From NCBI GenBank assembly GCA_025054935.1, contig JANWZD010000001.1, positions 265,008-329,007 of the forward strand: a stretch of 64,000 nucleotides of DNA, written 5' to 3'. The position numbers were made by a program, and so were the translations under genes. How positions within the stretch are numbered: position 1 is the stretch's first letter; each line of letters begins with the position of its first letter. This document shows, piece after piece, positions 1-64,000 of this stretch. Source of the DNA: Dehalococcoidia bacterium. Lineage in GTDB: Bacteria > Chloroflexota > Dehalococcoidia > SpSt-223. Under the pieces are notes generated by a model, which had not been told where the DNA came from, did not search any database, and saw only the letters and a list, made by a program, of their open reading frames with translations.

Positions 1-1
1 C

Positions 2-1666
2 CTTGCAGCGCCCGACCGGCTCGACCGAGCGAAGAGCATCGGCTTCAACTGGGTGAAGGTGATCGGGTCATGGAAGGCGGTACAGCCGACGGACCGTCAC
101 TCTTTCAATTGGGCTGGTCTTGATGGCGATGTCGAGCGCGCTGTCTCGCGGGGGATGCGGATCCTGCTGCGCGTGGACGAGCCGCCGAGCTGGGCCACCG
201 GAACAGAGGCGCGCAATGCCCCGCCGCTCGATGACAGCGCGCTGGCCGACTTCCTTGCCGCCGTCGCAACACGGTACCGCGGGAAGATCCAGGCCTATCA
301 GATCTGGAACGAGCAGAATACGAGCCTCGAATGGGGCGGGCGGCCCCCCGACCCGGCGAAATATGCGCGGATGCTGAAAGCGCTCTACCCCAAGGTGAAA
401 GCGGCCGACCCGAACGCGCTCATTGTGCTCGGCGGCCTCGCAACGACGGGAGACGCTGGAACAGGAGCCGAGGCGTGGGGAGACCTTGTCTATCTCCGCG
501 CGCTTTATGAGCATGGCGCAAAAGGCTTCTTCGACGCCATCGCCAGCCATGCCTATGGCGGGCCCTACGCGCCGGAGACGCCGGCCAGCGCGGCGCCGCT
601 CGGCGTGTACTTCCGGCGCGCCGAGGATCATCGGAAGATCGCGGAGCAATTCGGCGACGACCCGGCCGTGTGGATCACCGAATTTGGCTGGCTGCACAAC
701 TTCGAGGCACCGCGGTGCGACCTCGCCACCTACGACCCGTACCGCGCGCCATGGCATGTCAGCGAGGCGACCCAAGCCGACTACCTTGTCCGCGCCTTCC
801 GCTATGCCCACCAAAACTGGCCGTGGGTTGGGCCGATGTTCATCTATAACCTCGACTTTGCGATTGACCCGTGGCGAGTGCGGTGTGATCCCAACCGCTT
901 TTTCTCCCTCGTTCGAGGCAACGGAGCTCCCTCTCTCGCGATGAGCGCTCTCGCCGCCATGCCTCGTTGGGAACAGGAGCCGCCGGTGGCGATCGTCCGG
1001 CCGATCCTGCCTGTCATCGCCGACACGTGGTTCACTCTCGCTTGGACGGGAAGCGACGCGATCAGCGGCATTTCCAGCTATGACGTTCAGTATCGGGTGC
1101 TGCCAGACGGAGCCTGGAAACCGCTCGTCTCCAACATCGCCGATACCCTGCTGGATGTCGAGGTCGCCGACCGCCAGACCTATCAGTTTCGGGTTCAGCC
1201 GATGGATTGGGCGGGCAATCGCGGCGCTTGGGCAGAGAGCGGGGTCACGACAGTCAGCCTGAGCGGCTATCTGATGCCCATTCCCGCTTCGGTCACCCTC
1301 TGGCTCACTCCGACGTCCGGCTCCACGGTGACGCTCTCGCTGCAGAACGTCGGCGGCGCCGCGCTGACATGGACCGCGGCTCCCGACCAGCCGTGGCTGG
1401 CCGTCGCGCCGACCGGGGGCTCGCTCGAACGCGGCCAGCGGACGATGATCACGGTCACAGTGACGGGCGGTCTCCCTCGAGGGACCCATGTCGGCGCGAT
1501 TGTGCTTGGGGGGGACGCCTGGCGCACTGGCGGGCCGGTCCGGATTGAGGTTCAGGTCAGCGACCTAGTCGATCGGCGCTTCCTCCCGCTGGTGAACGTT
1601 CCGGGCGCGCCTCCGACTGCCATCACCGCAGACGCGCGACGCCGAGCGCGTGCCGACGCGCCGTAA
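2..1666 (+). CDS. Secreted glycoside hydrolase-like protein, 5' end outside the window
   Basis: The frame is open from base 2, so the gene starts before the window. The visible part carries a (beta/alpha)8 glycosidase-like fold with two acidic signatures of clan GH-A: WNEQN (Glu codon 311-313, expected acid/base) and WITEFGW (Glu codon 680-682, expected nucleophile). These resemble GH39-type and cellulase-like enzymes. After the catalytic part comes a fibronectin-III-like segment (about bases 960-1250) and a BACON-like beta domain (LTWTAAPDQPWL region, about 1330-1550). The C-terminus has the RRFLPLV motif, a type of tail I recall from secreted Chloroflexota proteins. Substrate cannot be read from sequence; a polysaccharide or glycoprotein outside the cell is likely. 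It converges on thrC with a 50-base gap. Confidence 0.75.
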   Translation, partial: LAAPDRLDRAKSIGFNWVKVIGSWKAVQPTDRHSFNWAGLDGDVERAVSRGMRILLRVDEPPSWATGTEARNAPPLDDSALADFLAAVATRYRGKIQAYQIWNEQNTSLEWGGRPPDPAKYARMLKALYPKVKAADPNALIVLGGLATTGDAGTGAEAWGDLVYLRALYEHGAKGFFDAIASHAYGGPYAPETPASAAPLGVYFRRAEDHRKIAEQFGDDPAVWITEFGWLHNFEAPRCDLATYDPYRAPWHVSEATQADYLVRAFRYAHQNWPWVGPMFIYNLDFAIDPWRVRCDPNRFFSLVRGNGAPSLAMSALAAMPRWEQEPPVAIVRPILPVIADTWFTLAWTGSDAISGISSYDVQYRVLPDGAWKPLVSNIADTLLDVEVADRQTYQFRVQPMDWAGNRGAWAESGVTTVSLSGYLMPIPASVTLWLTPTSGSTVTLSLQNVGGAALTWTAAPDQPWLAVAPTGGSLERGQRTMITVTVTGGLPRGTHVGAIVLGGDAWRTGGPVRIEVQVSDLVDRRFLPLVNVPGAPPTAITADARRRARADAP

Positions 1667-1716
1667 GCGCCAGGATAGTCTGCGGGCGCGGAAGCGGCGG
1701 CGGTCCCGAGGCTGCG

Positions 1717-3081
1717 TCAGCGGCTGAGAGCTTCGCTTCGCCGGAACTGCTCGATAGCCCGGATGATCGCGGCCCGGTCCGCCGGCACGCGGATCGGCCG
1801 ATTGGCGAACGTTCCCGCGATCGGCTGCGAGCATTGGATGACGCGGGTTTCCGTGACGAACTCCTCGTAGAGTTCGCCGAGGTGATAGCGGACCGTGTAA
1901 TCGGGGTCCTTCAGCACATTTCCCGTCAGGATCGCGACGACATCTTCATCCGGGCTGACGGCGGTGTCTGTGCCCGATTCGACGAGCTGGGCGATCCCGG
2001 CGATCGCAGCTGCCGATGCCGGCTCGCAGCCTATCCCATCGCGGCCGACCATCGCTTTGGCATCCGCAATCGCCTGCTCGCTTACCTCAGTGACCCAGCC
2101 GTTTGTCCAGTCAACGGCACGCATCGCCTTCTTCCAACTGACTGGCCGCCCGATCTTGATTGCGGTCGCGAGCGTTTTGGGATGCACGGTGATAAGGCGC
2201 GTCGGGTCGCCGCTCGTGATCGTCCGATAGAACGGGTCGGCGCCAGAGGCTTGGACAACGGTGACGCGCGGGAGCTTATCGATAAACCCGAGGTCGTACA
2301 GCTCCTTTAGGCCCTTTCCAATCGCGGAGCTGTTGCCAAGGTTGCCGCCCGGCACGACGATCCGGTCGGGAGGGTTCCAGTTGCGTTGGTGCAGGAGCTC
2401 GATTGCGATTGTCTTCTGCCCTTCGAGCCGAAACGGATTGATCGAGTTGAGCACGTAAATGCCGATTTCGTCGGCAACGTCACGCATCAGTTCTTGGGCG
2501 TCGTCAAAATCGCCCTCGACCATCAGCGTCAGGGCGCCGTAATCGAGCGCCTGCGACAGCTTGCCGAACGTGATCTGCCCGTCGGGCACCAGCACAATCC
2601 CGAGCATGCCCGCGCGCGCCGCATAGGCCGCCATCGAGGCGGAGGTATTGCCGGTCGAGGCGCACAGGACAGCCGTCATGCCGAGGATGCGCGCCTCCGT
2701 CACGCCCGTCGCCATGCCGTTGTCTTTGAAAGAGCCGGTCGGGTTGAAGCCGAGGTGCTTTACGGTCAAGCGGTTGAGGCCACAGTAGCGCGCGGTGCGC
2801 GGGGCATCGAGCAGCGGCGTGTTCCCCTCAGGGTAGGTGACGATCTGCGACTCGTCGTCATAAAACGGCAGCAGCTCGCGGTAGCGCCAGACGCCGCTCC
2901 GGTCGATGGGGTTGGGAGAGGCGAGCCGCTCGGTCCAGAGCCGCTTCAGCTTTTCGGGGTCGATCGGCCCAAAGTCGTAGACGACGTCGAGAAGGTCGCC
3001 ACAGTGGTCACAGCGATAGCGCGGCTGGTCTGTTGGGAAGGAGGCAGCGCAGGCGATACAGCGCAACGAGGCGCGATTCAT
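1717..3081 (-). CDS. thrC: Threonine synthase
   Basis: PLP-dependent enzyme converting O-phosphohomoserine to threonine in the cytoplasm. It has 454 residues, of the long form with an N-terminal zinc ribbon (C8, C11, C24, C27) before the fold-type II core. The PLP lysine is K119 in NPTGSFKDNG, and the phosphate-binding ASTGNTSAS loop follows. The C-terminal part retains the GCEPASAA and LTGNVLKDP motifs typical of ThrC. The start is ATG at 3081. A TAGAAT box on the minus strand lies at 3109-3114, about 27 nt upstream, without a recognisable -35. It stands alone: the neighbour downstream is convergent and the one upstream divergent. Confidence 0.95.
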   Translation of the reverse strand: MNRASLRCIACAASFPTDQPRYRCDHCGDLLDVVYDFGPIDPEKLKRLWTERLASPNPIDRSGVWRYRELLPFYDDESQIVTYPEGNTPLLDAPRTARYCGLNRLTVKHLGFNPTGSFKDNGMATGVTEARILGMTAVLCASTGNTSASMAAYAARAGMLGIVLVPDGQITFGKLSQALDYGALTLMVEGDFDDAQELMRDVADEIGIYVLNSINPFRLEGQKTIAIELLHQRNWNPPDRIVVPGGNLGNSSAIGKGLKELYDLGFIDKLPRVTVVQASGADPFYRTITSGDPTRLITVHPKTLATAIKIGRPVSWKKAMRAVDWTNGWVTEVSEQAIADAKAMVGRDGIGCEPASAAAIAGIAQLVESGTDTAVSPDEDVVAILTGNVLKDPDYTVRYHLGELYEEFVTETRVIQCSQPIAGTFANRPIRVPADRAAIIRAIEQFRRSEALSR

Positions 3082-3138
3082 GCGGCAGTACTCCCGATAT
3101 GCTGCTCCATTCTACATCACTTCCCCGCCGCGCCTGCG

Positions 3139-3168
3139 TTGATTCCCGCGGAAATGGCTGGCTATACT
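3139..3168 (+). promoter_or_regulatory. Sigma-70-type promoter of the greA-like gene
   Basis: TTGATT at 3139-3144, an 18-nt spacer and TATACT at 3163-3168. The predicted start of transcription lies about 20 nt before the chosen ATG at 3194, with a purine-rich GAGGTGGGG ribosome site between them. Confidence 0.7.
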
Positions 3169-3193
3169 GGCTACAGAGGTGGGGAAAGCAGCG

Positions 3194-4000
3194 ATGAATG
3201 ACTCGAAGTCCGTTGGTGAACTCTCGAGGGAGTATCTCGACTCCCTGCGGCAGAAAAAAGTAAGCACGCAGGATCTTGCGAATGCGCAGCAGGAGGTGCT
3301 GCGGTTCGTGCGGTGGTTCAACTCCGACCAGCTGGTGCGCTCGCTCCGCCCGTCGGATATTGAGCGCTACGTCGAAGAGGTCTCCCGGACCGCCGCCGGC
3401 TCGCCGGGCAAGCTTCAGCCGGTGCGAGATATGCTCGCCTACGCCAAGAAGCACGGCTATACGAGCGAGAACCTCGCAGCGCACGTGCGGGTCCGCCGGC
3501 CGACGACACGCAAGAACGGCAAGAATGAGGTGCGCGAAGTTCAGCGCATCCAGATGACGGCAGAGGGGCTCGAGCAGCTGAAGGCAGACTTGCAAGCGCT
3601 CTACGCCCTGCGCCCCCTCATCGCTGAAGAACTGGCGCGGGCAATGGCGGACAAAGATTTTCGGGAGAATGCGCCGCTCGATGCCGCCCGCGACCGCCAA
3701 GCGCAGGTTGAGGCGCGGATCCGCGAACTGGAGGCGCAGATCCGGATGGCGGAGGTCGTCACCCATACCGATCGGGCGGAGCGCGTCGCTCTCGGCCGAA
3801 CGGTGACACTGATCGACCTTGACGAGCAGGAAGAGGTCCGCTTCGTTCTCGTCTCGCCCAGTGAGGTCGACATCCGCGCTGGGCGCATCTCGACCAACTC
3901 GCCGACGGGCCGCATGCTGCTCGACCGCCGGGTGGGCGACGAAATCTCGGTCGAGGCGCCGGCAGGGCGGGTCCGCTACCGCGTCGTCAAGATCGAGTAG
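3194..4000 (+). CDS. GreA/GreB-type transcript cleavage factor fused to an N-terminal recombinase SAM-like domain
   Basis: The protein has 268 residues, against about 158 for normal GreA. Residues 1-105 look like the core-binding SAM-like helical domain of tyrosine recombinases (SVGELSREYLDSL, then FVRWFNSDQLVRSLRPSDIE); no catalytic recombinase domain follows. Residues 118-190 form the Gre coiled coil, with tip acidic residues D155 and E158 in DFREN, equivalent to the DLSEN tip that coordinates Mg in the RNA polymerase secondary channel. Residues 195-268 are the FKBP-like C-terminal domain (STNSPTGRMLLDRRVGDE). Expected role: rescue of backtracked RNA polymerase. The extra domain could bind DNA or polymerase, which is inference. 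A GTG start at 3179 is possible, but ATG 3194 has the better ribosome site. Confidence 0.88.
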   Translation: MNDSKSVGELSREYLDSLRQKKVSTQDLANAQQEVLRFVRWFNSDQLVRSLRPSDIERYVEEVSRTAAGSPGKLQPVRDMLAYAKKHGYTSENLAAHVRVRRPTTRKNGKNEVREVQRIQMTAEGLEQLKADLQALYALRPLIAEELARAMADKDFRENAPLDAARDRQAQVEARIRELEAQIRMAEVVTHTDRAERVALGRTVTLIDLDEQEEVRFVLVSPSEVDIRAGRISTNSPTGRMLLDRRVGDEISVEAPAGRVRYRVVKIE

Positions 4001-4082
4001 CGGGCTGGCGCGGCCGGCAGGCGCTCCCGCAAGGCCCTCGCCCATGAGCAGAGGGAGGCGAGCAGGCAGCCGCAGGGAGAGG

Positions 4083-5504
4083 CTAGCCTGCGGCGAGATC
4101 AATGGGCCGCAGCTTCCAGAAGTAGTTGTAGTACCCGCCGCCCTCGTGCAGGCGGCGGAAGGTCAGTTCAACGCGCAGCCCAATCCGTGCCAGCGAGGCT
4201 GGGGCGTCGGTCATTTGGCCGTAGAAGCGCCCTCCCCCGTCAAGGTCAGCGACGAGCATCGCAGTCGGCGGGTCAGGCGTGGGGAATAAGTGATCGCGCG
4301 TGAAGGTGTACACCGTTCCGCGGCGCCCAAGCGGAAAATCTTCCATCTGATCCTTCGCGCGGCAGCGGCGGCAGATCCGCTGGCGAGGAAAGCTGATATC
4401 GCCGCAGACGGTGCAGCGGGTGGCAAGGAGCCGCAGGTCTTGTTTCTGCTCTTTCCAGAGCAGCGCGAGCGACGAGTAGGGCTGGAGCGGCTCCTGCTCG
4501 ATGACGTTGCGGAAAGCGAGAAACCGCTCGTAGTTCTCAAGCGGCCGGCGCTGCGCAATCTCCGCAGTCACCCCGCGCCCATGCGTCGCTTGGCCGATCG
4601 CGTCCGTCGCGCGGAAGAGCAGAACATCGCTGTTGCCGCTCCCGTAGGAGACGACGAGAACGCGGTCGCCGGGCTGCAGATCTTCAAGTGCCCACGCAAG
4701 CAGGAGCAGCGGCAACGCCGACCCGACGTCGCCAACCTGGCCGAGGAGCGGGTCGTCTGGAATGCTGCCGGCGGGAAAACCGAGGCCGGCGAGCGCGCTC
4801 GTATAGGCGCGCCGGTCGGGAGCGGCGACGGCCACCCGGGCGATGTCGCTGGGGGCGAGGCCGAAATGCTGCAGCGCTCCCGCGATCGCGTCGCGAACGA
4901 TACGCTGGTAGCCATAGGCGGTCACAAAGGCGGTGTCGCCCCGCTGCGGCATCGGCTCGCGCTCAGTGCGCCAGATGTCGGTGAACTCCTCGCTCAGCGA
5001 ATAGATCCCGTCGAAGGTCGCAAGCGGCGTGCCCTCACCGAGGACAAAGGCGACAGCCCCGTCGCCGGTCGTCTGTTCAAGGTCCGAGCCCGGCTCGCCG
5101 ACGCGCACCTCCGAGGCCGCAACGATCGCCCGCTGCGCGGAACCGGCCCGGATCGCGTCGAAGGCGCTCTTGAGCGCAGCCGTGCCGGCGCGGTGCGAGC
5201 CCGTCACGTCGAGGGTTGAGGCGGTGCGCGGCAGCCCGCAGACCGCCGCGATCAGGGTCGAGCCTTGCTTTTCGTGATACGGCGATGAGTTGCTCGCGAA
5301 GAACACCGCATCCGGGAGCGGGCCGGAGAGTGCCGCCAGCGCCGCCTCAGCCGCGCTCACGGCCATTGTCAGGGCATCCTCGTCGAAGTTGGCAACTGCG
5401 CGCTCTCCCGCTCCAAACGACGATCCCCAGGCCTTGCCGACAATGTTGCGGGCGAGCCGATACCGCGGAATGTGCGCTCCGAACGACAAGATCCCAACAG
5501 CCAC
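4083..5504 (-). CDS. HMG-CoA-synthase-like thiolase-fold protein fused to a DUF35 OB-fold
   Basis: Residues 1-340 match the HMG-CoA synthase/KAS III half of the thiolase superfamily (GILSFGAHIPRYRL, TGDGAVAFVLGEG, SYGSGNSDV). Residues 360-470 are a DUF35 module: a rubredoxin-like zinc ribbon (C364, C367, C378, C381) followed by an OB fold. Such fusions are known among acyl-CoA-binding proteins near thiolases. The nucleophilic Cys expected before the RAGTAAL segment is His104 here, and the HxP motif of HMGS reads AAP at about 228. Condensation by the usual Cys mechanism is therefore doubtful; acyl-CoA binding or a scaffold role is possible. No acetyl-CoA acetyltransferase lies adjacent. Confidence 0.85.
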   Translation of the reverse strand: MAVGILSFGAHIPRYRLARNIVGKAWGSSFGAGERAVANFDEDALTMAVSAAEAALAALSGPLPDAVFFASNSSPYHEKQGSTLIAAVCGLPRTASTLDVTGSHRAGTAALKSAFDAIRAGSAQRAIVAASEVRVGEPGSDLEQTTGDGAVAFVLGEGTPLATFDGIYSLSEEFTDIWRTEREPMPQRGDTAFVTAYGYQRIVRDAIAGALQHFGLAPSDIARVAVAAPDRRAYTSALAGLGFPAGSIPDDPLLGQVGDVGSALPLLLLAWALEDLQPGDRVLVVSYGSGNSDVLLFRATDAIGQATHGRGVTAEIAQRRPLENYERFLAFRNVIEQEPLQPYSSLALLWKEQKQDLRLLATRCTVCGDISFPRQRICRRCRAKDQMEDFPLGRRGTVYTFTRDHLFPTPDPPTAMLVADLDGGGRFYGQMTDAPASLARIGLRVELTFRRLHEGGGYYNYFWKLRPIDLAAG

Positions 5505-5539
5505 GGTCAGTCCTCAGCTCTCGCCATCATGGGGGCAAC

Positions 5540-5569
5540 AGTATACGAATCGCGGATTCGGAGCGTCAA
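5540..5569 (-). promoter_or_regulatory. Promoter of the HMGS/DUF35 gene
   Basis: Read on the minus strand: TTGACG (5569-5564), an 18-nt spacer and TATACT (5545-5540). It is about 36 nt upstream of the ATG at 5504 and back to back with the tRNA-Asp promoter. Confidence 0.7.
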
Positions 5570-5594
5570 CGCCAGCCATGGCGCAGCGCGCGCC

Positions 5595-5624
5595 TTGCAA
5601 TCGGTCTGCCTGCTTCGGTACAAT
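5595..5624 (+). promoter_or_regulatory. Promoter of tRNA-Asp
   Basis: TTGCAA at 5595-5600, an 18-nt spacer and TACAAT at 5619-5624. It sits 15 nt before the mature 5' end of the tRNA. Confidence 0.65.
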
Positions 5625-5639
5625 GAGGGTGCCTCCTCT

Positions 5640-5713
5640 GGCCCCGTGGTGTAGCGGCCTAACATGCCACCCTGTCACGGTGGAGATCGAGGGTTCGAAT
5701 CCCTTCGGGGTCG
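5640..5713 (+). tRNA. tRNA-Asp (GTC)
   Basis: Cloverleaf with acceptor stem GGCCCCG/CGGGGTC, D arm TGTAGCGGCCTAACA, anticodon loop CTGTCAC with anticodon GTC, T arm GAGGGTTCGAATCCCTT and discriminator G. The CCA end is not encoded. Confidence 0.95.
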
Positions 5714-5730
5714 CCGTTTCTTGCGACAAA

Positions 5731-5756
5731 GAGCCGGGCAGTTTCCCGGCTCTTCT
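5731..5756 (+). terminator. Terminator after tRNA-Asp
   Basis: An 8-bp perfect inverted repeat GAGCCGGG/CCCGGCTC with a 6-nt loop, followed by TTCT. The T-run is short. It may serve both the tRNA and the convergent gene ending at 5776. Confidence 0.6.
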
Positions 5757-5775
5757 GCATTCTCCAGCCTTCCTG

Positions 5776-6108
5776 CTAGGTGAGCGGCTTAATCCCTTTC
5801 ATCTGACGGATCTCCTCCACCGGCCGGGGATCGATCGTCAGCCCGCTCAGCACCCGCGCGATGTACGCTTTCCGCGCCGCTTCAAGCTCTTTCTTCTCTT
5901 CCTCATTCGGCTGGTAGTGGTCGACCTCTTCCGGCGTGACACTACCGCGCTTGGCGAGCAGCCGCTCTAGGATCATCAGCCGGTCTTTCGTCACCCAAAG
6001 CTCGTTCGCCATCGTGATGAGCACGGCCATCAGCCGGTCGAGATTCGGGTCGTCGAAGTATTGCGGGCGCGGATCTTGGATCGTCGGAGCGGTGTGCGGT
6101 GCGTTCAT
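5776..6108 (-). CDS. Uncharacterised 110-residue protein
   Basis: No family recognised. It begins MNAPHTAP and has a helical middle (NLDRLMAVLITMANELWVTK) and a charged helix rich in Glu and Lys (NEEEKKELEAARKAY). It has no signal peptide or membrane segment, so it is probably cytosolic and all-alpha. The ATG at 6108 is preceded by GAGGACGAGG; an open frame continues upstream, but its residues look non-coding. It is transcribed towards the tRNA-Asp terminator and may belong to the run of minus-strand genes from 7976. Confidence 0.6.
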   Translation of the reverse strand: MNAPHTAPTIQDPRPQYFDDPNLDRLMAVLITMANELWVTKDRLMILERLLAKRGSVTPEEVDHYQPNEEEKKELEAARKAYIARVLSGLTIDPRPVEEIRQMKGIKPLT

Positions 6109-6270
6109 CCTCGTCCTCGCTTCTCTGCTGAGTAGTGTGCGGCGCGCCGTTTCGTTCAAGAGGGGCTGAAGGACGGCTCGGCGGCACGCGCGACCTTCGC
6201 CTTCCGAACGCTCTCCGAGCAAAGTCTAACGGATGAGCCGCCGCCAGACGTCTCGTCCTCGCGAGCCTCG

Positions 6271-6570
6271 TCAGCGGCTGCCGATGAACGCCAACGCGCC
6301 GATGACGAGGATGACGGCAAGGGCGAAAAGCGAAGCGATAACCAGCTGCGCAGCGCCAAGCGCGATGCCCGCGATCGCCAGTTCGCGGCCTGTCTGGCTC
6401 GGGTCGGCGCGAAGGGAGCGGAGGCCGAGGAGACCCACCACCATCGCAACGATACCAAAGGGGAAACTGCAGAGCGGCGAGATGAAGCACGAGAATACCC
6501 CGCCCGCGCCCGTCAGGAGGCTGATGAGGGCGAACAGGTTAGTTCGCGCAGGGGGCGGGTACTCGATCAT
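6271..6570 (-). CDS. DUF4190-type small membrane protein
   Basis: The protein has 99 residues and two hydrophobic hairpins. It has the DUF4190 layout: NLFALISLLTGAGGVFSCF, then PFGIVAMVVGLLGLRSL, then a conserved G-RELAIAGIALG turn and a final membrane helix. Function of the family is unknown. Its ATG overlaps the stop of the MFS gene (ATGA, 6567-6570), so it is translationally coupled and probably in one mRNA with it. Confidence 0.8.
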   Translation of the reverse strand: MIEYPPPARTNLFALISLLTGAGGVFSCFISPLCSFPFGIVAMVVGLLGLRSLRADPSQTGRELAIAGIALGAAQLVIASLFALAVILVIGALAFIGSR

Positions 6571-7976
6571 GCCGCGCCATGCTGGGGGGTCGGGAGGGGG
6601 CGGGAGCCGCGCTCCTTCCCGCGCAGCCGGAGGATCGGCAGCACCGAAACGAGTGAGAGCACGCCGAAGCTGACAAAAACAAGTTCATAGCCGGCGACGG
6701 GCGTCGCGGCAGAACTGACTGCCGCTCCGGTCAGGGCGAAAGCCGCCGAGCTGCCGATGCTGTTCATGACTGACTGGAGCGCGTTGGCGATCGCGCGCTC
6801 ACTCGAGCGCGTTTCCCGAATGACGATATAGCGGAGCGGCGTGCCGAGCGTGGCCGACAGCCCGATGCCGCTGACGACGAAGCCGCCGATGACACCGACC
6901 CACGTTTGCTGAGCGACGCCGATCCAGATCGAGCCGACCCCGGCAATGAAGCTGCCCACGAGCAAGACGAGGCGCGGCCCAAACCGGTCGATGAGCAGCC
7001 CGTTCAGCGGCGTAGCGACCGTCATCACCGCGGCCACGAGCGCCGCGATCGCGCCGGCGGCGGCAGGCTCGACGCCGAGAAGCACCTCGACCGTTGTCGG
7101 CACAAACGCTCGCGTCGCCATCATCGCCCCGCCGACGATGCTGAGCAGATAGACCAAGCGGATCTGCCGGTTCTGGAAGAGGCGGAGGTCGACGATCGGG
7201 TTCTCCGCCCGGCGCTCGACCAGCACCCACGGCACCCCGAGCAGGAGAGCGAGCAGAAGAACCCCGCCGACCGCAGGCTCAAAGAGGCCGAGCCAAGGGC
7301 GATCGCCGCTGAGGCGCGAGAGGCCGTAGACGAGGGCGGTAAGCGCGGCAGTGAGGAGGAGAAGACCGGCGAAATCAAACCGGCCGCTGACCGACCGTCG
7401 AACTGCGGGGATGACGCGGACCGCCAGCAGCACCAGCACGGCGGCAATCGGCAGGTTGATCAGAAACAGGCCGCGCCAGCCAAGGACGGCAAGGATCGCC
7501 CCCCCGAGCGCCGGCCCAACGATGGCAGAGAGCCCCCAGAGGGTTCCGATCAAGCCGAGCGCCGCTCCCTGCCGTTCGCGAGGGTAGACATCGCCAATCA
7601 GCGCGGTCGCCACCGGAATGACGCCGCTCGCGCCGAACGCTTGGATGGCGCGTCCGGCGAGAAGCATCCAGAAATCAAGCGCGAGAAGACAGACGAGCGA
7701 CCCCAGCCCGAAGAGGCCGAGGCACAGCATATAAATCGGCCGGCGGCCGTACATGTCTGACAGCTTCGCCATCAGCGAGAGGCCGGCGACGTTGCCGAGG
7801 ATGTAGAGGGTAAAAACCCACGTCAGGTCGCGGACGTCGATGGCAAAGGCACGCCCGAGCTCGGTGAAGGCGGGGGTGACGAGGGAGGCGTTCAGCGCCC
7901 CCATAAAAGTGCCCAGCATCAGGGTTGGGAGCAGGAGCGGCGATACCACAGGCGAGGCGGCAGATTGTTCGCGCAT
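6567..7976 (-). CDS. MFS drug-efflux-type permease, DHA2 (14-TM) family
   Basis: The protein has 469 residues and is strongly hydrophobic, with the motif A signature KLSDMYGRRPIYM (about residue 75) between TM2 and TM3 and the antiporter motif C region GLSAIVGPALGG in TM5. The length fits the 14-helix EmrB/QacA-like group that exports drugs in exchange for protons. The substrate cannot be predicted. It begins at ATG 7976 and is followed by the coupled DUF4190 gene; no TetR-type regulator lies nearby. Confidence 0.85.
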   Translation of the reverse strand: MREQSAASPVVSPLLLPTLMLGTFMGALNASLVTPAFTELGRAFAIDVRDLTWVFTLYILGNVAGLSLMAKLSDMYGRRPIYMLCLGLFGLGSLVCLLALDFWMLLAGRAIQAFGASGVIPVATALIGDVYPRERQGAALGLIGTLWGLSAIVGPALGGAILAVLGWRGLFLINLPIAAVLVLLAVRVIPAVRRSVSGRFDFAGLLLLTAALTALVYGLSRLSGDRPWLGLFEPAVGGVLLLALLLGVPWVLVERRAENPIVDLRLFQNRQIRLVYLLSIVGGAMMATRAFVPTTVEVLLGVEPAAAGAIAALVAAVMTVATPLNGLLIDRFGPRLVLLVGSFIAGVGSIWIGVAQQTWVGVIGGFVVSGIGLSATLGTPLRYIVIRETRSSERAIANALQSVMNSIGSSAAFALTGAAVSSAATPVAGYELVFVSFGVLSLVSVLPILRLRGKERGSRPLPTPQHGAA

Positions 7977-8079
7977 TTCGACAAACCTTCAAGTTTTGTG
8001 TCCACGTCGCGCGACAGCGAACCGCCGACGACCGCTCATTGTCAAAGAGAGTGCGCGCCGTCCGCAACACGTCGGTCTG

Positions 8080-8259
8080 CTACAGGTTGGCCCGTTCGCG
8101 GATCTCGTCGAGCATGCGTTCCCATGCTGGCTGGGCGACTGGCGCGCCCGGGAGAGGAACCCGGTGGCCGCATTGGAGACAAATCCAGCAGGGGGGCTGC
8201 TCCCCAGCGAGGTATTGATCCCCTCGACAGCGGGGGCAGGCGCGGCGTCGCAACGGCAT
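8080..8259 (-). CDS. 59-residue zinc-ribbon protein
   Basis: A small frame not easily seen by length filters. It starts MPLRRRACPRC and has two CxxC knuckles: C8/C11 and C27/C30, with C24 beside the second. A CGHRVPLPG turn is followed by an amphipathic helix (WERMLDEIRERANL). This is the pattern of a single treble-clef or zinc-ribbon fold, seen in small nucleic-acid or protein-binding proteins. The ribosome site is weak (GAGG 13 nt before the ATG). It lies between ssb and the MFS gene on the same strand; it could be read through from ssb. Confidence 0.6.
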   Translation of the reverse strand: MPLRRRACPRCRGDQYLAGEQPPCWICLQCGHRVPLPGAPVAQPAWERMLDEIRERANL

Positions 8260-8402
8260 CGGGCAGGTTCGGCCTCGAGGCAGGGTGTCGATCGGTTCAA
8301 TCGTTCTTTTCGGCAGCAGAGCGGCGCTCGCGCAGCGACCGCGCTGCGTTATCGCTCGGAGAGAGGGCGGCGCGGGACGTTGCCGTCAGCCTCGCCCGTC
8401 GC

Positions 8403-8861
8403 TTAGAAGGGGATCGCCTCTTCGTTCAGTTCTTCGTCGTTCAGTTCTTCGCCAAAGGTCTCCGGCTGGCTCGGCTTTGCCCGGCCGGGGAGGCTCGCCC
8501 CCACAGCAGGCAGCTCGTTCACATCCGCCCGCGGCGCGGCATCGACCGGGATAATGTGATCCGCCGTGATGTCGAGCGACAGCCGCGACTGGCCGTCCTG
8601 GCCGATGAAGGTGCGAGGCGCAAACCGTCCCGAGACATAGACGCGCCGTCCCTTCTGGAGGTACTGCTCAGCAAACTTCGCGTTCGCTCCCCAGGCGCTC
8701 ACCCGATACCAGTCGGTCTCTTCCCGCCGCTCGCCGCCCTGCGTCGAGACGCGGTTCACGGCGACGGTGAAACTGGTCACCTGCCGCCCTTCCGGCGTGT
8801 ATCGCGTTTCCGGATCGCGGCCGAGGTTTCCAATGATCTGAATGATTGCCATGCCCGCCAT
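8403..8861 (-). CDS. ssb: Single-stranded DNA-binding protein
   Basis: The protein has 152 residues. The OB fold occupies residues 1-105 (IIGNLGRDPETRYTPEG, FTVAVNR, VSGRFAPR), followed by a Pro/Ala-rich linker and an acidic tail ending in IPF, the canonical peptide that recruits replication and repair partners. The tail carries the repeat EELNDEELNEE. ATG 8861 has a strong AAGGGGG site; an alternative ATG lies three codons later. Upstream, 8862-9018 holds no gene. Confidence 0.95.
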   Translation of the reverse strand: MAGMAIIQIIGNLGRDPETRYTPEGRQVTSFTVAVNRVSTQGGERREETDWYRVSAWGANAKFAEQYLQKGRRVYVSGRFAPRTFIGQDGQSRLSLDITADHIIPVDAAPRADVNELPAVGASLPGRAKPSQPETFGEELNDEELNEEAIPF

Positions 8862-9018
8862 TGCATCCCCCTTCGGTCTTGCCTCTCACGCTGCCTATCT
8901 TCTCGGATGCGCGCCGTCGAGGCTAGCAGTTGCTTGTGAGAGCGCCTTCTCGAGCAGAAGATCGAACGCATGTTCGGTTAAGTATTGCGCACCAGCGCCG
9001 CCGCTGCAACCTCAGCGC

Positions 9019-10428
9019 CTAGACGAACTTTCCCGGATTGAGGATGCCTTTCGGGTCGAGCGCGCGTTTGATGGCGCGCATCACCTCCAGCGCAGGCCCG
9101 TGTTCTTGCGGAAGGTAGCGGGCGCGCACGCACCCGACGCCGTGCTCGCCGGTGACCGTGCCGTTCAGTTCAAGCGCTAGGCGGTTGATGGCGTCGGCGG
9201 CCAGTTCAACCCGCCGGACCTGGTCGACATCCGTCAGGTCTGCGACCAGCGCCGCGTGAACGATCCCGCCACCGATATGCCCATAGGAAGCGATGGGAAG
9301 ACCGTACGCAGAGGAGATCGCCTGAATGCGCTCTAAGGCCTCGCCGAGGCGCGCAATGGGCACGCAGATATCTTCTCCCGCATAGGCGCGGACGCCGCGC
9401 TGCTGCAGCAGCCCGACCGCGGCGCCGGCGACCGAGCGCGCTTCCCAGATTTGGGCGACCCGGTCCGGCGCATCGGCCCACTCAATGTGGGAGGCCCACG
9501 GGCGGACGATTTCGGCCACCCGGGCGGCATCATAGCGGACGCCGGGCGGATTGCCATCGACCTCAAAGAGCAGGAGCGCAGCCGCGGCCGGCAGGCCTAA
9601 GTCCGGCCGGTAGCGGTTCGCGGTCTGGATCATGCGCTCGTCGAAGATCTCGACCGCAGACGGCAGAATGCCGGCGTCGAAGACAGCGCTAAGAGCAGTC
9701 GCGGTCTCTTCCAGTCGAGGGAAGGCGGCAAGGGTCAATCCCCGCGCCTCTGGCTGCGGGCGAACGCGCAGCCGCAACTGCGTGATGACGCCGAGCGTCC
9801 CTTCAGCGCCGCAAAACAGCTTCGATAGCTCATAGCCGCTCGCCGACTGAAGGGCGCGCGAGCCGGGGGATCCTGTCCAGATGACTGTGCCGTCTGCAAG
9901 GACCACCTCTAGCCCGAGCACCCACTCGCTCGTCGCGCCGTACTTCATGGCGCGCATTCCGCGGGCGTTATTGGAAACGACGCCACCGATCGAACACATC
10001 CGCGACGACCCCGGGTCGGGGGGAAACATCAGCCGCTGACGCGCTAGCAGCGCGTTCAGGTCGGCATGGATCACGCCCGGCTCGACGAACACCTGCAGAT
10101 TGGCCTGATCCAGTTCGACAACCCGCTTCATCTGCGAGAGGTCGAGAACGATCCCTCCCCGCACTGGCACCGCCCCCCCGGTCTGTCCTGTCGCTGCGCC
10201 GCGCGGGGTGACCGGCACCTCAAGCCGATGGGCCACCTGAAGCACCGCAACGACGTCGTCACGGGTGTATGCCTGGACGACAACGTCAGGCGGATGCGGA
10301 TGGAGAAACGAAAAGAACGAGGCATCGTACGAGAAGCTGTCGAGTTGCGCCGGGTCGGTGAGCACCCGTCCTGTGGGCAGCCTCGGGCGCAGTTCACGCG
10401 CTAAAGTCTCTGTCGCGCTCATCGTCAC
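9019..10428 (-). CDS. FAD-linked oxidase, GlcD / D-lactate dehydrogenase type
   Basis: The protein has 469 residues. The N-terminal FAD_binding_4 (PCMH) domain shows PRGAATGQTGGAVPV (about 75-90) and the PDPGSSRMCSIGGVVSNNARG segment (about 136-156) that contacts FAD. The C-terminal FAD-oxidase domain ends with GTVTGEHGVGCVRARYL and LDPKGILNPGKFV, both typical of glycolate oxidase GlcD and D-lactate dehydrogenases. It oxidises a 2-hydroxy acid to a 2-oxo acid. No GlcE or GlcF partner lies next to it, so a single-subunit (cytochrome-type D-lactate) enzyme is more likely than the glycolate oxidase complex. TTGAGGAG precedes the ATG. Confidence 0.9.
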   Translation of the reverse strand: MTMSATETLARELRPRLPTGRVLTDPAQLDSFSYDASFFSFLHPHPPDVVVQAYTRDDVVAVLQVAHRLEVPVTPRGAATGQTGGAVPVRGGIVLDLSQMKRVVELDQANLQVFVEPGVIHADLNALLARQRLMFPPDPGSSRMCSIGGVVSNNARGMRAMKYGATSEWVLGLEVVLADGTVIWTGSPGSRALQSASGYELSKLFCGAEGTLGVITQLRLRVRPQPEARGLTLAAFPRLEETATALSAVFDAGILPSAVEIFDERMIQTANRYRPDLGLPAAAALLLFEVDGNPPGVRYDAARVAEIVRPWASHIEWADAPDRVAQIWEARSVAGAAVGLLQQRGVRAYAGEDICVPIARLGEALERIQAISSAYGLPIASYGHIGGGIVHAALVADLTDVDQVRRVELAADAINRLALELNGTVTGEHGVGCVRARYLPQEHGPALEVMRAIKRALDPKGILNPGKFV

Positions 10429-10525
10429 TCCTCAAGGGGCGCGCTCTCCTATCGTACTACTGAGCGCGACCGTTCGGCGGAGCGGCGCGGCGAGCGTGCT
10501 CAAGGCGAGGACGGGAGTTGTCCGC

Positions 10526-10531
10526 TAGAAT
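10526..10531 (+). promoter_or_regulatory. -10 box placed for a leaderless start
   Basis: TAGAAT ends 8 nt before the GTG at 10540, so transcription would begin at or next to the start codon. No ribosome site fits in between. No good -35 is visible. Confidence 0.5.
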
Positions 10532-10539
10532 CGCCGGTT

Positions 10540-13500
10540 GTGACGTCCGTTGCTGAGCAGGCACCTCATCCTCTTGCCGCTGCCCCCTCGGCGAGTTCCC
10601 GACTTCTCTCGATTGTGCTCCCTCTTGCGCTCGGCGGCATCGCGCTCGCGCTGCGCCTAATTGGGCTGAACTGGGACAACGGCGGTCTCTACCATCCAGA
10701 CGAACGGTTCATCCTGATGACGGTTGAAGGGCGGATCCGCCTGCCCTGGCCGATCGACCTCGCCGTCCTGCTTGACCCGGCGCTGAGCCCGCTCAATCCC
10801 CGGTTCTTTGCCTATGGGTCGTTCCCGCTCTATCTGCTGAAAGCCGTTGCCCATGGCGCCAGCAGCCTGCAGCCCACGTTCGCGACCTCTGATCTCCGCC
10901 TGGTCGCCCGAGCGTTGAGCGCGCTCTTCGACACCGGAACCGTGCTGCTGACCTATTTCGTCGGCCTGAAGCTGAGCGGGCGCCTGCTCGGCGCAATCGC
11001 CGCGGCGCTTGTTGCCTTTGCGGCGCTCCACATTCAGCTCGCGCACTTTTACGCCGTCGACACCGTGCTCGTCTTCTTTCTGCTGGCGGCGACCCTGCTC
11101 TGCTTGCTGCTGATCGAGCGGCCGACATTCGGTAGAGCAGCGCTGCTCGGCGCGGCGTTCGGCCTCGCTCTCGCCACGAAGGTGAGCGCTGCGCCGCTTG
11201 CGCTCGCGATCGTCGGAGCGCATCTTCTCGCCGTCTGGAAGCGCGCGCCCGAGGGACGGCTGAGCCCGGTTGAGCGGCTGCTGGGGGGGCTGATCGTCAC
11301 CTTCGGCACTGCCGCCTTCTTCTTTGTCGTCACGCAGCCGTTTGCGCTCCTCGACCGGGAGACCTTTCTCGCCAACATCACCGAGCAGAGCGAGATGGTC
11401 CGCCGCATCCGCGACTATCCCTACACGCGCCAATACATCGATACGCCGAAGTATTGGTATCACATCCACCAGCTATCGCTGTTCGGGCTCGGCCTGCCGT
11501 TCGGGATTGCGGGCTGGCTCGGCTTCCTCTGGGCGGTCGGGCGAGCGGCAGTCCTGCGCCAGCGCGGCGAGATTGTTCTCCTTCTCTGGGCGGTTCCGTA
11601 TTTCGCCATCAATGGCGCCTTTGAGGTCAAGTTTCTCCGCTACCTGCTGCCGCTTATCCCCTTTTTGGCGCTTTTCGCCGCTCGATTCCTGCTCGACCTG
11701 ACCAGCGCTTTCGCCCGCCTCAGCCCGCGAGGCCGAGCAGCAGGGGGCGCGCTGATGAGCGGCGTCGTTGGCGCAACGGCGCTGTGGGGTCTTGCCTATG
11801 TGCAGATCTACGCGCGCCCCCATCCGGCCACCGCGATGGCCGCCTGGATGACAGCGAATGTTCCTGCCGGCGCCACGATTGCGAAAGAGCATTGGGAAGA
11901 GGGGCTGCCCAATCTCGGGATGTACCGGATCGTCGAGCTGAACCTCTACGACCCCGATGACCCTGCCAAGCTGCGGGCGATGGCGACAGCGCTCGCGACT
12001 GCCGACTACCTCCTCTTCTACAGCAACCGGCTCTACGGCACGATCCCGCGGCTGCCCGAGCGCTATCCGATGACCACCGAATACTACCGCCGGCTCTTCG
12101 GGGGAGAACTCGGGTTCACCCTCGTCCATGCTGAGGCGAGATATCCCTCGCTCGCCGGCATCGCCTTGATGGAGAACCCCTTTGTCCGCCCGGGGCTGCC
12201 GGTGCCCGCGGGGCTCGAGCGTTTTCTCCCCTCGCCGCGACTCGACCTTGGCTTCGCCGATGAGTCGTACAGCGTCTACGACCATCCGCTCGTTTTGCTC
12301 TTCAGGCGCACCGAGCCGCTGACGGCGGCCCAGATCGAGCAGCAGCTGGCACCGTTTCTCCCCGCCGGGCCCACCCCCCCCGCCGGCACGGCGCGCCCCG
12401 CAACGGGGCTGATGCTTCCCCCGTCGCTCGCTGCCGCGCAGTGGGCCGGGGGGACTTGGCGTGCGATCTTCCCCGACGAGGGGGTTGCTGCCCGGGTGCC
12501 CCTGCTCTTGTGGCTTGTCGCGATTGAGGCGATCGGCCTTCTCGCGCTGCCGCTGGCGATGGTCGCGGGCCGCGCGCTGCCCGACCGCGGCGTTCTGCTC
12601 GCCAAACCTCTCGGCCTGCTGCTTGTCGCGTGGCTCCCCTTTCTCGGCGCAAGCACCCGCATCGTGCCGTTTGAGCGGTGGAGCATTCTCCTCGCCGCCG
12701 CGGTCATTGCGGCGGGCTCGGCAGCGGTGCTCTGGCGAGGAGGGCATCGCCTGCTTGCGGACCTGCGCGGCCGCCAGCGCATGATCCTCGCCGGGCAGGC
12801 CGTCTTTCTGGCCGCTTTTCTCGCCTTTGTCTGGATCCGGGCGCTCAATCCTGACCTGTGGCACCCTGCGCGAGGCGGCGAAAAGCCGATGGACCTCGCC
12901 TACCTGACCGCAGTCGTCCGCTCCACGTATTTCCCCGCCTACGACCCTTGGTTCGCAGGCGGCTACCTGAACTACTACTACTTCGGCCAAGTGATCGTCG
13001 CGACGGTCATCAAGCTGACCGGCATCGTTCCCGAGATCGCCTACAACCTCGCTGTTGCGACGCTGTTCGCCTTCGCCGCCACGCTCGCTTTTTCGGTCGT
13101 GCTCGCCCTCACGCGCGTCGGCCGCACCGACCGGCGCGGGGAAGGCGCGGCAATCGCCGGCGGCGTGATCGCCGCCATCTTTGTCTGCGTTGCCGGCAAC
13201 CTGGACGGTCTGGCGCAGTTGCTCGACGGGCTTCGCGCTGCTGGTGCCGCCGCCGTCCGGACGCAGCTGCCCTTCCTCAGCGGCGCGGCGCAAGCGTGGA
13301 GCGGTCTTCTTCGGATCGCGGCGGGTGAAGCGACGATGCCGGCCTTCGACTTCTGGCGCAGTTCGCGGATGATGCCGCCTCAGATCTCTATCACCGAGTT
13401 TCCCTACTTCACCTTCTTGTTCGCCGACCTCCACGCCCATTTGATCGCGCTGCCGTTTACGCTCCTCGTCATCAGCCTCGCGCTCAACATTGCCCTCGGC

Positions 13501-14973
13501 GGGCGAGGGATCGTGCCGTTGCTTTTTGTCGGGCTCGCAACGGGCATGCTGCGGGCAGCGAATACCTGGGACTATCCGACTTACACCGTCCTCGCCATTG
13601 CTGCGGTCGGCATTGGCACCCTGCCGCTTGGGCTACAGCGACGGCGCAGCGGCGTAGTGGCGCGTACCCTTGCCTCCCTTCGGCTTCCGCTTCCCTCCCA
13701 TCCCTTTGCGGCGTGGGGATGGGGAGTCGCGTGGCGGGCAGCGGTTATTCTCGCCGTCGGTTACCTCGCGTTTCTGCCATTTCACCAACACTATGAACTG
13801 TTCTACAGCGGGGTCGAACTGTCCAAGGAGACGACGCCGCTGCACCAATATCTCGCCGTCCACGGCCTCTTTCTCTTTCTTGGCGTTTCGTGGCTGGCCT
13901 ATGAAAGCGCTCGCTGCGCTCGCGGCACGGGCCTCGACCGCCTTGCTGCTATCGTGGCGCGCCATTGGGACCGGCTGCCGCATGTCCTCTCCCTCGCCGC
14001 TCGGTTCGGCCGCGCCCCGGTCGGCGCGGCGGTGATGGGGCTCGGCGCGGTCGCATTCGTGGCGGCGCTCCTCGCGCTGCTCGGATTGCCGACGCCCGCA
14101 CTGATTGTTCTCCTCGTTGTGCCGGCGCTGCTCCTTGCGCTGCGGCGCACGCTCCGCCCGGACCACGACACCCGACGCGACCTAGCTGTGCTTGCATTGC
14201 TGGTCCTCGGGCTTGCGCTTGGAGCGCTCGTCGACATCGTTACCGTTCGGGGCGACATCGCTCGGATGAACACGGTTTTCAAGTTCTACCTCCAAGCGTG
14301 GGTGCTGCTGGCGGTGGCAGCAGCCTACGCCTTCTGGCGGCTTGTGCTCGACGGACCGTTGGCTGTCGGAACGGCGTCCCGCGCGGCGATGGCTGGCCGC
14401 GCGGTTTGGACGACAGCCCTTGCGCTCCTGCTCGCCGGCGCCCTCATTTACCCGGTCGCGGCGACCCCGGCGCGGCTGCGCGACCGCTTTCTCCCCCTGC
14501 CGCCCACCTTGGACGGAACCGCCTACATGGCGCACGCGGTCTACCAGGATGAGCGGGGGCCGATCGAACTGCGTCATGACCTCGACGCGATCCGCTGGCT
14601 GCGCGACAACCTCGACGGGACGCCGATCATTGTTGAAGGCGTGACCCCGTTTTATCGCTGGGGGTCCCGGGTTACGGTCTATACCGGCCTGCCGACCGTC
14701 ATCGGCTGGGATTGGCACCAGAAACAGCAGCGGTGGGGCTATCAGCACCTTGTCGATCAGCGGATCGCCGACGTCACCGCCTTCTATACGGGGACCGATC
14801 CGAATGCGGCGGCAGCGTTTCTCGCCCGCTACGGCGTCCGCTATGTGATCGTGGGAACAGTGGAACGGAATTACTATCCGCCGGCAGGTCTCGCCAAGTT
14901 CGACCAGATGACGGACCGGCTCGAAGCGGTGTACAGAAATGCCGGCACCACGATCTATCGAGTCAAGCTGTGA
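10540..14973 (+). CDS. Giant membrane protein: GT39-like glycosyltransferase fused to DUF2298 (Chlor_Arch_YYY)
   Basis: The protein has 1477 residues with some 25 or more hydrophobic helices. The N-terminal half (about 20-600) is a PMT/ArnT-like GT-C module with the first-loop acidic motif YHPDERF (D54, E55). The C-terminal half (about 640-1477) is DUF2298: the triple tyrosine LNYYYFGQV near residue 810, ITEFPYFTFLFADLHAH near 950, ANTWDYPTYT near 1010 and RMNTVFKFYLQAW near 1240. GT-C enzymes move sugars from polyprenyl phosphates outside the membrane; the DUF2298 role is unknown but it also looks GT-C-like. The two modules are often separate genes. It starts GTG and its stop overlaps the next small gene. 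Confidence 0.9.
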   Translation: MTSVAEQAPHPLAAAPSASSRLLSIVLPLALGGIALALRLIGLNWDNGGLYHPDERFILMTVEGRIRLPWPIDLAVLLDPALSPLNPRFFAYGSFPLYLLKAVAHGASSLQPTFATSDLRLVARALSALFDTGTVLLTYFVGLKLSGRLLGAIAAALVAFAALHIQLAHFYAVDTVLVFFLLAATLLCLLLIERPTFGRAALLGAAFGLALATKVSAAPLALAIVGAHLLAVWKRAPEGRLSPVERLLGGLIVTFGTAAFFFVVTQPFALLDRETFLANITEQSEMVRRIRDYPYTRQYIDTPKYWYHIHQLSLFGLGLPFGIAGWLGFLWAVGRAAVLRQRGEIVLLLWAVPYFAINGAFEVKFLRYLLPLIPFLALFAARFLLDLTSAFARLSPRGRAAGGALMSGVVGATALWGLAYVQIYARPHPATAMAAWMTANVPAGATIAKEHWEEGLPNLGMYRIVELNLYDPDDPAKLRAMATALATADYLLFYSNRLYGTIPRLPERYPMTTEYYRRLFGGELGFTLVHAEARYPSLAGIALMENPFVRPGLPVPAGLERFLPSPRLDLGFADESYSVYDHPLVLLFRRTEPLTAAQIEQQLAPFLPAGPTPPAGTARPATGLMLPPSLAAAQWAGGTWRAIFPDEGVAARVPLLLWLVAIEAIGLLALPLAMVAGRALPDRGVLLAKPLGLLLVAWLPFLGASTRIVPFERWSILLAAAVIAAGSAAVLWRGGHRLLADLRGRQRMILAGQAVFLAAFLAFVWIRALNPDLWHPARGGEKPMDLAYLTAVVRSTYFPAYDPWFAGGYLNYYYFGQVIVATVIKLTGIVPEIAYNLAVATLFAFAATLAFSVVLALTRVGRTDRRGEGAAIAGGVIAAIFVCVAGNLDGLAQLLDGLRAAGAAAVRTQLPFLSGAAQAWSGLLRIAAGEATMPAFDFWRSSRMMPPQISITEFPYFTFLFADLHAHLIALPFTLLVISLALNIALGGRGIVPLLFVGLATGMLRAANTWDYPTYTVLAIAAVGIGTLPLGLQRRRSGVVARTLASLRLPLPSHPFAAWGWGVAWRAAVILAVGYLAFLPFHQHYELFYSGVELSKETTPLHQYLAVHGLFLFLGVSWLAYESARCARGTGLDRLAAIVARHWDRLPHVLSLAARFGRAPVGAAVMGLGAVAFVAALLALLGLPTPALIVLLVVPALLLALRRTLRPDHDTRRDLAVLALLVLGLALGALVDIVTVRGDIARMNTVFKFYLQAWVLLAVAAAYAFWRLVLDGPLAVGTASRAAMAGRAVWTTALALLLAGALIYPVAATPARLRDRFLPLPPTLDGTAYMAHAVYQDERGPIELRHDLDAIRWLRDNLDGTPIIVEGVTPFYRWGSRVTVYTGLPTVIGWDWHQKQQRWGYQHLVDQRIADVTAFYTGTDPNAAAAFLARYGVRYVIVGTVERNYYPPAGLAKFDQMTDRLEAVYRNAGTTIYRVKL

Positions 14974-15101
14974 TCGCTCGCCTCAGCTGGGTCGTCGGCC
15001 TTGCAGTGGCGCTGTTCTTCCTCTTCCTCGTTCTTCATCCGCCTGTCGCGACGACATTTAATGTCGCCCCCTGTGCCGGAGCATGTCATACGACCCGCTG
15101 A
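14970..15101 (+). CDS. 43-residue membrane peptide with a CAGACH motif
   Basis: GTG at 14970 overlaps the stop of the giant gene (GTGA), and the 3' end overlaps the methyltransferase start at 15083, so it bridges the two. The peptide has one membrane helix (LAVALFFLFLVLH, about residues 10-23) followed by a short tail that contains PCAGACHTTR. The Cys-x3-Cys-His spacing is one residue longer than the CxxCH of c-type cytochromes. It resembles the stub of a multihaem or metal-binding membrane protein. It may be a real small subunit or a 3' extension without function; the double coupling favours translation. Confidence 0.5.
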   Translation: MIARLSWVVGLAVALFFLFLVLHPPVATTFNVAPCAGACHTTR

Positions 15102-15853
15102 GACGAGCGGTTGAAGCGGCGGCGGCGCGATTCGAGCGCTGGCAGCCCCAAGGAGCGCCGGTCACCCTCACGCCGAGCCAACGCGCTGCTCTGATCCGCG
15201 ATGCGACCGCAATACGGCGTCCCGCCTTTGTGCCGGAGCTTGCGCTCTATCTTGCTGAGGAGCCGTTCACTGTCTGGCAGCGGACCGAAGAGGCAGGAGG
15301 GGCCGAACTGCCGCCTCCCTACTGGGCATTTGCTTGGGCGGGCGGGCTCGCCCTTGCGCGCTATCTGCTCGACCACCCAGAAACTGTCTCAGGGCGTACC
15401 GTTCTCGACCTCGCCTCAGGGTCGGGACTCACTGCAATCGCGGCGGCGCGTGCGGGCGCGAGGCGGGTTGTCGCGAACGACATCGACCCCTTTGCCCTGA
15501 CCGCAGCACAGCTGAACGCCGAGGTGAACGGCGTTGCGGTCGAGATGGACGGGCGCGACCTGCTCGGCAGCGAGAGGGTCGACTGGGAGGTCGTGCTCGC
15601 CGGGGACATCTTCTATGAGCGCGAGACCGCTGAACGGGTACAGCGCTTTCTGCGTCGCGCGCATGCGTCGGGGGCAGCTGTCCTGATCGGCGACCTCGGC
15701 CGGCGCTACCTGCCGCGTCCTTGGCTGATGCCGCTTGCGGTGTATGAGGTGCCGGTGGAGGCGGCGCTCGAGGATCGGCCGGTAAAGCGGACAACCGTCT
15801 GGCGATTTCGCGAGGAGAGCGAACTTCCTCCCCTTTCTCTCGGATATACTTAA
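15083..15853 (+). CDS. Class I SAM-dependent methyltransferase, PrmA/ETFB-lysine type
   Basis: The protein has 256 residues. Motif I is LDLASGSGLTAIAAARAGA (about 111-129), followed by VVANDIDPFALTAAQLNAEVN (acidic SAM-ribose residue) and the motif LAGDIFYERETAE (about 172-184), as in protein lysine methyltransferases that act on the electron transfer flavoprotein beta subunit and in PrmA relatives. The upstream EEPFTVWQ and PPYWAFAWAGG segments also fit that family. It is soluble and probably methylates a protein; the target is unknown. It overlaps the small peptide gene by 19 nt and is followed at once by the rnpB promoter. Confidence 0.85.
   Translation: MSYDPLRRAVEAAAARFERWQPQGAPVTLTPSQRAALIRDATAIRRPAFVPELALYLAEEPFTVWQRTEEAGGAELPPPYWAFAWAGGLALARYLLDHPETVSGRTVLDLASGSGLTAIAAARAGARRVVANDIDPFALTAAQLNAEVNGVAVEMDGRDLLGSERVDWEVVLAGDIFYERETAERVQRFLRRAHASGAAVLIGDLGRRYLPRPWLMPLAVYEVPVEAALEDRPVKRTTVWRFREESELPPLSLGYT
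15845..15850 (+). promoter_or_regulatory. -10 box of rnpB
   Basis: TATACT lies 7 nt before the predicted 5' end of RNase P RNA, overlapping the end of the methyltransferase gene. A -35 is weak (AACTTC, 17 nt upstream). Confidence 0.6.
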
Positions 15854-15856
15854 ATA

Positions 15857-16224
15857 GACTCGACCGGGCCGGGCGACCGCTCGCCAGTGGCGAGAGGAAA
15901 GTCCGAGCTCCAGCGGGCAGGGTGCTGGGTAACACCCAGGGGGGGCGACCCCACGGAAAGTGCAACAGAAACATACCGCCCGCCATCAGCGGGTAAGGGT
16001 GAAATGGTGCGGTAAGAGCGCACCGGCGACCGGGTGACCGGTCGGCCGTGCAAACCCCACCCGGAGCAAGGCCAAATAGGGGGGCGGCCGCATACCTCGG
16101 CCGCAGGAGGGTGCCCGCCCCGCCCCCGGGTAGGCCGCATGAGGCGGCGAGTAATCGTCGTCCCAGAGAGATGGTCGCCGCGGAGCATTCCGTACAGAAC
16201 TCGGCTTATAGGCCCGGTCGGGTC
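15857..16224 (+). ncRNA. rnpB: RNase P RNA, bacterial class A
   Basis: The catalytic RNA of RNase P, which matures tRNA 5' ends. The first 14 nt (GACTCGACCGGGCC) pair with the last 14 (GGCCCGGTCGGGTC) as helix P1. The conserved CR-I core GAGGAAAGTCCGAGCTC lies at 15892-15908. GAAATGGTGCGGTAAGAGCGCACC (P11/P12 region) and the 3' core ACAGAACTCGGCTTATAG complete the universal elements. The length of 368 nt fits class A. P1 followed by GTGTTTTTC probably ends transcription. Confidence 0.95.
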
Positions 16225-16244
16225 ATGTGTTTTTCGGCTACGCG

Positions 16245-16547
16245 CTAGCGCGCTGCCTTTGCCTCGTCGAGAAGGGCTTCCGCCCGCGGGAGGAGGCGGC
16301 TCAGCGCCTCCCGCGCCCCCTCGCTGATCTTCATCCTGTCTAGGATGTGCCGGATCATCTTGATCAGATAGTCCAGTTCCTCGGATGACAGCCACAGCGC
16401 CCGCAAGTCTTCTTCGCTATCGCCGCTGAGCAGGAACTCGGTGTTTGCGGGGAGCGAATCGACGGTGATCTGACGCGACCCCATCGTGATGCTGAGCGCG
16501 CCGACATAGCGGTCGAAGAGGACGCTCACTCGTTCCTCATGGTTCAT
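16245..16547 (-). CDS. Uncharacterised 100-residue protein
   Basis: No family recognised. The N-terminal half is beta-like and resembles a small barrel (RVSVLFDRYVGALSITMG); the C-terminal half is helical and charged (SSEELDYLIKMIRHILDRMKISEGAREAL). It has no signal or membrane segment. GAGGAGAGGAG lies before the ATG at 16547. It ends 20 nt from the rnpB 3' end and follows the SH3-domain gene with a 24-nt gap, so the two and perhaps the sigma-factor gene upstream share a transcript. Confidence 0.65.
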   Translation of the reverse strand: MNHEERVSVLFDRYVGALSITMGSRQITVDSLPANTEFLLSGDSEEDLRALWLSSEELDYLIKMIRHILDRMKISEGAREALSRLLPRAEALLDEAKAAR

Positions 16548-16571
16548 CCGGAACTCCTCTCCTCGGGGCAG

Positions 16572-17378
16572 TTAGGACTGGCGCTCGATCCACCCCGAGT
16601 AGGCCCATCCCTGTGCCGTGCCATCCGCCGTCTGGACAAGATACCACTTCGCTGGCTCAGGCAACGTGGGGTCGAGGATCTCGCCGGCCGCGCTGTTGAT
16701 CAGCCGCAGCCGCGTTCCGCTGCGGACGACGCTGCGCTGTTCGCTGTCGCTTCGCGCCTCGCTTCGCAGGCGAAAATCTTGCTTCGCGATCCCCGCGACG
16801 CCCGCAGGCCGGGTCGGGGTCGCCACCGCTCCGCCGACGAGCCCCGTGCCAAACCCGTTTGTCGCTAGGAACCCGACCGTGCCGCCGATGCCGAGCAGCA
16901 GGCAGAGAACGAGGGGAACCGCCAGCACCGCCAGCCAACGGGCGCTGCGCTGCGGCGCTGCTGGGAAGGGATCGGCCGGCGTGGGAGGAACTGCCCCGGC
17001 GCGCTCTCGCTCCTCGTTGCCGAGTTCCGGAGGCGCCTCCGCAGCCTGCTCCGGCAGGTCGAAGGACGGGTCGACAGCGAGAGGGCGGGTCGGCACGGTG
17101 GCAGGCTGGCGCGGCGGCGCGACCGGCTCAGGGGCGACAGCGCGGATTCGCAGGGAGGGGCGAGGCGCAGCCGCATGCCGAGGGTCGGCGGGCTCCCAGC
17201 GGTCGGGGATTTCGGAAAGGGGACGCGCGCAGTTCAGCTCGCGCGCCTTGACTAGGACCATCGCGGGGGGCTTGACGAGCTCGGGATGAGTGCACCACCC
17301 CTGCCCCGGGATCGGCGATGGGCGGTAGAACCGGCAGGTGCCACAGCGGCGTCCTCCCCCGGTAAACGGCAAGCTCAT
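16572..17378 (-). CDS. Membrane-anchored protein with Cys4 head and SH3-like extracytoplasmic domain
   Basis: The protein has 268 residues in four parts. The cytoplasmic N-terminus has a Cys4 cluster (C12, C15, C28, C49; CGTCRFYRP, GWCTHP) likely to bind zinc or an Fe-S centre. A Pro/Ala-rich linker covers about 60-140. A single membrane helix (LAVLAVPLVLCLLLGIGGTV) lies near 150-170. The outside domain (about 195-268) is bacterial SH3-like, with LRSEARSDSEQ, GTRLRLI and GWAYSGWIE. Such domains usually bind cell wall or peptides. The fusion of a cytoplasmic metal knuckle to an outside SH3 suggests transmembrane sensing, which is inference. Confidence 0.7.
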   Translation of the reverse strand: MSLPFTGGGRRCGTCRFYRPSPIPGQGWCTHPELVKPPAMVLVKARELNCARPLSEIPDRWEPADPRHAAAPRPSLRIRAVAPEPVAPPRQPATVPTRPLAVDPSFDLPEQAAEAPPELGNEERERAGAVPPTPADPFPAAPQRSARWLAVLAVPLVLCLLLGIGGTVGFLATNGFGTGLVGGAVATPTRPAGVAGIAKQDFRLRSEARSDSEQRSVVRSGTRLRLINSAAGEILDPTLPEPAKWYLVQTADGTAQGWAYSGWIERQS

Positions 17379-17519
17379 CCGCTCCTCCGACCTTGCGGCG
17401 CGCCGGCCCCCGCACGATCACACCGCGCTGATTGGGATGGGCGACGCAAAAAGTCTATCCAACCCGGGAGCAAGACGCCATAGCTTGACGGCTGATGCCT
17501 GGCTCGTTGCTAGATGTGG

Positions 17520-18695
17520 CTAGTCCTTGAAAAATTCGCGCAGACGCTTGCGCCGGCTCGGCTGGCGGAGCTTGCGCAGCGCTTTCGACTCGATCTGGCG
17601 GATCCGCTCGCGGGTGACGCCCAACTCGTGGCCGACTTCCTCAAGCGTTCGGCTCCGGCCGATATCAATCCCAAAGCGCAGCTCGAGGACACGGCGTTCA
17701 CGCGGACTGAGCGAGTGCAGGACACGCCCGACTTGGTCTTGGAGGAGCCGTTTCGATGCTGCTTCGAGGGGGGCCGGCGCGCTCTTATCCTCGATCAGGT
17801 CGCCAAGCACGCCATCCTCGTCTTCGCCCACCGGCGTTTCGAGCGACACTGGCTTCAGCGAGAAGCGAATGATCTCGCGGACACGGTCGGCGCTGATCCC
17901 AAGTTCTCCGCCGATCTCCTCAGCAGTCGGCTCGCGCCCGAGCTGCTGCTGCAAGGTTCGAGAAGCGCGGATCAGGCGGCTGATTGTCTCGATCATGTGG
18001 ACCGGGACGCGGATCGTGCGCGCTTGATCTGCGATCGAGCGCGTGATCGCTTGGCGGATCCACCAGGTCGCGTAGGTCGAAAACTTAAACCCTCGCGTCG
18101 GGTCAAATTTCTCGACCGCCCGCATCAGCCCGATATTGCCTTCCTGGATCAGGTCTAGAAGCGAGAGGCCACGGCCGATATACCGCTTCGCGATCGAAAC
18201 GACGAGCCGCAGGTTGGCTTCAATCAAGCGGCGCTCCGCTTCTCGTCCGCGCTCGATCGCTCGGCGCAACTCGATTCGCTCCGAGTCCGACAACTCGGCG
18301 GCGACAAGCCGCTGCTCTGCCTCGCGGCCCGCCCGGTAGGCGGTTGCCAGTTCGACTTCATCCTGCGCGGTCAAGAGGGAAATCCGCCCGATCTCGCGGA
18401 GATACATCCGGATCGAGCCGTCTGCGCTGTCGCGCGCCTGCTCAAAGGCCGCTTCTAGGTCTTCCTCCGCCTCGAGCAAAGCAGCGACCGGGTCGTCGCC
18501 TCGTTCGGCTGCGATCAGCTCCGCTTCGGAAGGAAGATCGTCATCGGAGGAGCCCGCCGACATCGCTTCGAAATGCGCCCACGAGAGGAACTCACTCTCT
18601 TCTCGGGAGCGAGACGATCGCGCAGAGCGCGCCGAGGATGGGAGACGGCTGTCGGCCGGAAGGTGGGGCGCCGGTTGCGAGGTGGGATGACTCAC
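17520..18695 (-). CDS. rpoD: Primary-type RNA polymerase sigma-70 factor
   Basis: The protein has 391 residues. Region 1.2 ([18 protein letters not shown]) is preceded by a short acidic N-terminus without region 1.1. Region 2 is complete: [28 protein letters not shown] and [20 protein letters not shown], the -10-recognising helix. Regions 3 and 4 follow, with [29 protein letters not shown] as the -35-binding helix-turn-helix. The start is GTG at 18695 with GGAGG 5 nt before it. The consensus-like TTGNNN/TANNNT boxes seen throughout this window match this type of sigma. Chloroflexota often keep several such paralogs, so this may not be the only one. Confidence 0.9.
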
Positions 18696-18760
18696 CTCAA
18701 CCTCCGTGTCGGACGGGAAGGTGGTATCCCGACCGGATCGCCATCTTCAAACGTAGTCGC

Positions 18761-18789
18761 ATCCTACCAAAGCAGCACATCATTGTCAA
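18761..18789 (-). promoter_or_regulatory. Strong promoter of the sigma-factor gene
   Basis: On the minus strand: perfect TTGACA (18789-18784), a 17-nt spacer and TAGGAT (18766-18761). The leader before the GTG is about 55-60 nt. It is one of the best sigma-70 matches in the window, consistent with autoregulated housekeeping expression. Confidence 0.85.
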
Positions 18790-19255
18790 GATGCCTGCTG
18801 CAACGTAGTTGTCACGAGAATTTGCGCGGATGACGCGAATGAGTTGAGCGCGCCGCTGCTCCCTGCACGCTGGGGCGCCTTTCCGACCTCGTTCCCGGCA
18901 GCGCCAGCCGGACGAGCGGCAGTCATCGTGGCGCTCTTGAGAGCCGTTGGCGCAACAGTGCTGCGGCGCTGCGGGAGGCGGGCGCCGCCTTCACTAGGCG
19001 CAGTCGGGCTCGACCCAGTCTCGAGGGCAACGGCGCTTCGCGCTGCAGCGCCGCGGGAATCAGGTGAGGAGCGCTCCTCGCGGGCAAGGGCGCGCCGCCG
19101 CAGGTTCGGATGACCTCGGCAAGGACTTCGCTTCCCCCGTCCTCCGGCTGCTGCGGTGCTCTCGATGAAGCGGTACCGGCCGATGCGCGTTTCCTCCCGA
19201 GGGAAAAATGCGTGTCGGCCGCGGGTATCTTCTTCGGCCGCGTCCGCCGCTGCGG
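18790..19255. other. Gene-free spacer between the sigma factor and the pseudokinase gene
   Basis: No convincing gene is seen. Short open frames here are rich in Arg/Ala and have no ribosome site or recognisable fold. No tRNA or hairpin with T-run was found. Confidence 0.5.
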
Positions 19256-19261
19256 TATGAT
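19256..19261 (+). promoter_or_regulatory. -10 box for a leaderless start
   Basis: TATGAT ends 6 nt before the ATG at 19268. A weak -35-like TTCGGC lies 17 nt upstream. No ribosome site is present, so the mRNA probably starts at the ATG. Confidence 0.55.
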
Positions 19262-19267
19262 GCCGCC

Positions 19268-20566
19268 ATGATTGTCGAACCAGATACGCTGACGGGATTA
19301 GACGCCGGGACCGTGCTTCGCGGCCGCTACCGGCTGCTTCACGCCACCGCCGCAGCGGGAGGAACGGTCCGCGCTTTCGACCTCCTGCGCCAAAAGGCGG
19401 TGGCGCTTCGGCTGTATGGACCGACGGTCGATGAGGCGATCCGGCGGCGGGTTCGCGAGCGCGCAGGGCGTCTCAGTGCAGTCGTCACGCCGGCGATTGC
19501 GCCGCTTCTCTCTTTTGATGAACAGGGCGACTGGTCGCTCGCTGTCCGGGCGTGGGTGGAGGGTGCGCCGCTGGCGGCGGTTGTCGCTCAGCGCGGTCCG
19601 CTCAGCCCCCCTGCCTTCGCTCAGCTGGCCGGCACGCTGCTGGAGGCGATCTCGGCCCTGGAGCGCGCTGGTCTGCGGCACGGCGCGCTCTCGGCACGAA
19701 ACATCATCCTCAGCGGTGACAACGACACCGACAATGAAGCGGTGGTGGTCGATGCCGGACTTGCCGCAGCAGAGGAGGACGACCTCGCCCTCGCTGCCGA
19801 GCTTCGCCATGCCGGCACGGTGCTGGCACTTGCGCTCGGCCTCGGGGAGCGGTTTGACCCTCGGGCAGCGCGTCAGCAGCTTCATCACGGCGGCGCGCTC
19901 GTCGACGTGCTGAGCCGTCTCGTCTCGGGGCAGCCTGCGAGCTTTGAGAGCGTTGACGCTGCCCGCGACACCCTGCTGGAGGCGATCGAGGCGTGGCGTG
20001 TCGGCCGCGAGCTGGTTCCGAGTTCGCCTCCGCACGAGACGTTGTCGAGTGCCGACGCGCCTGCGCAACCGGCGTCCGGCGGCGAGGAACCGGCGACGGT
20101 GACTGGAGAAGCGCCGGCTGCACCCCGCTCGATCCGGATCATCGGTATGCCGCTGGGGGCGCGGGTCTGCTGGGACGGTCGCGAGGCAGGGGTCACGCCG
20201 CTCGTCGTCGTTGACCGCGACCGCGGCGCGCACCGCATCACGATCGAGGCGGACGGCTACCTTCCCCAACAGATAGCCATTGAGCCGGGCGGCGATGTGA
20301 CCGTGCAGTACGCCCTCGCTCCCGTCTCGCCGCCTGCTGACGGCGCGCTTGGCCAGAGCGCAGTCCGCTTCTCGTCAGCCGACGCGCCGTTCGACCTCGA
20401 TGTCACGCCGCCGCGCCGTCGGTGGTGGCGGCGCTGGCATCCGTGGGCGATTTTCGGCGCGGGCGGCGCGGCGATCGTCATCGGGACGGCAACGGGAACG
20501 ACGCCCCTCCAGCTGCTCGGGCTCGCGACCGCGCTTGGCGCGGTGGGCGCGCTGCTCGCGCGCTAG
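19268..20566 (+). CDS. Pseudokinase with PEGA domain and C-terminal membrane anchor
   Basis: The protein has 432 residues. Residues 12-245 follow the Hanks-type protein kinase fold, but the catalytic residues are lost: the beta3 Lys is Arg48 (AVALRLY), the HRD loop is HGALSARNIIL (Asp replaced by Ala140) and the DFG motif is DAG (162-164). The nucleotide-binding Gly-loop is also poor (HATAAAGGTV). Residues 288-350 are a PEGA domain (MPLGARVCWDGREAGVTPL, EADGYLPQ). Two hydrophobic stretches (393-430) anchor the C-terminus. PEGA normally sits outside cells, but the anchor here follows it, so the topology suggests a cytoplasmic PEGA. It begins a three-gene run with DUF1684 and NUDIX. Confidence 0.75.
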   Translation: MIVEPDTLTGLDAGTVLRGRYRLLHATAAAGGTVRAFDLLRQKAVALRLYGPTVDEAIRRRVRERAGRLSAVVTPAIAPLLSFDEQGDWSLAVRAWVEGAPLAAVVAQRGPLSPPAFAQLAGTLLEAISALERAGLRHGALSARNIILSGDNDTDNEAVVVDAGLAAAEEDDLALAAELRHAGTVLALALGLGERFDPRAARQQLHHGGALVDVLSRLVSGQPASFESVDAARDTLLEAIEAWRVGRELVPSSPPHETLSSADAPAQPASGGEEPATVTGEAPAAPRSIRIIGMPLGARVCWDGREAGVTPLVVVDRDRGAHRITIEADGYLPQQIAIEPGGDVTVQYALAPVSPPADGALGQSAVRFSSADAPFDLDVTPPRRRWWRRWHPWAIFGAGGAAIVIGTATGTTPLQLLGLATALGAVGALLAR

Positions 20567-20570
20567 CTCC

Positions 20571-20576
20571 TATACT
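20571..20576 (+). promoter_or_regulatory. -10 box for a leaderless start
   Basis: TATACT ends 6 nt before the ATG at 20583 and directly follows the upstream stop codon. The DUF1684 gene could thus be transcribed separately as a leaderless mRNA; the -35 region is poor. Confidence 0.5.
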
Positions 20577-20582
20577 GAGGCC

Positions 20583-21320
20583 ATGCGGGTACGCGCGCTC
20601 TCCTCGCTGTTCCTTCTTGCTGCGCTGGCGGCGTTTCTCCTCAGCCCGATCGGCCTCCTCGTCCCGACGGCCATCTGGGTCGGCGCAGCGATCCTCCTCG
20701 GCGCCATCGGCATCGGGCTCTGGCTGCGCGCTCCTCGCGCTCTCCCCGCTGCTCCGCTGCGCGACCCTGTGCGCGCAGCCGAGGACGGGGAGCCGCTCGA
20801 AGCGCTCCGGGCAGAGCGCGACCGCCTCTTCCGCTACGATCCGGGGTCGCCGCTCCGACCGGAGCAGCGGGAGCGCTTTGCGGGCCTTCGCTACTACCCC
20901 GTCGATCCTTCCGCAGTGCTGACCGTCCACGTGGAGGAGTTCGCCGACCATCCGGCGGTGCCGCTGGTAACAAACGCCGGGCAGGTGATGGAGTATCTCC
21001 GCTGGGGGGAGGTCCGGTTTGTCTGGCAAGGCGTGGCGTGCCGGCTGACGGTCTATCGGGCCGACCCCGATGACCCCACCCTGTTTGTGCCGTTCGCCGA
21101 CACCACCAACGGCAGCGAGACCTACGGCGGCGGGCGCTATCTTGAACTGCTCGACCGGGGAGATGGCAGCTACCTGCTCGACTTCAATCGGGCGTATAAC
21201 CCCTACTGCGCTTACAACGACGAGTGGAGCTGCCCTCTTCCTCCCGCCGAAAACCGTCTTCCTGTCGCCATCCGCGCCGGGGAGAAGCGGTTCGACCTCG
21301 GAGGCGCGGGAGTGGAATGA
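20583..21320 (+). CDS. DUF1684 protein with N-terminal membrane hairpin
   Basis: The protein has 245 residues. Two hydrophobic helices (about 5-45) are followed by the DUF1684 domain: DRLFRYDPGSPL, FAGLRYYPVD, and the hallmark block PFADTTNGSETYGGGRYLEL and FNRAYNPYCAYNDEWSCPLPP (about 170-225). The domain's function is unknown. The strict C/W-containing YNPYCAYN block suggests a ligand or metal site. Many homologs are soluble; the membrane hairpin is an addition that places this one at the membrane, like its pseudokinase neighbour. Its stop overlaps the NUDIX start (ATGA). Confidence 0.85.
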   Translation: MRVRALSSLFLLAALAAFLLSPIGLLVPTAIWVGAAILLGAIGIGLWLRAPRALPAAPLRDPVRAAEDGEPLEALRAERDRLFRYDPGSPLRPEQRERFAGLRYYPVDPSAVLTVHVEEFADHPAVPLVTNAGQVMEYLRWGEVRFVWQGVACRLTVYRADPDDPTLFVPFADTTNGSETYGGGRYLELLDRGDGSYLLDFNRAYNPYCAYNDEWSCPLPPAENRLPVAIRAGEKRFDLGGAGVE

Positions 21321-21886
21321 GCGACTTCCGCCCACTCCCTCGGACGCTCTCTTCTACGCCGGCGTACCGCGGCCGCAAAGTGCGCGTGCGGCGCGACCTT
21401 GTTGCCCTCGCGGACGGCAGCCTCCGCGAGGTTGATGTTGTGGAGCATCCCGGCTGCGCGGTCGTCGTCCCGGTCGATGAAGCGGGGCAAGTGCTTCTGC
21501 TGCGACAGTATCGCCACGCCATCGGCGAGTGGGCGATCGAAGTGCCGGCCGGCGGTATTGACCCGGGCGAGACCCCCGCCGCGTGCGCAGCGCGCGAACT
21601 CGAAGAGGAGACTGGCCTGCGTGCCGGCCGGCTCGAGCCGCTCGGCCAGTTTTATACGTCCGACGGCGTGTCGAACGAGCTTGCGCATCTGTTTCTCGCG
21701 CGCGATCTCCGCGCCGGGATAGGCCGTGCCGAGGAAGGTGAGCACCTCGAGCCGTTCTGGGTGCCGCTCGAGGAAGCGGTCCGTCTGGTCCGAGCCGGCA
21801 CAATCCGCTGCGGCCCGACGGCGCTCGCGCTGCTGCTGGCCGACGCCCGCCTGCGTCACGAGGCGCCGGGCGCGCGCTCGGGCTGA
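21317..21886 (+). CDS. nudF: NUDIX hydrolase, ADP-ribose pyrophosphatase type
   Basis: The protein has 189 residues. The complete Nudix box [23 protein letters not shown] lies near residues 76-98 (GX5EX7REUXEEXGU). The preceding [19 protein letters not shown] is typical of the ADP-sugar diphosphatase subgroup, and [15 protein letters not shown] fits the C-terminal loop of NudF. It hydrolyses ADP-ribose to AMP and ribose-5-phosphate. It is coupled to DUF1684 by ATGA and overlaps the convergent aconitase gene by 31 nt. Confidence 0.9.
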
Positions 21887-24558
21887 TTGGCGCGGATCAT
21901 CTGGCGGAGCACCATCGGCAAGATCCCGCCGTGGCGGTAGTACTCCACCTCGACCTGATTATCGATCCGGGCGATCGCCGAGAACGCCACCTCGCTGCCG
22001 TCCGCGCGAACGGCGCGAACGGTCACCGTTTCGCGCGGAGCAATGCCATCGCTGATGCCTTCAATGGAGAAGGTCTCGCGGCCGGTGAGCCCAAGCGCGC
22101 TCAGGTTCTGGCCAGGGAGAAACTGCAGAGGCAGGACCCCCATCCCGACCAGGTTGGAGCGGTGGATACGCTCGAAACTCTCGGCGAGCACCGCCCGGAC
22201 GCCCAGCAGTGCCGGCCCTTTTGCTGCCCAGTCGCGAGAGGACCCGGATCCGTACTCTTTCCCGCCGATCACGATGAGGGGGATGCCAGCCGCCGCGTAG
22301 CGCATCGCCGCCTCGTAAATGCTCATCACCTCGCCGGTGGGCAGGTAGGTCGTGAAGTTGCCCTCCCTGCCGTCGGCAAGGGCATTGCGGAGGCGGACGT
22401 TGGCGAAAGTCCCCCGCATCATCACTTCGTGGTTCCCTCGCCGGGCGCCATAGCTGTTGAAGTCTGCAGGGTCAACGCCCTGCTCGATGAGATAGCGCCC
22501 GGCCGGGCTCGTCCGCTCGATCGCGCCGGCGGGCGAAATATGGTCGGTCGTGACCGAGTCGCCCACCACGACGAGTGCCCGCGCGCCGATGATGTTCTGC
22601 AGCGGCGGCGGGTCGAGGCTGAAGTTCGTGAAGAACGGCGCCTCCCGAACGTAGGTGGAGCGGGGATCCCACGCCATGAGCGCGCCTGCCGGCACCGGCA
22701 GGCTGCGCCAGCGCTCATCGCCCGCGAAAATAGCGCTGTACCGCTTCCGAAAGTCTTCGGGCCGGACGTGAGCAGCGATCGCGTCCGCGATCTCCCGTGG
22801 AGACGGCCAAATATCGGCCAGCATCACTGGCTGGCCAGCGGGGTCGAGGCCAACTGGCTCACTCGTCAGGTCGCGGTCGACGGTGCCGGCGAGCGCATAC
22901 GCGACAACGAGGGGCGGCGAGGCGAGGTAGGCAGCACGGACGAGGGGGTGAATGCGGCCCTCAAAGTTCCGGTTCCCGCTCAGGACGGCCGCGACGACAA
23001 GGTCGCGGGCTTGGATCTCCCCCGCGACGTCGTCCGGCAGCGGACCGCTGTTGCCGATGCAGGTCATGCAGCCGAACCCGGTGAGCGCGAACCCTAGCTG
23101 CTCGAGGTACGGCGTCAAGCCGGCATTGTCGAGATAGTCCATCACGACTTGGGAACCGGGCGAGAGGCTTGTTTTGACCGTGGAAGGAACGCGCAGCCCG
23201 CGCTCAACTGCCTTCTTAGCGAGCAGCCCGGCTCCGAGCATAACCGAGGGGTTGGACGTGTTCGTGCAGCTTGTGATAGCAGCAATGACGACACTCCCGT
23301 GATCGACCGCCGTCTTCTGAGCGACCGCGACATTGCCCGAGCCCGTCTGCTGCTTATCGACCTGCGGAAAGACGGCATGGAAATTGCGCTTCACCTCGCG
23401 GAGCGTCAGCCGATCTTGCGGCCGGCGGGGACCGGCGATCGACGGCTCGACGGTCGATAGGTCGAGTTCAAGCGTCTCGCTGTATTCCGGCTCGGGCTGG
23501 GTGTCGGTTCGAAACAGCCGCTGTTCTTTGCAGTAGCGCTCGACGAGCTGGACGTGCTCGTCGCTCCGGCCGGTCATGCGCAAGTAGCGCAAGGTTTCCT
23601 CGTCAACCGGGAAAAGCCCAGCCGTCGCGCCGTATTCGGGCGCCATATTGGCGATCGTCGCACGGTCCGCAAGCGAGAGTGTGCTCAGCCCGGGGCCGTA
23701 GTACTCGACGAACTTGTCAACCACGCCGTGGCGGCGCAGCATCTGGGTGACGGTCAGGACGAGATCGGTCGCGGTCACTCCTTCGCGCAGTTGGCCGCGG
23801 AAGCGGAAGCCGACCACGACGGGAGGGAGCAGATAGAGCGGCTGCCCGAGCATCGCTGCCTCCGCTTCGATGCCCCCGACCCCCCAGCCGAGCACGCCAA
23901 GCCCGTTGATCATCGTCGTGTGGGAGTCGGTGCCGACGAGAGTATCGGGATAGGCCACGCCGTGCTCGTTGACGGAGACGACTTTTGCCAGGTACTCAAG
24001 ATTGACTTGGTGGACGATGCCGGCACCGGGAGGAACGACGCGGAAATTGCGGAACGCCTGCTGAGCCCAGCGGAGGAGGGCGTAGCGTTCGCCGTTCCGT
24101 TCGTACTCTTTCTCGACGTTGTACTGGTAGGCATCGCGTGTCCCGAAGCGGTCAACTTGGACGGAGTGGTCGATGACGAGGTCGACCGGCATTAGCGGAT
24201 TGACCCACTGGGGATCCCCGCCGAGACGGGCGAGCGCCGAACGCATCGATGCCAGCGAGACAACGACCGGCACGCCGGTGAAGTCCTGCAGAATGACCCG
24301 GCCCGGGAGAAAAGGGAACTCCCGGTCGGAGGCTGGCTCCTTCCCCCACGCCGCCATCGCCGCCACCTGCTCCGGCGTCGCCAAGCCGCCGTCAGCGTGG
24401 CGCAGCAGATTTTCGAGGAGGATCCGGACGGTGAAAGGAAGCCGGTCGAGGTTTGTCAAGCCGGCCTGCTCGAGCGCTTCGAGACGATAGAACGACACGG
24501 TCTGCCCGCCGGCATCGAGGGTTGCTCGAGCGCCGAACGGGTCGCGGTGGGTCTGCAT
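21856..24558 (-). CDS. acnA: Aconitate hydratase A
   Basis: The protein has 900 residues, the usual size for AcnA/IRP1-type enzymes. It interconverts citrate and isocitrate in the TCA cycle. The 4Fe-4S ligands are present: the Cys in [14 protein letters not shown] and both Cys in [14 protein letters not shown]. The swivelling C-terminal domain has [17 protein letters not shown]. Substrate-loop residues [16 protein letters not shown] are intact. Three consecutive ATGs (24564, 24561, 24558) follow a GGAG; the third gives normal spacing and was chosen. The frame continues upstream to 24663, but those residues look untranslated. Confidence 0.95.
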
Positions 24559-24667
24559 CATCATCTCCTGTCTTGTCGCAGCGTTGCGGGGAAGCAGGGA
24601 GGTGTCGGCCTCGCGCCGCCGTCTGTCAGGTCTATCGTAGATCACGCCCGATCTCTCGGCCATCTGC

Positions 24668-24673
24668 TATAGA
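24668..24673 (+). promoter_or_regulatory. -10 box for a leaderless start
   Basis: TATAGA ends 9 nt before the GTG at 24683. It lies in the 120-nt region divergent from acnA. The -35 is not recognisable. Confidence 0.4.
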
Positions 24674-24682
24674 ACTCCCCTC

Positions 24683-27600
24683 GTGGACCAGCACCCCGAC
24701 CGCCGGGTCGTTCTTGTTCTGAGCGCGCTTCTGCTCATCCTGTCGCTGCTGCTGTACAAGCTCGGGGGCTACCTTACCGACAGTGAAGCGCGCCTGCTCG
24801 ACCTGAATTGGCTTGCGCTGACCGACGCCGGCTTCATCCCCTACCGGGACCTGTGGGTGGAGCGGCCGCCGGTCATGGCCGGCTGGTCGTGGCTTGCCTA
24901 TCGCGCCAGCCTGCTGCTTCCCCCGTGGCACGACTGGCGGCTGTTCTTCGCGCTCTTCGACGGACTCGCAGGTCTTGCGGGCGGCCTCGCTGCGCTCGCG
25001 CTTGCCGGCCGCCTCCTCTCGCCGATCCGGCTCGCCGTGCTCGGCGCTTCGCTCGGCCTCCTCGCCTCCGCCATCGCAAGCGACGGGCCGCTGCTGCTGG
25101 CTTTCGTCTTGGGGTGGGTTGCGCTGGAGGGCGCATCCCATCGGCGTGCTGCGACGCTCCTCGCGACGGTCTCGCCGTTCGCGGTCGGCCCGCTGTTGCT
25201 GCTCGTCCATCTCGCCTGGGGAGTGCTCGTCCAGCGCCGGCTCCTTACGTTCCTCGCGGCTGCCCCCCTGCTCGGAGCAGTGGGCGCAGCAGCGGTGGCA
25301 CGCGGCCACGCTTGGGCCTCCGCGGCAGCCACGATTGCGACAGGAGGCGCGCCCCTCTTCACGGCGACCGAGCGCCGCCTCGACCCCGCGCTCGCGCCGA
25401 CACCCGGAGGCGAGTGGCTGCTCGCGATCGGCTTGGTGCTGCTCGCGGGGCTCGCAGCGCGGCGCATGCGTCTCGGCCTCGCCGAAGGGACGGCGCTCCT
25501 CGTCGCTGCCGGCGGTCTGGTCGGTCCGCTTGCCGGTCCTGAGATCCTCTTGATCCTTGCCGCCCTTGCTCTTCTGACGCTCCGGCTTGTTCCGGCGGCG
25601 CTCCTTTCGGCGGTCCTGGGGCTCGCCGGCACAGTCTGGCTCGCCGCCGCGGTCGGGGAGCGCGCGCTCCCGACGCTGCTCGGCACCGCAAGCGGCATTG
25701 CAGGTGCCCTCGTGATAGCGTCGCGGCGGGCTGCTGGTCTGACGGACGACGGCGGCGCCGCAGCGCAGGGGATCGCCTTCGTTACGCTGCGGCTTGGCGC
25801 GCTCCTACTCTTGCGGCCGTTCGGCTATTTCGGCGAATGGAACGACTTCAATTTCTTCCTTGGCTGGGCGCGGCTGGCCGACGAGGGCCTGCTCCCGTTT
25901 CGGGATTTTTGGATGGAGCATCCGCCGGTCTTCCCCTCGCTCGTCGTTGTTGCCTATCAGATCGCGCAGCGTTTCCCGGCGCTGCCAGAGGAGCGGGCGT
26001 GGTTTAACCTCGCGCTCGGCCTGCTCACCTTTCCGGCAGAGATCGCGGCGCTTCTTGCTGCGCGCCGGATCGCCGCGCGAGCCGATGCGCCCGCAGGCGC
26101 CGCGACAGCAAGCTGGGCATACGTGCTGTCGTTCCCGGCGCTGTTCTTCTGGACCGCCGGGTTCGATGGGATGGTGCTCGCGTTCACGCTGCTTGGTCTC
26201 GCGGCGGCCCTCACTGGCCGGCCTGGGCGCGCCGGGGTGTGGACGGGGCTCGGCGCCGCGACCAAGGTGCTGCCGGCGGCCGTCGTGCCGGCGCTGATGC
26301 TGGCAGTAGGCCGCCGCAGCGCCGTTCGCCTGCTCGCAGCGTTCGGAGCGACCCTGATCGTCATCCTGCTTCCAGTCGTTGCTGTCAACCCGCGTCTTGC
26401 CTTGGCCTCCGCAGCCAGTCTGACGACCCGGGGATCGTGGGAGACGGTCTGGGCGCTCGCCGACGGGTACTACCGCGGCGGCGAACTGGTGCCTCCTCGC
26501 GCCCGGACCGATCCGGCGACGGTTGCGGCGACGGCGCGGCCTTCCGCAGTGCCATGGCTCCCGGTGGCGGTCGCCAGCGCGGGAGGCTATCTCCTCCTGC
26601 TGCTGCGCGCTCGCCGTCCCCTTGCGCCGCGGCGCGCGCTTGCTCTCGCCGCCGCTGCCCTGCTCGGCCTGCTGACGATCTCGAAGGGCTGGAGCCCGCA
26701 ATTCATTGTCTACCCGCTTGGACTCGTCTTTCTCCTCCTTCCTGCTCGGCGGGCGCTGGTCTACGCCGTCACGCTGGCAGCGGCGAACAGCTTGGAATAT
26801 CCGTTCGCGCTTCTGCTCCTCGATGGGGAGGCGTGGCCGTTGGCGGTTGCGGTCGTCTGGCGGACGGCCGCGCTCGGCGCGCTCGTCGTCGAACTCCTCG
26901 CCATCGGGCTTCCCCTCCCACCGCGGCCGCGGCTGGCCTCCGCCGCCGCCTCCGCGCTCGCGCTCGCGCCGGCTGCGCTCCTTCCGCTCATCGTCTTGGC
27001 GCTCGCGCACTACCGGACGCTCTGGCTCGAGCCCGACGACCCGCTCTGGACGAGCCTTACCGACACCCCGCGCTCTGGCGGCCTTCTCGCCGCCTCCGAG
27101 GAGCGCTTCCGCCAGCTCACCCCCTATACGTCCGTGCCCATCCTCCGGCCGGTCGCCGGCATGCTGGCGTCCCATGCCCTCGCCGAGCGGCCTTTCTGGC
27201 GGGTGCTCGGAGCCGATCCTCCCACGCTTGAGCGGCTTGCCGTCGAACTGGCGCCGGTTGGCGTCTTCGCCGCCCTGCGGCCCGGCTCGCACAGCACGTT
27301 CTTCTTGCCGGTCTTGCAGCCGTGGCAGCCGATGACGGCTCATCTCGGCGGCCATGCGCTGCTCGGCTCTTCCGTAACCCGGCTGGAGAAGGAGGACGTG
27401 GTGCCTCCGAGCGTGGTCGTGTCGACGCGCTGGGCGATTGGAGAAGCGGGGCCGCGCGACCTCCGCCTTTTTGCGCACCTTATCGGCGAGGAGGGCCAAC
27501 TGCTCGCCCAGAGCGATGGGCCGCTGCGCCCGACGACGCCGGCGGCGCGCGAACGGATCGATCGGCGGCTCATTCCCCTTGCGCGCGGAGCGGTCGGCCT

Positions 27601-27685
27601 GCTCGTGGGGCTGTATGACGGGGAGACCGGGGAGCGCCTTCGCGCGCCGGATGGGCGCGACGCGATCGCGCTCCCCTTGCCCTAA
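24683..27685 (+). CDS. 1000-residue GT87-like membrane glycosyltransferase with internally duplicated head
   Basis: Largely transmembrane. The motif D-x-G-(F/L)-(I/L)-P-(Y/F)-R-D-x-W-x-E-x-P-P-V occurs twice, near residues 48-64 and again near 400-416, each preceded by a similar membrane segment. The second copy leads into a full GT-C module of GT87/DUF2029 type (GVWTGLGAATKVLPAAVVPAL, ALADGYYRGGELVP, TISKGWSPQFIVYPLG). The first copy lacks these later parts. Residues 870-1000 form a beta-rich outside domain (LRLFAHLIGEEGQLLAQSDGP, VGLYDGETGERL) shared with the genes at 43032 and 53135. Probably polyprenyl-sugar-dependent surface glycosylation. Confidence 0.8.
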   Translation: MDQHPDRRVVLVLSALLLILSLLLYKLGGYLTDSEARLLDLNWLALTDAGFIPYRDLWVERPPVMAGWSWLAYRASLLLPPWHDWRLFFALFDGLAGLAGGLAALALAGRLLSPIRLAVLGASLGLLASAIASDGPLLLAFVLGWVALEGASHRRAATLLATVSPFAVGPLLLLVHLAWGVLVQRRLLTFLAAAPLLGAVGAAAVARGHAWASAAATIATGGAPLFTATERRLDPALAPTPGGEWLLAIGLVLLAGLAARRMRLGLAEGTALLVAAGGLVGPLAGPEILLILAALALLTLRLVPAALLSAVLGLAGTVWLAAAVGERALPTLLGTASGIAGALVIASRRAAGLTDDGGAAAQGIAFVTLRLGALLLLRPFGYFGEWNDFNFFLGWARLADEGLLPFRDFWMEHPPVFPSLVVVAYQIAQRFPALPEERAWFNLALGLLTFPAEIAALLAARRIAARADAPAGAATASWAYVLSFPALFFWTAGFDGMVLAFTLLGLAAALTGRPGRAGVWTGLGAATKVLPAAVVPALMLAVGRRSAVRLLAAFGATLIVILLPVVAVNPRLALASAASLTTRGSWETVWALADGYYRGGELVPPRARTDPATVAATARPSAVPWLPVAVASAGGYLLLLLRARRPLAPRRALALAAAALLGLLTISKGWSPQFIVYPLGLVFLLLPARRALVYAVTLAAANSLEYPFALLLLDGEAWPLAVAVVWRTAALGALVVELLAIGLPLPPRPRLASAAASALALAPAALLPLIVLALAHYRTLWLEPDDPLWTSLTDTPRSGGLLAASEERFRQLTPYTSVPILRPVAGMLASHALAERPFWRVLGADPPTLERLAVELAPVGVFAALRPGSHSTFFLPVLQPWQPMTAHLGGHALLGSSVTRLEKEDVVPPSVVVSTRWAIGEAGPRDLRLFAHLIGEEGQLLAQSDGPLRPTTPAARERIDRRLIPLARGAVGLLVGLYDGETGERLRAPDGRDAIALPLP

Positions 27686-27739
27686 CCTTCCTGCGACGCC
27701 GGACGGTCCGGAGACGCCGCATGGCCTACCGAGCGAAAC

Positions 27740-27766
27740 GGGGCCGACCCAGATGGGCCGGCCCCT
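27740..27766. terminator. Possible bidirectional terminator between the GT gene and tRNA-Glu
   Basis: GGGGCCG (27740-27746) pairs with CGGCCCC (27759-27765) around a loop that itself can pair; TTCGTTCG follows on the plus strand. The T-tract is weak. Confidence 0.4.
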
Positions 27767-27785
27767 TCGTTCGCCCTCCCGGCAG

Positions 27786-27858
27786 TGCTCCCAAGGGGAT
27801 TCGAACCCCTGTACCCACCTTGAAAGGGTGGTGTCCTAGGCCCCTAGACGATGGGAGC
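27786..27858 (-). tRNA. tRNA-Glu (TTC)
   Basis: On the minus strand: acceptor GCTCCCA/TGGGAGC, D arm GTCTAGGGGCCTAGGAC, anticodon stem CCACC/GGTGG with loop CTTTCAA (anticodon TTC), T arm GGGGTTCGAATCCCC and discriminator A. CCA is not encoded. Confidence 0.95.
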
Positions 27859-27884
27859 GGCTGGGGGAGTATACCACGCCGCGG

Positions 27885-29453
27885 TCAGGCAAGCTTGCGG
27901 ATCTTGTAGTAGGGCGGGTCGCCGTCGGCCCGCCGGTTGAAGTTGTCCAGCTTCGGGCTGTGCGCCCAGACGATCGTCCCCTGAACGAGGAAGAGATACG
28001 GCGGGTCCTCATGCATCACGGCAACGGCGTCCTGAAGCAGTTTCTCGCGCTTCTTCGGGTCCATCTCGCGCTGAGAGGCGGTGAACAGCCGGTCGAACTC
28101 CATGTTGTCGTAGCGGCGCGCGCCGCCGGTCTGCTGGGAAGGACTGAACCAAGTAAGAGCGAAGTCGGCGTCGAGAGCCGGCAAGTTGGTCAAGGAGACC
28201 CCCGTAATTGGCGCCCGTGCCACCCGGCCGAAGAAGCGGTCGGAGTTCGACCCCGAGTCCGAATATTGCGTGATCTGGGTTTCGATCCCGACCTCGCGCA
28301 GCTGCGCTTGGATGAAGGGATAGACTTGATGCATCTCCGCGTTGAACAGATAGGCATCCATGCGGATGGTGAAGCCGTTGGGGTAGCCTGCTTCAGCGAG
28401 CAGCTGCCGCGCCTTCGCCGGGTCGTAGGGATACGGCTTCAGGTTTGGGTTGAACCCGAACGTCTCCCGCTGAATCACTTGGCCCTGGTCGGGGATAGTC
28501 AGTCCCTTGAAGATCACCCGCGCGATCGCCTCTTTGTCGATGGCGTAGTTGATGGCTTGCCGGACGCGCTTATCGCGGGTAGGGGAGCCTTCGATGATGC
28601 TGTCCATCCACGCGCCCCAGCTTGAGCCGGTGTTGAAGGGAACGATGACAAAGCCGGCGGCGCGAAGGGCGTCTACTTGGTCGACGGGGGTTTGGTTGAT
28701 GGCGTCAAGCTCGCCCGAGCGGAGACCAGCGAGCCGAGCCGATGCCTCGGGAATATAGCGGACGGTGATGCGCTCGAGGGTCGGCTTGACAGTAGGGTGG
28801 TCGGGGTTGCGTTCGATGGTGATGCGATCCTGCGGCTTCCAGAAGACGACCTTGAAGGGGCCCGAGCCAATCGGCTTTGCTTCAAACTCGGCGTCGCCGA
28901 CCCGCTCGATATAGGCCTTGGGCAGGATCGGCACCATCCGCACGCGCACCAGCAGCAGCGGGTCAGGCTCGGCGACCGTGACGTTGACCGTATGCTGGTC
29001 GACCCTCGTCGCGCCGCTGATCCGCCCCATTCGGCTGACGATCGGTGACCGTCGCGCAGGATCAAGCGCCCGAGCGTAGGTAAAGACGACGTCGTCCGCC
29101 GTTACCGGCGTGCCGTCGTGCCACCGATGGTTTGTCGCCAGTTTGAACTGCCAGGTCGTCTCGTCGAGCTGCCGCCACTCGAGCGCGAGCTGCGGGATCA
29201 GCTTGCCATCGTCATCCTGCCCGATCAGCGATTCGTACACCCCGTAGCGGTTGGGGTTTGTCCCGAGCGTGGTCATCGGGTCCATGGTGGCAAAAATGTT
29301 GTGGACCCCGACGCTGATCGATTGGTCCGCGGCGAGCTGGAGCGTCGGCTGCGTGGCGGCGCCAGTTGAGGGGGTGGGAGAAGCGGCGGGAGCGCAGGCG
29401 AGCACAGTTCCAAGGAGAAAGCAAGCTGCTCCGGCGAACGGAAGTGACCGCAT
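27885..29453 (-). CDS. ABC transporter substrate-binding lipoprotein, SBP family 5
   Basis: The protein has 522 residues. The N-terminus is a lipoprotein signal (LLGTVLAC, lipidated Cys20) and a Pro/Ala/Thr linker. The rest is the peptide/nickel/oligopeptide-type binding fold: WQFKLATNHRWHDGTPVTADDVVFTYARAL, GSGPFKVVFWKPQDRI, and KRVRQAINYAIDKEAI. It should capture a peptide or similar solute outside the membrane. No permease or ATPase genes lie beside it, so it is an orphan. TTGGAGG precedes the ATG, and the TATACA part of a GTGTATACAC palindrome lies about 27 nt upstream. Confidence 0.88.
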   Translation of the reverse strand: MRSLPFAGAACFLLGTVLACAPAASPTPSTGAATQPTLQLAADQSISVGVHNIFATMDPMTTLGTNPNRYGVYESLIGQDDDGKLIPQLALEWRQLDETTWQFKLATNHRWHDGTPVTADDVVFTYARALDPARRSPIVSRMGRISGATRVDQHTVNVTVAEPDPLLLVRVRMVPILPKAYIERVGDAEFEAKPIGSGPFKVVFWKPQDRITIERNPDHPTVKPTLERITVRYIPEASARLAGLRSGELDAINQTPVDQVDALRAAGFVIVPFNTGSSWGAWMDSIIEGSPTRDKRVRQAINYAIDKEAIARVIFKGLTIPDQGQVIQRETFGFNPNLKPYPYDPAKARQLLAEAGYPNGFTIRMDAYLFNAEMHQVYPFIQAQLREVGIETQITQYSDSGSNSDRFFGRVARAPITGVSLTNLPALDADFALTWFSPSQQTGGARRYDNMEFDRLFTASQREMDPKKREKLLQDAVAVMHEDPPYLFLVQGTIVWAHSPKLDNFNRRADGDPPYYKIRKLA

Positions 29454-29478
29454 CGAACCTCCAACCTGACCCGATCCA

Positions 29479-29488
29479 GTGTATACAC
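29479..29488. promoter_or_regulatory. Palindrome GTGTATACAC before the binding-protein gene
   Basis: A perfect 10-bp palindrome whose TATACA half could be the -10 for the minus-strand gene. A second TATAC lies 15 nt further upstream. It could be an operator; this is tentative. Confidence 0.3.
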
Positions 29489-29622
29489 CGGTTCGTCCTC
29501 AGTATACGGAAGTTGATGGGCGTTGCCCGTTTCTCCCGCCGGCGCTCGCCGCAGAAGCACGGAGCGTTCGTGCGAGGCCGGTCGCCGACGGCGTCTGAGG
29601 CGGGAGACGCCTCTTGCGCGGC

Positions 29623-30669
29623 CTAGCCGGTGCGCGCGTGCGCTCCCTCTTCCATGGCCGAGGGCAAGGGGTGATATTTGCGGTGGGTATATTCAGCAAA
29701 CTGGTCAGAGGCGTGGACGTAGCGGTTGGTGGTGCTCAGCGACTCATGGCCGAGCAGGATTTGGATCGCCGCCGGGTTCGCCCCCTCCTCGGCGAGATAG
29801 GTCGCAAAGCCGTGACGGAGCGAATGCGCCGTGGTCGGCACCGGAATGCCGAGCTTCTCGCGGTATTCCTTGATCTTCGATTGGATGTAGTTTGCCGACA
29901 GCCGCTCCCCCTTTTCCCCGTTGCGCCCGCCGCGGTAGGGAACAAACACCGCCGGCAGGTCGTCGGTGCGCGTCGCGAAATAGGCCCGCAGATGGTGCTG
30001 CGCTCGGGGCGTCAGGTAGACGAAGCGGCGCTTTTTGCCTTTCCCGAGGATGTAAATGCGGCCGCGGTCGTCCACTTGGTGGCGGTCGAGAGCGACCAGT
30101 TCCGAGATCCGCATGCCGGTCGCGAACAGCACCTCGAGCACAGCGCGATTGCGCAGCGCCACCTTTGGGTCGTGCTCGAGCGCAGTCGGCGCCTCGATCA
30201 GCCGCACCAGATCGGGCAGCTCCGCGACTTGCGATTCCCGCTTCTCCGCCTTGACCAGCTTGACTGCATCCGGCGGAACGGGCGGCGTCTCCCCCGCCTC
30301 GATCAGAAACCGCAGGTACGACCGCAGGCTGCTCAGCATCCGATTGATTGAGCGGGCGGAGAGGCGCTTGCCGGCGCTGGGCCGCCTTCCCGCTCCTGCC
30401 GGCTGCCCGCGCCGGGTCGAAGCGAGATACGCCTTGTAGCTCGTCAGTACTTTGCGATCGACAGCGGCAAAAGCGATCGCACGGGCGCGAAGAAAGCGGT
30501 CAAATTCTTCGAGATCGCGGCGATAGTTGTAGATGGTCTCAGGGGAGTAGTTGTTCGCCTCAAGATCATTGAGGAAATCGACGAGCCGCTCGAGCATCTG
30601 GTCTTCGCGCTCCCATCGCAGTTGGAAGGCGCACTGCGCGTACTCTGCAGGTAGGCGGCCTTCCCGCAT
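29623..30669 (-). CDS. Tyrosine recombinase of XerC/XerD type
   Basis: 348 residues from ATG 30669; a start at 30597 (MLERLVDFL) would give the usual Xer length, though neither start has a strong ribosome site. N-terminal SAM-like core-binding domain (NDLEANNYSPETIYNYRRDLEEF), then the catalytic domain with Arg in TGMRISELVAL, Lys in GKGKKRRFVYL, HSLRHGFATYL (His, Arg), LGHESLSTTNRYVH (His) and the nucleophilic Tyr in NRYVH. It resolves chromosome dimers at dif or serves a related element. No second Xer gene is adjacent. A tRNA-Gln lies 160 nt away, but no duplicated tRNA end marks an integrated element. Confidence 0.9.
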   Translation of the reverse strand: MREGRLPAEYAQCAFQLRWEREDQMLERLVDFLNDLEANNYSPETIYNYRRDLEEFDRFLRARAIAFAAVDRKVLTSYKAYLASTRRGQPAGAGRRPSAGKRLSARSINRMLSSLRSYLRFLIEAGETPPVPPDAVKLVKAEKRESQVAELPDLVRLIEAPTALEHDPKVALRNRAVLEVLFATGMRISELVALDRHQVDDRGRIYILGKGKKRRFVYLTPRAQHHLRAYFATRTDDLPAVFVPYRGGRNGEKGERLSANYIQSKIKEYREKLGIPVPTTAHSLRHGFATYLAEEGANPAAIQILLGHESLSTTNRYVHASDQFAEYTHRKYHPLPSAMEEGAHARTG

Positions 30670-30787
30670 TTGCTGCCACTCTACACAGCTTGCTTGGCTG
30701 GTTCAAGCCGTTAGCTTGGCTGCAGTGAGCGCCTGGAGCGAGTGGGTATGCCGCGGCGGCGCACTCGAGCGCGCCGCTCTGCCCCCG

Positions 30788-30816
30788 TTGCAGACGGGTG
30801 ACGGCTGTGGTAGAGT
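30788..30816 (+). promoter_or_regulatory. Promoter of tRNA-Gln
   Basis: TTGCAG at 30788-30793, a 17-nt spacer and TAGAGT at 30811-30816, 14 nt before the mature tRNA. Confidence 0.65.
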
Positions 30817-30830
30817 AGCATTGGTTGCGG

Positions 30831-30901
30831 TGGGGAATCGTCTAGCGGTAGGACAGCAGACTCTGGATCTGTTAGCCGAGGTTCGAATCCTCGTTCCCCA
30901 G
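30831..30901 (+). tRNA. tRNA-Gln (CTG)
   Basis: Acceptor TGGGGAA/TTCCCCA (U1-A72, usual for Gln), D arm GTCTAGCGGTAGGAC, anticodon stem CAGA/TCTG with anticodon CTG, T arm CGAGGTTCGAATCCTCG and discriminator G. No encoded CCA. Confidence 0.95.
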
Positions 30902-30906
30902 CCGGA

Positions 30907-30937
30907 ACGGCCGCTCGCTCGAGCGGCCGTTTTCTTT
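30907..30937. terminator. Strong terminator after tRNA-Gln
   Basis: A 10-bp perfect inverted repeat ACGGCCGCTC/GAGCGGCCGT with a 4-nt loop, followed by TTTTCTTT. The convergent holin-like gene ends 11 nt beyond, so it may also stop transcription from that side. Confidence 0.8.
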
Positions 30938-30947
30938 GCGCTGCGCG

Positions 30948-31316
30948 TCAGCTGTTGCCGAGGAAGAGCGCGCCCAAGATTGTCGACACGACGCTGACAA
31001 TAAGCGCGCCGAAAAACGCCGACCAGAAGCCGTCGATATAGAAGCCGGCGCCAAAGAGGGTGACGGCGAGCCACGAGGCGAGGGCGAAGGTGGCAGCGTT
31101 GATCACCAACGAGAAGAGCCCGAGCGTCAGGATGATCAGCCCGCAGGAGAGCAGCCGCAGAATGGGCCGGATGACGGCGTTGACGATGCCGAGAACGGCG
31201 GCCATCACTATCACTGCCAGCCAGCCGTTGGTATCGACGATCGTGATGCCGGGGATGAGCAGCGCCGCAAGCGCGACCGAGACCGCAATAATCGCCCAGC
31301 TCACCAACAGCCGCAT
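30948..31316 (-). CDS. Phage-holin-IV / YvlD-type membrane protein
   Basis: The protein has 122 residues and four membrane helices. The layout of the PF04020 family is clear: WAIIAVSVALAALLIPGI, then VMAAVLGIVNAVIRPILRLLS, then GLFSLVINAATFALASWL and FWSAFFGALIVSVVSTILG. Members were named after mycobacterial holins but are common chromosomal envelope proteins; YvlD of Bacillus belongs here. GAGGAGGAGC lies directly before the ATG and TATGAT 16 nt upstream, so the leader is very short. Confidence 0.88.
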   Translation of the reverse strand: MRLLVSWAIIAVSVALAALLIPGITIVDTNGWLAVIVMAAVLGIVNAVIRPILRLLSCGLIILTLGLFSLVINAATFALASWLAVTLFGAGFYIDGFWSAFFGALIVSVVSTILGALFLGNS

Positions 31317-31490
31317 TGCTCCTCCTCGACGCCATCATAACGGAGAAGGGGGCGGAAGCGCTGCCGGCTGATGAGAGCAGGGCGCTCCGAAGAAGCCCGC
31401 GCGTCTTCTGCTGCATCCGCCAATCGCGCGGCCGGCAGGCTGAGGAGCGCTGCCGAACAGCGGGAGTATCGGCCGGACGCCCGCCAAAGC

Positions 31491-31916
31491 TCAATGAAAC
31501 CACTTCCACGGCGGGTCCTCGACCCACGAGTGGGGAGTGACCTTCACCTGCAGCCGCGGCACATGGAACTGGTGACCAGCTCGCCAGAGGATCGAATATG
31601 CAAAGGGGCGTCCCAATCCATTGAACAGATGATCCATTGTCAGGTGGACGAGGTAGCTGACCATGGCTGGGAGAACGAGGGGATAGCGGAGCGCGGCGAC
31701 TACCCCGAGAGCGCCGAACTCCCAGCCGTGGAGGGGGAGGATCAACCAATCGCGCGTGCGGGTCACCTTGCAGACGGCATAGTCCACGAGGTGGTCGGCA
31801 TCGATGAGGGTGCCAGCCGCAAGCGCGGCCGCAGCGGCAAGCGGGCGGCGCGTGATCGCGTAGGTTCCCGCTGCGAGAAGAGCGGAAACAATCGCATGCT
31901 GGTAGGGTTTCGCCAT
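31491..31916 (-). CDS. Membrane metal-dependent-hydrolase-like protein
   Basis: The protein has 141 residues with three or four membrane segments. His near the start (KPYQHAIVSAL), the DADHLVDY motif at the end of a helix (about 40-47), HGWEFG (about 62) and LVHLTMDHLFN (about 94-104) match the His/Asp scatter of membrane-bound hydrolases of the YdjM/DUF457 type. The activity is untested in most of them. ATG 31916 follows AAGGAG and lies one base after the stop of the methyltransferase gene, so it is the last gene of a four-gene operon. Confidence 0.65.
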   Translation of the reverse strand: MAKPYQHAIVSALLAAGTYAITRRPLAAAAALAAGTLIDADHLVDYAVCKVTRTRDWLILPLHGWEFGALGVVAALRYPLVLPAMVSYLVHLTMDHLFNGLGRPFAYSILWRAGHQFHVPRLQVKVTPHSWVEDPPWKWFH

Positions 31917-31917
31917 C

Positions 31918-33180
31918 CTACCGAGCTCCTTCCCAGACAAGTGTCGTACAGGTCTCGATATGGTAGGTCTGCGGGAAGAGGTCAACCGGCTGCACTTCCT
32001 CGAGCCGATACCCGCCGTCCACTAGGAGGCGCAGATCGCGCGCGAGGGTTGCGGGCTCGCAGGAGACATAGAAGACCCGTGGCGGGCGGCGGGCGAGAAT
32101 GGCGCGCAAGACCTCGGGTCTGCATCCGGCGCGCGGCGGGTCGATGATGAGGGCATCGAGGGGACCGTCCAGCTTCGGCAACGCGTCTTCCACTTTGGCC
32201 TGGAGAAACATCACGTTCTGAACGTCGCTCCCATTGCGACGTGCGTCGCGGAGCGCTGAGGCCGATTCTTCGATGCCGACCACTCCTGCGCAGTAGGGAG
32301 CGAGCAGCAGCGCGAACAGACCGACCCCGCAGTAGGCATCGACAAGCCATTCTCGGCCGCTCAAGCCAAGGCGGTCGCGCGCCAGCAGCACCAGCAGCTC
32401 GGCCTGGCTGACGTCGGCAGGGGGGTCGGCCACGAGCGACGAGAGGTCGCGGCGGTCAGGACGCGTGTTCACCTGAAAAAAGGAGGAGGGAGAGACGACG
32501 AATTCCCGGCCGAGCATCGTCTCGCGGTACGAAGGCTGACCGGAAGGGAGAGGCGTCTCGCCATCGCCGATCTTCGGCCCTACCAGCACGTCGCCCGTCC
32601 GCGCGCCCGTCCGCACGACAACCTGATGGAGCCGACGGCCGAGCGCTTTTCCTTGGAGCTCGGCAAGCACGGCGTTGATCGGCGGCTGCATCAGGAGACA
32701 GTAGTCAACGGCGAGGAAACGCCGATGGTCACTGCGCGTAAAACCGAGATGTCCCGACCGGCGCACCGAGAAGCGCGCGTGGTTACGATAGTGCCACGGG
32801 TCGGTGCAGCCGATAGTCGGGCGCACCGGCGGAGCGCTGAACTTCCCAATCCGCTCCAGCTGTTCGACGACGATACGTCGTTTCGCCTCCAGCTGAGCAG
32901 GATAGGCAAGATGCTGCCACTGGCAGCCGCCGCACTCGCCAAAGTAAAGGCACGGGGCAGGTACGCGGTCGGGGGAAGGTTCCACGACCTCCACCAGCCG
33001 TCCGCGCAGGTAATCCTGCCGCTCTTCAACGATGTCGATGACGACGAGCTCGCCCGGCAGACCAAACGGGACAAAGATGACCCGGCCCTCATCACGCCCG
33101 ATGGCCGCTCCGCCGTGGACGAGCGCTTCCAGCCGGACCGTGCGGCGCGGAAACGAGGAGGGCGATTGTCCAGCAGTCAT
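31918..33180 (-). CDS. 23S rRNA (uracil-C5)-methyltransferase, RlmD/RumA type
   Basis: The protein has 420 residues. An N-terminal TRAM domain (VRLEALVHGGAAIGRDEG, about 13-70) is followed by an Fe-S loop (CLYFGECGGCQWQHLAY), the RNA-binding part, and a Rossmann SAM domain (DAYCGVGLFALLL). The catalytic Cys is in VFYVSCEPATLARDL and the general base Glu in TYHIETCTTL near the end. It makes m5U in 23S rRNA (or tRNA T54, as TrmA relatives do). The ATG overlaps the birA stop (ATGA), and an open upstream frame is not used. Confidence 0.92.
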   Translation of the reverse strand: MTAGQSPSSFPRRTVRLEALVHGGAAIGRDEGRVIFVPFGLPGELVVIDIVEERQDYLRGRLVEVVEPSPDRVPAPCLYFGECGGCQWQHLAYPAQLEAKRRIVVEQLERIGKFSAPPVRPTIGCTDPWHYRNHARFSVRRSGHLGFTRSDHRRFLAVDYCLLMQPPINAVLAELQGKALGRRLHQVVVRTGARTGDVLVGPKIGDGETPLPSGQPSYRETMLGREFVVSPSSFFQVNTRPDRRDLSSLVADPPADVSQAELLVLLARDRLGLSGREWLVDAYCGVGLFALLLAPYCAGVVGIEESASALRDARRNGSDVQNVMFLQAKVEDALPKLDGPLDALIIDPPRAGCRPEVLRAILARRPPRVFYVSCEPATLARDLRLLVDGGYRLEEVQPVDLFPQTYHIETCTTLVWEGAR

Positions 33181-33947
33181 ACCTGAAGAGTAACCTCTCC
33201 CGCCGCGAACGCCTCGATCTCGCCGTTCGGCAGCTGAACAAGCAGGCGCCCCAGCTGGTCGACCTCGACTGCGCGGCCCCGCGTCACGCGGCCGCCGGCG
33301 CGGATCTCCACCGACTGGCCGAGCGTTTCGAGCCGCTCCCGCCACGCGGGGACCAGAGTGTGACCGGCGAGCAGACGGTCGTAATGGGCATCGAGCCGCT
33401 CCAGCAGGGCGTTGAGCAACACGCGCCGTTCGATCGGGCGGCCAGCAGCGCGCGACAGGCTCGTCGCCTGCTCTGGGATGCCCGGCACGCGCCGGGGATC
33501 GAAATTGACATTAATCCCGACGCCGCCGACGGCCGTGGCGCGGTCGCCGCTCAGCCGGCTCTCAACGAGGATCCCGCCAGTCTTCAAGCCCGCGAGGAGC
33601 AGGTCGTTCGGCCACTTCAGCCGGACGGGGAGGCCGGTGACGTGCTCGATCGCGTCGGCGGCCGCGAGAGCAAGCAGCATTGGAAGAAGAGGAAGCACGG
33701 GGGCTGGAGGCCGGATCAAAACCGAGAGCATGAGCGAGCCGCCCGGCGGCGAGAGCCACGGCCGCTGAAAGCGACCGCGGCCGCCCGTCTGCTCCTCGGC
33801 GAGAACGACCAGTCCTTCCTCTGCGGCGGCAGCGCGCGCCCAGACCTCATCCATCGTGCTGGATGTCCTCGCGAGCACGACGGCGTCGCGCCCGAACCGG
33901 CCGGCGCGTGGAAGGCCCCAAGCAGCGAGATCAGACTGCAACGGCAA
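33177..33947 (-). CDS. birA: Biotin--[acetyl-CoA carboxylase] ligase
   Basis: The protein has 256 residues, a stand-alone ligase without the DNA-binding N-terminus of E. coli BirA. Catalytic loop GGRGRFQRPWLSPPGGSLMLS (about 55-75), the lysine-containing KWPNDLLLAGLKTGGILVES (about 109-128), GVGINVN, and a C-terminal SH3-like cap (GRAVEVDQLGRLLVQLPNGE). It activates biotin as biotinyl-AMP and joins it to carboxylase carrier proteins. Its start overlaps the LLM oxidoreductase stop by 17 nt, and its stop overlaps the methyltransferase start. Confidence 0.93.
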   Translation of the reverse strand: MPLQSDLAAWGLPRAGRFGRDAVVLARTSSTMDEVWARAAAAEEGLVVLAEEQTGGRGRFQRPWLSPPGGSLMLSVLIRPPAPVLPLLPMLLALAAADAIEHVTGLPVRLKWPNDLLLAGLKTGGILVESRLSGDRATAVGGVGINVNFDPRRVPGIPEQATSLSRAAGRPIERRVLLNALLERLDAHYDRLLAGHTLVPAWRERLETLGQSVEIRAGGRVTRGRAVEVDQLGRLLVQLPNGEIEAFAAGEVTLQV

Positions 33948-34968
33948 TCGGCGTCAGCGGTGCGTGCTCAGGCATCACCCGCTCGGCAAAGAGACGCATC
34001 GAATGGCGCACGAACTCCCGGTCGAGGCCGCCCCAATCGAACCAGCAGATGAGGTGGCGAACCCCGAGGGCATGGAGGCGGTCGATCTGCTCCGCGATTT
34101 CCTCTGGCGAGCCGACGAGAACGCCGCGCTCGATCAGCTCCTCTGGGGTTTCAGGACGCTGCGGCGGCTGTGCCGGCGTCACTTGGAGATCGGCGGCGAC
34201 CGAAAGGTACTGCTCGGCGGTGCGGCGCGCGATCCGCCACGCCTCGGCGCTCGTTTCGGCGATGAGGATATGGCGAAGAACGCCGCACAGCTCGAGCGAC
34301 CGGACGATCGTCGCTTCGTCGTGGCCGGCGGCGCGGCGCGCCTGAACATAGCGTTGGATGCTCTCGTAGGCACCTTCTTCCCCCAGCCGTCCGATGAGAA
34401 TGGGGCGACCGAGCTGGGCGGCGCGGACCTGCGACTCGGGCTTGGTGGCCGCGTGGACGATTGGCGGGTGAGGATGCTGGAAGGGGCGCGGGTAGACCGA
34501 AACTCCCTCCACCTGAAAATAGCGCCCCTGGAAGGAGACCACCGGCTCCGTCCAGCAGAGGCGCATCAGCTCGACCCCCTCGGTAAAGCGTTGGCGACGC
34601 TCGTCGAGCGAGACTGCAAAGCCGCGGAAGTCGCGCGGCGAGAGCCCGGGTCCTACTCCGGCGATAAGCCGGCCTCGGCTGAGGTTGTCGATCAGGGCAA
34701 ATTCCTCGGCGAGACGGATGGGATGTTGCAGGGGCATGATCGCGATGCCCGAGCCCAAACGAATGCGCGACGTGCGCATCGCCATCGCTGCAAGCACCGG
34801 GGTGGGCGAGCCGAAGGTGCCGTACGGAGTGAAGTGATGCTCGGCGACCCAGCACACCTCGAAGCCGAGCTGTTCGGCAAGGACGGCGCTCTCAATGGCA
34901 TCAGCGAGGTCGTCGGCGGCAGCGATCCCGGGGCGTACTTGGCCGACGTGGAACGTGCTGAACCGCAC
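33931..34968 (-). CDS. LLM-class flavin-dependent oxidoreductase
   Basis: The protein has 345 residues of the bacterial luciferase-like TIM barrel. The N-terminal LAEQLGFEVCWVAEHHF (about 28-45), SRIRLGSGIAIMPLQHPIRLAEEFALIDNLSRGRLIAGVGPG (about 70-115) and C-terminal GSPEEIAEQIDRLHALGVRHL are signatures. It would use FMNH2 or F420 to oxidise an organic substrate. The GTG start at 34968 has a strong GGAGGAG site. It is the first gene of the operon with birA, the rRNA methyltransferase and a membrane protein; no functional link is obvious. Confidence 0.9.
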   Translation of the reverse strand: MRFSTFHVGQVRPGIAAADDLADAIESAVLAEQLGFEVCWVAEHHFTPYGTFGSPTPVLAAMAMRTSRIRLGSGIAIMPLQHPIRLAEEFALIDNLSRGRLIAGVGPGLSPRDFRGFAVSLDERRQRFTEGVELMRLCWTEPVVSFQGRYFQVEGVSVYPRPFQHPHPPIVHAATKPESQVRAAQLGRPILIGRLGEEGAYESIQRYVQARRAAGHDEATIVRSLELCGVLRHILIAETSAEAWRIARRTAEQYLSVAADLQVTPAQPPQRPETPEELIERGVLVGSPEEIAEQIDRLHALGVRHLICWFDWGGLDREFVRHSMRLFAERVMPEHAPLTPIAVAV

Positions 34969-35022
34969 TGGCTCCTCCTCCCCCGGCCGGATGCCGAAAT
35001 CACTCGTGACGAGACGGTCGAT

Positions 35023-35031
35023 TGCTATACT
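35023..35031 (+). promoter_or_regulatory. Divergent overlapping promoters: extended -10
   Basis: TGCTATACT gives an extended -10 (TGn-TATACT, box at 35026-35031) for the plus-strand protease gene. The same bases read on the minus strand give TATAGC (35029-35024) for the LLM operon. The two -10 boxes share four bases, so the polymerases must exclude each other. Confidence 0.5.
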
Positions 35032-35036
35032 GCTCA

Positions 35037-35194
35037 GGCGCGGGGATGAAACTTTTGCCGCTGCAATGGCGTACCACGCGCGCGAGCCTCGGCAAAAGGG
35101 TAGCACAGTCCTGAGGTCGCGAGGAGCGGTTGGCAAGCGGTCGCTCGGCGGGGCGCTGCCCTGCCGAGCGCTTGAACGAGGAAAAGAGGGCGAA
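35037..35194 (+). promoter_or_regulatory. Structured 158-nt leader of the protease gene
   Basis: The untranslated leader holds a 9-bp perfect inverted repeat CTTTTGCCG (35052-35060) / CGGCAAAAG (35090-35098), enclosed by CTCAGG (35033-35038) / CCTGAG (35110-35115). A second hairpin CGCTCGGC (35142-35149) / GCCGAGCG (35163-35170) lies near the start codon. No riboswitch class was recognised. CTCAGG partly overlaps the expected transcription start. Confidence 0.4.
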
Positions 35195-36226
35195 ATGAGC
35201 TGGGGTCGGCGCTTCGCGCAGTGGCTGGTGGGGGCAGCGCTGGCGACTGGGGTCCTCGTTGCTCCCCTGCCTGTTCATGCTCAAGGGCCAGAACTCGAGC
35301 AAGCGGCGGCGACGGTGCGGCCGGCCGTCGTGCGGATCTCTTACGTCGTTTTCGAGACCGACCCGCTCGGCCGGGTGCGGCGCTCGACATCGGTCGGGTC
35401 CGGCATCATCTTCGACCGGCGAGGCTACATTGCCACCAACGCCCACGTCGTGGAACGCTCGTCCGGCACGGTGACGGTCGACCTGATCGACGGTCGGCGG
35501 CTCGAGGGGGTCGTGATCGGGATGGACCGGTACACGGATGTCGCTGTGGTCCAGGTGAGCGCGCCGGACCTCCCGGTCGCAAAGTGGGGAGACTCGTCCT
35601 CGCTGGTCCCGGGACAGCCGGTCGTTGTCATCGGGCATACGCCGCTTCTCGACCGCCCGTACGAGGGACGGCCGGGGGTGGTGCTCGGCCTTGATGGGTC
35701 AACCATCATGATCAGCGGCTCGGTCCACCGGGAGCTCATCCGCTCGTCGATCGAGCTCTATCCCGGCGACAGCGGCGGGGCGCTGCTCGACGCGGCGGGG
35801 AACGTAGTCGGGATGAACGTGATGCGCCGGCGCGACGACCCGTCGGGAACGTGGAATGAATTTCTCCATATCCCCAGCAATCGCGTTCAAACAATCGCCA
35901 ACTTGCTGGTGCTGCACGGGAAGATCGCGCGCCCGTTCTTGGGCGTGTATGTCTCGACCCTCACCCCCCAAGGCGCAAGCCGGCTCGGCCTTCGCCACTC
36001 GCGCGGCGCGTACATCGAAGCGCTCGTCCCGGCGGGACCGGCCGGCCGGGCAGGCCTTGTCGAAGGGGACACCATCATCGCGATCGAGGGCATGCCTGTG
36101 CGCTCCCGGGAAGACCTTCAGCTCGCTCTCGATCGGCTCCTCCCCGGCCAAACGGTCACCGTCGAGGTGATCCGGAGCAACGGAATGCCTGAGGCGATCC
36201 TCGTGACCGTCGGAGAGCGCCCCTAG
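35195..36226 (+). CDS. HtrA/DegP-like secreted serine protease with one PDZ domain
   Basis: The protein has 343 residues. A signal peptide (LVGAALATGVLVAPLPVHAQ, cleavage near 29) is followed by a trypsin-like domain with H84 (TNAHVV), D115 (YTDVAVV) and S193 (YPGDSGGALL), so the triad is complete. A C-terminal PDZ domain (about 245-340: SRGAYIEALVPAGPAGRAGLVEGDTIIAIEGMPV) binds misfolded C-termini. It acts outside the membrane in protein quality control. It has an AAGAGGG site. The long structured leader and the divergent promoter suggest controlled expression. The symbol is not certain among htrA/degP paralogs. Confidence 0.9.
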   Translation: MSWGRRFAQWLVGAALATGVLVAPLPVHAQGPELEQAAATVRPAVVRISYVVFETDPLGRVRRSTSVGSGIIFDRRGYIATNAHVVERSSGTVTVDLIDGRRLEGVVIGMDRYTDVAVVQVSAPDLPVAKWGDSSSLVPGQPVVVIGHTPLLDRPYEGRPGVVLGLDGSTIMISGSVHRELIRSSIELYPGDSGGALLDAAGNVVGMNVMRRRDDPSGTWNEFLHIPSNRVQTIANLLVLHGKIARPFLGVYVSTLTPQGASRLGLRHSRGAYIEALVPAGPAGRAGLVEGDTIIAIEGMPVRSREDLQLALDRLLPGQTVTVEVIRSNGMPEAILVTVGERP

Positions 36227-36314
36227 CGGCCTTGACAGCCGACAACGAGTACGCCATCGTTATGGCGCGTGCTGGGCGTCGGATGCCAGCGCTCCAACGG
36301 AAAAGGGTTCCACC

Positions 36315-36587
36315 GTGCGCGATCCTGAACTCCTCGTCGGTCATCGCTATATCGTTGGCGGAAGAGAGTTTGCCGTTCTCCGGCTTGAAAACGGTGAGCG
36401 GCGGCTGGCGAAAGTGATCGGCTGGGCCGACCACATCGGCCGGCCGAGCAATCCCGCAGCGGCGCACTACCTCGTTGTCGAGTGCGGACGGAACCCCGAG
36501 ACCTGGCAGACCCTCTTGCTCGAGATCCCGAAGGGGTTCCGGCGCGAGGGCCTGAGGTCGACCGTGCTCATGAAACGGCGCCGCTAA
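36315..36587 (+). CDS. Uncharacterised basic 90-residue protein
   Basis: No family recognised. It reads as a small beta barrel (YIVGGREFAVLRLENGERRLAKVIGW) and ends in a basic tail KRRR. No signal or membrane helix. It starts at GTG 36315 without a clear ribosome site. It stands between the protease and the next small gene on the same strand and could be cotranscribed. Confidence 0.5.
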   Translation: MRDPELLVGHRYIVGGREFAVLRLENGERRLAKVIGWADHIGRPSNPAAAHYLVVECGRNPETWQTLLLEIPKGFRREGLRSTVLMKRRR

Positions 36588-36698
36588 ATTCCCCCAAGCG
36601 GCACCCTCCTTCTAGGCCGAACGGCCTGCCAGAGATTTGCCGCCCCGTGTTATTGTCTATCTGTTGGAGGGCTACTATTGGCCGGGAGGGGGTCAGCC

Positions 36699-37004
36699 AT
36701 GAACGCACGCGTTTCCCTTGACCCGTACGAAGCCCTGTACGAGTGCGTGACGCTCGATGCGGCAACGGCGCGCGCTGCGTCCGTCGCCACGCTGATCGAA
36801 CCGAGGATGGTGACGTATTACGACCTTGCCGCGACGCTGCACGAGCTCGAGGCGGCGCACCGACAAGCGCGGCAGCTAGGGCGAGTCATCGGCCGGTCGC
36901 CGCTTCGTCCGTGGTTGTCGCGCCTTCTTCGCACTCAGCGGGCGCTGGTGAAGCAGCTGCGCGCGGCGATGAAAGAGCGCACTGAGCATCTCGCCCTCCC
37001 CTAG
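36699..37004 (+). CDS. Uncharacterised 101-residue helical protein
   Basis: An all-helical protein with no known family. The first part (DPYEALYECVTLDAATARAA) is acidic and the second basic (RQARQLGRVIGRSPLRPW, RTQRALVKQLRAAMKERTEHL). This charge split hints at coiled-coil packing or nucleic-acid contact. GGGAGGGGGT lies 7 nt before ATG 36699; an earlier TTG in frame at 36678 is less likely. Its 3' end overlaps the convergent MFS gene by 4 nt. Confidence 0.6.
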   Translation: MNARVSLDPYEALYECVTLDAATARAASVATLIEPRMVTYYDLAATLHELEAAHRQARQLGRVIGRSPLRPWLSRLLRTQRALVKQLRAAMKERTEHLALP

Positions 37005-38182
37005 CGAGGCCGGCGCGCCCCCGAAAAGCAGAGCAGCATCGCGAACAGACAGAGCGCACCACAGGCGAAGAAGACGCTCCGGAGGCCGAAGGCGCTCGCG
37101 AGAAGACCGGCAGCCAGCGGCATTCCGGTCATGCCGACGCTGTAGGTTGCTTGGTAGACCCCCATCGCCGTCGCGCGCGACCCTGCGGCCGCGGCCTGAA
37201 CGGCGCCGCTCATCGTCAGCGGGCTGATCAACCCAAACCCCACGCCGCCGACTACCTGGAGCAGGATCAAAGAGACCGGCTCCGGCGCGAGAGCCGAGAG
37301 GGCGGTCGTTACGCCGAGAAGGAGCAGTCCGAGAGCGATGCTAGGGTTGTGGCCAAGCCGAACCACAACCTGATGGACGAAGAGCGCCGTGATGCCGAGC
37401 GCAAGAACGCGCACCGCCGCCAGCGTGCCTAGCAGTTCAGTCGGCGTGCCGACATCGCGCGCGAGCAGAGGGAGGAAGCCGAAGGTCGTCGCGAAGCCGA
37501 CCCCGACTGCCAGAGCCATGATGGTCGAATAGCGCGCAAGATCGCCAACCGGAAGCCCCCTTCGGGAAAACGGCGCTGCTGCCGCGCTGCCGGCAGGCCG
37601 ATCCTCAACCCCCGCATAGGCGCCGACGCCGACGATGGCGAGCGCAAGGCCGGCGAGGAACACTAGCCGCAGGTCCCCCAGCCCGGCGATCGCGCCACCC
37701 GCGAGGGCAGCGCCGACTTGGGCGAACGAGTTGAGCGCATTGGCGCGCCCCATGGCCAGCACCGACTGATGAGGGGGGAAATGGAGCGCGTAGTGGATCG
37801 AAAGAATGACCCAGAAGGCTGCGGCGATGCCGGTAACAAAACGCGCCGCTGTCAGTGTCAGCGGGTCTGGCGCAAACGCCAGCCCTGCTGCCCCAACAGC
37901 GCAAGCGACGAGTGCCATGAGACCGAAGGGACGCCGGCGCCCTATCCGGTCGGACCACAGCCCGATGGGAATGCGGAAGAGCAGCTGGGGCAGCCCGTAG
38001 GCCGCCACTACGACGCCGACCCCCGCGAACGATGCCCCGAGCCGCTCTGCGTGGACGGGAAGGATCGGTACGTAAACATACAGCGATGCCCAAAAGAGAA
38101 AGACGGTGAGGCTCATCAGTTGGAGCGAGCGGCGGCGGAAACGAGGCGCAGAACTTCGAACGCCGGCCTGAGGCAAGGTCAT
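37001..38182 (-). CDS. MFS transporter (12 TM)
   Basis: The protein has 393 residues and 12 predicted helices. The motif A segment is GLWSDRIGRRRPFGLMAL (about 73-90), with a long basic N-terminus before TM1 (SLQLMSLTVFLFWASLYVYVPIL). It resembles the multidrug/sugar efflux clades of the major facilitator superfamily; substrate unknown. It begins at ATG 38182. No regulator gene is beside it. Confidence 0.85.
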   Translation of the reverse strand: MTLPQAGVRSSAPRFRRRSLQLMSLTVFLFWASLYVYVPILPVHAERLGASFAGVGVVVAAYGLPQLLFRIPIGLWSDRIGRRRPFGLMALVACAVGAAGLAFAPDPLTLTAARFVTGIAAAFWVILSIHYALHFPPHQSVLAMGRANALNSFAQVGAALAGGAIAGLGDLRLVFLAGLALAIVGVGAYAGVEDRPAGSAAAAPFSRRGLPVGDLARYSTIMALAVGVGFATTFGFLPLLARDVGTPTELLGTLAAVRVLALGITALFVHQVVVRLGHNPSIALGLLLLGVTTALSALAPEPVSLILLQVVGGVGFGLISPLTMSGAVQAAAAGSRATAMGVYQATYSVGMTGMPLAAGLLASAFGLRSVFFACGALCLFAMLLCFSGARRPR

Positions 38183-38532
38183 GCGACCCCTCGCCCGGAG
38201 CCGCGCCGAGTCGCGCGCTGATGCCTTGCCCGGCGCGAGACGGCAGCGCGCGGGATGCGCCAGAAGACCGCTTCTGGTGCAGAACGGTCGAAGGTGCGAG
38301 CGGGAAGGAGGACACTGCGCACAGCCACCTCGCGATCAGGCAGAGAGCAGGAGGATACCGAATTGAGAAGCAGCCTGCTGAGACGAGGCGGCTGTCGGTC
38401 CTCAGAGAAGATGTGCGCTCTCTTCCGAAAGCGCCGCGCCCCTTCTCGCCGCTCTGTCCGCGCGAGACATCCCCTCCCCTTCCCGTATCCGGTACGCTAC
38501 GCCTCGGCGGTCTTCAGGGAGATGCCGAGAGA
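38183..38532. other. Spacer without a recognisable gene
   Basis: Open frames here are short and show no ribosome sites or recognised motifs. AGGGAG occurs near 38515, shortly before the candidate start of the broken gene that follows. Confidence 0.4.
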
Positions 38533-39161
38533 GTGGGGACTGTGCTGCCGTTGCGCCGCGTCGCGCCGGTCGCCATCCCAGCAATCGGGGCAGGATCCCT
38601 CGTGCTGGCAGCGCCTGCTCCTTCGGGTGTGCAGCAGGGAAGGTGGCTCAACCAGCCGCCGCTCGCAAACTGGGGTCGACCGGGCATGCCTCTCCCGACG
38701 CCGCAGCCGATCGCTCCCGGCGGCTTGGAGGAAGATCGACCGAACGGCCGGCGCCGTATCTCGCCTTGCTGTGCCACGCAGAGACGGCGGAAGACCGGCA
38801 GTTGACGGCGAACAGCTGGTCGCTCGCGCTGCTCTATCAAGCCGGCTACGGCGTTAAGATCATCCCTGCGCAGACGAGCATTGATGGCATGTGCCGGCCT
38901 GGGAATAGAACTATTTCGTCTTCGGAGTATTTAGCTGGCACGCTTGCCCCACAGCCGATGAACGCCCGTCTCGACCCCTCCGCACCGTCCGTCAACTTCT
39001 TCGGGCTGCACGAGGAGGTCCTCGTTATCTTCCACCGCTACACGCCGCAGGACCCGCTCTGCTGTCCTTCTGCGCAGGCAACCATCCAGTACACTATTCA
39101 GCTCTCGCCGCCGCTTGTCGTTCCGACGGGCATGTTAACGCGGCCGAGCGACCGGAACTGA
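38533..39161 (+). pseudogene. LppP/LprE-like exported protein gene with a frameshift
   Basis: Two frames together give one protein. From GTG 38533 the first frame reads a hydrophobic N-terminus (APVAIPAIGAGSLVLAA) and the linker WLNQPPLANWGRPGMPLPTP, and stops at 38805. From about 38775 the +2 frame carries ETAEDRQLTANSW, DGMCRPGNRT, FHRYTPQDPLCCPS and the end at 39161. These are the motifs of the LppP/LprE lipoprotein-like family (paired Cys in GMCRP and LCCPS). A single-base indel near 38775-38790 would explain it. It may be a true pseudogene or an assembly error. Confidence 0.6.
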
Positions 39162-39163
39162 CG

Positions 39164-39397
39164 ATGACCGACGACGAACTCGACATCCCGCCGCAGGCAG
39201 TCGTGCCCATCCTCGGGGAGGGAGAATATCCGGCCTGGGAACAGCGGCTCGCCCGGCTCAGCCTCGAGCAGCGCGAGGCGCTTCGCGAGTTCGCTGACTT
39301 CCTCCTCCAGTACGCGTCAGGAAGGGTGCCCCGAGCGCGAGGAGCGAGAACGGGGCAGCGGGGAGAGTTCGCTTCCCCGCAGCCGGACGAGCCCTAA
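39164..39397 (+). CDS. Uncharacterised acidic 77-residue protein
   Basis: ATG 39164 lies 2 nt after the stop of the LppP/LprE-like frame, so translation would depend on that reading. The middle is a helical stretch (WEQRLARLSLEQREALREFADFLLQ) and the ends are disordered. No family recognised. Confidence 0.5.
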   Translation: MTDDELDIPPQAVVPILGEGEYPAWEQRLARLSLEQREALREFADFLLQYASGRVPRARGARTGQRGEFASPQPDEP

Positions 39398-39430
39398 GCT
39401 GAACGGCTGTTCCTTGCGGGCGCTGGCTGC

Positions 39431-39436
39431 TAGATT
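39431..39436 (+). promoter_or_regulatory. -10 box for a leaderless start
   Basis: TAGATT ends 8 nt before the ATG of the YibE/F gene at 39445; no ribosome site fits between. A -35-like TGTTCC lies 17 nt upstream. Confidence 0.5.
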
Positions 39437-39444
39437 CCGTCGCG

Positions 39445-40611
39445 ATGCGTCGTCTCCGCCCGCTCCTCTACCTGCTGCTGCTGGCGCCGCTGCTTCTTCT
39501 CTTCGTCGACACGGGGCGCGCCCTCGCCGACCTGCGCCTGCCGCCGGAGGCATTGCCGAATGAGCAGTATGTCCGAGGCGAAGTTCTGGCGGTTGTCGAG
39601 CAGGGGATGCGCGATGTCTTTGGGACGAGCAGCCGCTACCAGCTTCTTCGGGTCGGCCTCCTTGACGGACCGGATCGCGGCCGAGAGGTGCTTGTCGAGT
39701 ATGGCGGGCAGATCAAAATCACGGCGGAGCAGCAGTTTTCGGCTGGACAGACGGCCGTGCTCATTCGGGATCCGAACGGCAGCTACCGGGTCGCCGACCA
39801 CTACCGTCTGCCGGCGCTTCTCGGCGTCGTGGCCGTCTTTATCGCGCTGATCATCTTGAGCGCAGGGCTGAAAGGGATCGGCTCGCTCTTCGGCCTCGCA
39901 GTGTCGTTTACGATCATCGTGCAATTTATCGTCCCGCAGCTGCTCCTCGGCCGCGACCCGCTGCTGATCTCGATCGTCGGCTGTTCGGTGATTCTTGTTG
40001 TCACCACCTACCTTGCGCATGGCATCTCGAAGCAGACGACGGTGGCGGTTGTGTCGACTTGCCTTGCGCTCGCGACGACAGGAGTGCTCGCGATCGTCGC
40101 CGTTCATCTGACCGGGCTGGCGGGCCTTGGCAGCGAAGATGCCGCCATGCTCCAGATCGGGCCGACCTCGGTGATCAACTTGCGCGGTCTCCTGCTGGGC
40201 GGCATCTTGATCGGCACGCTCGGCGCTCTGAACGATGTCACTACGACGCAGGCAGCGACCCTCTTCACGCTCGCGCAGGCGAAGCCGCGAGCGAGCCTTG
40301 CGGAACTGGTGCGCGAAGGCTTTCTCGTCGGACGAGAGCATATCGTCTCGCTGGTCAACACCCTCGTCCTCGCCTACTCTGGGACGGCGCTCGGCGTTGT
40401 CATCTTCTTCGTTCTCAACCCCTCGCACCTCCCCTATTGGGTCTTGTTCAACAGCGAACTTGTCGGCGATGAGGTCGTTCGGACGGTTGCCGGAAGTGTC
40501 GGTGTCATCCTCGCGGTGCCGCTTACCACCGTGCTCGCGGCCTGGGCCGGCCGACGCGAGGCGGCGGCGCGGTCTTCCTCTGCAATGGCCGTGCTCCTTC
40601 ACCGGCACTAA
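39445..40611 (+). CDS. YibE/F family membrane protein
   Basis: The protein has 388 residues. An N-terminal signal anchor, then an extracytoplasmic beta domain (YVRGEVLAVVEQGMRDVFG, REVLVEYGGQI, VLIRDPNGSYRVADHYR, about 40-125), then 7-8 helices of the YibE/F domain (KGIGSLFGLAVSFTIIVQFIVPQLL, GALNDVTTTQAATLF, EHIVSLVNTLVLAYSGTALG). The function is unknown; a transport role has been proposed from context in Gram-positives. The family is common in Firmicutes, Actinobacteria and Chloroflexota. Confidence 0.9.
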   Translation: MRRLRPLLYLLLLAPLLLLFVDTGRALADLRLPPEALPNEQYVRGEVLAVVEQGMRDVFGTSSRYQLLRVGLLDGPDRGREVLVEYGGQIKITAEQQFSAGQTAVLIRDPNGSYRVADHYRLPALLGVVAVFIALIILSAGLKGIGSLFGLAVSFTIIVQFIVPQLLLGRDPLLISIVGCSVILVVTTYLAHGISKQTTVAVVSTCLALATTGVLAIVAVHLTGLAGLGSEDAAMLQIGPTSVINLRGLLLGGILIGTLGALNDVTTTQAATLFTLAQAKPRASLAELVREGFLVGREHIVSLVNTLVLAYSGTALGVVIFFVLNPSHLPYWVLFNSELVGDEVVRTVAGSVGVILAVPLTTVLAAWAGRREAAARSSSAMAVLLHRH

Positions 40612-40996
40612 GGTGCGGTGCCGTTGGCCGCCTGCGCCGGCAGCCTTTCCCAAGGCGGCCAAGCCCGCACGCCACGCTCGCGCCCCTCGCCCTCGGCAGC
40701 TTGCAGCACCATCGCCGTCCGCCGGCAGAAGGTGCGCAACGGTACCGCCGCGAGAGCTGGCGCACTAGGCAGACGCTCGCCTGAGTGGCGCGGCTTCGGC
40801 GCAGCGCGACGGGGTGAGGCTGCGGCGCGGCCGGCATGGCGGCTCATCGCGGCGCCGCCTTCTCCCATTGCAACTGCTCCCGCCCGCCCTCTCTCACGCA
40901 CGGCACTTGCGGCGGTGCTTGACCGCATCCTGCTGGATTGCAGCGAACCCCTGCCCGCGCTCTGGCGCACGACAGCAGCCATCTCCCCGTCAGTAT
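40612..40996. other. Gene-free spacer before the tandem repeats
   Basis: No gene seen. Frames on both strands are Arg/Ala/Pro-rich without ribosome sites. No hairpin with T-run noticed after the YibE/F gene. Confidence 0.5.
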
Positions 40997-41207
40997 GAGC
41001 AAGCCGTTTCTCTTGCCCCGCCTGAGGGGCGCAGCCTCGATGACACCCCGCTCCCCGGCATCGCGAGCGAGCCATTTCTCTTCGCTCCTCCCCCGGGGGT
41101 CGTGCGGCCTCGATACCGGCCTGCTCTCCGTCATCGAGCGAGCCGTTTCTCTTCGCTCCTCCCCCGGGGGTCGTGCGGCCTCGATACCAGCCTGCTCTCC
41201 GTCATTG
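40997..41207 (+). repeat. Three tandem copies of a ~71-nt repeat
   Basis: Copies at 41065-41135 and 41136-41206 are nearly identical (GAGCGAGCC, TTTCTCTTCGCTCCTC, CCCCCGGGGGTCGTGCGG, CCTCGATACC, GCCTGCTCTCCGTCAT); a diverged copy lies at 40997-41064. Each holds the perfect palindrome CCCCCGGGGG or a relic. On the minus strand they would encode repeated SRPHDPRGRSEEK peptides, but no gene signals surround them. Confidence 0.85.
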
Positions 41208-41324
41208 CGAGGCCCGAGCGCAGCGAGGGCCGCGGCAATCCCGACCATAGCCGCCTCCGCCCCACGAGAAGCGGCCCTGCTGCGGCCGGGATTGCCGCGC
41301 CTGCTGCGTCGGCGCGCAACGACG
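41200..41324. repeat. Large imperfect inverted repeat of the TCATTGCGAGG...GGCAATCCC type
   Basis: Left arm 41200-41246 (CGTCATTGCGAGGCC ... GCGGCAATCCCGACC) and right arm 41284-41324, whose complement reads CGTCGTTGCGCGCC ... GCGGCAATCCCGGCC. The 13-base inner parts differ at one base. The two arms enclose 37 nt and could fold into a long stem. The unit resembles dispersed non-coding repeats (CATTGCGAG..GGCAATC) that I recall from several bacterial genomes. Confidence 0.75.
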
Positions 41325-41675
41325 CCACGGCCGCTTAGGGATCCGTTGCGCCAAGGCGATGGTCTTCAGGCCAGCCATGGCAACTTCCTCGTCCGGAGGT
41401 GCTCTACGACCGTCCTGTCGTCAGAGGGGACGGTCGGCCACTAAGCGCAGTCCTTGCGCGCGGCGCGGCAGCGGACTGGTGCTCCCACCGAGCGAATTTG
41501 TCGGAGCGCAGACCCCCTCCGCGCAGGGAGCAGGGAGAGCGCTGCTGGTGAGGGGCAGAACGGTCCCTTGCGCCATTCAGGGCACTGCTCCCGGACGGAG
41601 TCCCGTGCAGCCGAGTGCTTCGGCGGCGCTCCTCTCGGTCCCGGAGAGCATCCCGAGCCGAGGCGTGCCCATTCC

Positions 41676-42524
41676 CTAGGCTGCCGACGGCTCGGGCCAG
41701 TTGAAGACACGAGCCGCAGTCTTGCCGAGGATCCAGTCAACATCGCCGGGCGGCAGCCAGCGTGCCGCCTCGACGCGGATGATGTCCAAGTTCTCGCGGT
41801 ACGTGCACTTGTTGCGCGCGATCTGCTGTGTCTGGTCGGAGCCCCACATCATCCGTTGCGCACCGAAGGCGGCATGAACGCGCTGGATCATCGGCTGCAG
41901 GTCAGCGAACGGCGGCGGCTCCTGCGAGAAAAGCGGCAGCGCCGACACCTTGACCGTCACGTTCGGGAACCGCGCAAGCCGCTCGAGGCTCGCCATGCGC
42001 GCATCGCGCACCTCGGGCGAAATCGGCATGTTCAGGTGATCGACGATCAGCCGGAAATCCGGGTAGCGCTCGAGGATCGGCTCCATCACCTCGGCGATCC
42101 CGCCGAGACGGAAGACCGCCACCGGAATCTGCAGCCGTTCCGCGGCTGCCCAGAAGGGTTCAAGCGTTCCCTCAGCAAGCAGCTTCGAGCCGTGCGGCTC
42201 GTTGAGCGACAGCCGAATGCTGCACATGCCGGGCTGATCGAGCCACCGCTCCAGCTTCGCGAAGTGCGTTGGGTCCGACGGCTGATACCACCCCATGACG
42301 CGGAAACGGTCGGGATACCGCGCTGCCACTTCGAGCGCGTAGTCCGGCGCGTTGCCGGGCAGATAGAGAGGCGAGATCACGGCGCGATCGATCCCCGCCT
42401 CATCCATCAAGGCGAGCATGCGCTCCGCGGTCATCGGCTCAGGGAGGTGCGGCTTTGCATTCGGGTCCATTGGGCGGTCCGGCCGATCGGCTTCCCAGAG
42501 ATGTACTTGGGCGTCGATGATCAT
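41676..42524 (-). CDS. Amidohydrolase-2 family TIM-barrel protein
   Basis: The protein has 282 residues. It starts MIIDAQVHLWEADRP, the first metal-site strand, although the first His of the usual H-x-H is Gln. Later strands carry RVMGWYQPSDP, GMCSIRLSLNEP, RLIVDHLNMP (His near 165) and RMMWGSDQTQQI (Asp near 228). The family includes decarboxylases and lactonases of the ACMSD type. Substrate unknown. AGGAGAG precedes the ATG at 42524. It is a single gene facing the repeat region. Confidence 0.85.
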   Translation of the reverse strand: MIIDAQVHLWEADRPDRPMDPNAKPHLPEPMTAERMLALMDEAGIDRAVISPLYLPGNAPDYALEVAARYPDRFRVMGWYQPSDPTHFAKLERWLDQPGMCSIRLSLNEPHGSKLLAEGTLEPFWAAAERLQIPVAVFRLGGIAEVMEPILERYPDFRLIVDHLNMPISPEVRDARMASLERLARFPNVTVKVSALPLFSQEPPPFADLQPMIQRVHAAFGAQRMMWGSDQTQQIARNKCTYRENLDIIRVEAARWLPPGDVDWILGKTAARVFNWPEPSAA

Positions 42525-42967
42525 CGGCTCTCTCCTGCGGAAGGATGCGGCGATCCTGCCGGGTTATGCGCTGTTCGGTCAAGGCAGCGCATCGCGCAGT
42601 TCGCCGCCGTTCTCTGCACTCGGGATGAGGCAGCGCCCTCGTCACTCGCGCCTGCCGGAGAAGGAAATGGTGCGCTTTCTCGGCCGGGAACGACAGCAAG
42701 CGGATAGCTGCCGAGTGAAGGGCGACTGGTCAGAGCGCCTGCCATCAAGCGATGGCGCGGCGCATCAGCCGCACGGGATCGCTGAGCGTTCCGGACGAAG
42801 TGGGAAGACGGCTCGGCACGCTGCCGCTCGAAGACATTGCCTCCGGGCGGGTGCTGCCGGCAGTACAGGCGCGACAGCTCTTGATCCCGGCGTGCGGGCA
42901 GATGAAGCGCGGCGACGGCAAAGCGACCGCCGAACGATCAGCCCCTCCATCGTTGCCGTCAAGCTGA
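42525..42967. other. Spacer with no supported gene
   Basis: A 71-residue frame (42752-42967, plus) has no ribosome site and no known motif. Nothing else is seen apart from the promoter at its right edge. Confidence 0.4.
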
Positions 42968-42996
42968 TTGGATCGGCGGAGCGGCTTTGCGATAAT
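42968..42996 (+). promoter_or_regulatory. Promoter of the PTPS_related operon
   Basis: TTGGAT at 42968-42973, a 17-nt spacer and GATAAT at 42991-42996. The leader to GTG 43032 is about 30 nt and includes GAGGGGCGAAAG. Confidence 0.7.
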
Positions 42997-43031
42997 CCGC
43001 GCGACCCTAGCGCGAGGGGCGAAAGACGCGC

Positions 43032-44627
43032 GTGGTCGAGACTCAAGCGAAGCCGCTACCGCCGCCGGTGCAGCCGGACCATCCCGACCGTCCAGCTTCT
43101 CGCCGCGCGCTCGATCGGGGTGTCCTGCTGGCAGCGCTGCTGACGCTGTTCGCGATAGGACCGCTGTTCTATCCCGGGTTCTTTCTCTCTGAGCGCGGCC
43201 TGATCGTGCCCTACGAGGTTGTGGGCCTCGCGGAGCGCCCAAGCCCCACGTGGCTTCCTCGACTTGCCGACGACCCGACGCTCGCTCAAGGACCTGCACC
43301 CTACTGGGCAGCCCGCATCTTGCTGCTCGCTGGCCTCTCTCCGAGCGGGGCAGTCAAGGCAGTGTTTGGGGGCAGCCTCATCCTCGCCGCAGTCGGCGTC
43401 TACATCTTGGCGCGGCGCGTTGTCCGCGCACCGCGCGACCAGCCCGAGCCCGTCTGCTGGCCGGCGCTGGTCGCCGCCGCGATCGTCGCCGCGCTTCCCG
43501 CTCTCGCCGACGCACTCTACGTTCGCGGCAACCTTGCCGAAGTCTGGGCGCTCGGCCTGCTCCCCTTCGCGCTCTGGACCAGCCTCGCCGCAGCGCGCGT
43601 CGTTGGGGAGGAGCGCGAGCCAGACGTGCCCACAATCGTGATCGGAGCCGTGCTGTGGGCAGCAATTGGGCTCGCCCATGTCGGGCTGATGCTCGCCGGG
43701 CTGTTTGTGCTGGCGGCGCTGCGCCCTCGCCCGGAGGGATGGACCGGCCCGGCAGGCGGGGTCGTCCTCGCCGGCGCAGTGTGGCTGGTGATCGCTGCTC
43801 GTCACCCGATTACGCTCGGGATGCCGCCAGCTCCCCCGCTTGACCTCGCGCAGGTCTTCGCCCCGCCTTTCTCCCCCGCCGCCGCCCGCTCGCTCGGTCC
43901 GGTCGCCGCGATTCTCCTTCTCCTCTCCGTGGCGCCGCTCGGCGTCCGTCGGCCGGCTGCGCTTGCGCTCGCTGCGGCCGCACTGATCGCGCTTTCCCTG
44001 TCGTTCGCTGCGCCGATTTGGCAGCGCCTTCCTGCGCTCCTCAGCTCGCCTTCGCAGCTCCTCGGCGTCGCCGGCATTGCGCTTGCCGTCGCGGGAGCGC
44101 AGCTCGTTCGCGCGCTCGATCTCGGACGGCCGATGGCCGCCACTGCGCTTGCGGTGATGGCGCTCGTCGCGGGCGCGCCCGTCTTCGCGGCGCAGCCGCT
44201 CGCCGTTCGCGAGCCGACCAGCTTCACTCCGTACCTAGTTGACCGCGACATCCTGCTCCTTGAAGCGAGCCTGCAGGCCGAAGACGTTCGGCCGGGCGGG
44301 ACGCTGACGGTCGTCCTCGTCTGGCAGGGACGCCGGCCGATCGGCCGCGACTTGACCGTGTTCACCCATCTCCAGAACAGTGCCCACGTGGTGGTAGCGC
44401 AGCATGACGGTCCGCCCGTCGAGGGGAAGCGGCCGACAAGCGGCTGGCGTCCCGGCGAGCCCCACCTCGACCTCCATCCGATCCGCATTCCTTCCCCGCT
44501 GCCGCCGGGGCGCTATCAGGTGGTAGCCGGGATGTATCTCCCGGCAACGGGCGACCGCGTCGGGATCCTCGCGCCGAACGGGCGAACGTCGGACGCGATC
44601 ATGCTCGGGGAGATTGAGATCCGATGA
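43032..44627 (+). CDS. Polytopic membrane protein, PTPS_related / GT-C-like, with beta-sandwich tail
   Basis: The protein has 531 residues. The N-terminus is cytosolic (Pro-rich), then about 11 helices. Loops such as LYVRGNLAEVWALGLLPFALW match the R-G-x-L-x-E-x-x-A segment of the next two proteins and of the PTPS_related (PF10131) family. The C-terminal outside domain (about 405-525: GGTLTVVLVWQGRRP, DLTVFTHLQNS, SGWRPGEPHLDLHPI) is shared with the genes at 24683 and 53135. The family is thought to be membrane glycosyltransferase-like. GTG start, and the stop overlaps the next ATG (ATGA). Confidence 0.75.
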   Translation: MVETQAKPLPPPVQPDHPDRPASRRALDRGVLLAALLTLFAIGPLFYPGFFLSERGLIVPYEVVGLAERPSPTWLPRLADDPTLAQGPAPYWAARILLLAGLSPSGAVKAVFGGSLILAAVGVYILARRVVRAPRDQPEPVCWPALVAAAIVAALPALADALYVRGNLAEVWALGLLPFALWTSLAAARVVGEEREPDVPTIVIGAVLWAAIGLAHVGLMLAGLFVLAALRPRPEGWTGPAGGVVLAGAVWLVIAARHPITLGMPPAPPLDLAQVFAPPFSPAAARSLGPVAAILLLLSVAPLGVRRPAALALAAAALIALSLSFAAPIWQRLPALLSSPSQLLGVAGIALAVAGAQLVRALDLGRPMAATALAVMALVAGAPVFAAQPLAVREPTSFTPYLVDRDILLLEASLQAEDVRPGGTLTVVLVWQGRRPIGRDLTVFTHLQNSAHVVVAQHDGPPVEGKRPTSGWRPGEPHLDLHPIRIPSPLPPGRYQVVAGMYLPATGDRVGILAPNGRTSDAIMLGEIEIR

Positions 44628-46462
44628 AGCGGCTCGTCGTTCTCCTTTCGCTTTTCGCGATCGCGCCGCTTCTGCATCCGCTCTACTTCTGGGGCGCCCA
44701 CGACGGACGGCACTCGGTCTACTTTCTGGTGCAGTTCGACCGCTCGATCCGCGATGGGATCCTCTGGCCCCGCTGGGCGCCGGACTTCACCTTCGGCTAC
44801 GGCTACCCGATCTTCAACATCTACGCGCCGCTTGCCTACTTTATCGGCGAAGCGTTCCATCTTCTCGGCTTCGACCCCGTGACCGCAGTCAAGATCGTCT
44901 TCGGCTTGAGCGTCGTCCTGAGCGGGCTCACCATGTACTGGTTCGCGAAGGACGCAATCGGCGCGCGCGGCGCAGTGCTCGCCGCCGTCGTCTACATGTA
45001 TGTCCCTTACCGGATCGTCGACATCTACGTCCGCGGGGCGCTCTCGGAAAGCGTCGCCTTCGTCTTCCTTCCGCTCGTGCTCGGCGCCTTCCGCAGGCTG
45101 CTCGCGGCTGCCGAGCTTCGGCTCGTCTACGGCGCCGGCCCAGCCGCGCCCCATCTTGCGCCCCGCGCCCTCGTCGCCGCAGTGGCGCTCGCAGGGCTGA
45201 TCTTGACTCACACCCTCGCCCTGACGATGCTGCCGATCGCGGCCCTCTACGTCGCGTGGCATCTTCTTCGCATCGGGCGCTCGCTCTGGGCCGATGGACA
45301 GCGGCCGTTCAGCGCGGTTCGGTCGCTGCTGCCCGCCGCAGGATGGAGCTTGGCAGCTGGCGTCGCGGCGCTGGGATTGTCGGCGATCTTCTGGGTTCCG
45401 CTTGCCTTCGAGTACTCCTTCGTCCGCGTTGACCAGTGGACCACCGCCGACTATGACTACCGCAATCATTTCGTCTACCCGCATCAGCTGCTCTCATCGT
45501 TTTGGGGCTACGGGCTGTCACGTCCCGGCCCAGATGACGACATGCCATTCCAGCTCGGGGTAGCCGCTCTTGCGCTGGCGCTGGTCGGCCTAATCGCGAA
45601 CCGCCAGCCGGGGATCACCGCGGACCGCCTCTTCTTTGCCCTGCTTGGCGGCGGAGCGATCGTGCTGATGCTGCCGGCCGCCGCTCCGCTCTGGGAAGCG
45701 CTTGGACTCGCCTCGCTCCTGCAATTCCCTTGGCGAATGCTCGGCTGGAGCGCGCTCGCGCTCGCCTTCCTTGCCGGCCTTGCGGCGACAGGCGACCCAG
45801 CAGGCAGCGACCGAACCGCGGACGCCCGCGATCGCGTCGGGCTCGGCGCCCTCCTCCTCGTGGTCGTCATCGCCGCGGCGCCGTTTCTCTCCCCGCCGAT
45901 GATCGAGCCCGCGGAGGGGCCTGTCTCGCTCGGGGCGCTGATGCGCTTTCAGCAAAGCAGCGGCGAACTGGTCGGACTGACGCGCTGGAACCAGATCAAG
46001 CCGACAGGGTCGCCGCTGAAGCCGCTCTACGAGGCGGGCCTGCCGATCACGTCGAAAGTCGATCCCACGACACTCCCTGCCGGCGCGAGCGCGGAGACAC
46101 TGCGTCATACGACAGTCCTCGATGAAGTACGCGTTTGGTCGCCGGAGCCGTTCCGGCTCGGCTTCTATACCCAGCACTATCCGGGCTGGACGGCGACGGT
46201 CAACGGCAGCCCAGCCGAGATCGTGCCGACCGGCCCCTATGGGCTGATCACCGTCGACCTGCCCGCGGGAGAATCCATCGTGCGCCTTCAGTTCGTCGAT
46301 ACGCCGCCGCGAACCGTCGGCCAGATTGTGAGCGGCGCGATGGCGCTCGCGCTCGCTGCGCTTGCTGCGTGGTCCTTCTGGAACCAGCAGCGCGCTCGCC
46401 CGTTTTCGGCCGCCTCACCGCCCCGCGCCCCTGGGCCGGCCGAGCCGGGAGGGCACCGGTGA
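44624..46462 (+). CDS. PTPS_related-type membrane protein
   Basis: The protein has 612 residues and around 12 helices. Motifs of the 6-pyruvoyl-tetrahydropterin-synthase-related membrane family: GAHDGRHSVYFLVQFDRSI (about 22-40), GILWPRWAPDFTFGYGYPIFNIYAPLAYF (about 45-75), VYVRGALSESVAF, LQFPWRMLGWSALALAF, and an outside C-terminal domain EPFRLGFYTQHYPGWTATVNG (about 505-530). The YPGW segment is common in membrane proteins that handle polyprenyl-linked sugars. The best-preserved member of the tandem trio. The stop overlaps the next gene by GTGA. Confidence 0.85.
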   Translation: MKRLVVLLSLFAIAPLLHPLYFWGAHDGRHSVYFLVQFDRSIRDGILWPRWAPDFTFGYGYPIFNIYAPLAYFIGEAFHLLGFDPVTAVKIVFGLSVVLSGLTMYWFAKDAIGARGAVLAAVVYMYVPYRIVDIYVRGALSESVAFVFLPLVLGAFRRLLAAAELRLVYGAGPAAPHLAPRALVAAVALAGLILTHTLALTMLPIAALYVAWHLLRIGRSLWADGQRPFSAVRSLLPAAGWSLAAGVAALGLSAIFWVPLAFEYSFVRVDQWTTADYDYRNHFVYPHQLLSSFWGYGLSRPGPDDDMPFQLGVAALALALVGLIANRQPGITADRLFFALLGGGAIVLMLPAAAPLWEALGLASLLQFPWRMLGWSALALAFLAGLAATGDPAGSDRTADARDRVGLGALLLVVVIAAAPFLSPPMIEPAEGPVSLGALMRFQQSSGELVGLTRWNQIKPTGSPLKPLYEAGLPITSKVDPTTLPAGASAETLRHTTVLDEVRVWSPEPFRLGFYTQHYPGWTATVNGSPAEIVPTGPYGLITVDLPAGESIVRLQFVDTPPRTVGQIVSGAMALALAALAAWSFWNQQRARPFSAASPPRAPGPAEPGGHR

Positions 46463-48129
46463 TCGCTCAGTTCGCGCGACGGCTCGACCGGGGGATGGCG
46501 GTCGCCGCGCTCCTCTCGCTGCTCGCTGCTGTGCCGCTGCTCGACGGGCGCGTGGCGGGCGGTGAGGCAGCTGAGCGGAGCCTCGCTGCGCTGATCGCGT
46601 TCGATCGCGCACTGCGCGAGGGCACGCTCTGGTCGCGCTGGGCCGACGAGACGCCGAGCGGTGTCCCGCTGTTCACGGCGCCGCCGCTCGCCTACGCCCT
46701 TGCTGAGGGGGGAGTGCTTCTGGGCATCGGCTATTGGGGCGCCCTGAAGGCCGCGATGATCATCGCCGTGGTCGCCGCTGCGGTCGCGATGTACCTTCTC
46801 GGCCGCCGGCTGTACGGCTCCGTCTCGGGAGTGGTCGCTGCCGTCGTCTTCGTTTATCTCCCCGTTTATCTGTTCGCTGTCTATGAGCGAGCAGCGCTCT
46901 CTGAAGTGGTCGCCTTCGTTTGGCTGCCGCTCATCCCCTGGTCGCTGCTGCAGCTCGAGCCGGCCGCGCGCGGTCGCCCGCGATCGCGGTGGGGAGCGGT
47001 GGGCGCCGTCGCCGTCGCTGGAGGCGTTCTCGGCGCAGGGATGCTGACAGACCCGCTCCTCGTTGCGCTCGTCCTCCCCGTGGCGGCGGCCCTCGTCGCT
47101 TGGCGAGCCGTCGAGGAAGGAGCGCCGCGGCGGGCAGTGGGGTCGATGCTCGGCCGAGCTGGGGCAGCGCTGGCGCTTGCTGCAGGGATAGCGGCAGTCT
47201 GGTGGCTGCCGCTGATCGCTTCCCTTCCTCCATCGAGGCAGCCTGGGCCGGCAGCGGCTGCCGTGAACAGCCCGGCACTGTTCGTACACCCCGTCCAACT
47301 GGTGGCGCCGTACCGCGATGTGCGCGCAGCAGGCGGCGAGTCGGCGCCAGCCCTCGGAGTGCAGCTCGGCATCGCCGCGCTCGGGCTCGGCGGGTTCGCG
47401 CTGGTCGGCAGCCCACTTTCGATCCCGCGTCGTGCGCGGCGGACCGCGACGGTTTTCGCCGCTGCGGCTGCCGCTCTCGCGGCGTTGGCGACGCCGCTCG
47501 CCGCGCCGCTCTGGGCGGCACTCCCGGGCGCCATGCTGATGGAGATCCCGTGGCGCGCGCTCGAGGCGGCGGCGCTGGCGCTGGCCGCGCTCGCGGGAGC
47601 GGCAGCAGCGGGGCTCGAGGAGCGCTTCGGCGACCCCCTGGCGGCGGTGCGCGCAGTCGTGCCGCTGCTCGTTGCCGCCGTTCTCGCCAGTTGGATGCTG
47701 CTTCGTCTCGAGACGGGCCCCGTCCAGCCGGGAGCGGGGTCGCCGCGAGAGGGCGCTAAGGCAGTGTTCTCCTCCCTTCCTGCCGAGCAGGGTCAGCGCA
47801 GCACCGCCTCTCCGCAAGGGCAGCTCGGCGAACCGCTGACTAGCCGGCCTACCAAGACCGGCGACGCTCAGCGGCGGCTTCCTGACAGCAGCGGGGCTCG
47901 CGACGAGGCAGCTGATCATCCCGGCTTGACAGTTCAGGCCGGCGGTCCGGCGGCTGATCATCTCCGCCTCACGCGCGTTGAAGCGCGCGCGGCCGGTGTT
48001 CCGCCGGACGAGGGGGAGATGAGCCGCTTCGACGGAAAGCCGGTTCGTCCCGCTGCTGGGGCCGCTACGCCCTTCGCAGCAGCGCTGACGGCAGTGCTGC
48101 TTGGGACACGGGGTCAGCATGGCAGCTAA
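46459..48129 (+). CDS. Third tandem PTPS_related-like membrane protein, diverged at its C-terminus
   Basis: 556 residues from GTG 46459 (overlaps TGA of the previous gene). The head repeats the family pattern: REGTLWSRWADETPSGVPLFTAPPLAY, YERAALSEVVAFVWLPL, MEIPWRALEAAALAL. The last 120 residues are low-complexity (SSLPAEQGQRSTASPQGQL and more) and lack the YPGW outside domain of its upstream neighbour, so it may be a degraded copy or have a replaced tail. It overlaps the metallopeptidase start by 11 nt. Confidence 0.75.
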   Translation: MIAQFARRLDRGMAVAALLSLLAAVPLLDGRVAGGEAAERSLAALIAFDRALREGTLWSRWADETPSGVPLFTAPPLAYALAEGGVLLGIGYWGALKAAMIIAVVAAAVAMYLLGRRLYGSVSGVVAAVVFVYLPVYLFAVYERAALSEVVAFVWLPLIPWSLLQLEPAARGRPRSRWGAVGAVAVAGGVLGAGMLTDPLLVALVLPVAAALVAWRAVEEGAPRRAVGSMLGRAGAALALAAGIAAVWWLPLIASLPPSRQPGPAAAAVNSPALFVHPVQLVAPYRDVRAAGGESAPALGVQLGIAALGLGGFALVGSPLSIPRRARRTATVFAAAAAALAALATPLAAPLWAALPGAMLMEIPWRALEAAALALAALAGAAAAGLEERFGDPLAAVRAVVPLLVAAVLASWMLLRLETGPVQPGAGSPREGAKAVFSSLPAEQGQRSTASPQGQLGEPLTSRPTKTGDAQRRLPDSSGARDEAADHPGLTVQAGGPAADHLRLTRVEARAAGVPPDEGEMSRFDGKPVRPAAGAATPFAAALTAVLLGTRGQHGS

Positions 48130-48742
48130 GCGCGAGACCGTCGTCGAAATCGACGGCGCAACCGTGATCAAGAGCCGAGCGCGGCGGCGTACTTTCGCTT
48201 GGCGGTGGGTGGATGGAACGCTTGTCCTGCGCGTCCCCGCCCGCGCCTCGAGGGCAGAGATCGAGCGGGTGATTGCGCTCGCTCGCGAACGCGCTGAACG
48301 ACCGTCCCGGCACGCCGCCGATGATGCGACCTTGCGTCAGGAAGCGGAGGCGCTCAACGAGCGGTACTTTGGCGGCGCCTTGCGCATCGCTGCCATCCGC
48401 TACGCCACGATGACCACCCGCCGCGGCAGCTGCACGCCAGCAGCAGGCGAGATCCGGATTAGCCGCCGCCTCGCTCACGTCCCCTCCTGGGTGCGGCAAG
48501 CGGTCATTCATCACGAACTGTGCCATCTGCTTGAGCCTGGTCACGGTCCTGCCTTCCGCGCTCTCGAAGCGCGCTACCCGCTCCGTGCCGAGGCAGAAGA
48601 CTATCTGGCGCTCCTTGAGCGCGGGGCTCGCGGAGCGACACCGCTGTTGCTGTCGGAGGAAGAGCGCGCCGTGCTGCTCGCTCTCCTCAGCCGCACCGGA
48701 GCGCTTCCCTCGCTCCGCGAGCGGCTAGCGGCCGAGGAGTAG
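48119..48742 (+). CDS. YgjP-like zinc metallopeptidase (DUF45)
   Basis: The protein has 207 residues. The N-terminal beta region (VVEIDGATVIKSRARRRTFAW, VDGTLVLRVP) precedes the metal site HHELCHLLEPGHGPAF: H132, E133, H136 and third ligand H142. RYATMTTRRGSCTPAAGEIRISRRL is also typical. The substrate is unknown. ATG 48119 overlaps the stop of the previous gene, so it is the last gene of the membrane-protein operon. It converges on the VOC gene with an 18-nt overlap. Confidence 0.88.
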   Translation: MAAKRETVVEIDGATVIKSRARRRTFAWRWVDGTLVLRVPARASRAEIERVIALARERAERPSRHAADDATLRQEAEALNERYFGGALRIAAIRYATMTTRRGSCTPAAGEIRISRRLAHVPSWVRQAVIHHELCHLLEPGHGPAFRALEARYPLRAEAEDYLALLERGARGATPLLLSEEERAVLLALLSRTGALPSLRERLAAEE

Positions 48743-49726
48743 CTCCGCCGACGCTGCCGGCAGTGGCCCCCAAATCTCAAGGAGGGTCTGCTCAGGGGTT
48801 TCGACGACCGCGACCCGCCGGCCGCAATACACCTCGCCGTCGACGGCGAACGGGGGCGTGAGCAGGCGTCCGCCGCGCGCAAGGGCGACCTGGATCGCCT
48901 CCTCGAGGCGATCGGTAACGACGACCCAAGCGCCCTGGCCGAGCGACCGGCCGGGACGCTGGTGCGGGCGGTTGTCGAGGGAGCGCCACGCCGCATCTGA
49001 GAAGCGCCGAGGCCGGCCTGTCACTTCGAGTCGAGCGGTTGCTGACCCGACCAGGAACGCCATCCGCTGGGCGAACGTCTCCGGCCGGCCAACCATCCGC
49101 GCCATCGCCGGCTGGGCAAACTCGGCATCGTACTGCTCGACAAGGCCGAGCCCGAGCGTTCCCCAGAACGCTTTCGATGCCTCAACATCTTCCGCGCAGA
49201 CAACAACCGAGGTCAGCTCCGTGGCAGCGGCGGCCGGGTCGCGCTCCCAAGCAAGCGTCCGGCGGGGACGGGCAGGGACGACCAAGGTGAGATTCACGTC
49301 GTCTGGGAAGTGGACGAAGCCTTGCTGGACGGTAACCTGATTCGGCGGCTCGCCGAGATGCCACGTCGCCGGCCCGCCGACCCAGACGGCGCCTGCATCG
49401 TCACAGCGCTGACGAGCGACGTCGAGGTCGCGAACGTAGACATCGATGGCGAACAGCCCATAGGCATCGGCGTCGGGAAAGCCGATCGATGCCGGCGCGC
49501 TGCCGGCGAACTGGACGAGATGGACACGACCGCTCTCCGCGCCGGCTGCGGTGAGGACCCGCAGCCGCGCTGCCGAACAGCCCCCCCAAAGGCGCTCGAC
49601 GACTGTTGCCGGAAGGTCTGTCTCGGCGACGGCCTCCCAGCCGAGTGCCGCGCAGTAGCACGACGCGCTCGCCTCGAGATCGCGGACGGTGATGACGACG
49701 GCGTGGATCCCCGCGATGAGCGCCAT
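48725..49726 (-). CDS. VOC-family protein, two glyoxalase-like modules
   Basis: The protein has 333 residues. Two copies of the beta-alpha-beta3 module: HAVVITVRDLEASASCYCAALGW (residues 8-30) and SVVVCAEDVEASKAFWGTLGLGLVEQY (about 172-198). Metal-ligand His is present in the first (H8) but not clearly in the second. Enzymes of this type include extradiol dioxygenases, glyoxalase and fosfomycin thiol transferases. Last gene of the four-gene minus-strand run; its start overlaps the preceding VOC stop by one base (TGATG). Confidence 0.82.
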   Translation of the reverse strand: MALIAGIHAVVITVRDLEASASCYCAALGWEAVAETDLPATVVERLWGGCSAARLRVLTAAGAESGRVHLVQFAGSAPASIGFPDADAYGLFAIDVYVRDLDVARQRCDDAGAVWVGGPATWHLGEPPNQVTVQQGFVHFPDDVNLTLVVPARPRRTLAWERDPAAAATELTSVVVCAEDVEASKAFWGTLGLGLVEQYDAEFAQPAMARMVGRPETFAQRMAFLVGSATARLEVTGRPRRFSDAAWRSLDNRPHQRPGRSLGQGAWVVVTDRLEEAIQVALARGGRLLTPPFAVDGEVYCGRRVAVVETPEQTLLEIWGPLPAASAELLLGR

Positions 49727-50748
49727 CAGTGCCGCGGCCCTTCGGCGATCTGCATCAGCGCCCCGCTCGCCGGGGCATGGACGACCATGGCGCGGCGCCA
49801 GCCCTCCCCCGGCAGGTCGACCACGATCGGCTCGCTGAAAAACTGGACGCCGATGCGGCGGCAGGCTGCCTCGGCAGCAGCAAGGTCGGGGGTGCGGAAG
49901 CCCATCGCGAGATAGCCGATATTGGGGGGCACAGCGCGGCCGACAAGGTCGAGCGCTTCATAGTTCAGCGGCTGGCCAAGGGCGATCTTCCCGAACATGT
50001 GGTCGCCCTTGACGAAGACCGAGTGAGTCCGCGCGTGCGGAGGGAGGTGGAGAAAGCTGTTGCTGACCGGCGACTCGAGCACCGCATCGATCAGGACGCC
50101 CATTCCGAGCACCTCCTGATAGAAGCGCACCGCTGCTGTCATGTCGCGAACGGTGTGAGCGCTGGTGACAACCTCGGTGTAGCCGGTCGGCGTCGTGCCG
50201 TGCTGGTCGAGGTAGCGGCGCATCTCGCCGACGCGGGTGCCTTCTCCGGCCGGCAGCTGGACGAGGTTGATCACGACACCGTCGGGGCCCTCGAACAGCA
50301 CCTCGGTCGGCTCGCCGACAGCGGCAGCGCCCGCGCTCGCAGTGATCACGTGCGCAGTCGGGCGGCTCCATAGCTGGTAGCCGTTTGCCTCGATGTCGCG
50401 CGCCGCGCGGGCGATGTCGTAGGTGTAAAAATTGAGGTTCCAGATCCCGTAGGGACGGTCTTCGCCGGGCCGCCGCACAACCTGCCGGTGCGGGGCGTCG
50501 AACTCAAGCAGGAGGATCCGCCCGACGGTGCTCCCCGGAAAGGCGAGCAGAACGGCGCGGGCGCTCGACCCGGCAGGCAGCCGCCAATGATGCTCGAAGG
50601 CCGGCCCTCTCCAGCAGGTTTCGGGGCTGGCGTCGAGGCCGAGAATATCGCGGTAGAAGGTGAGCGATGACTCCAGCCGCTCAACGCCGACGATCGCGAC
50701 GCTGAGAGGGCTGCCACCCCGCCCAACCTCCTCACTCGTCAAGACCAT
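49726..50748 (-). CDS. VOC-family protein, two glyoxalase-like modules
   Basis: The protein has 340 residues with VOC modules at SVAIVGVERLESSLTFYRDILGLD (about 15-38) and EVVTSAHTVRDMTAAVRFYQEVLGMGV (about 168-195). The metal-ligand pattern is incomplete, so activity cannot be named. AAGGAG lies before ATG 50748; the frame upstream of it is not used. It follows the CopD-like gene by 8 nt and is coupled to the next VOC gene by TGATG. Confidence 0.82.
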   Translation of the reverse strand: MVLTSEEVGRGGSPLSVAIVGVERLESSLTFYRDILGLDASPETCWRGPAFEHHWRLPAGSSARAVLLAFPGSTVGRILLLEFDAPHRQVVRRPGEDRPYGIWNLNFYTYDIARAARDIEANGYQLWSRPTAHVITASAGAAAVGEPTEVLFEGPDGVVINLVQLPAGEGTRVGEMRRYLDQHGTTPTGYTEVVTSAHTVRDMTAAVRFYQEVLGMGVLIDAVLESPVSNSFLHLPPHARTHSVFVKGDHMFGKIALGQPLNYEALDLVGRAVPPNIGYLAMGFRTPDLAAAEAACRRIGVQFFSEPIVVDLPGEGWRRAMVVHAPASGALMQIAEGPRH

Positions 50749-50756
50749 CGCGCTCC

Positions 50757-51458
50757 TTAGATCTTGGCGACCGCGAGGTAGACAATCGCCGCGATCAGCA
50801 CCCAAATGCCCCACACCGAAACGATGGCGCGCAGGGAGGGCTTCCACAGCACAGCTTCGCGTTCGGGGGTGGAGCCGTACTTCACGATTTCACCGACCGC
50901 GGCCCCGATCTGGGGAAGGAGCACCCGCAGGTACACTCCAATCAGAACGATCCCTGCAAACAGAATGAGCTTGAGAGAGAGCCAGAGCGCATTGAATGGG
51001 GCGCCCGGCACGAACAGGGAGAAGACAGCTGCGACGGCGAGGGCGCCTGAGACGAGAACCCGCCACCCGAGGTCGAAGCGGCGGAAGAACTGCTGAAACG
51101 CCGCATGACGGCTGCCGGCAATGTGGCCGTGGGTCACCCAATACTGATGCCAGACGCCGGCGAACCAGAGAACGCCGATGACGGCACTCGCGACGGCTAT
51201 CGCTTCGCCGACCGGCCCTTCAAGCCCCCACTCTCCGCGATAGGTGAGGTAAATGCCCAGCATCAGGAGAAGCACCAGCGCCGAGCGCGGCCCCATATCC
51301 ATCAGGTCGGAGAGGCGGCTCATTGCCAGCCGCGTCGTGATGTGGTAGCGGCTGTTCAGCATACCGTAAAACGAGGCCATCGTCGCGATATCAGTGCCGA
51401 GCCAGATGATCACGAGCAGGATATGCAGCGCCTTCAGCAGTTGATAGTCGAGCGCCAT
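50757..51458 (-). CDS. CopD/DUF2269-like membrane protein
   Basis: The protein has 233 residues with about six helices. The first helix LLKALHILLVIIWLGTDIA has the buried His of CopD/DUF2269-type proteins, and a second His-rich segment HQYWVTHGHIAGSRHAAF (about 125-142) lies in a loop. Such proteins may carry copper or haem; here only the His pattern supports it. Its ATG overlaps the stop of its upstream paralog (TGATG). It precedes the VOC pair. Confidence 0.65.
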   Translation of the reverse strand: MALDYQLLKALHILLVIIWLGTDIATMASFYGMLNSRYHITTRLAMSRLSDLMDMGPRSALVLLLMLGIYLTYRGEWGLEGPVGEAIAVASAVIGVLWFAGVWHQYWVTHGHIAGSRHAAFQQFFRRFDLGWRVLVSGALAVAAVFSLFVPGAPFNALWLSLKLILFAGIVLIGVYLRVLLPQIGAAVGEIVKYGSTPEREAVLWKPSLRAIVSVWGIWVLIAAIVYLAVAKI

Positions 51459-52120
51459 CAGCTCACCTTCAGCACGGCAAGAAAGACGTTGACCACAATC
51501 CCTACCCAGATAATCGCAATGGGGACCCCGATCGCGCGCAGTTGGGCATCGAGACGCGGCTCCCGCTCCTTCTCGCCGCCGGCGATGGCGACAATGGTTG
51601 CGTTCGTCTCGCGTGTCGCCAGCCGCACCCAAACCATGCACGCGACGATAATGCCGAAGATAACCGATTTGAGGTTCAGCCAGAACCATCCGCTCGCGCT
51701 GGCGAGAGCAAGCGCCGCGGGGATGAGGAAGGCGGCCGCGATGCCGAGCCGGATGACCACATCAGCTGCAGCGAGGGGAGCGCCCCACCGCTCGGGGTGG
51801 AAGTGGCCGTAAGCGGTCACCCCTGCCCAGACGAGGCCGACCGCGACGGAGCCCCAGAAGAGCGGCGGCTGCCACTCCGGCGGCAAGGTGACCCAGCGGC
51901 CGACAAGAATGAGGGCAACAGCGACTGGGACGGTGAGCAGCATGCTCACTTGCGGGCCGATATCGAGGAGCCGGCGAAGTCGCCCGAACGCGCCGCGCGC
52001 TTCGAGCGTCAGGTCGCGGTTGCGCATCAACGACCCGCAAGTCGCGACACCGAGGTCGACGCCAAACCACGTCGCGATCAGCAGGATGTGCGCTGTCTTC
52101 AGAAGGGGATACAGCTCCAC
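51458..52120 (-). CDS. CopD/DUF2269-like membrane protein, paralog of its neighbour
   Basis: 220 residues from GTG 52120 (strong AGGAGGG). The helix LLKTAHILLIATWFGVDLGVATC repeats the LLKxxHILLxxxWxGxD signature of the next gene, so the two are tandem duplicates. A Cys follows the helix here. Also six helices, with GHFHPERWG in the middle and LKSVIFGIIVACMVWVRLA near the end. The first gene of the membrane/VOC operon. Confidence 0.65.
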   Translation of the reverse strand: MELYPLLKTAHILLIATWFGVDLGVATCGSLMRNRDLTLEARGAFGRLRRLLDIGPQVSMLLTVPVAVALILVGRWVTLPPEWQPPLFWGSVAVGLVWAGVTAYGHFHPERWGAPLAAADVVIRLGIAAAFLIPAALALASASGWFWLNLKSVIFGIIVACMVWVRLATRETNATIVAIAGGEKEREPRLDAQLRAIGVPIAIIWVGIVVNVFLAVLKVS

Positions 52121-52202
52121 AAACCCTCCTCTGGCGTTCCTATGGTACTCCATTCCGCAACGGCAGCAGCGGAATCCGCTACGATGGGAGAATGGAGGGA
52201 CA

Positions 52203-53138
52203 ATGCCGAGCCTCGGTGTCTCACTGCTGACAGCAGAGTTCGACGACCCGCGGTCGCTTGTCGACCTCGGCGTCGAACTGGAGGCCGCCGGGGTCGACCA
52301 TCTTTTCGTGACCGAGTCGCGCAACGATGTTCTGACCCTTCTCGCCGCGCTCGCCGTCCGCACCCGCCGCGCTGCCATCGGGTCGGCGATCGCCGTCATT
52401 TTCCACCGCCATCCCTACATCCTCGCCGCCGCCGCAGCCCAGATCGATCGGCTGTCTGGGGAGCGGCTGGTGCTAGGCATCGGCACGGGGCATCGGGTCG
52501 CGGTTGAGGGCTTGCTCCATCTCGAGTGGGGGGACGCATCAGCGCGACTGCGCGACACCCTCGCCGCGCTGCGGGCATCGCTCGACGCGGCCGGTCCGAT
52601 CAACCACCGCAACCCCCATTTTCAGATCGGGGCACTCTCGCTGTTTTACCCGCCGCGGCGGCGAGTGCCGATCGCCCTCGCCGCGCTCACGGCGGGCACG
52701 GTTCGCCTCGCTGGGCTCCACGGTGACGGCATCATCACTAGCCTCGCGACAATCGACCAGGTCCGGCGCTTCCGCAGCCTGCTGGAGCGCAGCGCGCGCG
52801 ACGCCGGACGCGACCCTGCCCATCTCCGGGTGTACAGCGTCATTCACGTCTGTCTTCGAGCTGACCGCGCCGAGGCGCGCGAGGTTGCCCGCCATGGGCT
52901 CGGCTATGCCCGCTTGCCGTTCTACCAGCGCCAATTTGCGCGCGCGGGACTGCCGCAGTTTACGGGACCGGTCCCGGATGAGGTGCTCGACGCGGTCGCG
53001 ATTTGCGGTCCGCCAGACTACGCGCGGGAGCGGCTGGCAGCATGGCGCGAGGCAGGGGTTGATGTGCCGCTGCTCGCCCCCTGCTCTTCGGAACCAGACC
53101 GAGCGGAAGCCTATCGCAGCTTCGTCCAGCTGATGTGA
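52203..53138 (+). CDS. LLM-class flavin-dependent oxidoreductase
   Basis: The protein has 311 residues and a luciferase-like fold: DLGVELEAAGVDHLFVTESRNDVL, RRAAIGSAIAVIFHRHPYILAAAAAQIDRLSGERLVLGIGTGH, and RLAGLHGDGIITSL. The cofactor would be FMN or F420. GGAGGG precedes ATG 52203. Its last codons overlap the start of the downstream GT39-type gene (GTGA), an odd partner for a flavoenzyme. It is distinct from the LLM gene at 33931. Confidence 0.88.
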   Translation: MPSLGVSLLTAEFDDPRSLVDLGVELEAAGVDHLFVTESRNDVLTLLAALAVRTRRAAIGSAIAVIFHRHPYILAAAAAQIDRLSGERLVLGIGTGHRVAVEGLLHLEWGDASARLRDTLAALRASLDAAGPINHRNPHFQIGALSLFYPPRRRVPIALAALTAGTVRLAGLHGDGIITSLATIDQVRRFRSLLERSARDAGRDPAHLRVYSVIHVCLRADRAEAREVARHGLGYARLPFYQRQFARAGLPQFTGPVPDEVLDAVAICGPPDYARERLAAWREAGVDVPLLAPCSSEPDRAEAYRSFVQLM

Positions 53139-55039
53139 TCAGCCTCGTCCGCCTTGCTCTCGTCGTTACGCTCCTCGCGGCCTTCGCTCTGCGCGTCGTG
53201 GGGCTCGGCACGCTCCCGCCCGGCCTCCACTCCGACGAAGCTGTGGACGGGCTTGATGCGCTCTCGGGCGTTATCGCTCCCTTCTATCCAGCGAACAACG
53301 GCCGCGAGGGGCTGTTCGCGCTCCTTCTCGCGCCCTCGGTGGCACTCCTCGGGCGCGAGCCGCTGGCGCTTCGGCTCCCGATGGCCTTCTGCGGCGTCTT
53401 GTCGGTCGCCGCAGCGTTCGCTCTCGGCCGCCGGCTCTTCCGTTCCATCGAGGGAGGAACGGGGGTTGCTGTCGCCGCAGCAGCGCTCATGGGCGTCTCC
53501 CTCTTTCCCGCTCTCCTAAACCGCTTCGGCGTGCGGGTCAGTCTGCTGCCGCTGCTCGCCGCCATTGCGGCCTTGCTCTTCTGGCGCGCTCGCGAGCAGG
53601 GGAGTTGGAGGGCGTGGGCGGTCGCCGGCGCAGCGGCTGGGATCGCTCAGTACGCGTATACAAGCGCCCGGCTCCTGCCGCTCATCCTCTTCGGCTTCTC
53701 GCTGCTGGCCGATTTCCTCCGCGCTCCACCCGGGTCCCGGGCACGCTGGGGACGCAACTGGGCGGTTTTCGGAACCGCAGCCGGGATCGTTTTGCTGCCG
53801 CTCGCCCTTGTCGCCCTCACTCAGCCCGCGCTCTTCTTCCAGCGGACCGTCCAGCTTCTCAGCCGTTTTGTTGAGCCGTTCCCGGACCGCCTTCTGAAAA
53901 CAGTCGGCATGTTTGTGGTCGCCGGCGACCCGAAACCGGTCCACAACCTGCCGGGCGAGCCGATGTTCGGCGCAGCCGTTGCGCCGTTTGCCTTCCTCGG
54001 TCTCCTCCTCGCCCTCCGGCAGTGGTATCGCCCGCCCTACGGGTTCCTCCTCCTCTGGCTCGCCATCGGGACGCTCGCTGCCGCGCTGCCCCGCGAGCAT
54101 AAACCGCACTTTCTCCACGCCATGATCCTCGCTCCGGCAGTCTTCTTCTTTCCGGCGCTTGGGCTCGCCAAAGCAGCAGCTTGGACAATCCGCCGCGGGG
54201 CGCCGCCAGTGCTGCCCGCGCTCGCTTCAGGCGCGCTTGTTGCCGGGGTCTTTCTCTGGTCGGCATGGCGGATGGCTGTGCTCTGGCCAGCAGTCGAGGA
54301 CCTGCGGCTGCACTTTTGGACCGACGTTGTCAGGGAGGCACGGCGTTGGCGCGAGGAGCCTTTGGTGATCGTCGTCGTCAACGCCCGCTACAACCCCCAC
54401 GACCTAGGCGCGGTTGTCCGCTTCATCGCCGGTTCCGGCCTGACGATCGTCCCCACCGACGACGCACTCCTTCCCGCCCGTCTCGAGGCAGCGGTCGGCG
54501 AGGCGCGGGAAGTTCTGATCGTTCTGCCCGACCCGGCGCTCACCCTCGGCGCGGCGCCAGACCCAAAGGGCGCGATTGACACGCTGCTTGCCTCTGCGAG
54601 CGAGGCAGCAGAAGAGTGGCAGAGCAGCGCCGGCACGACAGTTCGCTATCGCCTCGACCGGCGGCTGCGCGCAGCCGACCGGCCTGTTGAAGCAAAGCTG
54701 GGCGAGGTCTGGCTGCGCCGCTGGACCGGCGCCCGGCGCGACACAGTCGGCACGATCAGCCTGCTCTGGAGCGTCGACCAGCCGCCTTCTCGTCCGCTGA
54801 AGGTGTCGGCGCGCCTGGTCGACAGCACTGGCAGGACGCTGGCCCAGGACGATCGCGAAATCGTCAGCAGCGGGCAGCTCCTCCCCATCTCTGCTTGGCA
54901 GCCCGGCGAGGCGCACCGGACCTACCACCTGCTGGAGATCCCTCACGCGGCAGGACCGCTGGGCGTCCGCCTGATCGTGTATGACGCGGCGAGCGGGATC
55001 CCAGTCGCGCCTCCCTACGACCTTGGGCCGCTGGACTGA
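53135..55039 (+). CDS. GT39-type membrane glycosyltransferase with beta-sandwich tail
   Basis: The protein has 634 residues. GT-C module with the acidic first loop LPPGLHSDEAVDGLDAL (D34, E35), about 10-11 helices, and REHKPHFLHAMILAP. After the last helix, residues about 420-500 form a small outside domain, and 525-634 the beta domain shared with the proteins at 24683 and 43032 (SARLVDSTGRTLAQDDREI, SAWQPGEAHRTYHLLEI). It should transfer a sugar from a polyprenyl phosphate to a surface acceptor. GTG 53135 is coupled to the LLM gene. Confidence 0.85.
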   Translation: MISLVRLALVVTLLAAFALRVVGLGTLPPGLHSDEAVDGLDALSGVIAPFYPANNGREGLFALLLAPSVALLGREPLALRLPMAFCGVLSVAAAFALGRRLFRSIEGGTGVAVAAAALMGVSLFPALLNRFGVRVSLLPLLAAIAALLFWRAREQGSWRAWAVAGAAAGIAQYAYTSARLLPLILFGFSLLADFLRAPPGSRARWGRNWAVFGTAAGIVLLPLALVALTQPALFFQRTVQLLSRFVEPFPDRLLKTVGMFVVAGDPKPVHNLPGEPMFGAAVAPFAFLGLLLALRQWYRPPYGFLLLWLAIGTLAAALPREHKPHFLHAMILAPAVFFFPALGLAKAAAWTIRRGAPPVLPALASGALVAGVFLWSAWRMAVLWPAVEDLRLHFWTDVVREARRWREEPLVIVVVNARYNPHDLGAVVRFIAGSGLTIVPTDDALLPARLEAAVGEAREVLIVLPDPALTLGAAPDPKGAIDTLLASASEAAEEWQSSAGTTVRYRLDRRLRAADRPVEAKLGEVWLRRWTGARRDTVGTISLLWSVDQPPSRPLKVSARLVDSTGRTLAQDDREIVSSGQLLPISAWQPGEAHRTYHLLEIPHAAGPLGVRLIVYDAASGIPVAPPYDLGPLD

Positions 55040-55120
55040 CCCCGTCGTATACAATGGCGGCAGGAGGGAGCGACGGAGAAGCCCGCAGCCAGCCGTTTCC
55101 GGGCGCTGGCGCTGCCGGCA

Positions 55121-56359
55121 GTGCATCCAGCATGGTGGGTGGCATCTGCCGCCGGCGTGGTCTATTTCGTTCAGGGCGGGCTGGGCAGCTATGCCCTAGG
55201 CGCGCTGCTCCCTGTCTGGGTGAACGAAGAAGGCTGGTCTCGCACCGCGATCTCGGTCGCGTATGCGGTGAGCACGCTGCTCCCGGGGCTGGCAGGCGTG
55301 CTGGTCGGCCGCTGGACCGACCGCCACGGCGCGCGCGGCGTCATCCTCGTGGGAGCCCTGATCACCGGTCTGAGCTATGTGCTGCTCAGCACAGTGACAA
55401 CGATCGTCCTGTTCTTCATCGTTTTCGGGCTGGGAGCGGTCGGCCGGGCGGGCATGAGCCAGGTGCCGGTCTCGGCAGCGGTGGCGCGCTGGTTTGTCGA
55501 CAAGCGCGGGCTTGCGATGGGGATCGCGGTGAGCGGCATCAGCCTTGCTGGCGTGCTCCTCGTGCCGCTCGTGACATGGCTGATCGAGGCGGTGGGGTGG
55601 CGCGGCGCTGTAATCGCGCTCGGCGTAGGGATCTGGCTTGTCGTCCTCCCCGTCGTTTGGTTCGCGATGGGCGGGTCGCCGCAGGAGCGGGGGGTACTGC
55701 CGCTCGGCGCCGAACGGCGTGGGGCGGGCAGGGGCCACCGGCCGCCCGGGGACGAGACGCCGTCGCTTGCCGTCGCGCTGGCGGGCCCGACGTTCTGGCT
55801 GCTGGCGCTCGCGCTGACCCTCGGCCATGCCGGCTCGAACTCGATCGGGCTTCACGCCCTCCCGGCGCTGCGGGATAAGGGGGTCACGAGCGCCGAAGGC
55901 GCAGCAGCGATCAGCCTGATGGCGGGCTGCTCGATCGGCGGCAAGCTGCTCTTCGGATGGCTGAGCGACCGCTTCGGCTCGGTGCTGCTGCTCGTTGCCG
56001 CTTACCTGGCCCAAGTCGGCGGATTTGTCCTCCTTGCTCTCGCCGGGCCGGGGAGCGGGGTCTGGCTGTTCGCGCTGCTGTACGGCCTCTCGCTTGGAGG
56101 GACCGTGACCCTGCAGCCAACGGTGGTCGCCGACCGCTTCGGCGTCACCGCGTATGGCGCAATCTACGGCGCGATCGGACTTCCTTTGGCGCTCGTCTCG
56201 TCGGCGAGCCCGATCCTCGCCGGCGGAATTCGCGAACTGACAGGCAGCTACGCCCCGGCCTTTCTCGCCTTCGCATTCAGTTCGGCAGTCGCCATCGGCG
56301 CGCTGCTCATTGCCGGTGGCGTTGGTCGGCCGAAGCGCAAAACGATGCGTCCCGAGTGA
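55121..56359 (+). CDS. MFS transporter, monocarboxylate/oxalate-antiporter-like
   Basis: 412 residues, 12 helices. VVYFVQGGLGSYALGALLPVWVNEEGWSRTAISVAY and RAGMSQVPVSAAVARWFVDKRGLAMGIAVSG are typical of the MCT/OFA branch that includes oxalate:formate antiporters. Start is uncertain: GTG 55121 is the only start near the first helix in this frame, while AGGAGGGAG and a TATACA box lie at 55048-55070 without a fitting start codon. Substrate is likely a small organic acid (inference). Confidence 0.85.
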   Translation: MHPAWWVASAAGVVYFVQGGLGSYALGALLPVWVNEEGWSRTAISVAYAVSTLLPGLAGVLVGRWTDRHGARGVILVGALITGLSYVLLSTVTTIVLFFIVFGLGAVGRAGMSQVPVSAAVARWFVDKRGLAMGIAVSGISLAGVLLVPLVTWLIEAVGWRGAVIALGVGIWLVVLPVVWFAMGGSPQERGVLPLGAERRGAGRGHRPPGDETPSLAVALAGPTFWLLALALTLGHAGSNSIGLHALPALRDKGVTSAEGAAAISLMAGCSIGGKLLFGWLSDRFGSVLLLVAAYLAQVGGFVLLALAGPGSGVWLFALLYGLSLGGTVTLQPTVVADRFGVTAYGAIYGAIGLPLALVSSASPILAGGIRELTGSYAPAFLAFAFSSAVAIGALLIAGGVGRPKRKTMRPE

Positions 56360-56574
56360 CGGGCTCTCCTGCTGGAGACCTCGGACGAGCGAGCGACCGC
56401 TCGCAGAGGCGTGCTGCGCCGCCCTTCCCGCAAAGGAAAGGAAGCCTCCTCACGCGAAGCGGGCCCAAGCGCCCCCTCGCGCCGGCGCGGCAACGTGTGC
56501 CAGCCACTCGGGACAGCAAGACGATACCATGAACGGGCGCGCCCTGCGAGAGATTAACCGGCAAACGCGAGTGA

Positions 56575-57669
56575 TTACGGCTCAACCGGCGCGAATCGCC
56601 CGGGGGCGTAGAGGTCGAGCGGAAGGGGAGGCTCGCCGCTAAGAATGAGCGCGGCGACGCACTCGGCGGTCATCGGCGCGAGGAGAATGCCGTTTCGATA
56701 GTGGCCAGTCGCGAGGATGAGCCCCTCCGTCATGCGACCAAGGATAGGCAGCCGGTCGGGTGTCGCCGGGCGCAGGCCGGCCCAGGCGCGAAGAAACGCG
56801 CAGTCAGCGACCGCTGGCACGAGCCGCTCGGCACCTGTCAGCACCGCTCGAACCCCGCGCGCTGTGGGCGTTGCGGCAAATCCTGCTCGGTCCTCCGTGG
56901 CGCCCACGGCGATCGTGCCATCGCGTTTGGGAACGAGGTAGGCGCCGACGCCGAAGAGCGGCCGCGACAGCATGAGCGCGCCGACATCGAGCGAGACGAT
57001 CTGGCCGCGGATTGGCGTGACGGGGAGCGTGAGGCGGGCGAGAAGCCCGCTCCAAGCGCCGGCAGCGACCACAACCTCGCCCGCAGCAACCTGCCCCTGC
57101 GGGGTTTCGATGCCCACCACGCGGTCGCCTTGCCAAATGAACTGGCTGACCGGAACTCCCTCATGGATGAGCGCTCCTCGCCGCCGGGCCGCAGCGGCGA
57201 GCGCGGCGACCAAGCGCGGGCTGGAGACATGACTTTCCTCATGAACGAGGAGGCCGCCGACTGCGGCCGCTGCCACCGCTGGCTCCAGTTCGAGCACCTG
57301 CCGGCTGTCGAGGATCTCCGCGCTGAGGTCACCAGTCGGCAGACGATGCAGCGTCTCCGCCTCCTCGGCGGTCAAGGCGACCCGGAGAACGCCGCCGGCG
57401 ACAAGCTCGGGGTCGACCCCGCTCTCCTCCCGAAGCGCTTCCACGAAGGCAGGGTAGGCGCGGAGGCTGGCAATCCCATAGGCGAGAAACTCATCCGGCG
57501 TCAGGTGCTCGCTCACCGGCGCAAGCAGCCCCGCGGCCGCGCCTGACGCTTGCCCGCCGACCCGCTCGCGCTCGAAGACGGCGACCCGCATCCCCGCGCT
57601 CGCCAGGCGCCACCCCACGGCGAGGCCGATCACGCCTCCGCCGACAATGGCAACGTCCGGACTGCTCAT
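56575..57669 (-). CDS. thiO: Glycine oxidase
   Basis: The protein has 364 residues of the D-amino-acid-oxidase fold. FAD-binding VAIVGGGVIGLAVGWRL at the N-terminus, GGQASGAAAGLLAP, PIRGQIVSL and the C-terminal LPILGRMTEGLILATGHYRNGILLAPMTA match ThiO. It oxidises glycine to the imine used in thiazole synthesis for thiamine. No other thi genes are near. A minus-strand TATAGT box ends 8 nt before the ATG and no ribosome site is present, so it is probably leaderless. Confidence 0.9.
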   Translation of the reverse strand: MSSPDVAIVGGGVIGLAVGWRLASAGMRVAVFERERVGGQASGAAAGLLAPVSEHLTPDEFLAYGIASLRAYPAFVEALREESGVDPELVAGGVLRVALTAEEAETLHRLPTGDLSAEILDSRQVLELEPAVAAAAVGGLLVHEESHVSSPRLVAALAAAARRRGALIHEGVPVSQFIWQGDRVVGIETPQGQVAAGEVVVAAGAWSGLLARLTLPVTPIRGQIVSLDVGALMLSRPLFGVGAYLVPKRDGTIAVGATEDRAGFAATPTARGVRAVLTGAERLVPAVADCAFLRAWAGLRPATPDRLPILGRMTEGLILATGHYRNGILLAPMTAECVAALILSGEPPLPLDLYAPGRFAPVEP

Positions 57670-57677
57670 ACGAGGAA

Positions 57678-57683
57678 ACTATA
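57678..57683 (-). promoter_or_regulatory. -10 box for a leaderless thiO start
   Basis: TATAGT on the minus strand, 8 nt before ATG 57669. The -35 is not recognisable. Confidence 0.5.
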
Positions 57684-57705
57684 GCCGCTCTGCCGCAGAC
57701 GCCTC

Positions 57706-58113
57706 TCACTCTGCGGCGATCTGCCGCCACATGCCGAGGTCGTCCCGGTTCGCCCAGTGTTCGTAGAGCATCCCATCGCGCACGTGAAAGATGTGGGTGT
57801 GGGTCACCGTGAACGGCTTGCCATTCACGGGACGGCCCATGAACGGACTGGTCGGCGTCCCGCTCCACGTGAGACGGACGGCGACCTTGTCCTCTTCAGC
57901 GATCAGGTCGAGGATCTCCATCCGCTGGTCAGGAATCGCCGTGCGGAAGACGGCCATCGTCTCTTTGAAGCCTTCTCGTCCGCCGGTGGGCGTAACCCCC
58001 TCGTGGTTGATCATGTCGGGATGGATGATCTCATCGAGGACCTCTTCCTTCCCCTGATTGACCGCCTCCTCGATCCAGCGGCGGACGAGCATCTTGTTCT
58101 GCTCGATCGACAT
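57706..58113 (-). CDS. SnoaL-like ester cyclase-family protein
   Basis: The protein has 135 residues with the NTF2-like barrel: NKMLVRRWIEEAVNQGKEEVLDEIIHPDMINH, KETMAVFRTAIPDQRMEILDLIAEEDKVAVRLTWSGT, and HIFHVRDGMLYEHWANRDDLGMWRQI. Asp and His of the predicted active site are present. These are widely distributed small hydrolase or isomerase-like proteins; the substrate is unknown. It ends 37 nt before the thiO start on the same strand. Confidence 0.88.
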   Translation of the reverse strand: MSIEQNKMLVRRWIEEAVNQGKEEVLDEIIHPDMINHEGVTPTGGREGFKETMAVFRTAIPDQRMEILDLIAEEDKVAVRLTWSGTPTSPFMGRPVNGKPFTVTHTHIFHVRDGMLYEHWANRDDLGMWRQIAAE

Positions 58114-58587
58114 GCTCCTTCCCTGCGCACCCGAATGTCATGGGTACTGTACACGGTTGAGCCGGCAGGAGAGCGTCCGCCGGCATTGACCATGCTTCTG
58201 GGAGGGGCGAAGGACGGCGAGCGGCCTCCCGCGGAGCACCCGCGCGGCCATCGCCCAGTTCCTCTGCTTCCAACGATCCGCCACCGGTCGCCACTGACGG
58301 CGCTTCTCTCCCCTGGCTGCCGAGGACCGACAACGGCAAAGGATGCCGAGCTCCTTCCCGCACTGCCGTCCAAAGCCCCTCCACACCTGTGGCGCGCTCG
58401 GTCCGTCCCGCGGCAGGCGAGAAGGGGGCGGGCCACGCACGGATGAGCCGAGCGCCAGGCCGGCGAGGAAGGAATCTGGTCAGGCGCGCTTTTGGCGGCG
58501 AGCGCGGGGAACCGGCCGAGCCTGATGATCCCTCCCTGAGAAGCGTCGGCCCGGCGCGGAGCCGCAACTTCTGCGGCGCTGCTGGCG
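58114..58587. other. Spacer without a recognised gene
   Basis: Frames here are Arg/Pro-rich and lack ribosome sites. A TATAGG box follows at 58588-58593, about 30 nt before the chosen start of the sugar dehydrogenase. Confidence 0.45.
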
Positions 58588-58623
58588 TATAGGCGAATGA
58601 ACCAGGGTGCGAGCGGAGGACAA

Positions 58624-59853
58624 GTGAGACGCGCCGTCATTGCTGTTCTATTCTTGAGCGCCGCCTGCGGGACGCCGCCGCTTACAGCGGGCGACGCGCC
58701 GGTGCCGACTGCGTCCGTTCTGCCCTCCCCCACGGCATCTCCCCCTGCGTCGACGACCCCGATCGAGGCTGCTCGCCCCGATCCGACCGCGGTCGGCATC
58801 ACGCTTCGCCTTGTCGCAAGCGGGCTCAACCAGCCGACCGACCTCGCTGCTCCGCCGGACGGCTCTGGACGGCTGTTCATCCTCGAGCGTCCGGGCCTGA
58901 TCCGGGTGATCGCGAACGGGCAGCTGCTTCCAACCCCATTTCTCGATCTCCGCTCGTTGATCACCGCAAGCGGGCAAGAGCAAGGGCTGCTCGGCATCGC
59001 CTTCCACCCTGGCTACGCCCAGAACGGGCGCTTCTTCGTCTTCTACACCGCCCGGAATGGCGACAATACGGTGGCGGAATACCGCGTCGGTTCCGACCCG
59101 GCGCGCGCCGACCCGGCGACCGGGCGCGTTCTGCTCGCCATCCCCGATTTTGCTCCCAATCACAACGGCGGCAGCCTGCAGTTCGGCCCGGACGGCATGC
59201 TGTACATCGGCACAGGCGACGGCGGCGGCGCCGGCGACCCGCAGCGCACCTCGCAGAATGTCGGCTCTCTCTTAGGGAAGCTGCTGCGGATCGACGTCGA
59301 TCGCGGCACGCCCTATGCCATTCCGCCCGACAATCCGTACGTCGGCCAGCCAGGAGCGCGCCCGGAGATTTGGGCAATCGGTCTGCGCAATCCGTGGCGG
59401 TTTAGCTTCGACCGCGCCACCGGCGACCTCTGGATCGCCGATGTGGGCCAGAACGCGCTCGAAGAGATCAACTTCACCCCGGCGGGGACCCCCCCGCCGG
59501 TCAACTACGGCTGGAGCATCATGGAAGGCAGTCAGTGCTTCCGCGGCACCGGCTGTGCGACTGCCAGCCTTGCCATGCCAGTCGCCGAATATGGCCGCGC
59601 GCTCGGCTGCTCGGTGACAGGCGGCTATGTCTATCGCGGGCGAGCCTTCCCGCAGCTCGCCGGGATCTATTTCTACGGCGACTACTGCAGCGGCCGCATC
59701 TGGGGGCTGGCGCGGGAGAGCACCGGCCGCTGGCAGGCGGCTGAACTGCTGGTCGACCCTACGCTGCGGATCAGCTCCTTCGGCGAAGATGCCGCCGGCG
59801 AATTGTATGTCCTCGACCTCGGAGGACGGGTGTTCCAGCTCGTCGCCCGCTGA
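58624..59853 (+). CDS. PQQ-type soluble aldose sugar dehydrogenase (YliI-like)
   Basis: 409 residues from GTG 58624 (GGAGGA just before it; ATG 58597 is an alternative 9 codons upstream). Lipoprotein-like N-terminus (VLFLSAACG, Cys near residue 15), then the six-bladed beta-propeller of glucose/sorbosone dehydrogenases: SGLNQPTDLAAPPDGSGRLF, EQGLLGIAFHPGY, LQFGPDGMLYIGTGDGGGAGDP, EIWAIGLRNPWRFSFD, LWIADVGQNALEEIN. It oxidises sugars outside the membrane with PQQ. Lipobox -3 is Ser, less usual than Leu. Confidence 0.85.
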   Translation: MRRAVIAVLFLSAACGTPPLTAGDAPVPTASVLPSPTASPPASTTPIEAARPDPTAVGITLRLVASGLNQPTDLAAPPDGSGRLFILERPGLIRVIANGQLLPTPFLDLRSLITASGQEQGLLGIAFHPGYAQNGRFFVFYTARNGDNTVAEYRVGSDPARADPATGRVLLAIPDFAPNHNGGSLQFGPDGMLYIGTGDGGGAGDPQRTSQNVGSLLGKLLRIDVDRGTPYAIPPDNPYVGQPGARPEIWAIGLRNPWRFSFDRATGDLWIADVGQNALEEINFTPAGTPPPVNYGWSIMEGSQCFRGTGCATASLAMPVAEYGRALGCSVTGGYVYRGRAFPQLAGIYFYGDYCSGRIWGLARESTGRWQAAELLVDPTLRISSFGEDAAGELYVLDLGGRVFQLVAR

Positions 59854-59981
59854 GGCGCTGGCTGCGCCTCAGCGCGGGCACCGACGTTCCCACCGCACAG
59901 GCAGGCGACCCCCTTACGTTGCATGAGAACGCGGTCGAAAGAGTCACTAGGGGGCGGCGTCTGAAGAGCGGGGAGGCGAAC

Positions 59982-61004
59982 GTGAATGCCGCCGTGCTCA
60001 ACCTCGCGTGGGTCAAGCCGAATATGCCGGCAAAAGTGGCCTGGACCGAGGCGGAGCAGGAGCGGGTGATTGCCGGCCTGCTCGGCGACTGCTACACCGA
60101 CCGCGTTGCTCTCTGGCTGCCCGAGTGCCGAGACCCGGCCGCACTGCCGCGCCCAGGAGAGACCGTTTCGCTCCGCATTCCCCTCGATAATGGCCTCTAT
60201 GTCGCGCCGTGCCGGGTGGAAACCGCCCCAGTCCTCTACAGCCTCGGCGCCTCGCTTCACCTGCGGGTTACTGGCGCGCCAGAGCGGCTGCAGCGCCGCC
60301 AGTTCCGCCGGGTGCGCGTGAATATCGTCGGAATGCCGGCGACGCGCCTCGACGAAGACGACCGGCCAGCCGGCGAATTGGTCGTCGACATCTTGGACAT
60401 CGGGGGCGGCGGCATGCGCTTCCGGACCAGCGAGTCGTTGGCGGCAGGAGATCGGCTGGCGGTGAGTATCCAGCTGCTGCCTGACCAGTTGATCCGCGCC
60501 GTGGCGACCGTCCTCGCGCCGGGGGAAGAGCCGGGCCACTACCGTAGCCGCTTCAGCAGGATCGCCGAGCGGGATGTCCAGCGGATTGTCCAGTTTGTCT
60601 TCATGCAGGAGGTCGCTGAGCGGCGCAAGACGACCGCTCAGGACATTCGGGCACGCTTCAGCGCGATCCCGGCGCGCCTGATCGGAGCGCACGGGCAGAC
60701 AGTGCGGGTCTGTTCGATCGCTCTCGAGGGGATCCGGCCAGACGGAGTGTACTTCAGCTGCCTCGAGCGGCTCTCTGTTCACGACAGCCTCGAGGTGGAA
60801 CTGGTCTTCGGCGACCTGCACCGTTTCCGGGCGACCGTCACCATCACCGCCGCGCTCGAGCCGATCGCAGGCAGGGGCGGAGGGGAGCGGGGGAGACGCT
60901 ACCACTACCGAGGCGAGTTCACGGAGATCGACCGCCGGCACTACCGCTGGATCATGGAGCGGGTCGGGGGAGATCGATTGCACATGACAGTGGGACGGCC
61001 GTGA
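59982..61004 (+). CDS. YcgR-like PilZ c-di-GMP receptor with a second PilZ-like domain
   Basis: 340 residues from GTG 59982 (GGGGAGG ahead). N-terminal YcgR domain (about 1-95), then a PilZ domain with the Arg cluster RLQRRQFRRVRV (about 103-114) and the motif DIGGGGMRF (about 137-145), where the usual D/NxSxxG has Gly instead of Ser. A further beta domain (about 210-325: RFSAIPARLIGAHGQTVRVCSIALEGI) resembles PilZ but lacks the Arg motif. In flagellated bacteria YcgR slows motors; no flagellar genes are nearby. A good sigma-70 promoter for the next gene begins 5 nt after the stop. Confidence 0.78.
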   Translation: MNAAVLNLAWVKPNMPAKVAWTEAEQERVIAGLLGDCYTDRVALWLPECRDPAALPRPGETVSLRIPLDNGLYVAPCRVETAPVLYSLGASLHLRVTGAPERLQRRQFRRVRVNIVGMPATRLDEDDRPAGELVVDILDIGGGGMRFRTSESLAAGDRLAVSIQLLPDQLIRAVATVLAPGEEPGHYRSRFSRIAERDVQRIVQFVFMQEVAERRKTTAQDIRARFSAIPARLIGAHGQTVRVCSIALEGIRPDGVYFSCLERLSVHDSLEVELVFGDLHRFRATVTITAALEPIAGRGGGERGRRYHYRGEFTEIDRRHYRWIMERVGGDRLHMTVGRP

Positions 61005-61008
61005 CCCC

Positions 61009-61037
61009 TTGCTAAATCTGAACTAAAGGTTTATAAT
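61009..61037 (+). promoter_or_regulatory. Consensus promoter of the small exported protein
   Basis: TTGCTA at 61009-61014, a 17-nt spacer and perfect TATAAT at 61032-61037. The leader is about 28 nt with GAGGGAGAG before ATG 61072. The best -10 in the window. Confidence 0.85.
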
Positions 61038-61071
61038 CCTCACTGCCAAGATATCTGTGAGGGAGAGTTCG

Positions 61072-61440
61072 ATGAAGCACAGCATTGCGCGCACGCTTGC
61101 GCGGGTCACGGTCGCGCTCGGCATTCTGGCTGTTCTCGGCGCGGCTACCGTGGCGTCAGTGTTCGCTTGGCGTCTTGCCCCCGCGCCCGAGACGGCGACC
61201 GCGGCGCCTGCCCCGGTGGTGGAAACGGTGTCGCCCGACACCTGGCGGATGCTCCATCAGCTGACGTTCGAACCGTGGGTCCTGAGCGATGTTCGCCTCT
61301 TCTCGGCTACGAAGCCGTTCGGTGCGGAGTGGCTCGAGCTGACGTTTGATCCCCGCACCGCTGTTGCGACCCCCGCGCCGATGAGCGCGCTGGCCGTTGC
61401 GCAGCTCACCTTCGCCCCCTGGGAGCTTGCCGGCGAGTAA
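61072..61440 (+). CDS. Small exported protein with LTFxPW repeats
   Basis: The protein has 122 residues. Basic N-terminus and a hydrophobic helix (VTVALGILAVLGAATVASVFAW, about 12-33), then an Ala/Pro/Thr-rich spacer. Three related motifs follow: LTFEPWVL (64-71), LTFDP (90-94) and LTFAPWEL (112-119), each after an amphipathic stretch. No family recognised. It has its own strong promoter and a strong terminator, so it is probably an abundant, independently made envelope or secreted protein. Confidence 0.7.
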   Translation: MKHSIARTLARVTVALGILAVLGAATVASVFAWRLAPAPETATAAPAPVVETVSPDTWRMLHQLTFEPWVLSDVRLFSATKPFGAEWLELTFDPRTAVATPAPMSALAVAQLTFAPWELAGE

Positions 61441-61461
61441 CCGACGCTAGCGGCACCCTTG

Positions 61462-61490
61462 CGCCCGGCCTCACCGGCCGGGCGTTTTTT
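61462..61490 (+). terminator. Rho-independent terminator of the exported protein gene
   Basis: CGCCCGGCC (61462-61470) pairs with GGCCGGGCG (61476-61484) around a 5-nt loop and is followed by TTTTTT. The stop codon of the convergent endonuclease gene lies in the loop (61471-61473). Confidence 0.9.
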
Positions 61491-62793
61491 CTTCGGTGAG
61501 GAGGGCCGGCGTGATCAGCCGTATGGTCGTACCGTCAACGCGCACCGCCCCTGTGGCTCGCTCGGCCCAGCGCAGCCACGCGAGGACGGTCTGCGCGCGC
61601 CGCCGGAGCGTGTCGCCGCGGTAGCAGGAGAGGCGCTCGATGGTCGCCATGACCTGACTTTGGGCGAGCGATTTATCCGGGTCCAGAAACAGCTCAATCA
61701 ACAGTTCGTAAAAGAGGGGAAGCCGAAAGATCTGACGGAAGAGCAGTTCGTTCCGACCCTGGGCCGGGAGCGAGACGAATTCGCGGCCGGTGTCAGTCAG
61801 CCCAATCTTGCCGTTTCGCGCCCAGATCAGGCCCAACGCCTCTCCCGCTTCGCGGTAGTAGCGGCTCTGGCGCTCATCGAACTCGAAGGCGCGCGCTAGC
61901 GCAGCGACGGTGGTCTGCCCCTCAGCGACGCGGAAGGGGAGTTCCATGATCTTCGTCATGTCGTTCGCCTGGGGAATGACGTTCGGCCCGAGCGACGGCC
62001 CCCCGACACGGCGCAGTGTCCGCGGCTCAAGAACGTTTCTGTCTGCCGGCCGGATGACGAACGACTGCGCCCGCACCAGTTCGATGGAGCCGTAGTCGAA
62101 CGGGTCGGCAAAGCGATACTCCCAGAAGCTCGAGAGCTGCTTCTCCGGCTGGTAGGTGAAGAAGATCGGGACGACCGTTTTCTCGGGAACGAGCGTGCTC
62201 CAGAAGCGGAAGGGGTAGTAGAGCTGGCGGATGTGAAACGTGTCCCGCGCGCCGATTTTGCCTTCGAGGACGACGATGTGCCGTTCTCCCTCGAACCCGG
62301 CGTCAATCTCGACCTGGACGTTGCCGGCGCGGAGGGTGAGGCCCCCAAGGCGAAATTCGAATTCCGGAGCGCGTTTCCGCCCCCGGATTGTCAGGTAGAG
62401 GCTGCCGAGGCCGGCAAAGCGCTCGATCAGCCCCGAGTTGAACGCGAAGTCAATGTGCTGCGTCTCGCTCGCGCCCGCGCCGGCGCTGGCGAGCGGAAAC
62501 GGCAGCCGCGAGACAAACAGCGCCGGCGGCTCAGGGATCGGCTCGAGATCGTGATAGCCCTCGCCGCGGACGATCGCATATTCGCCGTTGGCGATCGGGA
62601 GGAGAAAGACGCCGGCTTCCGCGAACACTGCCGGCAGATCCTCCCGCCGGTCGATCTTCGCCATCAACCGCGGCTCCTCACCGGTGATCGCCTTGATATC
62701 GCTAGCGGTGACGATGTTCAGCGGGCGTCGGAGATCGAGCCCTTTGCGCTCGACGATCTCACGCCAGCGCTCGAGGCGGACACTGCTCTTCAT
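61471..62793 (-). CDS. Type II restriction endonuclease, PD-(D/E)xK
   Basis: The protein has 440 residues. The middle carries VEIDAGFEGERHIVVLEGKIG: E162/D164 and E177-x-K179 form the PD-(D/E)xK metal site, followed by HIRQLYYPFRFW. The N-terminal (LNIVTASDIKAITGEEPRLMAKIDRREDLP) and the C-terminal winged-helix-like part (VAALARAFEFDERQSRYYREAGEAL) match the proteins annotated as type II restriction enzymes with DUF6996/DUF6997. The site it cuts is likely the one methylated by its partner. Its ATG overlaps the methylase stop (ATGA), and its stop lies in the terminator of the facing gene. Confidence 0.8.
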   Translation of the reverse strand: MKSSVRLERWREIVERKGLDLRRPLNIVTASDIKAITGEEPRLMAKIDRREDLPAVFAEAGVFLLPIANGEYAIVRGEGYHDLEPIPEPPALFVSRLPFPLASAGAGASETQHIDFAFNSGLIERFAGLGSLYLTIRGRKRAPEFEFRLGGLTLRAGNVQVEIDAGFEGERHIVVLEGKIGARDTFHIRQLYYPFRFWSTLVPEKTVVPIFFTYQPEKQLSSFWEYRFADPFDYGSIELVRAQSFVIRPADRNVLEPRTLRRVGGPSLGPNVIPQANDMTKIMELPFRVAEGQTTVAALARAFEFDERQSRYYREAGEALGLIWARNGKIGLTDTGREFVSLPAQGRNELLFRQIFRLPLFYELLIELFLDPDKSLAQSQVMATIERLSCYRGDTLRRRAQTVLAWLRWAERATGAVRVDGTTIRLITPALLTEEKTPGR

Positions 62794-63641
62794 GCGTAGT
62801 TCCGGATGACCAGTTCGGTGATGCCCGTTCGGCGCCGCGAGTCCGAGTTGATGAGGCGGTTCGCTTCGACCTCGACAATATGGAACCCGCGGTACAGCTC
62901 GCGGACGAGCGGCGTATTGGAGTTGCTCAGCATCACATAGGCGCCAAGTGCACTCAGCCGGCGGAACTCACGGGCAAGCCGCTGCTGATCGCCCGGGGCG
63001 AACCCGTAGCGCGTGTAGCGGGTGAAGTTCGCGCTCGGAGAGAGCGGCTGATAGGGCGGGTCAAGGTAGACAAAATCGCCTGCCTGCGCGGCGGCGAGGG
63101 TCTTTTCATACGGACCGTGCACAAGCTGGGCCCCCGCTAGCAGCGCCGCTGCCGCCCGCAGGTTCGCCGGGTCGTAGAGACGGGGCGGCGTGCGGTAGCG
63201 GCCAAACGGCACGTTAAATTCCCCGCGCCGATTCACGCGGTAGAGGCCGTTGTAGCCGGTCTTATTCAAGTAGATGAAGCGCGCCGCCCGCTCGGCTGGC
63301 GGCAGGTCCCAGGGATGGAGGCGGCGCACGGCATAGTAGTGCTCGCGGTCGTAGCGGTGGCGGTCGAGAGCAGCCATCACCCCTTCGACGTCGTCGCGGA
63401 TGGCGCGGTAGGTGTCGATCAGCTCGTCGTTCAGGTCGCCCAGCAGAGCGCGCTCGGGCGCGAGGGCAAAATAGAGCGCGCCGCCGCCGAGAAACGGCTC
63501 GACATAGCGCTCGAAGCGGGGAGGGCGCAGCGCCAGCAGGTGCGGGAGCAGCTGCCGCTTTCCGCCTGCCCACTTCACGAACGGGACGATCGGCTCTCCG
63601 CTGCCGATCACGCCGAGTGTCGGCTCGCCGACCGCTCGCAT
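62790..63641 (-). CDS. DNA adenine methylase, Dam (D12 class)
   Basis: The protein has 283 residues. PFVKWAGGKRQLLPHLL is the N-terminal SAM motif X, EPFLGGGALYFAL motif I, RFIYLNKTGYNGLYRVNRRGEFNVPFG the Dam-type target-recognition segment and VYLDPPY (D194-Y197) the catalytic motif IV. It makes N6-methyladenine. Many members recognise GATC, but the target here is not proven. GGAGG lies before ATG 63641. With the coupled endonuclease it forms a complete type II R-M system. Confidence 0.9.
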   Translation of the reverse strand: MRAVGEPTLGVIGSGEPIVPFVKWAGGKRQLLPHLLALRPPRFERYVEPFLGGGALYFALAPERALLGDLNDELIDTYRAIRDDVEGVMAALDRHRYDREHYYAVRRLHPWDLPPAERAARFIYLNKTGYNGLYRVNRRGEFNVPFGRYRTPPRLYDPANLRAAAALLAGAQLVHGPYEKTLAAAQAGDFVYLDPPYQPLSPSANFTRYTRYGFAPGDQQRLAREFRRLSALGAYVMLSNSNTPLVRELYRGFHIVEVEANRLINSDSRRRTGITELVIRNYA

Positions 63642-63668
63642 CAGTCCTCCGTCTGCTTCCTTGCTTCC

Positions 63669-63677
63669 AGCATACCA
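63669..63677 (-). promoter_or_regulatory. Extended -10 promoter of the R-M operon
   Basis: On the minus strand TGG-TATGCT: TATGCT at 63674-63669 with the TG extension. The -35 is weak. It lies 28 nt from the methylase ATG. Confidence 0.45.
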
Positions 63678-63814
63678 GAGACGAACGGGTGTTCGCGAGC
63701 GGTTGCGGTCTTGGCGGTCGAGCAAACGGCAGAGAACGGGTCCGCGCTCGGCTGTCTGCGGCCGAGGTGGTAGTCTTCTTTGGACGGCGCTCAGACAGGC
63801 GAGAGGAGCGATTT

Positions 63815-64000
63815 ATGGACAGCGAATGGAAGACCGAGAGCCCCCTCCTCCGACGCTTCATCGAGGAGGTGAGCGCGATCTTCGCGGCGGCGCGCCCGAT
63901 CGAAGAGCGGCTCGAGGCGGCGCGGCCGCTTTTTCAGCGTCTCCTCCGAGCGGAGGGATGGCTAGAAGAGCGGTTCCAGCGCGGCGACCCGTCGAGCGGG
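63815..64000 (+). CDS. N-terminal part of an unidentified gene, runs off the window
   Basis: ATG 63815 with GAGAGGAG 7 nt upstream; 62 codons are visible and open to the end. The start is helical and charged (MDSEWKTESPLLRRFIEEV, EERLEAARPLFQRLLR, AEGWLEERFQRGDP). The pattern recalls the N-terminus of cysteine-dioxygenase-like cupins, but too little is visible to name it. It is divergent from the R-M operon. Confidence 0.5.
   Translation, partial: MDSEWKTESPLLRRFIEEVSAIFAAARPIEERLEAARPLFQRLLRAEGWLEERFQRGDPSSG

Follow-up and report, generated by a model that had tools for sequence, protein, structure and literature searches.

A predicted tyrosine-recombinase core-binding domain on a Gre-type transcription factor of Dehalococcoidia

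Few bacterial transcription factors are as uniform as the Gre factors. In the window, the whole stretch of 64,000 nucleotides analysed here from a Dehalococcoidia bacterium (contig JANWZD010000001.1), one Gre-type gene carries an additional N-terminal domain, which raises the question of where this domain came from, whether the protein could still be a transcript-cleavage factor, and what the domain might do there. The gene, named here the CB-Gre fusion after its core-binding (CB) domain, lies among the following features.

1717-3081, minus strand: gene of a PALP-family enzyme, probably a threonine synthase, adjoining the fusion gene
3139..3168, plus strand: promoter match of sigma-70-like type (TTGATT-18-TATACT) ahead of the start codon, from a consensus scan
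3194..4000, plus strand: coding sequence of the CB-Gre fusion, 268 aa, ATG start at 3194 and TAG stop, with homologues of identical architecture over the full length
4083-5504, minus strand: thiolase-like gene, adjoining the fusion gene on the other side

Both flanking genes were oppositely oriented, leaving the CB-Gre gene unaccompanied on its strand, and one promoter match upstream, with 0.2 expected in the consensus scan, gave a weak hint of a sigma-70-like promoter. The product of the gene at 4083-5504 combined a thiolase fold (ACP synthase III or HMG-CoA synthase-like) with a ChsH2-type zinc ribbon and an OB domain. A chance extension or a frame error was ruled out, the entire reading frame being conserved in at least 80 relatives. 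CB-Gre relatives were not found in the viral contigs searched, giving no sign of viral origin or carriage. Across 138 fusion loci a conserved partner was not found in the gene neighbourhood, the most frequent neighbour clusters occurring in at most 34 loci by a crude clustering which included out-of-frame ORFs. A complete XerC/XerD-type tyrosine recombinase (Phage_int_SAM_1 and Phage_integrase) was present in the window at 29665-30579 on the minus strand. In genome G019 (contig C9) the CB-Gre gene (38992-39705) was preceded on its own strand, at a distance of about 2 kb, by an XerD-type gene (35951-36841), an arrangement that was not general among other genomes.

For the origin of the N-terminal part, the evidence came from structure prediction and from profiles of relatives.

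3194..3490, plus strand: tyrosine-recombinase CB (SAM-like) domain, residues 1 to about 99, from AF2, Foldseek, VIA-align 2 and profile-profile comparison

With the single sequence, family libraries gave XerC (E 0.0038), XerD (E 0.018) and Phage_int_SAM_4 (E 0.097), all far under cut-off, and the Phage_int_SAM cut-off of Pfam was not reached (13.5 against 27 bits; best family member, E 8e-5). The libraries alone were insufficient to identify the domain, and a profile of relatives was required. When the N-terminal domain of 80 relatives was compared with the CB domains of XerC/D from the same class (hhalign), they were matched over 92 columns with E 4.9e-9, while ten column-shuffled profiles gave E of at least 0.035, the Xer catalytic domain 0.15 and the Gre part 0.2. 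In addition, an HMM built from the CB domain of the fusions picked up Xer N-termini directly. The AF2 model of the full protein had a pLDDT of 91, with residues 105-112 below 50, and that of residues 1-108 alone a pLDDT of 83, with helices predicted at 7-20, 25-42, 53-65 and 71-86 and a short one at 94-97. The best structural match of the model of residues 1-108 was 3nrw (Z 14.8, 1.8 A rmsd over 99 residues), followed by the CB domain of lambda Int (2oxo, Z 12.1) and by XerD (1a0p, Z 10.8). All top rows were tyrosine-recombinase or recombinase-fold chains and the first unrelated chain appeared at Z 5.5, a gap which answers the caution due with helical bundles. The preliminary description had read the first 105 residues as resembling such a CB domain and had proposed the structural comparison with XerD; the reading held for residues 1 to about 99. 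By profile and predicted structure, the N-terminal domain is derived from, or of shared ancestry with, the CB domains of tyrosine recombinases. Like those of XerC/XerD, lambda Int and 3nrw it has the four-helix fold, but it differs from tyrosine recombinases in being joined to a transcription factor, in showing no evident DNA-contact motifs and in having no catalytic domain with the nucleophilic tyrosine, since the remainder is Gre and gave no Phage_integrase match in Pfam.

The C-terminal domain of GreA and GreB is the part that binds RNA polymerase, and in the fusion the following Gre features were found.

3548..3757, plus strand: Gre coiled-coil domain (GreA_GreB_N), residues 119-188, Pfam PF03449, E 1.2e-18, over cut-off
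3650..3676, plus strand: tip DKDFRENAP, residues 153-161, with D155/E158 corresponding to GreA D41/E44
3776..3997, plus strand: Gre C-terminal domain (GreA_GreB), residues 195-268, Pfam PF01272, E 3.2e-22, over cut-off

A complete GreA-type factor thus spans residues 119-268, with the coiled coil, the FKBP-like C-terminal domain and the two acidic tip residues that define GreA/GreB, and D155/E158 were aligned onto D41/E44 of E. coli GreA by profile alignment to 1grj; the preliminary description, which had called the remainder a full Gre factor with these two acids, was right on this point too. Foldseek matched the fusion to 1grj, 2p4v and 4wqt, and also to polymerase-bound GreA and Gfh1; against 1grj the TM-score was 0.88-0.89 on the target at 34-35% identity, with the coiled coil and the C-terminal domain complete as in E. 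coli GreA. Unlike GreA and GreB, the fusion has the extra CB domain, a basic linker and the DKDFRENAP tip with D153, K154 and P161. The curated NCBIfam equivalog cut-offs for GreA were narrowly missed (137.6 against 145 bits, 132.4 against 139 bits), and by this sequence scoring the fusion is a close relative of the curated GreA and not GreA itself. In NCBIfam PRK14720 and PRK06330 the Gre module is likewise C-terminal in a longer protein, but the fusion matches these over the Gre part only and their N-terminal regions differ.

GreA D41/E44 are required for GreA-stimulated transcript cleavage (PMC7527559). D153, D155, E158, N159 and P161 were invariant in 83/83 fusions of the class, the tip was also invariant in 80/80 named loci, and fusions of other lineages had a D+E tip in 14/14 and 7/7 cases. 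A second CB-Gre fusion in genome G088 (L314) had a degenerate tip, SGMPLDDAP.

The genome of the window encodes a second, stand-alone Gre factor outside the window (P0002, G000:C8:41565-42038; L001, L318), which shares 37% identity with the Gre part of the fusion and in whose tip, IGGFGDNADL, the positions of D41 and E44 are taken by G and D. Among stand-alone Gre factors both acids were kept in 0/56 from genomes with the fusion, against 26/37 from genomes without it, and in an oppositely biased sample in 0/9 against 17/21. The sets share ancestry, and the contrast gives one independent pair on well-supported branches of the tree and seven on all branches. The association of the fusion with tip loss is therefore strong by counts and weak as an evolutionary test, and the loss of the tip acids would be largely one event on the tree. 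In family f6 of the class, in which the fusion was not detected, the stand-alone Gre had a D..D tip; one of its loci (L089) contained two adjacent stand-alone Gre genes with the tips GDITDSAQY and GDITDDSQY. Because the tip acids of the stand-alone Gre are lost, the fusion is probably the only cleavage-competent Gre in the bacteria bearing it, rather than a supplement to a normal GreA.

The fusion could instead itself be an inhibitor or modulator and not a cleavage factor. Gfh1 of Thermus and Rv3788 of Mycobacterium are inhibitory Gre paralogues, which contend with GreA for access to the secondary channel, and Gfh1 inhibits while retaining its tip acids (PMC4598747). The fusion tip ADKDFRENAP departs from that of GreA in the extra acid D153, in K154 and in the invariant P161. 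This is very improbable, since D155/E158 are invariant at exactly the positions which GreA requires, since some fusions of other Chloroflexota carry a canonical tip (GDLSENAGY or GDLRENAAY), and since the fusion was the only Gre match in several genomes of two families, including complete single-contig ones. Gfh1 and Rv3788 would more likely be analogues of the stand-alone Gre of the class, although they retain acidic tips, whereas that Gre has mostly lost the cleavage acids and the fusion retains them.

The class Dehalococcoidia includes the organohalide-respiring Dehalococcoides. The fusion was counted in the match table for 86/100 genomes of this class sampled around the genome of the window, and in a second, phylum-wide sample for 39/41 members of the class. 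The preliminary description had stated that similar fusions exist elsewhere in Chloroflexota and had proposed a search across the phylum, and such fusions were indeed found in about 34/260 genomes of other Chloroflexota classes; the best 80 matches listed in a scan of genome contigs were all from Chloroflexota. Its term "lineage-specific" stood as far as the distribution is restricted, but the range is narrower than the phylum, most of the other Chloroflexota genomes having only a stand-alone Gre. In the tree of Gre domains one branch (support 90) parted all fusions from all stand-alone Gre factors, so a single origin of the fusion would be compatible with the data, and the arrangement appears from these comparisons to be old and nearly universal in the class. 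Two Gre factors of the DKD type were without the CB domain (L312 and L313), and because they were placed apart on the tree, two losses of the domain within the DKD-type clade are suggested. In L313 a Lys-rich tail was present instead of the CB domain (MPKAKKVTKKRPSKKA). Since at least two lineages keep a DKD-type Gre without it, the CB domain is not indispensable.

These apparent losses would suit a functionally empty extension, the relic of an old fusion now being lost, and so would the somewhat weaker conservation of the N-terminal part, whose columns averaged 39% identity, compared with 47% over the entire protein. Such a relic is largely refuted and has little probability left: the fold and its key positions were retained over 80 relatives and dozens of families, the fusion is carried by most class genomes as counted above, and in every close pair the dN of the CB domain was well below dS and comparable to that of the Gre part, with the linker usually faster. 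The closest pairs gave dN 0.005 and dS 0.667, and dN 0.028 and dS 0.795, for the CB domain, which is under purifying selection.

What the retained domain does was approached through its charge and its conserved positions, together with the linker behind it.

3491..3547, plus strand: flexible and usually basic linker, residues 100-118, with pLDDT below 50 at 105-112, usually the least conserved part

In 80 relatives the median net charge was 0 for the CB core (residues 1-92) and +5 for region 93-118; as the positive charge sits in the C-terminal segment and the linker, charge gives no clear sign that the core binds DNA. Ten N-terminal positions (37, 40, 46, 73, 78, 85, 86, 99, 101 and 102) were basic in 79-99% of these relatives, among them R78 and R99 in 99% and R102 in 95%. 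Together with the purifying selection, these positions would fit contact with nucleic acid, and with it the tethering of Gre to DNA or polymerase that the preliminary description had put forward as a possibility. In many recombinases SxNT and SxxT motifs begin the DNA-contacting helices, and neither motif was visible on reading the CB profile alignment.

The CB domain could also be a protein-docking module, which would bind either a partner protein or the polymerase surface close to the secondary channel (beta lobe, rim helices), in a factor that still cleaves. The neutral average charge of the core and the apparent loss of recombinase DNA-contact motifs would agree with docking, and the strongest conservation, at aromatic and glycine residues of the core (F38, W41, G43, Y59, F80 and L81), suits the upkeep of the fold for any use; on the other side stand R78, R99 and R102 with seven further conserved basic positions, and the Lys-rich tail that replaces the domain in L313, which suits contact with nucleic acid better. 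Docking is on the whole unlikely, though it keeps a fair share of the probability. Improbable, and more so, is sequence-specific targeting, in which the CB domain would read a DNA motif and bring Gre to certain promoters or pause sites. Most base-specific contacts in XerH do come from the CB domain (PMC5241119), and specific regulators with a CB-type or recombinase fold exist in ALOG (PMC3537659) and MrpR (PMC10516654), but a general polymerase-rescue factor would gain little from a single site, no repeated target is known, and the 138 loci had no conserved gene neighbour.

In Xer recombinases the CB domain grips the major groove of DNA (PMC5241119), and we infer that the domain of the fusion may likewise tether Gre to nucleic acid. 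The reading preferred here, to which about an even chance is given, is that the fusion is the cleavage-competent Gre of its host, with the CB domain as the tether and the stand-alone Gre as a non-cleaving competitor. In this mechanism the Gre C-terminal domain would dock at the secondary channel of the polymerase and the coiled coil would enter the channel, where D155/E158 would support the Mg2+-dependent cleavage of backtracked RNA as in GreA. The CB domain, flexibly tethered, would remain outside the channel and hold nucleic acid, most likely duplex DNA beside the polymerase, with little sequence specificity. Such a tether might raise the local concentration of the factor on transcribing polymerase or stabilise stalled complexes, while the stand-alone Gre, itself non-cleaving, would compete with it for the channel or antagonise it. 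More tentatively, and with rather less than an even chance, it may hold for Dehalococcoidia and related Chloroflexota as a whole that the cleavage duty has moved to a DNA-anchored Gre and that the stand-alone GreA is now a non-cleaving antagonist, giving a two-part control of backtracking. The proposed pair of fusion and antagonist would differ from what model bacteria have, the set GreA/GreB/DksA.

Both domains are known. Open-access papers on Chloroflexi or Dehalococcoides, or on Gre domain architecture, gave no published description of the fusion, nor of such a combination as what looks like the principal cleavage factor of a class, together with a tip-less paralogue. The tyrosine-recombinase DNA-binding domain or fold has been adopted in transcription control by the ALOG regulators of plants and by the MrpR repressor of SPbeta (PMC3537659, PMC10516654), which are DNA-binding regulators, whereas CB-Gre puts the domain on a core elongation factor. 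If the preferred reading is true, this would add to the cases in which transcription has recruited a recombinase domain, with the basal machinery as the recipient, and the antagonist role of the tip-less stand-alone paralogue would become a clearly testable question. It would also mean that the rescue of polymerase can be coupled, across a whole class, to DNA contact beyond the secondary channel.
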